Assembly: GCA_023146545.1 (NCBI GenBank)
Contig: JAGLBW010000152.1
Span: 1 to 38,588 of the forward strand
Origin: Cocleimonas sp.
GTDB lineage: Bacteria; Pseudomonadota; Gammaproteobacteria; Thiotrichales; Thiotrichaceae
Direction: 5' to 3'
DNA length: 38,588 nt
This document shows, in pieces, positions 1 to 38,588 of the stretch (position 1 is its first letter; each line of letters starts with the position of its first letter). The position numbers were made by a program, and so were the translations under genes. The notes beneath the pieces are model-generated. The model had not been told where the DNA came from, searched no databases, and saw nothing but the letters and a program-made list of their open reading frames with translations.

Positions 1-273
1 TGGGGATTAACACAAGATCGTCACCCCTTAGCACGCCGTAATCCTGATCAAAACAATGCAATAAGCTTGGATCAGTTGGTCGCCGCGACGCTAATTCTTT
101 ATCCTCGTTATATTAATTGGCAAACGGGTGCTTTTACAACCCCTGAGTTTATTGTTCAGCAGATCAATCATCAGATTATTGAACAAGGCGGTAAACAGGG
201 CAATAAAATGCCATTAGTTATGCGGAAATTCTATCAAGGCATCCAGTTAATCAAAGGCTTATTATTACGGTAA
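1..273 (+). CDS. C-terminal fragment of probable capsule polysaccharide biosynthesis protein (KpsC-like)
   Basis: The frame is open from base 1 and stops at 271-273, so these 90 residues are the end of a longer protein whose start lies outside the window. The fragment has an Asp-Arg/Arg-Arg-rich stretch, then LDQLVAATLILYPRYINW and a TTPE turn. From memory this resembles the C-terminal part of KpsC-type capsule proteins, the beta-Kdo glycosyltransferases that start the Kdo linker of capsular polysaccharide at the inner membrane. That match is recollection of the family and was not tested by a search. An internal TTG at 67 could be mistaken for a start, but the open frame upstream argues for one continuous protein. 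It converges with the GNAT gene on the other strand, only 12 bases away. If the family call is wrong, this is an unidentified C-terminus. Confidence 0.55.
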   Translation, partial: WGLTQDRHPLARRNPDQNNAISLDQLVAATLILYPRYINWQTGAFTTPEFIVQQINHQIIEQGGKQGNKMPLVMRKFYQGIQLIKGLLLR

Positions 274-285
274 CGATTGTTTGCC

Positions 286-771
286 CTAGAGCAGTTTCTT
301 TTCCAAATAAATAGCGTGCCCTTTCTCAGGGACTAATTGATAGTTTTCAAACCCAAACTTAGTATATGCTGTTTTGGCAATCTGATTATTGTCTAAGACT
401 TCAAGCGTTAGTTTGCAACAACCCAGTGAATGCGCTAAAGCTTCTGCTTTAGTTAGCATCTTTCGTGCTAGACCTAAGCCGCGAAAAGGTTTATCCACCA
501 TCACATCATGAAGATTGAGCAGTGGCTGACAAGCAAAGGTGGAAAACCCTTCCATTGTGTTAATCAAACCTGCGGGGACATCATCAACAACCGCTAGAAT
601 AACGCGTATCGTAGGGCGCTGTTGTACGGCACTGATTAGGTTATTGAGGGCGCAGGCGGATAAGGGCTGTGCTCCCCCCATCGGATCAAGCGCATAACGG
701 TTCAGTAGAAAAAGAAAAGCGTCGGCTTGCTTAGGATCGTTTAAATCCGCTTCAAAAATATCAATGTTCAT
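286..771 (-). CDS. GNAT-family N-acetyltransferase
   Basis: The protein of about 161 residues has the GNAT fold signature. A beta-strand segment (LHDVMVDKPFRGLGLARKML) carries the R/Q-x-x-G-x-G/A acetyl-CoA pyrophosphate loop (RGLGLA). It is followed by LTLEVLDNNQIAKTAYTKFGF, the usual last helix and strand with the N-x-x-A-x-x-x-Y-x-x-x-G-F pattern. Such enzymes transfer an acetyl group from acetyl-CoA to a small molecule or protein amine; the substrate cannot be read from sequence. I place the start at the ATG at 771 because a GGGGGA Shine-Dalgarno lies just upstream. A GTG at 795 in the same frame would add eight residues. The start lies inside the end of pgsA (11-base overlap), so the gene is probably translated with pgsA as the last gene of the uvrC-pgsA transcript. 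Confidence 0.85.
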   Translation of the reverse strand: MNIDIFEADLNDPKQADAFLFLLNRYALDPMGGAQPLSACALNNLISAVQQRPTIRVILAVVDDVPAGLINTMEGFSTFACQPLLNLHDVMVDKPFRGLGLARKMLTKAEALAHSLGCCKLTLEVLDNNQIAKTAYTKFGFENYQLVPEKGHAIYLEKKLL

Positions 772-1315
772 TATTATTTTGTCCCCCAAAGGCACTTGCT
801 AAATATTGAAACATTGAAATTATTGTCAGCGCGGTTGCAATGGCTAATAACACTAGGCCCATTTCTCGCAGGGGTAAACCAAACAGGGGTTGATTGTAGA
901 GAAGAAAGCTTAGGGATAAAATTTGTGCCACGGTTTTTATTTTACCTAATGAGGCAACTGCAACTTTACTGCTTTGACCTGTTTCCGCCATCCATTCACG
1001 CAAAGCAGAGATCACAATTTCACGTCCTATGATAAAACACGCGGCAAGTGTGATCCAAAGATTGGCTTCTCGACCCACAATGAGAATTAAGGCAACCGTC
1101 ACCATGAGCTTATCCGCAACAGGGTCTAAAAAGGCCCCAAAGCGAGATTCTAAATCCAGTTTGCGTGCATAGTAACCATCCGCCCAGTCGGTAATACCCG
1201 CCAAACTAAAGGTGATAGAGGCCGCAAAAGGGTAACCCATAAAGAAAAAAGCAATGACCAGCGGAATAGCACCAATTCTTAATAAGGTTAAAAAAATAGG
1301 GAGGTTAAATATCAT
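761..1315 (-). CDS. pgsA: CDP-diacylglycerol--glycerol-3-phosphate 3-phosphatidyltransferase
   Basis: PgsA joins CDP-diacylglycerol to glycerol-3-phosphate in the inner membrane, the committed step to phosphatidylglycerol and cardiolipin. The 184-residue protein has the complete CDP-alcohol phosphatidyltransferase motif near residues 43-67: DWADG, then AR, then G-x3-D-x3-D (GAFLDPVAD). It also has several hydrophobic membrane segments, including an N-terminal one and two near the C-terminus. Length fits the family. It starts 5 bases after the uvrC stop, and uvrC-pgsA is a common gammaproteobacterial pair, so the two are surely co-transcribed. The C-terminus overlaps the start of the GNAT gene. 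Confidence 0.96.
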   Translation of the reverse strand: MIFNLPIFLTLLRIGAIPLVIAFFFMGYPFAASITFSLAGITDWADGYYARKLDLESRFGAFLDPVADKLMVTVALILIVGREANLWITLAACFIIGREIVISALREWMAETGQSSKVAVASLGKIKTVAQILSLSFLLYNQPLFGLPLREMGLVLLAIATALTIISMFQYLASAFGGQNNNEH

Positions 1316-1320
1316 TACTA

Positions 1321-3153
1321 TTATTTTCCATGAAAAACATCATAAATTTTCTCAGCCAATTGAGGACTGATACCCGATACTTTGCCTAACTCTTCAATAC
1401 TTGCAACTGTTATTGCTCGCATACCCCCAAATTGTTTTAATAAATTTTGGCGGCGTTTAACACCTAAATGAGGAATCCCTTCTAATGGCGAGCGGGTACG
1501 TGCTTTCTGACGACGTTGACGATGTCCCGCAATGGCAAAACGATGGGCTTCGTCTCGGATGTGTTGAATTAAGTGCAAAGCACTTGAGTACGTATCCAAA
1601 GCTATTTTTTGTTTCGCAATGGTCAGGGTATCACTCGTGGCTCGCCGACCTTCTCCTTTGGTAATCCCTACAACTTGAACACATTGAAGTTTAGCCTCGT
1701 GTATCACATCTAAGGCTTGCGTAACTTGACCTTTACCGCCATCAATCAATAGAAGATCAGGTAATTTTGCTTGGCTTTCTTCAACCTGTTTAAAGCGTCG
1801 TTGTAACGCTTGTTTCATTGCGGCGTAATCATCACCTAGGGTAATCCCTGCAATATTATAGCGTCGGTACTCTGATGTCATTGCGCCCTCATTCCCAAAC
1901 ACAACACAGGATGCAACCGTTGCTTCACCTTGGGTATGACTAATATCAAAACATTCAATACGCTGTGGAATCTTGCTTAAATTTAGCGCTATTTTAAGGG
2001 CTTTAAGACGCTGTTGGATCGTTTTTTTAGCACTAAGATGAACGTGCAACGCGTGTAGCGCATTACGGGATGCCATTTCAACCCAGTTACGTCGCGCTCC
2101 TCGTGCATTGTAGACTACATTGATTTTACGCTCTGCTTTTAACGATAACATCTCCTCCAAGGTTGTTTTGTCTTCAGGGCAATGGTTTAAGATCAACTGT
2201 TGGGGAATTTTCCGATTAAGATAATATTGTGAAACAAAAGCACTGAGAATACGGGATTCATTTTGGTCAATTGAGGGTAGTTTCGGGAAAAAGTTTTTAT
2301 TGCCCAAGTTGCTTCCTCCACGAATGGTTAGCACTTGAACGCTGGCGATATGACTCGCCCATTGCAATGCAATCACATCAACATCCCCACCCTCACTTTC
2401 AATATATTGTTGCTGAGAGATTTTACGTAAGGTTTCAATTTGATCACGATAATGTGCTGCTTTTTCATAAGCAAGAATTGTTGCAGCTTGATCCATTTTT
2501 GCAACTAAATCATCAATCACTTGTTGGCTTTTTCCTTGTAAAAACTGAACCGTATGTTTAACCCCGACGTGATAATCTATTGGGCTAATTTCATCGGTAC
2601 AGGGGGCGGTACAGCGTTTAATTTGAAACTGTAAACAAGGGCGCGAACGATTGGCATAGTAACTGTCGTCACATTGACGTACTTGGAATAATTTTTGCAA
2701 ACGGTACAACGCATCTTTAACCGCTAATACACTAGGGTAAGGGCCAAAATACTGTGCTTTATCATTGCGTGCACCACGATGCACACTGATACGAGGAAAA
2801 ACGTGTTGAGAGATAACAATATAGGGGTAGCTTTTATCATCACGCAATAAAATATTATAACGGGGCTGGTGCTTTTTAATCAGATTACTTTCCAGCAAAA
2901 AAGCTTCTGCTTCTGTTGCCGTGAGGGTAATTCGCACCTCATGTATTTGTTTAACCATCGACCAAAGACGCGCATTGGCTAATTGACGACGAAAATAGCT
3001 GGCGATTCGCTTTTTTAAATCTTTGGCTTTACCCACATAAAGCACGTCACCTTGAGCATTTAACATACGATAAATACCCGAATGATGCGGCACAGTTTTT
3101 AAAAAATGCGCACTATCAAAAGGATCAGAACCATTAGAGGGATGATCGTTCAT
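1321..3153 (-). CDS. uvrC: Excinuclease ABC subunit C
   Basis: UvrC is the dual-incision nuclease of nucleotide excision repair, recruited by UvrB to damaged DNA in the cytoplasm. The 610-residue length is typical. In order, the sequence shows an N-terminal GIY-YIG nuclease domain (SGIYRML ... LYVGKAKDLKKRI, about residues 25-50), which makes the 3' incision. A cysteine-containing segment follows (CLQFQIKRCTAPC, near 173-186), then a UVR UvrB-interaction segment (about 205-240). The RNase H-like endonuclease domain for the 5' incision comes next (IECFDISHTQGE, LLLIDGGKGQ). Tandem helix-hairpin-helix elements lie at the C-terminus (IPHLGVKRRQNLLKQFGG, VSGISPQLAEKI). Its start is 18 bases from the fabH stop, so it may be read through from plsX-fabH, an unusual neighbour. 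Confidence 0.98.
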   Translation of the reverse strand: MNDHPSNGSDPFDSAHFLKTVPHHSGIYRMLNAQGDVLYVGKAKDLKKRIASYFRRQLANARLWSMVKQIHEVRITLTATEAEAFLLESNLIKKHQPRYNILLRDDKSYPYIVISQHVFPRISVHRGARNDKAQYFGPYPSVLAVKDALYRLQKLFQVRQCDDSYYANRSRPCLQFQIKRCTAPCTDEISPIDYHVGVKHTVQFLQGKSQQVIDDLVAKMDQAATILAYEKAAHYRDQIETLRKISQQQYIESEGGDVDVIALQWASHIASVQVLTIRGGSNLGNKNFFPKLPSIDQNESRILSAFVSQYYLNRKIPQQLILNHCPEDKTTLEEMLSLKAERKINVVYNARGARRNWVEMASRNALHALHVHLSAKKTIQQRLKALKIALNLSKIPQRIECFDISHTQGEATVASCVVFGNEGAMTSEYRRYNIAGITLGDDYAAMKQALQRRFKQVEESQAKLPDLLLIDGGKGQVTQALDVIHEAKLQCVQVVGITKGEGRRATSDTLTIAKQKIALDTYSSALHLIQHIRDEAHRFAIAGHRQRRQKARTRSPLEGIPHLGVKRRQNLLKQFGGMRAITVASIEELGKVSGISPQLAEKIYDVFHGK

Positions 3154-3171
3154 AGTATGATTAACTTCACC

Positions 3172-4134
3172 TTAAAACTTAATCAATGCCGATCCCCATG
3201 TGAAACCACCGCCAAAACCTTCTAGCAATAAAATTTCACCGCGTTTAATGCGACCATCTCGCACGGCGGTATCTAAAGCTAACGGAATCGAAGCGCCCGA
3301 TGTATTACCGTGTTCACCAACCGTGACAACGACATGATCCATCGACATTTTTAGTTTTTTTGCGGTGGCTTTAATAATACGAATATTGGCTTGGTGTGGC
3401 ACTAACCAATTAATATCTGATTTTTCGAGCTGATTATGTGCCAGTGTTTCATCCACAATACGCCCCAACGTTTTTACTGCTACACGAAACACATCATTAC
3501 CGCGCATTTCAATAAAGGTACTGGCCAATAACTCAGGTTGTTTAGAGATGCCTGCATCGACTTTTAATAAATCGGCATAATGTCCATCAGCATGAAGGTG
3601 AGTTGATAGAATACCCGCCTCTTCACTGGCTTCTAAAACAACAGCACCCGCACCATCACCAAACAGAACACAGGTATTACGATCCGTCCAATCGACAATA
3701 CGTGACATGGTCTCTGCACCAATCACCAAAACACAGCGATGCGAACCACTTTGAATAAATTTATCGGCAATCCCCAACGCATAAACAAACCCTGTGCAAA
3801 CTGCTTGTACATCAAAAGCCGCTCCTCCACCCTTAATTTCTAAACGACGTTGTAATAAACATGCGGTACTGGGGAAGACTAAATCAGGGGTTGTGGTTGC
3901 CACAATCACAAGATCAATATCTTGTGCTGTTTTTCCTGCCATTTCCATTGCAGCACGTGCCGCTTTCTCAGCAAGGTCACAGGTGGTTTCATTATCACCC
4001 ACAATATGTCGCTTTTTTATACCCGTGCGATCAATAATCCACTCATTACTGGTATCTACCATTTTTTCTAAATCATGGTTAGTAACAACCTTAGATGGCA
4101 AATAACTACCTGTACCCGCAATGCGTGAAAACAT
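3172..4134 (-). CDS. fabH: Beta-ketoacyl-ACP synthase III
   Basis: FabH condenses acetyl-CoA with malonyl-ACP to begin each fatty acid chain. The 320-residue protein has the thiolase-fold catalytic triad. These are the active-site Cys at about residue 113 in [10 protein letters not shown], His in [11 protein letters not shown] near 247, and Asn in [12 protein letters not shown] near 277. The N-terminal GTGSYLP and the C-terminal [10 protein letters not shown] are also typical. It lies 25 bases after plsX on the same strand, the usual plsX-fabH pair. In many gammaproteobacteria fabD, fabG and acpP follow directly; here uvrC follows instead, so those genes must be elsewhere. Confidence 0.98.
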
Positions 4135-4159
4135 ATTTTTTATCCTGAATGATTATTTT

Positions 4160-5173
4160 TTAATTAGTGCGTGCGGCTAAACGAGATTTTATCCGCAAAT
4201 GTAATTGTGCTTTCACTTCTTTACGCGCAATACCAATCGCATTGGAATAGGCTAAAGCATCTACATTGCCATGACTTTTTACCACAATACCCTGCAAGCC
4301 CAATAAGCTCGCGCCATTATAACGACGCGGGTCAAAACGTTTGGTAAAACCCTTTAAGATAGGCAAAGAAACAAAGGCAGCAATTTTACGTAGAAAGCTT
4401 CGGGTATATTCTGTTTTTAGCTCGGTGGATAACATTTTAGCCAAGCCTTCGGAGGTTTTTAGTGCAACATTTCCAACAAAACCATCACAGACGATCAAGT
4501 CCACTTTGCCACTAAAAATATCATTACCCTCAACAAAGCCGAGATAATTAAAATCACCTTGTTTAATCAACTCATTGGCTAATTTGACTTGCTCATTACC
4601 CTTAATTTCTTCTTCACCAATATTCAATAAACCAATACGAGGGGCTTCAACCCCATCAATTGCCCGAATTAATTCAGACCCCATCAATGCGAATTGGTAT
4701 AAATGCTCTGCTGATGAATCAATATTTGCACCTAAATCTAGCATATGAGTATGCGAGATTGAATTTGGAATTGCAGTACACAAGGCAGGGCGATTAATAC
4801 TCGGCAACATTTTTAGCACAAAGCGCGCTGTCGCCATTAAAGCACCTGTATTTCCTGCACTAACCACCGCATCAGCATCCCCTGATTTAACCAGATTAAT
4901 CGCCACTCGCATTGAGGAATCTTTTTTTCCTCGTAGCGCTAACGCAGGTGATTCATCCATTGTCACAACTTCAGATGCAGGGTGAAAGCTAAGACGATCC
5001 AGTGATGTACTACTGTGCTGTTTTACTTCCTCTGCCAATTTATCTTGATCACCCACAAGCACCAAGGCAATATCATCGTATTCATCCAAAGCTCTGATCG
5101 CAGCAGCAACCACAACAGGAAAACCATTATCGCCACCCATTGCATCTAACGATATTCTATAAAGGGAACTCAT
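4160..5173 (-). CDS. plsX: Phosphate acyltransferase PlsX
   Basis: PlsX converts acyl-ACP and phosphate to acyl-phosphate, the acyl donor for the first step of phospholipid synthesis. It is a soluble, membrane-associated enzyme. The 337 residues begin with LDAMGGDNGFP, the hallmark N-terminus. The family glycine-rich stretches follow: SAGNTGALMA (about 104-113), DLGANID, LNIGEEE, VCDGFVGNVALKTSEG (near 230-245) and GASLLGLQGIVVKSHGN. It follows rpmF, as in most proteobacteria. However, a strong hairpin terminator (5419-5444) and a 330-base gap lie between them, so plsX probably has its own promoter here. Confidence 0.98.
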   Translation of the reverse strand: MSSLYRISLDAMGGDNGFPVVVAAAIRALDEYDDIALVLVGDQDKLAEEVKQHSSTSLDRLSFHPASEVVTMDESPALALRGKKDSSMRVAINLVKSGDADAVVSAGNTGALMATARFVLKMLPSINRPALCTAIPNSISHTHMLDLGANIDSSAEHLYQFALMGSELIRAIDGVEAPRIGLLNIGEEEIKGNEQVKLANELIKQGDFNYLGFVEGNDIFSGKVDLIVCDGFVGNVALKTSEGLAKMLSTELKTEYTRSFLRKIAAFVSLPILKGFTKRFDPRRYNGASLLGLQGIVVKSHGNVDALAYSNAIGIARKEVKAQLHLRIKSRLAARTN

Positions 5174-5418
5174 AATTTTTCCTATTGTTCACTCTGCCTT
5201 TAACAGAGATTCAGAAACCTGCCTACCACGTCAGGAGAAGCATTAAAATGCTAAGCGCGTTTTAAATTATCCTCACATAACGTCGCACAATAGCATAAAA
5301 AACTGACGATAGTTTTCAGATCAATAATTTTTCCCTGAAAATATCTACGGTTAGCTTAATTGAGTTTTTAAGATGATAAGCATTGGACTCTTAAGCAATT
5401 TTCCATTGCTATAACGAA
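5174..5418. other. Intergenic leader of plsX
   Basis: This gap between plsX and the rpmF terminator has no coding sequence that I can support. It must hold the plsX promoter on the minus strand, because the terminator at 5419-5444 separates plsX from rpmF. It contains a short perfect inverted repeat (AGCATT/AATGCT around 5239-5252). An extended -10-like TGCTATTGT on the minus strand near 5290 lacks a good -35 partner. Confidence 0.4.
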
Positions 5419-5444
5419 AAATCGCGGGACAAAGCCCGCGATTT
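5419..5444 (-). terminator. Rho-independent terminator after rpmF
   Basis: A perfect 10-bp inverted repeat, AAATCGCGGG/CCCGCGATTT, has a 6-base loop. On the minus strand the stem is followed by TTCG and sits about 60 bases after the rpmF stop. It would end the yceD-rpmF transcript before plsX. The GC-rich stem core makes it convincing although the U-tract is short. Confidence 0.75.
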
Positions 5445-5505
5445 CGCTTGGATAACAATCCTTAACACTTAGCAGTTTAAGTCCTGTTATTCATTATTCA
5501 ACCTA

Positions 5506-5706
5506 TTAATCGTCGTCTTCATCGACATAGACATCTTTAGGCTGAATCACTTGACGACCACGATAAAAACCGTTTGGTGTCATGTGATGACGTAGGTGCT
5601 TTTCACCTGATACCGCATCAACGGATAAGGTAGGCCCTTTTAATGCGTCGTGAGAGCGACGTTGACCACGTCGAGAACGTGTAACTTTACTTTTTTGTAC
5701 TGCCAT
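5506..5706 (-). CDS. rpmF: 50S ribosomal protein L32
   Basis: L32 is a small protein of the large ribosomal subunit. The 66-residue protein starts [20 protein letters not shown] and continues with [27 protein letters not shown], which is diagnostic. It has the usual basic N-terminus. The tail is strongly acidic (DVYVDEDDD), slightly longer than in Escherichia coli. It is the cysteine-free form, so no zinc ribbon is present. It is encoded right after yceD, as in almost all proteobacteria, and the pair shares a promoter at 6298-6327 and a terminator at 5419-5444. Confidence 0.99.
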
Positions 5707-5772
5707 TTTGGCTTACTCCGGTAATTCAGTCTTTAAATACTGTCTGTTATTTAGGATATTTCTAAAAACACC

Positions 5773-6288
5773 CTACTGCTGTAAATCTTTTAAAACAGCA
5801 AAAGGATTTTTCTTATCTTCTTGCATTTCTACTGCTTCAGGTAATGCTTCAATCAATGGTTTAAAGGGTTCACAAACCCTGTGTAAAGCAGAGTGGGGCA
5901 AACCTAATAACACTTCATCTTCAATAAAATCTTGCATAAAGAGACTATTATTCTCAACCCACCATGTTTCAAACTCATGTTGTAAACGTTCCGCTTCCGC
6001 ATCGGTTTTAACCAGCACCAGCTTAATGTCGTGATCAATAGAATGTGAAATTGCCGCTAAACAGCGTTGACAAATTAATTGCAACTCACCGCTTAAATGA
6101 CCTGTTATCATCGGCAAGCGTCTTATTGGTGTACGGTCAAACGCCAAACTTACGTGCAGTTCACCCGCATCACTCGCTAACAGTCCCTCCAATCGTGAAA
6201 AGTGTTTAATGAGCAATGTACCTTCCAGTAACATGCGTTGTTCGACGAGACGAAATGGATCAATCTCAATGGGTAGCCTTTTTAACAT
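5773..6288 (-). CDS. yceD: DUF177 protein YceD (large ribosomal RNA accumulation protein)
   Basis: YceD is a conserved DUF177 protein linked to 23S rRNA accumulation and always found next to rpmF. The 171-residue protein shows the family's central CQRC pair (LICQRCLAAI, about residues 92-101). It also has the C-terminal acidic segment with DFIEDEVLLGLP and ends in KNPFAVLKDLQQ, the usual NPFAVL tail. The N-terminus LPIEIDPFRLVEQ aligns well with other family members from the first Met, so I keep the start at 6288. A near-consensus promoter lies so close that the mRNA leader would be only a few bases. It is divergent from yceF, the normal arrangement. Confidence 0.95.
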   Translation of the reverse strand: MLKRLPIEIDPFRLVEQRMLLEGTLLIKHFSRLEGLLASDAGELHVSLAFDRTPIRRLPMITGHLSGELQLICQRCLAAISHSIDHDIKLVLVKTDAEAERLQHEFETWWVENNSLFMQDFIEDEVLLGLPHSALHRVCEPFKPLIEALPEAVEMQEDKKNPFAVLKDLQQ

Positions 6289-6297
6289 AGGCGCGGG

Positions 6298-6327
6298 ATT
6301 ATAGAAATTATCGCCCCCTACTGTAAA
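6298..6327 (-). promoter_or_regulatory. Sigma70-type promoter of yceD-rpmF
   Basis: On the minus strand TTTACA (6322-6327, 5 of 6 to the -35 consensus) is followed after 18 bases by a perfect TATAAT (6298-6303). Transcription would start near 6291, about 3 bases from the yceD ATG at 6288, giving a nearly leaderless message. Confidence 0.65.
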
Positions 6328-6401
6328 GCTCTATTCTGTAATTTTTTATTATTTTCTATTTTTATTCGTCCTCATCACTACTATCAATATCAAATTACCG
6401 C

Positions 6402-6407
6402 TATAAT
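6402..6407 (+). promoter_or_regulatory. -10 element for yceF
   Basis: A perfect TATAAT on the plus strand lies 20 bases before the yceF ATG at 6428. No good -35 hexamer is seen 16-18 bases upstream, so this is a partial promoter call based on position in the divergent yceD/yceF gap. Confidence 0.45.
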
Positions 6408-6427
6408 GCGCGCCTTTTTTCGCATTA

Positions 6428-7030
6428 ATGCATACCACTATCATGCCACAACCGATTATTCTTGGCTCGACCTCACCGTTTCGAAAAGCATTGCTTCAAC
6501 GGTTACAAATTCCCTTTATAACCGCTTCTCCTGATATTGATGAAACGCCTTTAGCACAAGAAGCACCTGAGAATTATGTCAAACGTCTATCGTTAGAAAA
6601 AGCAAAAGCGGTTGCCGCGTATTACCCCAATGCTTTAGTGATTGGATCAGACCAATGTTCCGTACTCAATGGTGTCATTCAAGGTAAACCACTTCATCAT
6701 GCTAAAGCGGTACAACAACTTCAAGAAAGCGCGGGAAAACGGGTTAGCTTTTTAACGGGCTTGTGTCTATACAATGGTAATACCGATGCTTATCAATTAG
6801 ACCTCATTCCTTTTCACGTTGATTTTAGAGACTTGCAGGATGATGAAATTGAGGATTATCTTCTCGCTGAGGAACCTTATCACTGTGCAGGCAGCTTTAA
6901 ATCAGAGGGTTTAGGGATTAGTCTCTTTAAACGCTTACAAGGGGATGACCCTACCGCTTTAGTGGGTTTACCGCTGATTCGGTTATCGGAGATGTTGCGT
7001 CAAAACGGTATCGCTATCCCTGAAAAATAA
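6428..7030 (+). CDS. yceF: Maf-family nucleotide pyrophosphatase (m7GTP type)
   Basis: Maf proteins hydrolyse non-canonical nucleoside triphosphates to monophosphates. The YceF branch prefers 7-methyl-GTP. The 200-residue protein shows the Maf signature ILGSTSPFRKALLQRL at the N-terminus, DIDETP, the catalytic region ALVIGSDQ (about residues 77-84) and GKPLHHAKAVQQLQ. It also has CAGSFKSEGLGISLF with the conserved Ser/Glu pair. The choice of YceF over YhdE rests on the GSDQC loop and the location, divergent from yceD-rpmF-plsX as in Escherichia coli. The start may be at 6428 or at a second ATG at 6443, which gives MPQPIILGS, the more usual N-terminus; neither has a clear ribosome-binding site. 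Confidence 0.93.
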   Translation: MHTTIMPQPIILGSTSPFRKALLQRLQIPFITASPDIDETPLAQEAPENYVKRLSLEKAKAVAAYYPNALVIGSDQCSVLNGVIQGKPLHHAKAVQQLQESAGKRVSFLTGLCLYNGNTDAYQLDLIPFHVDFRDLQDDEIEDYLLAEEPYHCAGSFKSEGLGISLFKRLQGDDPTALVGLPLIRLSEMLRQNGIAIPEK

Positions 7031-7066
7031 CTTTTTATTTTAACTACTTATTAAATGGAGTCACTC

Positions 7067-7498
7067 ATGGCTATAGAACGCACTATTTCGATTATTAAAC
7101 CTGATGCTATCGCTAAAGATGTTATTGGACAAATCTACTCTCGCTTTGAAGAAGGCGGACTAAAAATTATCGCGGCTAAAATGAAGCATTTATCCAAAGC
7201 GGATGCCGAAGGGTTTTATGCGGTACACAAAGAACGTCCTTTCTTTGGTGAATTAGTTGAATTTATGACTTCAGGCCCTGTGATGGTGCAGGTATTGGAA
7301 GGCGAAAATGCCGTCGCTAAAAACCGTGAGCTTATGGGTGCAACTAACCCTGCTGACGCTGCTTCAGGAACGATTCGTTCTGATTTTGCTAAAAGCATTG
7401 ATGAAAATGCAGTTCATGGCTCAGACAGTGCCGAAAATGCACAAATTGAAATGGACTATTTCTTTTCCGCCGATGAAATTTGCCCACGCACACGATAA
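7067..7498 (+). CDS. ndk: Nucleoside diphosphate kinase
   Basis: Ndk moves the gamma-phosphate from ATP to nucleoside diphosphates and balances cellular NTP and dNTP pools. The protein has the family start [13 protein letters not shown]. The active-site histidine is H117 in ENAVHGSDS, with the flanking GATNPADA and GTIRSDFA nucleotide-binding segments. The C-terminus ends with [11 protein letters not shown] place the start at the ATG at 7067 (143 residues), because a GGAG Shine-Dalgarno at 7057-7060 sits 6 bases before it. An upstream in-frame ATG at 7055 would overlap that site. It lies 36 bases after yceF. Confidence 0.98.
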
Positions 7499-7675
7499 AG
7501 CCCTGCTAAAATAGGGAGCATGATACTAACCTTGTTGTCATTCACAAGCTCTCTATTTGACCCGTTATAACCTTACACTACGTCTAAAATACCCCGTAAT
7601 GACTAACGCTAAGCGTTCTTGTTAGAGTGGGGAAAACGCAACTAAACCCTTCGCTAATCGTTACTAATCTCCATT

Positions 7676-8815
7676 ATGAATAACACACCAATACCCCAAA
7701 AACCTCGCTTATACCCTACCTCTCAAGAAAAAAAGAAAATTAACCTGCTTGATTTCACCAGCGATAAATTAAAAGCGTTATTAATTGAGCGGGGTGAAAA
7801 ACCCTTTAGGGCAACACAACTGATTAAATGGATGCACCAACAAGGGGTAGATGATTTTGCTCAAATGAGCAATGTCAGTAAAGCACTACGTGCTGAGCTT
7901 GCTGCCGTTGCCGAAATCCGTGCACCCGAAGTGGTTCTCGATCAAGCCTCGGTTGATGGTACGCATAAATGGTTATTACGCCTTGACGATGGCAACTGTA
8001 TCGAAACTGTTTTTATTCCAGAAAAAGACCGAGGTACATTGTGTGTTTCCTCCCAAGTTGGTTGCGCCCTCGACTGCACCTTTTGTTCAACCGCACGCCA
8101 AGGATTTAATCGCAATTTAACCGTTAGTGAAATTATTGGACAATTATGGGCTGCTAAACGCAGTTTGCAACCTGATGCAAGTAGTGAACGCGTGATCAGT
8201 AACGTTGTAATGATGGGTATGGGTGAACCCCTCCTTAATTTTGATAATGTCATTGATGCTATGCACTTAATGCTGGATGATAATGCTTATGGATTAAGCA
8301 AACGGCGTGTTACACTCAGTACTTCTGGCGTTGTCCCTGCGCTTGATCGTTTGCGAGATGAAATTGATGTTTCGCTCGCCCTTTCATTACATGCAGGCAA
8401 TGATCCATTACGTGATCAATTAGTACCGATTAACAAAAAATATCCTATTAAAGTACTAATGGAAGCCTGCAAGCGTTTTATGCAGGGAAAAGCGGCTAGA
8501 GAACGTATTACAGTGGAATACGTGATGCTTGATGGTATCAATGACACCGATCAACATGCCAAAGAACTGATTAGTGTTCTAAAAGAGATACCATCCAAAG
8601 TTAACTTAATACCTTTTAACCCTTTTCCTGAGACCCGTTATAAACGGTCATCCAACAACCGTATCCATAAGTTCAGAGATATTTTACTTGCATCAGGATT
8701 GATTGTGATGACCAGAAAAACACGGGGAGAAGATATTGATGCTGCTTGTGGGCAACTTGCAGGACAAGTCAATGACCGTAGTCGTCGGAAAATTCATTTT
8801 GCACGGATAGAATAA
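7676..8815 (+). CDS. rlmN: Dual-specificity 23S rRNA A2503 / tRNA A37 C2-methyltransferase
   Basis: RlmN is a radical-SAM enzyme that adds a methyl group to C2 of adenosine 2503 in 23S rRNA and adenosine 37 in some tRNAs. The 379-residue protein has the radical SAM cluster C-x3-C-x2-C at C130, C134 and C137 ([16 protein letters not shown]). It also has [21 protein letters not shown], the [13 protein letters not shown] strand, [22 protein letters not shown], and the C-terminal [17 protein letters not shown], whose Cys carries the methyl intermediate. The N-terminal extension of about 20 residues before KINLLDF is slightly long. pilW follows 14 bases later, the standard gammaproteobacterial pair. 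Confidence 0.98.
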
Positions 8816-8829
8816 GAGAGACCTAAACC

Positions 8830-9564
8830 ATGCCCTTTATAATAATAAAAATACGCAATACCCTTCTGTTTTTCCTAATTTTCAGTTCATTTCTTAACTT
8901 AACGGGCTGTACTCAAAGTAAAAAATTAGATAAAGTTGGTGCAGCAGGCTTCAATGCCGAACTCGGTGCAAAATATTTACACGCAGGTCGTATAGAGCTA
9001 GCCAATCAGAAGTTAAAAAAAGCACTTGAACAAAATCCTAATTCAAGTAATGCTCATCATTATTATGCTTTATTACAACAACGCATTGGACGCAATAAAA
9101 AAGCGACACAACATTTTAAAACCGCTATAGGCATTAATAGTGATGACCCTAACTTATTAAACAACTATGGTTCTCATCTTTGCAAATTAGGTCACTACAA
9201 TAAAGCCATTATCCAGTTTAATAAAGCAGCAAATAACCCCTTTTACAAAACACCAGAATTTGCTTATAGCAACTCAGGTATTTGCTTGCGAAAGGTAAAA
9301 AAAGACCAACAAGCTGAGACATATTTTCGAAAAGCACTGACTAAAAACCCTAATTTTGGCTCTGCTCTATTCGAAATGGCAAAATTAAACTATGATCAAC
9401 GAAATTTCCCAAAAGCTCAGGCCTTTTTACTTCGTTATGATGAAAAAAATCCTGTTGCACCCGAATCTTTAAGTTTATGTAGTAAAATCAATACTGCTTT
9501 AGGTAACCTAAAAACGGCAAATGCCTGTTCAGAAAAGAAACTACGATTATTTGGCAATAAATAA
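8830..9564 (+). CDS. pilW: Type IV pilus biogenesis/stability lipoprotein PilW (PilF)
   Basis: PilW (PilF in Pseudomonas) is an outer-membrane lipoprotein with TPR repeats that helps the PilQ secretin assemble and stabilises type IV pili. The 244-residue protein begins with a charged, then hydrophobic signal ending in a lipobox (LNLTGC, Cys about residue 27). TPR repeats follow: AELGAKYLHAGRIELANQKL, AHHYYALLQQRIGRNKKATQ, LLNNYGSHLCKLGHYNKAII, AYSNSGICLRKVKKDQQAE and ALFEMAKLNYDQRNFPKA. The position right after rlmN and before rodZ supports PilW over a generic TPR lipoprotein. FimV, also a type IV pilus factor, is encoded further along this window. Confidence 0.92.
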   Translation: MPFIIIKIRNTLLFFLIFSSFLNLTGCTQSKKLDKVGAAGFNAELGAKYLHAGRIELANQKLKKALEQNPNSSNAHHYYALLQQRIGRNKKATQHFKTAIGINSDDPNLLNNYGSHLCKLGHYNKAIIQFNKAANNPFYKTPEFAYSNSGICLRKVKKDQQAETYFRKALTKNPNFGSALFEMAKLNYDQRNFPKAQAFLLRYDEKNPVAPESLSLCSKINTALGNLKTANACSEKKLRLFGNK

Positions 9565-9939
9565 TACGAATAAGTGTTGATTTAGTCAGTTAATAATATA
9601 ACTTCATCGTACTGATTGAATAGTTCAAAACAAGCACAACTAAAAACTTTCTTCACCTTTAAGAATTAAAGGTCATTCTAATACTAGGTTAAACAAGGTG
9701 ATAAACTAAATTATTATTTTTTATCTCAAAAAAAGGATAAAAATATATCAGAGAGCTGTTAAATTTTAAACCATCAGACTAATGCGAATTAGATCTAAAA
9801 ATAGTAGACTGAACAAGGACGGTTCAAGAGTAAATTTGGAGTGTACATGAACTATGTTGACTAAAAAGATGAATCAGAACATAACCCTGCATATTTCATC
9901 GATATTCCTTAAAACTCCCCTTTGTTAAAATAAGTTTTG
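9565..9939. other. AT-rich intergenic stretch between pilW and the rodZ leader element
   Basis: No coding sequence that I can support lies here; the longest start-to-stop frames are about 24 codons without convincing ribosome-binding sites. A short hairpin CCTTTAA/TTAAAGG with a 3-base loop at 9656-9672 may weakly terminate rlmN-pilW. An AT-only hairpin (TTTTTATC/GATAAAAA) lies at about 9718-9743. Confidence 0.35.
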
Positions 9940-10015
9940 GCTTGATAACCCTCACTTTGAGGATGTGCACGAAATAATGTGTTGTTTCGCGCACACACCT
10001 GATCCCTTATCAAGC
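9940..10015 (+). other. Branched foldable element upstream of rodZ (candidate structured RNA or palindromic repeat)
   Basis: A 76-base segment can fold into a closed three-way structure. The outer stem is 9 bp, GCTTGATAA (9940-9948) with TTATCAAGC (10007-10015). Inside are a 5-bp hairpin CCTCA/TGAGG (9950-9962) and a 14-position hairpin. In the latter, TGTGC.CGAAATAA pairs with TTGTTTCG.GCACA (about 9965-9996), with one mismatch, one G-U pair and a TGTG loop. The unpaired stretch before the closing strand is CACCTGATCCC. It ends 46 bases before the rodZ ATG and has no U-tract, so it is not an ordinary terminator. It is not a tRNA, since the stems do not fit. It may be a cis-regulatory leader, a small RNA or a REP-like repeat. 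Confidence 0.4.
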
Positions 10016-10061
10016 AAACTTAATCAACACAAAATAACGGAATTAAGATAGGCTACGCGTA

Positions 10062-11048
10062 ATGTCAGACACACAACCACAAGTAGAACAACAAATAGAT
10101 GAAGAACATAAGGGAAAACTAGGTGCATTATTAAAAGTATATCGTAACCAAAGTGGTCATGATATCTATGAAGTTGCCGAGGCACTTTGCTTATCACCCG
10201 AAATCGTACGTTCTTTAGAAGAAGAAGATTTTGATTCATTACCTGAGCCACCTTATGTACGCGGCTATCTACGCAGTTATGCTAAATTTGCAGATATTGA
10301 TCCAAAAGAAATTATTAGCCTGTATGAAAAGCAACGCGGCGCTAACCCTAAAGATTTAGAACATCACTTTAAACCCTTGCGTAATTCACATTTAAAAAAA
10401 CCACTCATTTCTCCTGCATTGATTCGTTTAGGGTTAGTTGTCTTACTACTCGCTGCAATTGCCAGTATTGGTTTAATTCCTACAGTTAATCAATGGATGG
10501 ATGAAACATGGGCAGGTTTTTCTCAACAAACCGCCCAAAGAAGTTGGCTCGATAGTAGTGATGATACCCCACTACTAAGCACTGAGATGCCTGCTCCCTT
10601 ACCTGATGACGTTATTATCAAAAAAACAGTTGATCAAGATAAAAAACGAGCACTAACAGAGAAAATACACTCATCAACAGAAACATCCAATAGTTCAGAC
10701 AACAAAGCAATAGAGACGATAAAAAATCCTCTAAAAAAGGAATCTAATGCTAATGATGAGTCCGATACTGATAAAAAAGCAGATGATAAAAAAACATTAG
10801 AAGGAAAAGAAGGGACAAATTTAAAATTTGTATTCAAAAGTGAAGTATGGATGCGAATTAAAGATAAAAACAGAAAAACGGTGTTCGAATCCTTATCCCC
10901 TTCAGGTGATGAAAAAGAAATAAAGCTCCAAAAACCCATGACCTTTCGTATCGGCAATGCCGCAGGTGTCGAAATTTATGTCGAAGGGAAACGTCTCAAT
11001 ATAAAACCATTTATAAAAGGAAGTGTGGCTAATTTCACGATAGAATAA
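10062..11048 (+). CDS. rodZ: Cytoskeletal protein RodZ (HTH/DUF4115)
   Basis: RodZ is a bitopic inner-membrane protein that links MreB filaments to the elongation machinery and controls rod shape. The 328-residue protein has a Xre-type helix-turn-helix domain at about residues 20-90 (GALLKVYRNQSGHDIYEVAE ... PYVRGYLRSYAKF). A basic segment (LRNSHLKKP) comes next, then one membrane helix at 120-140. A long polar, Lys/Asp/Ser-rich periplasmic linker of about 100 residues leads to the C-terminal DUF4115 beta domain (about 250-328; VFKSEVWMRIKDKNRKTVFES). It follows pilW after a 497-base gap, much longer than usual. The genes that normally follow it (ispG, hisS) are absent; yfgM comes next. Confidence 0.93.
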   Translation: MSDTQPQVEQQIDEEHKGKLGALLKVYRNQSGHDIYEVAEALCLSPEIVRSLEEEDFDSLPEPPYVRGYLRSYAKFADIDPKEIISLYEKQRGANPKDLEHHFKPLRNSHLKKPLISPALIRLGLVVLLLAAIASIGLIPTVNQWMDETWAGFSQQTAQRSWLDSSDDTPLLSTEMPAPLPDDVIIKKTVDQDKKRALTEKIHSSTETSNSSDNKAIETIKNPLKKESNANDESDTDKKADDKKTLEGKEGTNLKFVFKSEVWMRIKDKNRKTVFESLSPSGDEKEIKLQKPMTFRIGNAAGVEIYVEGKRLNIKPFIKGSVANFTIE

Positions 11049-11257
11049 TACGCCTCAGTAAATTATTGTATCCATCAGAAAAGGCATCCTTCATCCTAGA
11101 ATTTAAGCTTTAAAACCGAAAGCTTTAACCTTGGCAATGATGAGAGCATAAGTTCAAACAGCTTATGAAAGAGACCTAAAAAAGCTAAAAAATAGAATAG
11201 AAATCATTATACCTAGCACAATTTTTTGTAGGTATTTAACACCTTTAAGGGGAAGAA

Positions 11258-11869
11258 ATGAGTGAATTAAAGACAGATGAAGAAAAAGCAGAAGAGCTGA
11301 AGCAATGGTGGCGGGATAATGGCACATCCGTAGCCGCAGGCATTGCCTTGGCCGTCGCTGGAACCTTTGGCTGGCAACAATGGCAAGCCAATAAAATAAC
11401 CACAGCAAAAGAAGCATCTGCTTTATTCTCACAAATAAAAACAGGAACAGCAGACAAAGATAGCACTATCAAACAACTCACTAATGACTATAGTGAAACC
11501 CCTTATGCAACTTTAGCTTCCCTTCAAAGTGCAAAACAGGCTGATCTTAAAAAAGAGAATAAAGCAGCTATCACATCACTAAGAATCGCAGTTAAAACCA
11601 GTCAACTGAATATTGCTCGTATTGCAAAATTACGCCTCATTCGTATGCTCATTGCCGATAACCAGCTAAAAGAAGCCAATACACTATTGAATGAAGCCCT
11701 ACCCATTGCCTATCATTCACTCGTTGATGAGCTGAAAGGTGATTTGCACCTTGCTAAGAAAGATCCCACAAAGGCAAGGGAGTTTTATAATCGTGCTATA
11801 TTGAGTGCAGGCAGTAGCCCCGTTCAATATTTAAAAATGAAACGTAACAACCTTGGTGAAGGAGCATAA
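11258..11869 (+). CDS. yfgM: YfgM-like tetratricopeptide ancillary SecYEG translocon protein
   Basis: YfgM is a membrane-anchored, periplasm-facing TPR-like protein that associates with the SecYEG translocon and PpiD. The 203-residue protein has the typical cytosolic start SELKTDEEKAEELKQWWRDNG. One membrane helix follows (TSVAAGIALAVAGTFGWQQW, about residues 24-43). The rest is a helical-repeat periplasmic domain (ATLASLQSAKQADLKKENKA ... ADNQLKEANTLLNEA ... LVDELKGDLHLAKKDPTKAREFY). A Shine-Dalgarno AAGGGGAAG lies just upstream. Its stop is 5 bases from the bamB start, so the two are one operon, as in most gammaproteobacteria. Its partner PpiD is also encoded in this window. Confidence 0.92.
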   Translation: MSELKTDEEKAEELKQWWRDNGTSVAAGIALAVAGTFGWQQWQANKITTAKEASALFSQIKTGTADKDSTIKQLTNDYSETPYATLASLQSAKQADLKKENKAAITSLRIAVKTSQLNIARIAKLRLIRMLIADNQLKEANTLLNEALPIAYHSLVDELKGDLHLAKKDPTKAREFYNRAILSAGSSPVQYLKMKRNNLGEGA

Positions 11870-11874
11870 AAAAC

Positions 11875-13038
11875 GTGAAAAAATTGCTACCTATTTTATG
11901 GTCATCGACTCTTTTGATCATGCTACAAGGCTGTAGCGGACAAAGTTTTCTGGGTAGCTCCTTTTTTTCACCTACAGAAAAAATTGCACCACTAAAAGCC
12001 CTTCATCAACCAACAAAAAAAATAACAACCTTATGGCAAGTAAAAATAGGTGAGAATTCCTCACACAATCCTCTACATCCTTATACCAACTCCACTGCAA
12101 TTATTGTCGCGGGAAGGCATGACCTTTCAGCATGGAATAAAACAACAGGAAAGCTACTTTGGAAAAAAAGCTTCAAGGAACGCATTAGCGGTGGTCTTAA
12201 TGGTGATGACGGTATTATTCTATTGGGTACGGATAAGGGTAATGCCCTTGCATTGAATGCTGAAACAGGAAAAACACTATGGATTAAGCATTTAAAGTCT
12301 GAAATTCTTAGTGTCTCAAGTATTAAAAAAGGAAAAACTGTTTTTCGTAGTATTAACGGAAAATTATACGGGATTAATATCCAAACGGGGGACATTGCAT
12401 GGCAACAACAACAATTAACGCCTGTATTATCACTTCATGGCGCAAGCACGCCTATACTCGTTGATAACTACGCCATAACTGGCTTTGATAATGGCAAGTT
12501 GATTGCTTATGATCTACAGAGCGGAAGACTAATATGGGAGGCAGTACTAACATTAGCCCACAGCAACAATAAATTAGACCATATGGTCGATATTGATGGG
12601 AAAATTAAGTATATCGACAATGCGCTATTTTCAACCAGTTTCCAAGGACGTATTTCAAGTATTAATGCCAAAACAGGAAAAATTAATTGGGCGAAGAAAT
12701 TTTCATCTCACACTGGTACTGATGCGGATAAAACTGGTGTCTATACAACCGATGATGCAGGCAATGTTTGGAAGCTAGAACGTCAAACAGGTGAACCTTT
12801 ATGGAAAATGGATGACTTAATCGGTAGAACACCGACAAGCCCAACGGTTGTTAATAAAAACCTGCTTGTCATTAGCGACAAAGAAGGTCATTTACATTTT
12901 ATCAATACAACAAAAGGAGGGTTTGCAGCTCGTATTAAAGTAGGGTCAGCAGGTCAGCCCATTTATTCTCATGTTGATAATAATATCGTTTATAGTGTAG
13001 ATCCTAGCGGCAGGCTAACAGCACTTTCTATTCAATAG
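11875..13038 (+). CDS. bamB: Outer membrane assembly factor BamB
   Basis: BamB is an outer-membrane lipoprotein of the BAM complex that helps fold beta-barrel proteins. The gene starts with GTG at 11875, 10 bases after a GGAG site at the end of yfgM. The protein has a lipoprotein signal ending LQGCSGQ (Cys about residue 20). It is a beta-propeller of PQQ-like repeats, visible as recurring A-x-x-x-x-T-G-K-x-x-W units: AWNKTTGKLLWKKSF, ALNAETGKTLWIKHL, GINIQTGDIAWQQ, AYDLQSGRLIWEA, SINAKTGKINWAKKF, KLERQTGEPLWKM. The 387-residue length is normal. The gene der usually follows; here it does not. Confidence 0.96.
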   Translation: MKKLLPILWSSTLLIMLQGCSGQSFLGSSFFSPTEKIAPLKALHQPTKKITTLWQVKIGENSSHNPLHPYTNSTAIIVAGRHDLSAWNKTTGKLLWKKSFKERISGGLNGDDGIILLGTDKGNALALNAETGKTLWIKHLKSEILSVSSIKKGKTVFRSINGKLYGINIQTGDIAWQQQQLTPVLSLHGASTPILVDNYAITGFDNGKLIAYDLQSGRLIWEAVLTLAHSNNKLDHMVDIDGKIKYIDNALFSTSFQGRISSINAKTGKINWAKKFSSHTGTDADKTGVYTTDDAGNVWKLERQTGEPLWKMDDLIGRTPTSPTVVNKNLLVISDKEGHLHFINTTKGGFAARIKVGSAGQPIYSHVDNNIVYSVDPSGRLTALSIQ

Positions 13039-13071
13039 GTCGATAATATGAGGTTATAACTAAGGACAAGA

Positions 13072-13218
13072 TTAGTCATCCGTTTTAACTAATGGTGGTG
13101 CAGGCGGTTGCTTAGACAAGATATTCAGCTTATAAATGAGGTAGCCAAAAAAACTAAAGATGAAAACAAGTGTAAAAAGCGATAGCAACCCTATATCACT
13201 GAGTAGAACATCAAGCAT
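13072..13218 (-). CDS. Small single-span membrane protein, DUF3149-like
   Basis: A 48-codon frame on the minus strand starts with ATG at 13218 behind a perfect AGGAGG ribosome-binding site (4 bases between GGAGG and the ATG). It encodes a short polar start (MLDVLLSD), one hydrophobic membrane segment of about 20 residues (GLLSLFTLVFIFSFFGYLIY) and a polar tail (SKQPPAPPLVKTDD). The pattern of an acidic start, Gly-Leu, one helix and a short basic or proline tail recalls the DUF3149 small-protein family. That is a recollection of shape and was not tested by search. The function is unknown. It lies between bamB and pabB on the opposite strand, with no other gene in that gap. The strong Shine-Dalgarno and clear membrane-protein composition make it a likely real gene. 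Confidence 0.72.
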   Translation of the reverse strand: MLDVLLSDIGLLSLFTLVFIFSFFGYLIYKLNILSKQPPAPPLVKTDD

Positions 13219-13379
13219 AATGCCTCCTTATAAAATAAATATAATGATCAATCTTTATTCTATAAGTATTAGTTAATATACACCTTGCTACAGATCAAGT
13301 ATCAACAAAAAAATGACGGTAAATCCACTTCCTTTCCTTTATCGATAACCGTTTAAAACCACTTGATAATGGTTATACA

Positions 13380-14792
13380 ATGAATCAACTTGTTAAGCTT
13401 CCTTATTTTGAAAACTCTTCTCAACTCTTTTCTTGCATAGCAAGAGATCATTGGAGTATTTTTTTGGATAGTGGCTTCCCCTCAGAGAATGCAGGACGTT
13501 ACGATATATTGGTAGCCGAACCCGTCACAACCATTACTACTCACAACCACATCACCACAGTAAAGACACAAACAGAGCAATGTAAATATCAGCACTCCCC
13601 TTTTGATGTATTACGCTCCGCCCTAAAAGATCACAGACCACAACAAGATAAGAACAACTCACTGCCTTTTAATGGGGGCGCTTTAGGTTACTTTGGCTAT
13701 GATCTAGCACGTACTATCGAAAAAATACCGTGTATTGCAAAAGATGCCGAACAATTACCAGAAATGGCTATCGGTATCTATACATGGGCTGTTGTTGTTG
13801 ATCATCATTTAAAAAAAAGCTATTTAACAGGGCATCTTGCCAGACAGCAGAGTAAATTTTCGTGGGAAGGTTTAATTGCTCTTTTTAGTCAAACATCTGA
13901 TGCTGACTTAAAAAAAACTACACCGCACCACAGCGCTTCTTTTCATGTTACCAGCGCTATCCGTTCCAACCTTTCTTATCAAGACTATAAAACAGCCTTC
14001 CAAAATATTAAAAAATTTATTATGGCAGGTGATTGTTATCAAATAAATTTAACACAACGATTTTCTGCAAGTGCAAAAGGCAACTCATGGATCGCTTATC
14101 AACAGCTAAGAAGACTCAATTCAGCTCCTTTTTCTGCCTATATCAATACGCCCTTTGGAGAAATATTAAGCTCATCACCTGAACGGTTTTTACGGCTTGA
14201 CAAACAAAATAAGGTAGAAACAAACCCGATTAAAGGCACTTGCCCTCGCTTAAGTGATACTAAAAAAGACCATCAACAACAACAACAATTGCGCTCAAGC
14301 CAAAAAGACAAAGCCGAAAATGTCATGATTGTTGATCTACTTCGCAATGATCTTGGACGGGTATGTAAAAAAGGTAGCCTTCATGTCCCTAAACTCTTTG
14401 AGCTTGAAAGCTATGCTACAGTACATCATTTAGTCAGCACGATTAAAGGTGTATTAGAACATCACCACGATGCGATTAGTTTACTAAAAGCCTGTTTTCC
14501 AGGGGGATCAATCACAGGCGCTCCCAAAATACGTGCAATGGAAATTATAGAGTCCTTAGAGCCACATCGACGCGGGGTTTATTGTGGTTCCATTGGCTAT
14601 ATAGATTTCAATGGTCATATGGATACCAATATTGCAATACGCACACTGGTCTATAATCAAAAGACTATTCGGTTTTGGGTGGGGGGGGGTATTGTTCATG
14701 ACTCAACGATTGATGAGGAATACCAAGAAACACTCGACAAAGGAAAAGCACTGCTCGCCTTATTAAAAAACTGTCAGATAAAATCATTTTGA
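13380..14792 (+). CDS. pabB: Aminodeoxychorismate synthase component I
   Basis: PabB, with the glutamine amidotransferase PabA, turns chorismate into 4-amino-4-deoxychorismate on the path to p-aminobenzoate and folate. The 470-residue protein has the chorismate-binding domain in its C-terminal half. The decisive residue is Lys in NPIKGTCPR (K285): PabB has PIKGT where anthranilate synthase TrpE has PIAGT. Other family blocks are YQINLTQRF, SSSPERFL, ENVMIVDLLRNDLGRVC, FPGGSITGAPKIRAMEII, RRGVYCGSIGYI and VGGGIVHDS. The N-terminal half is the usual regulatory-type domain. The GGG codons of VGGGI include a run of nine G (14681-14689). pabA is not adjacent. Confidence 0.93.
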   Translation: MNQLVKLPYFENSSQLFSCIARDHWSIFLDSGFPSENAGRYDILVAEPVTTITTHNHITTVKTQTEQCKYQHSPFDVLRSALKDHRPQQDKNNSLPFNGGALGYFGYDLARTIEKIPCIAKDAEQLPEMAIGIYTWAVVVDHHLKKSYLTGHLARQQSKFSWEGLIALFSQTSDADLKKTTPHHSASFHVTSAIRSNLSYQDYKTAFQNIKKFIMAGDCYQINLTQRFSASAKGNSWIAYQQLRRLNSAPFSAYINTPFGEILSSSPERFLRLDKQNKVETNPIKGTCPRLSDTKKDHQQQQQLRSSQKDKAENVMIVDLLRNDLGRVCKKGSLHVPKLFELESYATVHHLVSTIKGVLEHHHDAISLLKACFPGGSITGAPKIRAMEIIESLEPHRRGVYCGSIGYIDFNGHMDTNIAIRTLVYNQKTIRFWVGGGIVHDSTIDEEYQETLDKGKALLALLKNCQIKSF

Positions 14793-14795
14793 GCT

Positions 14796-14822
14796 TGAAT
14801 CCGAGATACAAAAGATTCAAAG
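14796..14822. terminator. Possible convergent-gene hairpin between pabB and truA
   Basis: TTGAATC and GATTCAA form a 7-bp inverted repeat in the 24-base gap between the convergent pabB and truA genes, just overlapping the truA end. There is no long U-tract on either strand, so termination is a weak suggestion. Confidence 0.25.
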
Positions 14823-15599
14823 GGTAAATTCAGGGTAGGGTCGAGCTTTAGGTAAGAGGTACTTTTCAGGATAGGTCACATTAACAAAATAAAGACCATG
14901 CGCTGGAGCAGTGACTCCTGCTTGTTTGCGATCTTTTAATAACAATAATTCACTAAACCATTCGGGTGGTTTTAGCCTTGTTCCGATATCCAACAAACTA
15001 CCCACTATATTTCTCACCATGTGATGCAAAAACGCATTAGCACAAATATCAATATAAAGATAATCACCCTGCCGCGTAATATTAAGCTGTTTTATTTCTC
15101 GTTTTGCATGTCGTGCTTGACAGCCTGCGGCTCTAAAGCTAGAAAAATCGAACTCTCCGATTAAATAATCAGCGGCCTGTTGCATTTTTACTTCATCTAA
15201 AAACCTATGATACCAAACAACCTGCTTATGCAATAAAGAGGGGCGCATTTTTCGATTTAAAATAATATAACGATAGCGACGATCTAAAGCAGAAAACCGA
15301 GCATGAAAATCATTATCAACGGTTGTTATCCATTGAAAACCAACACTAAAGGGTAAATTTGTATTTCCTCCCAAAAGCCAAGCTTTATCATCACGATTTG
15401 CATCAGAATCAAAATGTATAATCTGCCCAAGACCATGAACACCACTGTCAGTTCGTCCCGCACAAATAATATCAACGGAGTGATTAGCAACTGTTGATAA
15501 CGCTTTTTCCACTGTTTCTTGCACAGAGGGCGCATGAGAAAGCTTTTGCCAACCACAAAAAGGGGTTCCATCGTATTCGACACAAACAGCATATTTCAT
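14817..15599 (-). CDS. truA: tRNA pseudouridine(38-40) synthase
   Basis: TruA isomerises uridines 38, 39 and 40 in the anticodon arm of many tRNAs. The 260-residue protein has the catalytic aspartate D51 in CAGRTDSGVHGLGQ, the N-terminal YDGTPFCGWQ motif, the RFSALDRRYRYIIL strand, and FLHHMVRNIVGSLLDIG near residue 190. The C-terminal TAPAHGLYFVNVTYP is also standard. Length is typical. It lies about 100 bases downstream of fimV on the same strand, a conserved gammaproteobacterial pair (leuCDB-asd-fimV-truA). Confidence 0.98.
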   Translation of the reverse strand: MKYAVCVEYDGTPFCGWQKLSHAPSVQETVEKALSTVANHSVDIICAGRTDSGVHGLGQIIHFDSDANRDDKAWLLGGNTNLPFSVGFQWITTVDNDFHARFSALDRRYRYIILNRKMRPSLLHKQVVWYHRFLDEVKMQQAADYLIGEFDFSSFRAAGCQARHAKREIKQLNITRQGDYLYIDICANAFLHHMVRNIVGSLLDIGTRLKPPEWFSELLLLKDRKQAGVTAPAHGLYFVNVTYPEKYLLPKARPYPEFTL

Positions 15600-15700
15600 T
15601 GAATTAGATTAATACGGAAAATAAAGGATCAACAATATAGTCTATGTCGAGCCATTTTTCCAAACCTAAAATATAAAACCAATACACTCTAATTTAAGAA

Positions 15701-18688
15701 CTAACCTGTTTGGTGCAATAATTCTTTTGCTTCCTTTTTTTGATCATCATTCCCTTCCATCATGACTTCTTCCAATGTGTTTCTAGCACCCTCTATATCA
15801 CCCATATCAAGATAGGCTCTTGCTAAGTCTAACTTGGTACTCACTTGAGTTTCCTTTAAATCATGCTCTCCATCGTTAAAATCCATAAAAGACATGTCAT
15901 CATCAAGATCACCTAATAAATTATCCTCATAAGCATCATCTTTTGAAGCCGCATAAGGACTACCTGAAGGTAAAATCTTGTTGAGGTCATTATCGTTATC
16001 TAACTCTAAATTCAGACGGGATAAACCAAGATCTACAGGCTTTTCATCTATTGGGTTTGGTTTTGCTAATAATTCATCACTTAAATCGCTTAAATCAAGA
16101 TCCAATAAATCTTCAAATTCAGAACCTAAGCCTGTTGTTTTACTATCAAAAGCAGAAGGTGGCGCGACACCATCAGGCTTGTGTTGGTCTACATCATTGA
16201 GCATATCGTTTAAAGAAGAAAGATCGAAGTCATCCGCTGATGTATTAGAGGAAGACAGATCAGGCACAGACGATCCTTTACCAGTATCCTTAAGTAACTT
16301 ATCCAATGTTAAATCATCAGACTGAGCATTATTTTGTGGCGTATCAGGAAGACTAAAGTCTAAGTCTTTATCAAAGCCTAGATCGTTTAACCCCAAATCA
16401 TCCACAGCAGGTTTACTTGGAATAGCCACCTTTTTATCCAACTCAGGAGAGGGATCGTTAAACAAGTCTTTTGTATCGTCTAACTTATCCTCAGCAAATG
16501 CTTTTCCTGCGGTAACAGCAATACCCCCTACGGCAACAGCAGCGACCGCCCCTGCAATTATTCCACTTTTATTAGCAGGTGAAGCACCCTCAAATAATGA
16601 ATGACTCGATTTTATATCCTGCGCCCAACTGTTTATTTTCTTCCATAATTTATCCTTGTTACCTTCGGTATCATTCGGTAATTTGGAGAAAATTTCCGAT
16701 TGCTTATCAAAGGCTTCCACGTTGGAGGATGCTTGATAGTTTTCAAGTAGTTTGGCATGATAATGTAAGTTATTCGGCTTTTTTTCGATGGCTTTCTTTA
16801 GCTCTACTTCTGCCTGATCATGCAAACCATAAACGATGTACACATCGGCTTCTTGTAAAATATCGTCATTGACATCAATATTGTTAGCCTTACTTTTCTT
16901 TTCTTTAACTTCTGGCTCTGTATTACCAAAATCAAGATCATCAAAACCAGAGTAGACCTCATTATTGCCACCCTTATTTAAATCTATCGCCTTAGCTTTA
17001 TTATCTTTATTATCTTTTCCTGGAGCAAACTCAGGATCATCAAAATCAATGGTGCTATATTCTTCATAATCCCCCGCGCCTTTCTTCCTTCTCATAAAGA
17101 GCCAACCCGCTAGTAGCGCTAACAATGAACCTCCACCTAATGCCATAACAAGAGGTGAGCTTAATAAGCCCAAAATGCCACCATCACTGTCTGCAAAACC
17201 ACCTTGAGGAAGGTTAGATTTTGGCGCTTCGGGTTTTCCATTATCAGGTGATGTTGCCAGCACACTATCTTTAGCAGGTTCGGGCTGTTTTTCAAAAATA
17301 GAAGAGTTATCCTTATCAATAACAGCTAATTTTTTACCTGTTGCGTCATCAGCCGTCGTGTCTTGACTGCGAACAATGCTTCCATCTTGATCCGTTACAT
17401 TTTTGACCTGCTGACTAATATCAGCACCTTCATCCGTCCCTTTCGCTTTTGGATCAGAGACAGGCATACCTAATTTTGCCTGAAGTTCTGCCAACTGCTC
17501 ATTTTTCAAGGTAATCAGGCGGTTTTTCTTACGCAGTAGGGATTCTAGCTCCGAAACCCGAGATTTTAATTCAGTATTCGCATTTGCTCTTGCTGCTAAG
17601 GATTCATTCGCTTGTGTTAATCGACGCTCTAATTCATCAATTTTAGCCGCACCTGTTGCGGATAGATTCTTAGCATCCACATCAGACGAAGGATTACCTA
17701 ATACTTCAATTCGTGCTTGTTGAGGCGCTTTAGGTGTTTCTGTCTTAGTTGGCGTATTATTGGTATTAGCAACCGCTCGCTTTACTTCATTTTGAGGAAC
17801 CGTTGTTTTAGATAGTTTAGAACGATAGTTCTTCCATTGTGAGGACTGCTTATAAATAGAGGATTTTGCTTTTCGATAAGAAATCTCTTTCGCTTCACTT
17901 CGTGAAGGTCGGGTTAACAACGCTCCCTTTTTCAGGTAATTAACATTTCGTTTCCTAAAAGCCGTTGGATTAGAACGGTACAGCGCCATCATCATTTGTT
18001 CTGTACGAACACCTCTATATTTCAATTTCTTCGCAACCTTATACAGCGTATCGCCGCTTACCACCCTGTATTTACTGGTGCGTCGAGAAGATCTAGCTTT
18101 TTTAGGTCTCGGTGTTTTGGCAACAGGAGGTGATTTACCTTGAGCAATGGTTTGTTTTTTAGGTGCAGGCGCAGGTATCGTTTTCTGAGGGGGTTGAGGA
18201 GTCGCCTGAACACTATTGATAGCAGGTGGTGGTTGACGCTTTGGTTCTGCTCTAACCCCTGCGGTATTGCTTGCAATCGCTGTATCAGGTTGAACCAGTA
18301 CGGGTGGATCTAATAAAACGGTATATTCTTTTAGTAATTGGCCATTAGGCCAGCTTACTTCTAGTAGAAAATTGAGAAAAGGTTGATTAATCGGTTGGCT
18401 AGAGCTAACAATAATAACAGGCTTGCCATTTTCAACTTTAGGCGTAAAACTAATGCTATTCAAATAGCTGGGACGCTCAATTCCCACACGACTAAAGACC
18501 TCAGGAGAAGCAACCCGAACTTTCAACCGCTTTGTATCCGCTATACTTGTTGATAATAGCTTTATTTTGGCACTAAATGGCTGGTTTAAATGGGAACTGG
18601 ACTCTATTTCTCCCAAGCCTAAACCATAAGATGTTGGCGAGTAAGAGATAGCGAGACATACAGCTAAACCCAAGGCTTTTTTATTCAC
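15701..18688 (-). CDS. fimV: FimV-type type IV pilus assembly / polar hub protein
   Basis: FimV is an inner-membrane protein with a peptidoglycan-binding periplasmic part. It promotes type IV pilus secretin assembly and organises the cell pole. The 995 residues show a signal peptide (1-22) and the FimV N-terminal domain (LGLGEIESSSHLNQPFSAKI). A proline-rich linker and a LysM domain (about 207-260; YRVVSGDTLYKVAKKLKYRG) follow. Next come a coiled coil (about 347-407), a membrane helix (about 506-532) followed by MRRKK, and a TPR-like unit (about 614-650). A long acidic Asp/Leu-rich cytoplasmic region leads to the conserved C-terminal motif (AYLDMGDIEGARNTLEEVM, about 960-978). A second hydrophobic stretch at 709-728 is unexpected. 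It lies between asd and truA, as expected. Confidence 0.95.
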   Translation of the reverse strand: MNKKALGLAVCLAISYSPTSYGLGLGEIESSSHLNQPFSAKIKLLSTSIADTKRLKVRVASPEVFSRVGIERPSYLNSISFTPKVENGKPVIIVSSSQPINQPFLNFLLEVSWPNGQLLKEYTVLLDPPVLVQPDTAIASNTAGVRAEPKRQPPPAINSVQATPQPPQKTIPAPAPKKQTIAQGKSPPVAKTPRPKKARSSRRTSKYRVVSGDTLYKVAKKLKYRGVRTEQMMMALYRSNPTAFRKRNVNYLKKGALLTRPSRSEAKEISYRKAKSSIYKQSSQWKNYRSKLSKTTVPQNEVKRAVANTNNTPTKTETPKAPQQARIEVLGNPSSDVDAKNLSATGAAKIDELERRLTQANESLAARANANTELKSRVSELESLLRKKNRLITLKNEQLAELQAKLGMPVSDPKAKGTDEGADISQQVKNVTDQDGSIVRSQDTTADDATGKKLAVIDKDNSSIFEKQPEPAKDSVLATSPDNGKPEAPKSNLPQGGFADSDGGILGLLSSPLVMALGGGSLLALLAGWLFMRRKKGAGDYEEYSTIDFDDPEFAPGKDNKDNKAKAIDLNKGGNNEVYSGFDDLDFGNTEPEVKEKKSKANNIDVNDDILQEADVYIVYGLHDQAEVELKKAIEKKPNNLHYHAKLLENYQASSNVEAFDKQSEIFSKLPNDTEGNKDKLWKKINSWAQDIKSSHSLFEGASPANKSGIIAGAVAAVAVGGIAVTAGKAFAEDKLDDTKDLFNDPSPELDKKVAIPSKPAVDDLGLNDLGFDKDLDFSLPDTPQNNAQSDDLTLDKLLKDTGKGSSVPDLSSSNTSADDFDLSSLNDMLNDVDQHKPDGVAPPSAFDSKTTGLGSEFEDLLDLDLSDLSDELLAKPNPIDEKPVDLGLSRLNLELDNDNDLNKILPSGSPYAASKDDAYEDNLLGDLDDDMSFMDFNDGEHDLKETQVSTKLDLARAYLDMGDIEGARNTLEEVMMEGNDDQKKEAKELLHQTG

Positions 18689-18987
18689 GTATTTAATCCC
18701 CTTAACAGCATACCGCTAAATCCCTCTGTCTAAACCCGATGGCTTTACGGTATCAGGCGAATGACCAACGATGGTTATTATTATAATGTTCGTAAAACAA
18801 GCGAAAAATAACCTGCTTGATGTACTTGGAGGATTGCATCCTCTGCTATTGTGTAATTTGTATCAAATAAGCCATGAATCACAACTGAATAAATATAATT
18901 AAACTGTCATAAGCCGACCTGCTTTGTCACAAAGTGACAACGCGGGGTGTTAAAAGTGGAATATTTTAAAATTATTTATTGTTTAAG
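18689..18987. other. Intergenic region between asd and fimV
   Basis: There is no convincing coding sequence. It contains a perfect 7-bp hairpin TTGTCAC-AAA-GTGACAA at 18924-18940, 48 bases after the asd stop. No U-tract follows on the minus strand, so it looks more like a protein-binding palindrome or RNA processing site than a terminator. The fimV promoter should lie here or further upstream; I see no clear match to consensus. Confidence 0.35.
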
Positions 18988-20007
18988 CTATAAATAATCT
19001 CGAATAAGTACTTCGGCAATTTGGATACTATTTAGCGCAGCACCTTTGCGTACATTATCTGCGACGACCCACATATTTAAGCCGCTATGGTGAGAAATAT
19101 CTTCACGAATCCGTCCAACATAGACAGGATCAGTGTTAACACCTTCTGTCACTGCGGTTGGATAGCCTCCATCCTTTCGCTCATCCAGTACAACAACACC
19201 AGGAGCAATATTCAAAAGCTCTTTTGCATAGTCTACCGATATTTTCTCTCTTGTTTCTATATGGATGGCTTCAGAATGTCCATAAAAAACAGGCACTCTA
19301 ACCGCAGTAGGATTGACAAGAATATCATCATCCTCAAAAATCTTGCGGGTTTCCCAAACCATTTTCATTTCCTCTTTAGTATAACCATTATCCAAAAACA
19401 CATCAATTTGAGGCAAAACATTGAAAGCAATCTGCTTGGGGTATATTTCTGTTGAGATTTCCTTGGCATTTAATAAAGCAGTGGTTTGCATTGCTAGTTC
19501 ACTAATTGCTGGAGTTCCTGTACCCGAAACAGCTTGGTAGGTCGCCACATTGATACGCGTAATTTTTACGGCATCATGAATCGGCTTTAAAGCGACCAGC
19601 ATCTGAATGGTAGAACAATTCGGATTAGCGATAATGCCTCGATTTGTATAATTTACTATCGCATGGGCATTCACTTCGGGAACAACCAGTGGAATATCAT
19701 CCTCATAGCGAAACTCTGAGGTGTTATCAATAACCACACAGCCTGCTTTTGCCGCAATCGGCGCATAAATTTTGGAAATCGCACCGCCAGGTGAAAATAA
19801 ACCAATTTGCACCTTCGAAAAGTCAAAATCTGCTAGATTTCCAACCACGAGTGTTTTATCACCAAACGCAACACGTTTACCCGCAGAACGCTCACTGGCT
19901 AAAGCATAAACATTACCCACAGGGAAATCCCTTTCTGCCAAAATTGATAGCATGACTTCACCAACAGCGCCTGTTGCGCCCACTACTGCTACATCGAATG
20001 TTCTCAT
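18988..20007 (-). CDS. asd: Aspartate-semialdehyde dehydrogenase
   Basis: Asd reduces aspartyl-phosphate with NADPH to aspartate semialdehyde. It is the branch point to lysine and diaminopimelate, threonine and methionine, and therefore also feeds peptidoglycan synthesis. The 339-residue protein has the N-terminal NADP-binding VVGATGAVG motif, SPGGAISK, the nucleophile C131 in IIANPNCSTIQ, and the substrate region AVSGTGTPA. HSEAIHIETREKI has the catalytic His region, and WVVADNVRKGAALN lies near the end. Length and motifs match the shorter class of Asd seen in Pseudomonas Asd2-like proteins. It follows leuB by 48 bases and so belongs to the leu transcript. Confidence 0.97.
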   Translation of the reverse strand: MRTFDVAVVGATGAVGEVMLSILAERDFPVGNVYALASERSAGKRVAFGDKTLVVGNLADFDFSKVQIGLFSPGGAISKIYAPIAAKAGCVVIDNTSEFRYEDDIPLVVPEVNAHAIVNYTNRGIIANPNCSTIQMLVALKPIHDAVKITRINVATYQAVSGTGTPAISELAMQTTALLNAKEISTEIYPKQIAFNVLPQIDVFLDNGYTKEEMKMVWETRKIFEDDDILVNPTAVRVPVFYGHSEAIHIETREKISVDYAKELLNIAPGVVVLDERKDGGYPTAVTEGVNTDPVYVGRIREDISHHSGLNMWVVADNVRKGAALNSIQIAEVLIRDYL

Positions 20008-20055
20008 TTTTAAACCTTTTCTTAATCCTAAAGTAAATGCTGATGTTTTAAAGCG

Positions 20056-21135
20056 CTATGCTTTCAATGCCGCCACAACCGCATCACCCATTTCAGCCGT
20101 TCCCACTTGCTTCATCCCTGCTTCAAAAATATCGGCGGTGCGATAGCCTTGCGCTAACACCTTTTCGACAGCACGATCAATCTTATCCGCTAATGCCACA
20201 TGATCTAAGGAATACCTCAGCATCATGCTCACTGACATAATGGTTGCCAAAGGATTCGCTACATTTTGTCCTGCTATATCAGGTGCTGACCCGTGAATCG
20301 GCTCGTACATTCCCAGCCCTTTTGCATTTAATGAAGCCGAGGGCAACATACCAATTGAGCCTGTTAACATCGCGGCGGCATCCGATAAAATATCACCAAA
20401 TAGATTACCTGTTACCATCACATCAAACTGCTTTGGAGCTTTAACCAGTTGCATTGCTGCATTATCAACATACATATGGGTTAATTCTACGTCAGGGTAG
20501 TCTGCACCCACACGAATAACCACTTCTCGCCATAATTCGGAGACTTCAAGGACATTGGCCTTATCTACCGAACATAAACGTTTATCCCGCTGCATTGCGA
20601 TTTTAAAAGCAGAGTGAGCAATACGTTCAATCTCAGATTCTTTATAGATCATTGTATTATAGGCAAATCGCTCACCTTTTTCATTGGTTTCAATGGCACG
20701 CGGTTGGCCAAAATAAATACCACCCGTTAATTCACGCACAATCATAATATCTAAACCCGCCACAACCTCTGCTCGTAATGAAGATGCACCCGCGAGTGTT
20801 TCGTTCAATATTGCAGGACGTAGATTGGAAAATAAATCGAGATCAGCACGGATTGCTAACAACCCTCTTTCAGGGCGTAACTCACGGGGTAATGCCTCGT
20901 ATTCATAGCCTCCCACAGCACCGAGTAAAATAGCATCAGCCGTTGCCGCTTTTTTCTGAGTTGCCTCAGGATATGGATGACCTGCAACATCATAAGCCGC
21001 GCCCCCAATTTCAGCGTACTCTAAATCAACCGCTAAACCAAAGTCTGAGCTTAACACCTCAATAACTTTAAGGGCTTCTGCAACGATTTCTTTACCAATC
21101 CCATCGCCTGATAAAACAAGAATTTTTTGTGTCAT
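20056..21135 (-). CDS. leuB: 3-isopropylmalate dehydrogenase
   Basis: LeuB oxidises and decarboxylates 3-isopropylmalate with NAD+ to 2-oxoisocaproate, the third step of leucine synthesis. The 359-residue protein has [10 protein letters not shown] at the start, [10 protein letters not shown], the arginine-rich substrate segment [21 protein letters not shown], the [12 protein letters not shown] loop, and [16 protein letters not shown]. It also has NLFGDILSD (metal-binding Asp) and [20 protein letters not shown] for NAD+ binding. It sits between leuD and asd on the minus strand. Confidence 0.98.
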
Positions 21136-21211
21136 TTTTATTCCAAATTTAACGCATTTTAATTAAAACCATCACTCCAGCTAAAGATAAAAGGAGTGAC
21201 TGTATTTTTTA

Positions 21212-21850
21212 TTAAGAGAACAACCAAGGTGCTTGCCGTTGGCGCTTCTCTTCATAAGCACGAATCGCATCTTTATGTTGTAAAGTAAGCCCTATATCAT
21301 CTAACCCATTTAATAAACAAAGCTTTCTAAACGAATCAATATCAAAATCAAACTGCTCACCTAACGTGCTCGTCACACTCTGTTGTTCAAGATCAATACT
21401 CAATTCATAATGATCCATTGTCTTCATAGACTTAAAAATTTGCTCAACACTGTCTTCCGAAAGCGCAACAGGAAGCAAACCATTTTTAAAGCTGTTATTA
21501 AAGAAAATATCGGCATAGCTTGGTGCAATCACCGCACGAATTCCATAATCAGTTAACGCCCAGACCGCGTGTTCTCGTGATGAACCACACCCGAAGTTTT
21601 CACGTGCGACTAGAATAGAAGCACCTTGGTATTGTGGCTGATTGAGCACAAAATCAGGGTTAATTTCTCGCTGAGAATGATCCATGCCAGGCTCGCCTGC
21701 CTTTTTATAACGCCAATCATCAAATAACGTTGGACCAAAACCACTTTTCTTGACCGACTTTAGGTACTGCTTGGGAATAATGGCATCAGTATCAATATTG
21801 GCACGATCAACAGGAACAACTAAACCCTTATGTATAATAAATTTTTCCAT
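21212..21850 (-). CDS. leuD: 3-isopropylmalate dehydratase small subunit
   Basis: LeuD is the swivel subunit of isopropylmalate isomerase; with LeuC it converts 2- to 3-isopropylmalate. I start it at the ATG at 21850 (212 residues), because AGGAG lies 8 bases before it. A GTG at 21868 in frame would add six residues and overlap leuC. The sequence shows [51 protein letters not shown] with the conserved Ser-Ser-Arg substrate-binding loop, and [18 protein letters not shown]. It starts 10 bases after the leuC stop. Confidence 0.97.
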
Positions 21851-21860
21851 TATTTTTCTC

Positions 21861-23285
21861 CTATACACTCAAAGCGTTTAGATCAGCAAAATGACCTTTA
21901 ATAGCAGCAACGGCTGCCATTGCAGGACTCACTAAGTGAGTTCGTCCACCCTGCCCTTGTCTCCCTTCAAAGTTACGGTTTGAAGTAGAAGCACAGCGTT
22001 CGCCTGATTCGAGACGGTCTGCATTCATAGCAAGACACATTGAACAGCCTGGTTCACGCCACTCAAAACCTGCCGCAATAAAAATTTTGTCCAGACCTTC
22101 TTTTTCTGCCTGCTGTTTGACCAAACCCGAACCTGAAACTACCATCGCTAATTTAATATTATCAGCAACCTTATGACCTTTTACGAGACTTGCCGCCGCG
22201 CGTATATCTTCAATACGCGAGTTTGTACACGAGCCAATAAAGACCTTATCAAGCCTAATGGTATTCATTGGCTCACCTGCTTTCAACCCCATATAAGCTA
22301 ATGCTGCCCTTAGACTGTTCCGCTTAAGTGCATCCTCTTCCTCTTCAGGATTAGGTACTTCAGCACTAATCGGTAACACCATTTCAGGTGAGGTACCCCA
22401 AGTCACTTGGGGTTCTATTGTTGTCGCATCCAAATGTACCGTACAATCAAAAGAGGCCGTCTCATCGGAGGTCAAATTTTGCCATGCCGCTACCGCTTGA
22501 TCCCAAACCTCATTGGCTGGTGCATAGGGGCGACCTTTAATATAATCAATAGTGGTTTGATCCACAGCAATCATTCCTGCACGTGCACCCGCTTCGATCG
22601 CCATATTACACACCGTCATGCGACCTTCCATGGATAAATTACGGATAGCCTCACCTGCAAACTCAATCGCAAAGCCTGTACCCCCAGCAGTACCTATTTT
22701 GCCAATAATGGCTAACACAATATCCTTTCCACTCACCCCTTCTGTTACTTTCCCATCAACAGAAACCAACATATTTTTCATTTTTTTCTGAATAAGGCAT
22801 TGCGTTGCCATCACATGCTCAACTTCAGAAGTACCAATACCGTGTGCTAAAGCACCAAAAGCACCATGAGTCGAGGTATGAGAGTCCCCACACACTACCG
22901 TCATACCGGGTAACGTTGCGCCTTGCTCAGGGCCAATCACATGCACAATCCCCTGACGAATATCATCCATCAAGAATTCATTCACTTTAAAGTCTTCACA
23001 ATTATCATTCAGCGTTTCAACTTGAATTTTCGCGACAGGATCTTCAATACCCGCAGTACCTTGACCCCGATGTTGTGGCGTTGTTGGCACATTGTGATCG
23101 GGAACAGCCAAAATAGAATTTGTTCGCCAAAGTCCCCGCCCTGCAAGTCGTAACCCCTCAAAAGCTTGAGGTGAGGTGACTTCGTGTACTAAATGTCGAT
23201 CAATGTAAAGTAAAGCTGTCCCATCCTCCTCTTGTCTTACAACATGAGCATCCCACAATTTATCGTATAATGTTTTAGCCGTCAT
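21861..23285 (-). CDS. leuC: 3-isopropylmalate dehydratase large subunit
   Basis: LeuC carries the [4Fe-4S] cluster of isopropylmalate isomerase and is the first gene of this leuCDB-asd cluster. The 474-residue protein has the aconitase-family features [43 protein letters not shown], and cluster cysteines in [16 protein letters not shown] and in [11 protein letters not shown]. The [20 protein letters not shown] motif follows. A strong ribosome-binding site (AAGGAGG, 8 bases before the ATG) is present. It is divergent from the small TerB-like gene; the intervening 220 bases hold a short palindrome at 23381-23395. Confidence 0.98.
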
Positions 23286-23380
23286 TTGTATCCCTCCTTT
23301 ATTCTCTTTATCTTGTTATATTGAAAGGGATCTTACGTTTTTATCCCACATAACTCTAATTGATTCTTTTAATAAATTTC

Positions 23381-23395
23381 ATTCCTAGAAGGAAT
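23381..23395. promoter_or_regulatory. Palindrome ATTCCT-N3-AGGAAT in the leuC/terB-like divergent region
   Basis: A perfect 6-bp inverted repeat with a 3-base spacer lies 96 bases upstream of leuC, between the divergent genes. Its form suits a dimeric regulator operator, for example a LysR-type control of leucine genes. The regulator is not identifiable from the window. Confidence 0.3.
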
Positions 23396-23418
23396 ATCAT
23401 TAAACCAAACAAAAGCAA

Positions 23419-23447
23419 TTGTTATCCCTAGCAAAATACCTAATAAT
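23419..23447 (+). promoter_or_regulatory. Probable promoter of the TerB-like gene
   Basis: TTGTTA (23419-23424) and AATAAT (23442-23447) are separated by 17 bases and lie about 60 bases before the ATG at 23506. Both hexamers are good but imperfect matches to the sigma70 consensus in an AT-rich region. Confidence 0.4.
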
Positions 23448-23505
23448 AAGCACTGTTATACCCTTGGTCATAACAAAACAGAATTAATTATTATGGAGAA
23501 ATATT

Positions 23506-23718
23506 ATGGCGGATTGGCGTCAAGTAGCAAAAGTTTGTGCATTAGGTGATGGACATATCAGTACAAAAGAAGTAGAGATTCTGCGTGCAGTTATTCTTGC
23601 GGATGGTAGTGCTAATAAAAGTGAATTATCTTTTTTACATGACATAAAAAAAGAAGCTAAATCAGCAGTAAAAGCACTGGATATATTGATTGAAGATTGC
23701 GAGAAGGCCGCAAAATAA
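23506..23718 (+). CDS. Small TerB-like protein
   Basis: The 70-residue helical protein (ADWRQVAKVCALGDGHISTKE, EILRAVILADGSANKSELSFLHDI) has two acidic loop segments, LGDGHIS and LADGSANKSE. Each is followed by a helix, resembling the paired Asp loops of TerB-type tellurite-resistance helical domains, here cut to a single short unit. A GGAG ribosome-binding site lies just before the ATG. No signal peptide or membrane helix is present, so it is cytoplasmic. The role is unknown. The TerB resemblance is by pattern only, and no tellurite genes are nearby. It is transcribed away from leuC. Confidence 0.7.
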   Translation: MADWRQVAKVCALGDGHISTKEVEILRAVILADGSANKSELSFLHDIKKEAKSAVKALDILIEDCEKAAK

Positions 23719-23735
23719 AGGAGATAGCCTCCGAC

Positions 23736-23850
23736 AAGAACCTGTCCGTAAATAGATCTGATTGACTTTTATATATTATGATGTTTAAAAACAAGTATCT
23801 CAATCATATAAATAAAAAGTTCAATTACTCCGTTTTCAGGCGGGTTCTTA
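23736..23850. repeat. 115-bp imperfect palindrome, possible MITE remnant
   Basis: The segment begins AAGAACC and ends GGTTCTT, a perfect 7-base terminal inverted repeat. Inside, the left arm (TGATTGACTTTTATATATTATGAT) and the right arm read in reverse complement (TAATTGAACTTTTTATTTATATGAT) stay similar for about 45 bases per side, leaving a short AT-rich centre. No coding capacity is seen. The shape fits a short non-autonomous inverted-repeat element, or a long bidirectional terminator between convergent genes. Confidence 0.4.
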
Positions 23851-23878
23851 GCATACAACAGCTTATTACTATTACATC

Positions 23879-23929
23879 AAAAAAACATCAAACTCATCAG
23901 CCCTGTGGATTTTTCGCCTGATAGAGTTT
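23879..23929 (-). terminator. Probable terminator after the mtaB-lipoprotein operon
   Basis: Read on the minus strand, AAACTCTATCAG pairs with CTGATGAGTTT (11 bp with one bulge). The stem is followed after GATG by seven T (A-run 23879-23885 on the plus strand). The loop is long (17 bases). It lies 170 bases beyond the lipoprotein stop. Confidence 0.45.
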
Positions 23930-24099
23930 AGTTAATTTACTGTTTGGCACAATACTGAGCTTGTGAAATAACACCTGTTAGCAATTCTGATATTACACAA
24001 TAGCATCTATTCTACGACCTTGTTTTACATAGAGTTGCATAATTAAAGGATGATCGTTTACCTTATTCAAAGTAACGTCAAACTCAGCACTTCAAATCA

Positions 24100-24663
24100 T
24101 TATATTTCTTGAGGCGATGACACTTTATCCTTTGGTAAGGAATGCTCAAGCTCTCGTTGCAACTCTTTTGCGCCTTCTTCTAAGCTTTTGCCAATGTCAT
24201 TCATTGAATCAGAAAATGATTGATCCAGTTCTTTAATACCTTTTTGCATCATATTATTGAGCTGGTCAAAGACATTGTTTACCGTTTGTTTAACAACTGA
24301 GCCTAATGATTGTTTTACATCCACACGCCAGCCGTGTTCTGTTTTAATCAAAATTGTTTTTCCTGGAATACGGATGCTCTCTCCTCCTTCAGAAGCTGTG
24401 TGTAACACCACTGCAATTTCTGCACTGCGTTCCCCCATCATGGTTTCACCCAGTTCAAAGCGTTCTGGATGCAGTTTACTTTTATTCAGATACTTTAAAT
24501 ATTCCGTGGTATCCCATGTTGCTAATGATTTAGCCTTTTCCATATCTTTTTCAATCACCGCTTGCCAAAAATCATTGGCGGTTGATTCTGGTGAATTATT
24601 GGCACTACAGCTTGCTAAAAGCCAAAAGAGGAAAAAGAAAGGAATAACGTGTTTTTTTTTCAT
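24100..24663 (-). CDS. Lipoprotein of unknown function
   Basis: The 187-residue protein starts MKKKHVIPFFFLFWLLASC, a clear lipoprotein signal with Cys at about residue 19. Ser follows the Cys, which favours outer-membrane sorting in enteric rules. The middle part (SPESTANDFWQAVIEKDMEKAKSLAT ... IPGKTILIKTEHGWRVDVKQS) looks like the small cystatin/NTF2-like fold of DUF4878-type lipoproteins, by pattern only. The C-terminal 60 residues are a charged amphipathic helix region (FDQLNNMMQKGIKELDQSFS ... GAKELQRELEH) that may form a coiled coil. The start codon overlaps the mtaB stop (ATGA), so translation is coupled to mtaB. There is no evident functional link to tRNA modification. Confidence 0.82.
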   Translation of the reverse strand: MKKKHVIPFFFLFWLLASCSANNSPESTANDFWQAVIEKDMEKAKSLATWDTTEYLKYLNKSKLHPERFELGETMMGERSAEIAVVLHTASEGGESIRIPGKTILIKTEHGWRVDVKQSLGSVVKQTVNNVFDQLNNMMQKGIKELDQSFSDSMNDIGKSLEEGAKELQRELEHSLPKDKVSSPQEI

Positions 24664-25964
24664 AATACAGTTCCTTGCAGAAGCAAATTATCGAGAGAGT
24701 AGCCTTGTATAGCAGTGATTGTTATTTTATTTTTTAAGGCATCATGAGTCTTTGATATGGTACTTTTTGCACATGTTTCAACCTTTAAATAATTCGGGGT
24801 ATAACCTGTATGTATCATTTGCCCTTCATTATTTGGCTTCGCTTGCTCCCACAACACCTCAACCTTACATCCTTTTTGGACGTTTAATACACTGCCTTTC
24901 ATTTTATCAGCTAATTGATGCAGTGCTTTACTCCGTTGTTTTTTAATTTCATTATCAACAGGGTTAGCCAAACGAGCCGCTTTTGTCCCTTCGCGTGGAG
25001 AGTAGGAAAAAATATGCAAATGACCAAACCCAATGGACTCAACATAATCCATCGTCTGTTGCCACTCTGCTTCCGTTTCACCAGGAAAGCCAACAATAAT
25101 ATCAGAGGTGACATTAAACGCAGGAATAGCTTGTCGTGCTTGTCGTATTAAATCTTTAAATTCAGCTGTTTTACAACGACGTGACATACGCCTTAAAACG
25201 GAATCTGCACCGCTTTGTAATGGCAGGTGCATATGAGGCATTAAGCGCGGGTTTTCAAACAACGTAAAAAAGTCTTCGGGTAGATCCCAAGGTTCGACGG
25301 ATGCAAAACGAATACGCGGCATGTCGGTTTCTTTTAAAAGCGCATCGACTAAGGCATAAAGCGATGAATCAAGATCACTCCCATAGCCACCCACATGCAC
25401 ACCTGTTAGCACAACCTCTTGAATACCCTTCTGCACTAAGTCGTTAACCTCATTAATAATATCACTTAATATTCGACTACGCTCTGCACCGCGTGCAACG
25501 GTAACAATACAAAAGGTACAGCGATAACGGCAACCATCCTGTATTTTAATAAAAGCACGCTGCCGCCCCCGCATAAACAGCGAACTTTCACCCGCTTCCA
25601 TTGCAATTAATGGCATGGTATTCGCTGAAAAAGCACCCATAACTTTTTGCGGTAATTGATCTTTTTCTTGATTAGAAACGACGAGGTCTACCCCAATACG
25701 TTCTGCTACGTTCTCTGCATCTAACGTAGCATAACAGCCACTCACTACTAATTTAGACTGGGGATTTTCCCGATGCAAACGGTTCATCAATTTTCGGGAT
25801 TTTTTAGTGGCATCGGTTGTTACAGCACAGGTATTAACCACTACCACATCAGCATCCCCTGCTGTTGTTATAATCTGATGCCCTGAAGCACGAAAAGAAC
25901 GTGACCATAACGCCAATTCGGCCTCATTTAAACGACAACCCAAAGCTTTTAAATAGACTTTCAT
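24660..25964 (-). CDS. mtaB: tRNA t6A37 methylthiotransferase MtaB
   Basis: MtaB is a radical-SAM enzyme that adds a methylthio group to N6-threonylcarbamoyladenosine at tRNA position 37. The 434 residues start KVYLKALGCRLNEAE, the MtaB form of the UPF0004 domain. Cluster cysteines lie in GCRLNE, VVNTCAVT and VVSGCYA. The radical SAM motif is C-x3-C-x2-C in DGCRYRCTFCIVTVARGAERSR. LTGVHVGGYG, MHLPLQSGADSVLRRMSRR, DIIVGFPGE, IFSYSPREGTKAA and a C-terminal TRAM-like segment follow. GCRLN with GVHVGGYG favours MtaB over MiaB or RimO. It lies downstream of a strong terminator (26004-26037) and is coupled to the lipoprotein gene. Confidence 0.93.
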   Translation of the reverse strand: MKVYLKALGCRLNEAELALWSRSFRASGHQIITTAGDADVVVVNTCAVTTDATKKSRKLMNRLHRENPQSKLVVSGCYATLDAENVAERIGVDLVVSNQEKDQLPQKVMGAFSANTMPLIAMEAGESSLFMRGRQRAFIKIQDGCRYRCTFCIVTVARGAERSRILSDIINEVNDLVQKGIQEVVLTGVHVGGYGSDLDSSLYALVDALLKETDMPRIRFASVEPWDLPEDFFTLFENPRLMPHMHLPLQSGADSVLRRMSRRCKTAEFKDLIRQARQAIPAFNVTSDIIVGFPGETEAEWQQTMDYVESIGFGHLHIFSYSPREGTKAARLANPVDNEIKKQRSKALHQLADKMKGSVLNVQKGCKVEVLWEQAKPNNEGQMIHTGYTPNYLKVETCAKSTISKTHDALKNKITITAIQGYSLDNLLLQGTVL

Positions 25965-26003
25965 AACATCACTTTTTTATTAAATTTAATAGACCGAAAC
26001 GTC

Positions 26004-26037
26004 AAAAACCCACCTGATGACAATCAGATGGGTTTTT
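26004..26037 (-). terminator. Strong rho-independent terminator after ppiD
   Basis: A 15-bp arm pair AAAAACCCACCTGAT/ATCAGATGGGTTTTT has a 4-base loop and a single non-Watson-Crick position, which is a G-U pair on the minus strand. It is followed by a T-tract. It lies 22 bases after ppiD and ahead of mtaB, so mtaB must have its own promoter. Confidence 0.9.
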
Positions 26038-26058
26038 ATATCATAAAATATAGCTTAT

Positions 26059-27966
26059 TTATTCAGAGTTTTGCTTAATAATTTCAACATCTGCTTCATC
26101 TCGCAATGCCCTCATTACCGCACTACGCTCACGCTCACCTAATGATTGAGCAAACAGGTCTCTTGACATGTCATCTACCGCTTTATCGCCATCGATTACT
26201 GTTTTAAGAGAGACGAGAACATAATCGCCTGTTGTCAGTATCGTATTGGAAAACACGGCTTTATTATCTTTAGGTCTATTCATTGCAAAGACCTTACGAA
26301 CCACATCGACAGAGGGCTTTCGTGATTGACGTTCAACCGCTGTAAATTCTTCAACCGCATCGGCATTAGCACCAAGGTCTGATAATGCACTCCAGTTTCC
26401 TGAAGTTCTCAATTTAGCTACTACCGCTTCACCTTTCGTTTTCACTATTTTACGGGCTTCGGTATCAATAATTGATGTTTTAATATTATCAATAACATCT
26501 GACATCGGCTTTAATTTAGGCACTTCTTTGGCGTTAAGACGTATAACAGCAACATCAGTATCCGATATTTCGATTAAATCTGAGTTTTTAGCGTCATTAA
26601 AAACCGTATTAGCAAACGATTGTTCGATAATTTTAGGCAATCCAGTAATTTCTTTTCCATCTGGACTAGCTTTACCCCCTGCACGCGTAAACCAATCAGA
26701 TATTTTTACTTCTAAACCGACCGCTTGTGCCGCAGGATCGATACTGTCTTCATTTTCAAAAGCAACAGTTTGAAGTTTCTCGATTTGTTGCTGAAATAAC
26801 TTTTGAGCTTCTTCTTTACGGTAATCTTTCTCAATCTCAACTTTCACTTGTTCAAAACTTTTTTGTATTTGCTCTTTTATTTCACCTACTTTAATAATCT
26901 CATACCCAGAACCTGTTTTTACAACTTCAGATAATTCGCCCGTTTTCAATGCAAATGCCGCTTTTTCAAAGTCAGCCCCCATATCCCCTATCGCAATGAA
27001 GCCAAGGTCACCTGCTTTTTCAGTTGCAATTTTATCATCAGAATCTTCTATTGCCGCTGCTTCAAAGGTTTTTTTACCCGTAGAAATTGCTTGATAGAGT
27101 GCCTCAGCTCGCTCTTTAGCCGCTTTTTCATCGGCTTCTGCTTTGATAAGAATATGCGAGACTTTGCGTTGCTCTGGCACGACGTACTGTGATGTATTTT
27201 CATCATAAAAAGTCTGTAAGGCATCAGCAGGAATTTCAACCGATGCTAATAAATCATCTACTTTTAAACGAACATAAGAAATCTTAATTTTTTCTTCGGT
27301 CATGTATTGCTTTGAATGGGCTTCATAATAAGCTTTCACCGCATCATCTGTTGGCTTAATCTCAGCTTTGTAATCAGCTAACTTTAATGTAAAGGTTTCA
27401 AAATCACGCTTTTGTTGTGACAAGGCTTGATAACGCGCCGCCTGAGTATCAGGAATAAAGCTGGTCTCCATAATGCCATTTAAAAACTGGCGGTTGGAAA
27501 TATCCTTTCGCAATGTCGCTTCATAATCCCCTTTGTTGCGACGATTCGCGGCTAAGAGCTGAGTATATGTTTGTGGGTCAAATTTACCCTCTTTTTGAAA
27601 AGCTTCAGTTCCTGAAATTAAAGAAAATACCTCGATATCACTGGCACGATAACCGTTATTTTCTGCTTCTTGACGAATAAGGGCTTGATTGATCAAACCT
27701 TCTAATGCTTGGGACTTTAACATTTTGTCGCTAAATCCTGCGGGAAGTTTCCCTCCCATCATTGAGCTTAAACGCTGTTTTTGTTGTAACAGTTCGTTTT
27801 GGACTTCTCTAGCGGGGATTTCTTCACCATTCACTGTTGCTGCTATTAGAGTATCACCACCTCCTAAATAGGAGTTTATTCCAAAAAGAGCAAATGGAAC
27901 ACTAATTAGGAATACAACAGTGTATGCAAGCCAACCTTTAGCTTTATCATGAATATTTTGCAGCAT
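26059..27966 (-). CDS. ppiD: Periplasmic folding chaperone / peptidyl-prolyl isomerase PpiD
   Basis: PpiD is anchored in the inner membrane next to SecYEG and helps newly translocated envelope proteins fold. The 635-residue protein has a short cytosolic start (MLQNIHDKAKGWLAY), one membrane helix (about residues 14-30) followed by FGINSYLGGG, and a SurA_N-like chaperone domain with VNGEEIPAREVQNELLQQKQ. A parvulin rotamase domain lies at about 265-360 (RKVSHILIKAEADEK ... AGDLGFIAIGDMG ... VKTGSGYEIIKV). A second SurA-like half lies at the C-terminus. It is downstream of hupB and two tRNAs, the normal gammaproteobacterial order. Confidence 0.97.
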   Translation of the reverse strand: MLQNIHDKAKGWLAYTVVFLISVPFALFGINSYLGGGDTLIAATVNGEEIPAREVQNELLQQKQRLSSMMGGKLPAGFSDKMLKSQALEGLINQALIRQEAENNGYRASDIEVFSLISGTEAFQKEGKFDPQTYTQLLAANRRNKGDYEATLRKDISNRQFLNGIMETSFIPDTQAARYQALSQQKRDFETFTLKLADYKAEIKPTDDAVKAYYEAHSKQYMTEEKIKISYVRLKVDDLLASVEIPADALQTFYDENTSQYVVPEQRKVSHILIKAEADEKAAKERAEALYQAISTGKKTFEAAAIEDSDDKIATEKAGDLGFIAIGDMGADFEKAAFALKTGELSEVVKTGSGYEIIKVGEIKEQIQKSFEQVKVEIEKDYRKEEAQKLFQQQIEKLQTVAFENEDSIDPAAQAVGLEVKISDWFTRAGGKASPDGKEITGLPKIIEQSFANTVFNDAKNSDLIEISDTDVAVIRLNAKEVPKLKPMSDVIDNIKTSIIDTEARKIVKTKGEAVVAKLRTSGNWSALSDLGANADAVEEFTAVERQSRKPSVDVVRKVFAMNRPKDNKAVFSNTILTTGDYVLVSLKTVIDGDKAVDDMSRDLFAQSLGERERSAVMRALRDEADVEIIKQNSE

Positions 27967-28230
27967 GGTTTTCGTTATCTCTTGATATATTCGTTTGTAA
28001 TCGATACAAACCTTAGAATTTATTTACAATAATCGCTTTATTTATTTTTATAACATTATTATCACAATCCCCTGCAACAATAATAAGGTGTCAAATAGTA
28101 CCTGAATATGGCACGGCTTTCCATTCTCATACAGAAACCTTGAAAAGCTTCGCTTGAGGTAAGGGTAGTACTAGTATCATCAAAAGATGCTTTCAGCAGG
28201 AGTCTGTTAAAAAGAGTCTAAATAAAAGGC
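27967..28230. other. Intergenic leader of ppiD
   Basis: The gap between ppiD and the tRNA terminator contains no complete gene. One minus-strand frame stays open for about 48 codons (about 28215-28072) but lacks a start codon and ribosome-binding site. The ppiD promoter should be here; no strong consensus match is visible. Confidence 0.35.
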
Positions 28231-28235
28231 ATAAA

Positions 28236-28261
28236 AAAAGGATGTCCGAGGACATCCTTTT
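28236..28261 (-). terminator. Terminator after tRNA-Asp (hupB-tRNA transcript)
   Basis: AAAAGGATGTC/GACATCCTTTT forms a perfect 11-bp stem with a CGAG tetraloop. On the minus strand it follows tRNA-Asp by 7 bases and is followed by more T residues. It would end a transcript running from hupB through tRNA-Val and tRNA-Asp. Confidence 0.9.
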
Positions 28262-28268
28262 CTAAATA

Positions 28269-28345
28269 TGGCGGAGCGGACGGGACTCGAACCCGCGACC
28301 CCCGGCGTGACAGGCCGGTATTCTAACCAACTGAACTACCGCTCC
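28269..28345 (-). tRNA. tRNA-Asp (anticodon GTC)
   Basis: The reverse strand reads GGAGCGG ... CCGCTCC with discriminator G and an encoded CCA. The anticodon loop CTGTCAC presents GTC, and the T-loop is GGGTTCGAGTCCC. It is 77 bases with all four stems. It sits 5 bases after tRNA-Val on the same strand. Confidence 0.97.
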
Positions 28346-28350
28346 ATAAA

Positions 28351-28426
28351 TGGTGGGTGATGAGAGACTCGAACTCCCGACAACCGCCGTGTAAAGGCGG
28401 GACTCTACCAACTGAGCTAATCACCC
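28351..28426 (-). tRNA. tRNA-Val (anticodon TAC)
   Basis: The acceptor GGGTGAT pairs perfectly with ATCACCC, followed by A and an encoded CCA. The anticodon loop TTTACAC gives TAC. The T-stem GGGAG/CTCTC contains one G-U pair. It is 76 bases. It starts 15 bases after the hupB stop, so it is probably cut from the hupB transcript. Confidence 0.97.
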
Positions 28427-28441
28427 CAACTCAAGAGCGCG

Positions 28442-28714
28442 CTAGTTTACGGCATCTTTCAACGCTTTACCAGCCTTAAATGCAGGATTTTTTGACGCTT
28501 TAATTTTTATTGCTTCACCTGTACGAGGATTGCGTCCTGTACGGGCGCTACGATCACGTACGAGGAAGGTTCCAAACCCAATAAGCGTTACTTGATCGCC
28601 TGCTTCCAAAGTCTCCGTCACTACTTCAACAAAGCCTTTGTAAGCACGCTCAGCATCAGCTTTTGTTAAACCTGACTTCGCAGCCACTGCCTGTACTAAT
28701 TCTGTCTTATTCAT
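28442..28714 (-). CDS. hupB: DNA-binding protein HU-beta
   Basis: HU is an abundant nucleoid protein that bends DNA. The 90-residue protein begins [20 protein letters not shown] and has [21 protein letters not shown], the beta-arm with the intercalating proline motif RNPRTGE, and ends [16 protein letters not shown]. Length and sequence are standard for HU. It follows lon and precedes tRNA-Val and tRNA-Asp, as in Pseudomonas-type genomes. The AT-rich 555-base gap upstream should hold its promoter. Confidence 0.98.
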
Positions 28715-29186
28715 AATTAATCCTATCCTTTTAATCCTATTAAGGGGGGGGTAAATAACTGGCTAATTAAATTTATTAAAAAATTATCAACAAATAAAAA
28801 CCAGTGTTATATATTATTTTATGGCAGTACAAACAGATGGCTTATCAATATCATTTTAGACATAAAATAATTCACATTAAAGAAGCCATCATGTTATTCA
28901 AGTGCTTAGAAAACCCTACCCAATCAAAAAAAACACTACTGATGATTAGTTTTTTTGATTAAAGAACAAATGATCAAACATAAACTTTTAAGCTACTATC
29001 TACCAAAGAGAATGTCGCGTACTTTAATAAATAGAGGACGCTCAATCAAGTCATAAATGAATTTAATTTACTGATTTTACTAAACCTTTTTATACTTACA
29101 TTAAAGCTCTATTCCTTTATAGTATAAGTTTGTTAAGATTTAATAAGAAATGGTAGCGAGTAACGATTATTTATTTAAATAAAAAA
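28715..29186. other. Long AT-rich hupB upstream region
   Basis: No supported gene lies here. It holds a run of eight G (28744-28751), a repeated AATCCTAT (two copies within about 25 bases of the hupB start), and an 8-bp inverted repeat GATGGCTT/AAGCCATC (28836-28890). An AT-rich hairpin AATCAAAAAAA/TTTTTTTGATT lies at 28922-28960. These could form part of a long hupB leader or a small RNA; no promoter is clear. Confidence 0.35.
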
Positions 29187-29209
29187 ACCTCTAAATCCCA
29201 TTTAGAGGT
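29187..29209 (-). terminator. Terminator after lon
   Basis: ACCTCTAAAT and ATTTAGAGGT form a perfect 10-bp stem with a CCC loop. On the minus strand it is followed directly by a seven-T run (A-run 29180-29186). It lies about 60 bases after the lon stop and separates lon from hupB. Confidence 0.9.
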
Positions 29210-29269
29210 CTATTAATTTAGCAGTTATAATACTAAGGCATTATTTTATAAGGCACATTATAAATCATT

Positions 29270-31693
29270 TTAATGCGCCCTAACCTTACTTACCCCATCA
29301 TTTAACACATCAGACTGAGAGGGATCAGTTTCGGAAAGATCACTATCATCACCTTCATCCTCTTTCAAAGGTTCAGGGAGTGATTCTAAAGCAATGGCTA
29401 AGACTTCATCAAACCACTTCACAGGTTTAATACTCAACCCTTTTTTAACGTTATTGGGCACATCTGCCAAGTCTTTTTCATTATCAGCAGGAATTAATAC
29501 TACGGTAATACCACCACGGTGTGCCGCTAACAGCTTTTCTTTTAACCCTCCAATTGGCAAAACCTCACCACGTAGTGTAATTTCGCCTGTCATTGCAACT
29601 TCAGCCTTCACGGGTATTCCTGTCATTGCAGAAACAATCGCAGTTGCCATACCCACACCAGCACTAGGACCATCTTTAGGGGTTGCGCCTTCAGGAACAT
29701 GAATATGCACATTATTTTTCTTTAAAAATTTACGTGATATACCCAACTGGCTCGCTCGACTTTTTACAACGGTTTCCGCCGCTTGAATCGATTCTTGCAT
29801 TACTTTACCGAGGCTTCCTGTACTTTTAATGCCACCATTACCCGAAAGTACCACGCTTTCGATAGTGAGTAATTCACCACCCACCGAAGTCCACGCGAGC
29901 CCTGTAACTTGTCCGACTTGATTTTCTTTATCCGCACGACCAAAATCAAAACGTTTAACCCCTAAGTATTTTTCAATATTTTTAGCGGTTACTGCTGTTT
30001 TCTTCTTTTTTTCCAATAAATGATCACGAATTGTTTTTCTGCAAATTTTAGAAATCTCTCGATCAATATTTCTTACCCCTGCTTCACGCGTGTAATAACG
30101 AACAATCGATATAATCGCACCATCACTCAGGGTTAATTCACCTTTTTTAATACCATTCGTTTTAAATTGTTTTGGCATTAAATAGTTTCTAGCAATATTT
30201 AGTTTTTCATCTTCGGTATAACCAGGGATTCGAATAACTTCCATTCGATCTAATAAAGGACCTGGAATATTCATACTATTGGAGGTCGCAACAAACATAA
30301 CATCAGATAAATCATAATCTACTTCTAAATAATGATCTGCAAACGTATGATTTTGCTCTGGGTCTAAAACTTCCAATAAAGCAGATGATGGATCGCCTCT
30401 AAAATCAGCTGCCATTTTATCAATTTCATCTAATAAAAAGAGCGGGTTTTTTGTACCGATTCGGGATAGGTTTTGGATTATTTTCCCTGGCAAAGCACCA
30501 ATATAAGTACGGCGATGCCCTCTGATTTCAGCTTCATCCCGCACACCCCCTAACGCCATACGGGTATATTTTCGTCCTGTTGCACGCGCAATAGAACGCC
30601 CTAGCGATGTTTTTCCTACACCTGGAGGACCTACTAAACATAAAATAGGCCCTTTTAATTTTTTCACACGTTGTTGAACAGCTAAGTATTCAACAATACG
30701 TTCTTTAACTTTATCTAAGCCGTAGTGATCAGCATCAAGAATATCTTGCGCCTTGTTTAGATTAGAAATAATGCGTGATTTTTTCTTCCACGGTAGACCA
30801 ACCATCCAATCAATATAGTTGCGAACAACGGTAGCCTCTGCTGACATAGGCGACATCATTTTTAACTTATTCAGTTCGGAAATTGATTTTTCCTTGGCTT
30901 CTTTTGGCATCCCTGCTTTTTTAATTTTTTCTGCTAATTCATCCAGTTCATTAGGTACTTCATCCATATCCCCTAATTCTTTCTGAATCGCTTTCATTTG
31001 CTCATTTAAATAATATTCACGCTGACTTTTTTCCATCTGCTGTTTAACACGCCCGCGAATCCGCTTCTCGACTTGTAACAGGTCAATTTCACCATCGACT
31101 AGCTCTATTAGTTTATCTAAACGTTCTTTTGTATCAATAATCTCCAGTATTTTTTGTTTTTCTGTAATCTTAAGGTTTAAATGTGAGGCAACCGTATCCG
31201 CCAATCTTACAGGCTCACTAATACTGGATAAGGAGGAGAGTACTTCCGCTGGAATTTTTTTATTTAGCTTAACGTATTTGTCAAACTGACTCAGTAGCAT
31301 ACGACTCAGTAATTCTAATTTACGATCATCAGTACTATCTTTTACAGAATAAGTCCCTACATCTGCTGTTAAATAACCTGCTTCCGTACTACTGTTCAGA
31401 ATAATACTCCGCTCAATACCTTCAACTAACACCTTTAAGGTACCATCAGGCAATTTTAACAATTGTAAGATCGTCGCTAACGTTCCGATACAATAAATAT
31501 CATCGACACCAGGGTCATCAACATCAGCAACCTTTTGAGCGACAAGTAGGATTTTTTTGCCCTTCTCCATCGCAATATCGAGTGCTTTTATTGATTTTTC
31601 TCGCCCAACAAAAAGCGGGATAACCATATAAGGATAAACAACAACGTCTCTTAACGTTAAAACGGGAATATTTTTAATTACAGGTTCAGACAT
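29270..31693 (-). CDS. lon: ATP-dependent Lon protease
   Basis: Lon degrades misfolded and short-lived regulatory proteins in the cytoplasm. The 807-residue protein has the N-terminal substrate-binding domain (IPVLTLRDVVVYPYMVIPLFVGR) and Walker A (VGPPGVGKTSLG, near residue 355). Walker B is in PLFLLDEIDKM. The protease domain has catalytic Ser in PKDGPSAGVGMA (near 680) and Lys in GGLKEKLLAAHRGG (near 720), the Lon Ser-Lys dyad. A 30-residue acidic, Ser-rich tail (LKEDEGDDSDLSETDPSQS) extends past the protease domain. It is separated from clpX by about 700 bases and has its own terminator at 29187-29209. Confidence 0.99.
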   Translation of the reverse strand: MSEPVIKNIPVLTLRDVVVYPYMVIPLFVGREKSIKALDIAMEKGKKILLVAQKVADVDDPGVDDIYCIGTLATILQLLKLPDGTLKVLVEGIERSIILNSSTEAGYLTADVGTYSVKDSTDDRKLELLSRMLLSQFDKYVKLNKKIPAEVLSSLSSISEPVRLADTVASHLNLKITEKQKILEIIDTKERLDKLIELVDGEIDLLQVEKRIRGRVKQQMEKSQREYYLNEQMKAIQKELGDMDEVPNELDELAEKIKKAGMPKEAKEKSISELNKLKMMSPMSAEATVVRNYIDWMVGLPWKKKSRIISNLNKAQDILDADHYGLDKVKERIVEYLAVQQRVKKLKGPILCLVGPPGVGKTSLGRSIARATGRKYTRMALGGVRDEAEIRGHRRTYIGALPGKIIQNLSRIGTKNPLFLLDEIDKMAADFRGDPSSALLEVLDPEQNHTFADHYLEVDYDLSDVMFVATSNSMNIPGPLLDRMEVIRIPGYTEDEKLNIARNYLMPKQFKTNGIKKGELTLSDGAIISIVRYYTREAGVRNIDREISKICRKTIRDHLLEKKKKTAVTAKNIEKYLGVKRFDFGRADKENQVGQVTGLAWTSVGGELLTIESVVLSGNGGIKSTGSLGKVMQESIQAAETVVKSRASQLGISRKFLKKNNVHIHVPEGATPKDGPSAGVGMATAIVSAMTGIPVKAEVAMTGEITLRGEVLPIGGLKEKLLAAHRGGITVVLIPADNEKDLADVPNNVKKGLSIKPVKWFDEVLAIALESLPEPLKEDEGDDSDLSETDPSQSDVLNDGVSKVRAH

Positions 31694-32341
31694 AGCAACC
31701 TCTCAGTAAGTTGAATTTAAGACTTGAATAGACGGTTGAATCTGTCCGATAACGACAATATCATCAACAAGTGACTGATGCTAAAGCAAACTAATAGCTT
31801 GCCTTGCCCTTTTTTATTAATCGCACAGACTCGGGATTATTGTAATATTTTAAGCTCAATACATCTGAGCTCAATAGATTCTAGTTTAAAACGAAACCCC
31901 ATTGACCTAGACATTGATTGATGAGTAAGATAAAAGAAAGTGACCTATTCAGGTAATATTAGCTCAGCTCGTCAAGCAGTTATAAAGACCACTTACCACG
32001 AACCCAACTGTTAAGGAACAGACATAAAATAACATTTTGATACACATTTGTCTTTTTGACCCCACTGGAGTGTGCTCATTCATTACACCAAACCCCTCTT
32101 TTCCATCCGCTCAGAAACAAAAACGAGGGGTTATCACTAGCAATGGTGTTATCTCACGTAGACTCTATCGTATCGATTAACCAAACATCATTAGAAAAAT
32201 AATTTAAATTGATTATCAGCAATGTTAGATGATTGGGATGGAACCTAAAAACTCAAGGAAAGGCATAATATACCTTCATAAATCATCTTATTGTAGTCTC
32301 CCCTCCAGATAACAAAAGGGAGTGTCTTCATTTTAAATAAA
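31694..32341. other. Long lon-clpX intergenic region
   Basis: No gene of useful length is seen on either strand. It contains a direct repeat GCTCAATA (31854-31861 and 31869-31876). On the minus strand TTGAGC, a 16-base spacer and TAAAAT form a possible lon promoter in the same place. It also contains the nested inverted repeat at 32085-32149. I looked for sigma32-type elements (CTTGAA with CCCCAT) reading toward lon and did not find a good pair. Confidence 0.35.
32085..32149. other. Nested inverted repeat between lon and clpX
   Basis: AACCCCTC (32091-32098) and GAGGGGTT (32125-32132) form a perfect 8-bp stem. Immediately outside, ACACCA (32085-32090) can pair with TGGTGT (32144-32149) across an 11-base bulge. 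The GC-rich stem stands out in an AT-rich region. It has no U-tract, so it is not a simple terminator. Confidence 0.3.
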
Positions 32342-32360
32342 AAGGCATTGATAATACCTT
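32342..32360 (-). terminator. Terminator after clpX
   Basis: On the minus strand AAGGTATT-ATC-AATGCCTT forms an 8-bp stem with one G-U pair and is followed by TTTATTTAAA. It lies 35 bases after the clpX stop. Confidence 0.65.
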
Positions 32361-32394
32361 GAAACACTCAAGTGAAGAAACCTACAAAAGATGG

Positions 32395-33684
32395 TTAATG
32401 ATTCGAGGATGCGGCTTGTAGGGCATCGCCTTCTTTTGTTTCATAAATGAGATAAGGTTGGGAATCACCCTTAACGACGAGTTCATCGACAACAACTTTA
32501 GTGACATCATCCAATGAGGGCAGTTCGTACATTGTGTCTAATAGCACTTTTTCCATAATGGTACGTAAACCACGCGCACCTGTATTTCGTTCCATTGCTT
32601 TTTCTGCAATCGCCATTAACGCATCATCTCTGAAGTCAAGCTCTGCGCCTTCCATTTCAAATAGCTTTTTATATTGTTTTGTGAGCGCATTTTTAGGCTC
32701 GGTCAAGATACGCACCAAAGCATCTGCATCTAATTCTTCTAATGTTGCAACCACGGGTAGACGACCAATAAACTCAGGAATCAAGCCATATCTCACAAGA
32801 TCTTCTGCTTCAATGTCCTTAATCACTTCTCCAAATTTTTTGCCATCATCAGGGGCTTTCACATCAGCACCAAAACCAATACTGCTTTTCTCAGTACGAC
32901 TTAACACGACTTTATCAAGCCCTGAAAAAGCACCACCACAAATAAAGAGTATATTTTTAGTGTCTACTTGTAAAAATTCTTGCTGTGGATGTTTTCGTCC
33001 ACCTTGAGGGGGAACAGAAGCAACGGTGCCTTCAATCAACTTTAATAGGGCTTGTTGGACACCTTCCCCCGAAACATCACGTGTAATCGATGGGTTATCT
33101 GATTTACGGGAAATTTTGTCAATTTCATCAATATAAACAATGCCTGTTTCCGCTTTATCGACATCATAATCACATTTCTGTAATAATTTTTGGATAATAT
33201 TTTCAACATCTTCACCCACATAACCTGCTTCGGTTAAGGTGGTTGCATCTGCCATAGTAAAAGGCACATCTAATGTCCGCGCAAGGGTTTCAGCTAAAAG
33301 TGTCTTACCACTACCTGTTGGTCCAATCAACAAAATATTACTTTTGGAAAGCTCCACATCATCATCAAAGCTATTGTTACTTTCCATTCGTTTATAGTGA
33401 TTATAAACCGCAACGGATAACACTTTTTTTGCTGATGCTTGTGAGATAACATAGTCGTTTAATAACCCTGTGATCTCGCGGGGTGTGGGTAATTTAGTGG
33501 AGCCTTCTTCTTTTTTTTCATCCAGCTCCTCACGAATAATATCATTACAAAGATCAACACATTCATCACAAACAAAAACAGACGGACCCGCAATAAGTTT
33601 TCTTACTTCATGTTGGCTTTTTCCACAAAATGAACAATATAATAATTTTCCATTATCTTGATCGCCTTTTTTGTCATCACTCAT
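32395..33684 (-). CDS. clpX: ATP-dependent Clp protease ATP-binding subunit ClpX
   Basis: ClpX is the AAA+ unfoldase that feeds tagged or specific substrates to ClpP. The 429-residue protein has the N-terminal zinc-binding domain with four cysteines (C17, C20, C39, C42; CSFCGKSQ ... [10 protein letters not shown]). Walker A is [18 protein letters not shown], with the [17 protein letters not shown] pore/substrate loop. Walker B is [10 protein letters not shown]. The [13 protein letters not shown] segment, the IGF loop region [11 protein letters not shown] for ClpP docking, and the sensor-2 motif [15 protein letters not shown] are also present. It lies downstream of clpP with a 563-base gap. 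Confidence 0.99.
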
Positions 33685-34192
33685 TACCAGAGTACCTCTA
33701 TTTTCTTCATTGTTTGTGTATATAGCAATAGAATGACCAAAGCGCCATCCAAACCAGACCCAAGATTATGATAAAGCGACAACAGTAATGATCGCCATAC
33801 TCAGAAACGTTGAATGGGTATAACATTGGGAATTTAATAACTTTTGCAACTATTAAAGGCAATTTTTTCTTCAAAGAAGCGAGTTATGCCCTCTCTTTTC
33901 CCTTAAAAGCTTTAAGAAATGCGTCGTTATTTTACTGAACGCTACTATAGCATTCAAGCCAGAATAGCAGCTCAATCATTAACTCTATGAGTTGAACGCT
34001 AAAAGCAAGACATAAAGATAGCACGGAAAAACAATATATCTTATTGACTTTTAAAACTATTATAAAAAAATATTAATCACCTACATTTTACCATTAGGTT
34101 GTTTTTTCTATTTTATAAAACGTTCAACCCATGAATTTTATAGGAATCATTTAAAATGTACAGTAAGTACAAAAAATAGACGATTTACAGGC
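33685..34192. other. clpP-clpX intergenic region
   Basis: The strong terminator after clpP means clpX needs a promoter here. On the minus strand an extended -10, TGCTATAGT, lies at 33944-33952 (TATAGT at 33944-33949). TTGAGC lies 20 bases further upstream, a spacing longer than usual. Perfect small palindromes are CTTAAA-AGC-TTTAAG (33902-33916) and TGTAC-N5-GTACA (about 34158-34172). No gene is seen. Confidence 0.4.
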
Positions 34193-34218
34193 AAAAAAAA
34201 GGGTCTGACAAGCAGACC
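34193..34218 (-). terminator. Terminator after clpP
   Basis: On the minus strand GGTCTG-CTTGT-CAGACC forms a 6-bp GC-rich stem followed by C and nine T. It lies about 30 bases after the clpP stop. Confidence 0.85.
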
Positions 34219-34247
34219 ATTTCAAACAATATAAACAGTGCAAACGA

Positions 34248-34862
34248 TTATGATCTTGTTTTTAACACTTCATCAATGAGACCATATGATTTCGCTTCTT
34301 TCGCAATCATAAAATTATCACGTTCAGTATCTTTAGCAATCTTTTTTAGGGTTTGTCCACAATGACGTGCCAACACGCCATTTAATTCTTCACGAATCTT
34401 TAGTATTTCTTTCGCATGTATCTCTATATCTGTTGCCTGACCTTGAAACCCACCTAAAGGCTGATGAATCATAACTCTTGAATGAGGCAAAGCAAAACGT
34501 TTACCTGCGGCACCACCTGCTAATAAAATAGCACCCATACTGGCTGCTTGACCAACGCATAAGGTACTTACATCAGGCTTAATAAATTGCATGGTATCAT
34601 AAATACCCATCCCTGCGGTCACGACACCGCCAGGTGAGTTAATATAAAGATGAATATCTTTTTCTGGATTTTCCGACTCTAAAAACAATAATTGAGCCAC
34701 AATTAGATTAGCCATGTGGTCTTCTATACCGCCAACGACAAAGATCACACGCTCTTTAAGTAGACGAGAATAAATATCATACGAACGCTCCCCTCTGGAA
34801 GTTTGCTCTACAACCATTGGTATTAAACCCAATGCTTTACTCTCTAATCCACTGTCTAACAT
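34248..34862 (-). CDS. clpP: ATP-dependent Clp protease proteolytic subunit
   Basis: ClpP is the barrel-shaped serine protease that works with ClpX. The 204-residue protein has the complete catalytic triad: S108 in [12 protein letters not shown]133 in [12 protein letters not shown], and D182 in KDTERDNFM. The N-terminal [22 protein letters not shown] and the oligomer segment [15 protein letters not shown] are typical. An AAGGA site lies before the ATG. It is 128 bases downstream of tig with no strong terminator between, so tig-clpP may be co-transcribed. Confidence 0.99.
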
Positions 34863-34990
34863 TTCACATCCTTAAAATAATTTTTATATAGACCTTTTTC
34901 TTAAGTTTATATTAAATAAGCTATCAAAAAGATCTACGGGTGTTGAGGAGAATAGACAACTGACAACAGCAACTATTCCCAAATAAACAC

Positions 34991-36316
34991 CTAAGCTTGT
35001 TCTTTTTCAGGTTCTGAATCTGGTTTTTTCTCATCAGGAGACATTAGCTCAGAGAAGCTCATGGTTTGTTCTTTAATTTGTGCTTGCGCCAAAACCCAAT
35101 CTACAATCATTTCTTCCATAACGGCCGCTTCAATGGTTTGCATCGCGGTTTCATTTTCTTGGTAATACTTAATTAAAGCGGCTGGATCTTCATAAGTTGA
35201 TGAAATACTTTGTAACATATCCGCTACTTTTTGTTGATCTTTTTTTAGTCCATTGCTTGTTATAATTTCACCAACAATTAAACCTAATCTAACACGACGA
35301 GAAGCTTGCTCAACAAAAAGTTCATCTGGCAATGTTGAAATATCAGCCTCTGTATTGCCTGACATTTCATCACGAACATGCTTTATTTCTTCTGTAACTA
35401 AAGAAGTTGGAACATCAATATCATGCATTTCATGCAAACCATCCATGACGGACTGTTTCAAGCGAGCTTTAATAGTTTGACTAAGCTCACGCTCCATATT
35501 AGATTTAATTTCTGCTCTGAAACTCTCTTCTGTTCCATCTTCAACACCAAACTTTTTGATAAAATCTTCATTGATTTCAGGTAAAACGGCTTCTCTAACC
35601 GTATTAAGTTTGAGTTGAAATTGTACTTTTTTTCCTTGAAGCTCTGCGGCAGGGTAATCATCAGGAAACTCAACATCAATTTCTTTTTCCTCACCTGCTG
35701 TCATCGCCAAAAAGCCTTCTTCAAAATTTGAAAGGGTTTTAGCCGCGCCTATTTCAAAGCTAAAGTCTTTTGCTGTACTCCCATTAAAAGACTCACCGTC
35801 TAAGTTACCGTCAAAATCAACGATCACTAAATCACCTTTTTCAGCCGCACGCTCGACATCTTTCCATGCTTTTTGCTGCTCAGACAATGTAACAATCATT
35901 TTATCAACATCAGCGTCAACAATCGTTGCTGTAGAACGAGCAACTTCTAAGCTACTCATATCACCGACTTCAATCGAAGGATAGATTTCAAAGGTAGCAG
36001 TATATTTTAGATCCTTACCAGGTTCTAAAACATCAGGGTCAATACTCGGAAAGCCTGCAACACGAAGGTCTTCTTGATTCACAGCCTCATAAAAAGTGGA
36101 TTGAAATGTATCACTAATCACTTCTTGATAGATTGAATCGCCATATTGTTGACTAACAACGCTTAACGGGACTTTCCCAGGTCGAAAGCCATCAAGTTTC
36201 ACCCGACCACGCATATCTTTTAGACGTTTTTCAACTTCCCCATCAATGCGTTCGGTAGGAACTGAAACACTCATTTTACGTCCGATATTACCTGTAGATT
36301 CAACAGAAACTTGCAT
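34991..36316 (-). CDS. tig: Trigger factor (ribosome-associated chaperone)
   Basis: Trigger factor binds the ribosome exit tunnel and shields new polypeptides; it also has prolyl isomerase activity. I start it at the ATG at 36316 (441 residues), with GAGG 8 bases upstream and the family start MQVSVESTGNIGRKMSVSVP. An in-frame upstream extension of 11 codons lacks the family pattern. The ribosome-binding loop is GFRPGKVPLSVV. The FKBP-type domain lies at about 150-235 (AEKGDLVIVDFDG ... KTLSNFEEGFLAMTAGEEKEID). A long helical C-terminal domain and a charged tail (SPDEKKPDSEPEKEQ) follow. It follows the tRNA cluster with no visible terminator. Confidence 0.98.
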   Translation of the reverse strand: MQVSVESTGNIGRKMSVSVPTERIDGEVEKRLKDMRGRVKLDGFRPGKVPLSVVSQQYGDSIYQEVISDTFQSTFYEAVNQEDLRVAGFPSIDPDVLEPGKDLKYTATFEIYPSIEVGDMSSLEVARSTATIVDADVDKMIVTLSEQQKAWKDVERAAEKGDLVIVDFDGNLDGESFNGSTAKDFSFEIGAAKTLSNFEEGFLAMTAGEEKEIDVEFPDDYPAAELQGKKVQFQLKLNTVREAVLPEINEDFIKKFGVEDGTEESFRAEIKSNMERELSQTIKARLKQSVMDGLHEMHDIDVPTSLVTEEIKHVRDEMSGNTEADISTLPDELFVEQASRRVRLGLIVGEIITSNGLKKDQQKVADMLQSISSTYEDPAALIKYYQENETAMQTIEAAVMEEMIVDWVLAQAQIKEQTMSFSELMSPDEKKPDSEPEKEQA

Positions 36317-36428
36317 GCACAAAACCTCGTATTTACCGCCCAACACCATAACGAAAGGAAGCAGTAAATCTATAAAAATTTAATTTAAAGTAATGGAATT
36401 CAAAAGGGACTGCGGTTATCTACTAAAA

Positions 36429-36513
<85 letters not shown>

Positions 36514-36656
36514 ATTTTTTCAACTCACTAGCTCATAACCCTTATGAACCAAACCGCGCGATTATACAATGCAAAGACTTGCTTGTGTATAATCTTTACT
36601 AAAATATCTTAAAAATTTGTAGATATAGCTTAAATTTTCAAGATTTCATATCAATT

Positions 36657-36733
36657 TGGGGTGGATGATGGGACTTGAACCCACGACGACCGGAATCACA
36701 ATCCGGGGCTCTACCAACTGAGCTACACCCACC
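36657..36733 (-). tRNA. tRNA-His (anticodon GTG)
   Basis: The 5' end carries the extra G(-1) opposite discriminator C, the identity mark of tRNA-His. Acceptor GTGGGTG pairs with CATCCAC (one G-U). The anticodon loop TTGTGAT gives GTG, and CCA is encoded. It is 77 bases including G(-1). Confidence 0.97.
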
Positions 36734-36789
36734 GTAAATAAACACATTTATCTTTTATTATTGCCGTGACGAACCTTCTTTTGTAAAGA

Positions 36790-36866
<77 letters not shown>

Positions 36867-36906
36867 ATCGCAGTATCCATTATCATGACTCAAAAACCAC
36901 AACAAT

Positions 36907-36983
36907 TGGTCGGGGTAGAGAGATTCGAACTCCCGACATCCTGCACCCAAAGCAGGCGCGCTACCAGACTGCGCTATACCCCG
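36907..36983 (-). tRNA. tRNA-Pro (anticodon TGG)
   Basis: Acceptor CGGGGTA pairs with TACCCCG, then A and encoded CCA. The anticodon stem-loop CCTGC-TTTGGGT-GCAGG gives TGG. It is 77 bases, the first tRNA of the Pro-Arg-His-Leu cluster. Confidence 0.97.
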
Positions 36984-37043
36984 ATTACCATCAAATTTGG
37001 AGGTTCAAATCATACTGATTGAACGTCCTTCAACGGAGCGCGA

Positions 37044-37072
37044 ATGATACGCACCAATATCCAATGCGTCAA
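37044..37072 (-). promoter_or_regulatory. Stable-RNA promoter of the tRNA cluster
   Basis: On the minus strand TTGACG (37067-37072) and TATCAT (37044-37049) are 17 bases apart. They are followed by a G/C-rich discriminator (TCGCGCTCC) before the start point near 37037. Such discriminators are typical of stringently controlled tRNA and rRNA promoters. It lies about 55 bases upstream of tRNA-Pro. Confidence 0.8.
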
Positions 37073-37335
37073 CCCTGAAATCTGTATTTTTTATTTTAAT
37101 TTTATAAGGTGCGCGGTTATAAAAACAAAAAACCAATATATTTTCTATACAACAGCTATTTTAGTTTAAAAAACAATTACCCATTACCCCTAACTGCACA
37201 CTTTAATACGCCGCTATATTTTCATTATCAAGAGGATTCAAGCACTACAAAAATCACTATAATAAATAGCTGGGTTTGAAGCGCTAAACATTCAAATCTA
37301 AGATTACACTCAAATTTTTTTAAGGAGCGCAAAAT
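37073..37335. other. Divergent region between the tRNA cluster and folD
   Basis: No gene is seen here. A possible folD promoter is TTGAAG (37276-37281) with TAAGAT (37299-37304), spacing 17, about 30 bases before the ATG. The remaining sequence is AT-rich with no clear structure. Confidence 0.4.
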
Positions 37336-38190
37336 ATGGTAGCACAACGCATTGATGGAAAAAAAATTGCGGCGGACGTTAGAATCGAAGTAAAAGCATT
37401 GATTGATCAACGCCTTCAACAAGGGAAACGCCCCCCTGGTTTAGCCGTTATTCTCATTGGTGGCGATCCGGCATCCCAAGTGTATGTGGGACACAAACGA
37501 AAAGCCTGTAAAGAAATAGGCATGACCTCCCGTTCTTATGATTTGCCTGAAACAACGACACAGCATGAGTTGCTCAATATTATTGATGATCTTAATCAGG
37601 ATAAATCAATTGATGGTATTTTAGTTCAGTTGCCGCTTCCTTCTCATATTGATGCCACATTGGTTATTGAGCATATACACCCTGATAAAGATGTGGATGG
37701 ATTTCACCCTGTCAATATTGGTAAGTTAGCCTTAAGAATTCCAGGAATGCGCCCTTGTACACCTTATGGCATCATGCGTCTTTTAGATTCAATTGGAGAG
37801 AATTACAAAGGTAAACATGCTGTTATTGTAGGCGCATCAAATATTGTTGGTCGCCCTATGTTGTTGGAGTTATTATTAGCGGGCTCTACGGTTACTGTTT
37901 GTCACCGTTTTTCATCCAACACCCCTGAGTTAATTGCTCAAGCCGATATTGTTGTCGTTGCAGTAGGCAAAAAAGAATTTGTTAAAGGCGCATGGATTAA
38001 ACAAGGCGCAACAGTAATTGATGTGGGCATTAATCGCCGTAAAAATGGTACTTTAGTCGGTGATGTAGAATTTTCTGCCGCTAGCGAAAAAGCAGCTTGG
38101 ATTACGCCCGTTCCTGGGGGGGTTGGCCCAATGACAGTTGCTATATTAATGAAAAACACATTGATTGCTTGTGAGAAACACCAGCTCTAA
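37336..38190 (+). CDS. folD: Bifunctional methylene-tetrahydrofolate dehydrogenase/cyclohydrolase
   Basis: FolD interconverts 5,10-methylene-, methenyl- and 10-formyl-tetrahydrofolate, supplying one-carbon units for purines and formyl-Met-tRNA. The 284-residue protein has [31 protein letters not shown], which contains the catalytic Tyr and Lys. It also has [40 protein letters not shown], the NADP loop [13 protein letters not shown], and [19 protein letters not shown] lies 8-9 bases before the ATG. It is divergent from the tRNA cluster. Confidence 0.99.
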
Positions 38191-38288
38191 AAGAATTCAC
38201 CACAGAGCACATTGAGTTCATCAACAGTTCTTAAGAAATTTTTTGTACGCTGTAGTTTAATTTTTTATCATATGCGCCTACTGCTTTG

Positions 38289-38390
38289 TTATGGATTGGC
38301 ATACATCATATAATCCACTGCCATTACTGATGTTGCTAATAATCCTGTTGATGCACACCCTAAAAAAATCACCCCAATTTTTCCAAATAT
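38289..38390 (-). pseudogene. Small lipoprotein-like frame without a standard start codon
   Basis: A 33-codon minus-strand frame encodes (I)FGKIGVIFLGCASTGLLATS followed by VMAVDYMMYANP. It looks like a short lipoprotein signal with an FLGC lipobox. An AGGAG site sits 8 bases before an ATA codon at 38390, exactly where an ATG is expected. Either ATA is used as a rare start, or an ATG has mutated and the gene is dead, or the signal-like pattern is chance. It lies between folD and the terminator of the outer-membrane protein gene, transcribed in the same direction as the latter. Confidence 0.3.
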
Positions 38391-38419
38391 CTTTATTTCT
38401 CCTAAACATCAAGAATATA

Positions 38420-38447
38420 AAAAAAGCGAGGCAAGCCTCGCTTTTTT
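38420..38447. terminator. Bidirectional terminator between folD and the outer-membrane protein gene
   Basis: AAAAAAGCGAGGC/GCCTCGCTTTTTT forms a perfect 13-bp stem with an AA loop. A- and T-tracts on the two sides give a U-run on either strand. It ends the partial minus-strand gene (3 bases after its stop) and can also end folD. Confidence 0.92.
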
Positions 38448-38450
38448 ACT

Positions 38451-38588
38451 TTAAAACTTGACGCTATAACCTATCCCAATCGCATCTTGATCCATCTCTA
38501 AATCAAAAGGTTGTCGCTTGGATAAATCACCCTCTACCTTGTTCGCAAAAGCATGTGTATAGCTTCCGATAATACTCGCGCCTTTGCT
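38451..38588 (-). CDS. C-terminus of an outer-membrane beta-barrel protein (possibly FadL/OmpP1-like)
   Basis: The last 45 residues of a protein whose start is beyond the window end. Alternating polar and hydrophobic strands (ASIIGSYTHAF, DAIGIGYSVKF) and the terminal aromatic phenylalanine form the classic C-terminal signal read by the BAM complex. This marks an outer-membrane beta-barrel. The final strand IGIGYSVKF and the charged loop before it resemble FadL/TodX-type transporters of hydrophobic compounds, but 45 residues are too few to be sure. A strong terminator follows its stop. Confidence 0.7.
   Translation of the reverse strand, partial: SKGASIIGSYTHAFANKVEGDLSKRQPFDLEMDQDAIGIGYSVKF

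Follow-up and report, generated by a model that had tools for sequence, protein, structure and literature searches.

Between a pilW-like gene and rodZ, in a 38,588-nucleotide contig of Cocleimonas sp. (the whole of this stretch is called the window here), a preliminary description singled out a closed, branched, RNA-like fold at 9940-10015. Three identities were offered for it there: a leader controlling rodZ, a small RNA, or a member of a dispersed family of palindromic repeats. The locus raises the question of whether a strong fold beside this gene is an RNA regulator or the trace of something that moved. The genes concerned, and the space between them, are as follows.

8830-9564, plus strand: gene for a TPR protein, pilW/pilF-like, upstream of the spacer (Pfam TPR; the name pilW comes from the preliminary description)
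9565-10061, plus strand: pilW-rodZ spacer, 497 bases
10062-11048, plus strand: rodZ (Pfam RodZ_C and HTH_25)

A branched palindrome upstream of rodZ

Folding recovered the perfect 9-bp outer stem enclosing two hairpins that had been proposed for 9940-10015. The minimum free energy of this segment was -28.0 kcal/mol on the plus strand (z -6.0) and -28.7 kcal/mol on the minus strand (z -5.0), and on neither strand was any of 200 shuffles equally stable. The inner hairpin of about 14 positions was present as well, but the compensating G-U pairs ascribed to it came down to one: on the plus strand it has 13 pairs, a single G-U and one A.C mismatch. The outer stem proved longer than first noted, continuing past a 2-nt bulge for 7 bp more (TAAGTTT/AAACTTA) and bringing the element to 9931-10022. 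This 92-nt segment folds at -32.5 kcal/mol on the plus strand (z -7.0) and at -33.2 kcal/mol on the minus strand (z -4.9), about equal stability of the two strands being expected of a DNA palindrome. Its parts are listed below.

9931-10022, no strand assigned: whole branched palindrome, extending the earlier 9940-10015 (fold z-score)
9931-9937 and 9940-9948, paired with 10007-10022: outer stem, TAAGTTT-GCTTGATAA / TTATCAAGC-AAACTTA (folding)
9950-9962, no strand assigned: small hairpin CCTCA-CTT-TGAGG (folding)
9956-10004, no strand assigned: eroded short-form repeat copy, its stem formed by 9964-9977 with 9982-9995 (models from which the window was held out; see below)

Among 92-nt stretches taken every 5 bases across the window, 9931-10022 ranked fifth in stability, and tRNA genes overlap four of the ten most stable stretches. 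Inverted repeats of 12 nt or more, their arms no further than 150 nt apart, number 16 in the window. The 9-bp stem by itself is ordinary; the unusual feature is the stem together with the hairpins nested in it.

The same spacer in related genomes

RodZ was matched in 51 of the 57 genomes searched, and no RodZ relatives were found in the viral contigs searched. The eight congeners are metagenome-assembled genomes labelled Thiotrichaceae, Cocleimonas or Leucothrix, with one locus (L110) labelled Aquificaceae. Six of them have a readable pilW-rodZ junction; in the other two, rodZ is truncated by the contig end (G002) or gave no match (G007). The comparison of spacers covered 36 loci, 30 of them from other genera. 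The gap had been called unusually long, and this holds against the other genera (9-128 bases, lengths that are approximate because the start codon is unresolved in several loci) but not within the genus, where the six congener spacers span 122-664 bases.

The fold element was found in none of these six spacers, either with R1, a covariance model of the window's single sequence, or on direct reading; nor did any of them contain the dispersed repeat family described below (model R3, built on 25 loci that gave 47 rows, none from the genome of the window). Four of the six have strong hairpins, unrelated in sequence (z -4.8 to -6.7), and the remaining two are weakly structured (z -3.1 and -2.2). 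Two of the spacers, L088 and L089, are 82% identical and have in common a strong hairpin (z -5.3 and -6.7) with TAAGT/ACTTA ends; its outer letters are similar to the TAAGTT/AACTTA ends of the outer stem in the window, perhaps by chance.

These comparisons bear on the proposal that the fold acts on rodZ, either as a structured 5' leader peculiar to this lineage or as an intercistronic site of processing, and that it would control rodZ stability or translation and would perhaps be bound by RodZ itself. The fold is strong and, as had been stated, 46 bases separate 9940-10015 from the rodZ ATG. Four congeners have a strong, if unrelated, hairpin in the same spacer, and RodZ of Shigella sonnei is reported, in the part of the source available, to bind RNA (PMC4347634). 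A leader would nevertheless have to be reconciled with the absence of the element from all six readable congener spacers, two of which have little structure of any kind, with a minus strand about as stable as the plus strand, as in a DNA palindrome, and with a main hairpin that matches a repeat present at unrelated places. Among the literature matches listed, none described a rodZ leader. The leader option is thus unsupported, and we consider it unlikely.

Relation of the main hairpin to a dispersed repeat

The preliminary description held that absence of the stems from relatives, together with the lack of a second copy, would speak against its reading, and blastn gave just this outcome: the element is single-copy in its own genome, and no match across 63 family genomes amounted to a convincing relative. 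Blastn is too blunt here, because the segment is eroded. The blastn matches there were short (15-33 bases, E 0.009-1); 12 such places, inspected with their flanks, showed no fold and were chance-like, mostly coding matches. Comparison of the spacer with phage and plasmid collections likewise gave short, chance-level matches only. R1 found one weak match beyond the element itself, in the congener G004 (24.2 bits, E 0.02), the sole other match across the 63 family genomes. This match is a member of a dispersed family of palindromic repeats.

The arms of this repeat family are close to TTAGGAACGTGCA[C/T]GAAATAA. The family occurs as a short form of about 50-60 nt and as a long form, roughly 190 nt in length, that contains an internal palindrome and whose arms measure about 20-26 nt; the family has the size and ends by which MITEs are recognized (<500 bp, terminal inverted repeats). 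G004 alone gave 43 blastn matches to the repeat, and seven of the nine genus genomes had a match at E<=0.05, while a congener copy compared by blastn with the genome of the window matched nothing. With R2, a model built from four congener short forms with the window left out, all nine genus genomes had matches at E<=1. R3 gave strong matches (best 40-54 bits) in seven family genomes of other genera (G059, G022, G014, G063, G027, G025 and G034), so the repeat is not confined to one genus. In 24 of 25 tested loci the copy did not lie within an ORF of at least 100 aa, and the copies in the window are in spacers, in keeping with the mostly intergenic position of MITEs. Across copies, 13 of the 22 hairpin pairs changed on both sides and 91.7% of cells were paired; covariation was 0.266 as against at most 0.092 when slid, in an alignment that was fitted to the structure, whose rows are related and which includes both strands of many copies. 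One long-form copy in G004 (locus L197, contig C446) has a near-perfect internal palindrome with a predicted fold of -110 kcal/mol, and is perhaps a young copy.

Other marks of mobile repeats were sought. Target-site duplications were not evident: over 39 copies the flank repeats had a mean length of 3.26, and shuffling of the partners gave 3.05 (sd 0.15). Within the fetched loci we saw no autonomous insertion sequence sharing the ends of the repeat; these loci contain four wide arm pairs, and the ORFs of three of them, when read, were not transposase-like by eye (the one inside the arm pair of L249 we take to be an AraC-like regulator). A GTAG-type motif at the foot of the stem is absent, the arm consensus beginning TTAGGAAC in the 30 copies listed. 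A preserved short form had no match in plasmids or phages, and the arm pattern none in viral contigs. Judged by its sequences, the family appears to behave as a MITE or REP-like repeat and is a candidate MITE. It appears to be undescribed, as far as Rfam 15 (searched with the window only) and a limited literature search extend.

Models built without the window place the main hairpin in this family. R2 placed 9956-10004 first in the window, on one strand with 25.6 bits and on the other with 24.7 (E about 1e-4; next place, E 0.89), and first also in its own genome (E 0.006). R3 also ranked it top in the window and in the genome (28.1 bits, E 0.0096). Because any strong hairpin gains from pairing terms, we also ran tests that give no such advantage. 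A sequence-only HMM (25 rows) found 9958-9994 at E 0.0029 and the other strand of the hairpin at E 0.08, with the next different place at E 1.1. None of 200,000 random hairpins given the pairing pattern of the window scored as high as it did (maximum 31.8, against 37.8), nor did any of 200,000 shuffles of the hairpin's own pairs (maximum 14.4); in both nulls the register was fixed at that of the model alignment, which leaves the figures subject to correction for register and strand. Among the matched positions is the G-U of the stem (CACGAAATAA opposite TTGTTTCG), which is also present in the ends of the long form.

Several results temper this assignment. The remaining matches in the same genome are weak (C143, 21.4-24.8 bits; C83, 20.7; C152, 20.1), and none is well preserved. 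Among 54 genomes of other genera, R3 had a best match of 23-30 bits in six and a stronger one in seven more, which makes 13 with a match at E<=0.5; the genome-wide score alone is thus not decisive. Under the stricter filters of the search in other genera, the window match was not reported, only that on C143. The search that led to the family started, moreover, from the sequence of the window, and leaving the window out of the models lessens this selection effect without removing it. The option of a dispersed palindromic repeat is supported for the main inner hairpin, through profile searches only, blastn giving no copy.

A scan with two-arm position weights pointed to further copies in the window.

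9835-9911, no strand assigned: probable second, more eroded repeat copy, 44 bases upstream of 9956-10004 (two-arm scan)
32012-32085, no strand assigned: probable partial third repeat copy (two-arm score 16.7, left arm 19.0)

The two best two-arm places on the plus strand of the window are both in the pilW-rodZ spacer (27.7 and 21.5), whereas reversed and complemented decoys reached at most 6.6. The lower of the two scores belongs to 9835-9911, and none of 300 shuffles was as high; the covariance models gave this place only weak matches (E 1.6 and 2.1), and its fold z is only -2.0. The copy at 32012-32085 has kept its left arm, the right arm being eroded. The spacer that contains it separates two ORFs, 29270-31693 and 32395-33684, presumably Lon-like and ClpX-like, respectively.

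A palindrome that arose by chance or independently, unrelated to the dispersed repeat, would account for the lack of blastn relatives and for similar scores in six of the 54 genomes of other genera, and the AT-rich window has many short inverted repeats, as counted above. It would have to produce, however, a fold with z -7.0, an arm score that no structure-matched random hairpin attained, the match of the sequence-only HMM and a second copy 44 bases away. We regard such an origin as distinctly improbable.

The outer stem has a different standing from that of the hairpin inside it. Nothing convincing matched 9931-9948/10007-10022, by blastn in the 63 family genomes or by pattern in its own genome, and this stem is not in the consensus of the repeat family. 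In the model alignments, the left end (AGG) of the repeat copy 9956-10004 is overlapped by the right arm of the small hairpin 9950-9962. The pattern of the outer right arm, TTATCAAGCAAACTTA, occurred with up to 3 mismatches at 65 places in the genome, as against 35 for the reversed control; besides the element itself nothing was closer than 2 mismatches, and we claim no family for it. Other copies of the repeat, L229 and L230 among them, likewise have flanks that pair. Pairing between cognate flanks was slightly above that of shuffled flanks, which equalled it in 10 of 200 trials, and the flanks of the window are the second strongest of 39. As a sign of nested insertion this flank pairing is suggestive only. 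We infer that the repeat inserted into or beside a pre-existing palindrome, and that the outer stem is the older part.

The least probable identity, to which we give almost no credence, is a pilW transcription terminator or a free-standing small RNA: the fold is compact and closed and lies in a long spacer, but it lacks a U-tract, as the preliminary description had noted, the promoter and terminator scan showed nothing convincing at it and no terminator-like site on either strand, the sole plus-strand promoter-like site in the region (9690-9717) is more than 200 bases upstream, and Rfam 15 gave only tRNAs over the whole window at gathering score and, at E<=5 over 9560-10100, five weak matches, none on 9931-10022.

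Origin, possible effect and likeness to known repeats

Repeats have entered the same spacer in relatives. In G008 it contains a different palindromic repeat (L110, 3713-3860), with 47 blastn matches in G008, 30 in G004 and 24 in G006, pieces and strands being counted apart; this type was not found in the genome of the window. A relative of it lies in the G006 spacer (L085, about 3368-3495) and shares 86% identity with a further G006 locus along 128 nt. Together with the copies in the window, repeat-derived palindromes are thus present in three of the seven genus genomes with a readable junction. One may imagine that the pilW-rodZ junction recruits unrelated strong palindromes, which are kept because some stem-loop there is useful. 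The stem-loop might then uncouple rodZ from the pilW mRNA through RNase processing or serve RodZ autoregulation. In the lineage of the window, co-option would have given such a role to a decayed mobile repeat lying within another palindrome. We put forward this idea as a speculation with little probability.

The fold is probably a composite palindrome left by mobile repeats, an eroded MITE/REP-like copy within an inverted repeat, and not a conserved RNA regulator. By this account, 9956-10004 would be an eroded short-form copy of a repeat that is dispersed almost always intergenically in congener genomes, and would have arrived by transposition. The outer inverted repeat 9931-9948/10007-10022 was possibly an earlier palindrome that served as its insertion site. 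The pilW-rodZ spacer of the genus would have taken up repeats more than once, with two putative copies here and a different family in two congeners.

The likeliest present state of the element is that of a passive relic. Any effect would be passive too: by analogy with other repeats, the hairpin could protect a co-transcribed pilW-rodZ mRNA, or RNase III or RNase E could cut it. In the parts of the sources available, transcripts of MITEs are described as cleaved by RNase III or as exposing RNase E sites, and MITEs as possible carriers of promoters and sources of small RNAs (PMC10969869; PMC5896051). On this evidence, what mobile repeats leave behind next to a cell-shape gene can be a strong, branched fold that is no riboregulator, and models built from relatives can assign to its family a worn copy that blastn fails to show. 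The locus also points to a palindromic repeat family in Thiotrichaceae-related genomes, the kind itself being ordinary.

Among known systems, REP/BIME elements resemble the family in being small intergenic palindromes of many copies, but differ at the foot of the stem: the consensus arm of the family begins TTAGGAAC and lacks the GTAG motif there, a criterion that also appears in the available part of PMC5896051. Bacterial MITEs such as Correia, ERIC and the BOX/RUP/SPRITE clusters of Streptococcus pneumoniae are, in the part of the source at hand, <500 bp long with inverted ends, located at AT-rich intergenic sites, able to form stable stem-loops, clustered and inserted into one another (PMC10969869), much as proposed here; our family differs in that no parent insertion sequence was seen among the fetched loci and target duplications were not evident, and its nesting is deduced from folds and flanks. 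QMITE2 of Coxiella burnetii, likened by description and not by sequence, differs in the target duplications of 7-11 nt at its full-length copies, none being evident here. It is otherwise, as far as the accessible text goes, similar: a short gammaproteobacterial palindromic repeat with full-size copies (~190 bp) and small REP-like truncated ones, mainly intergenic or in 3' untranslated regions, whose palindrome is itself an insertion target (PMC5896051).
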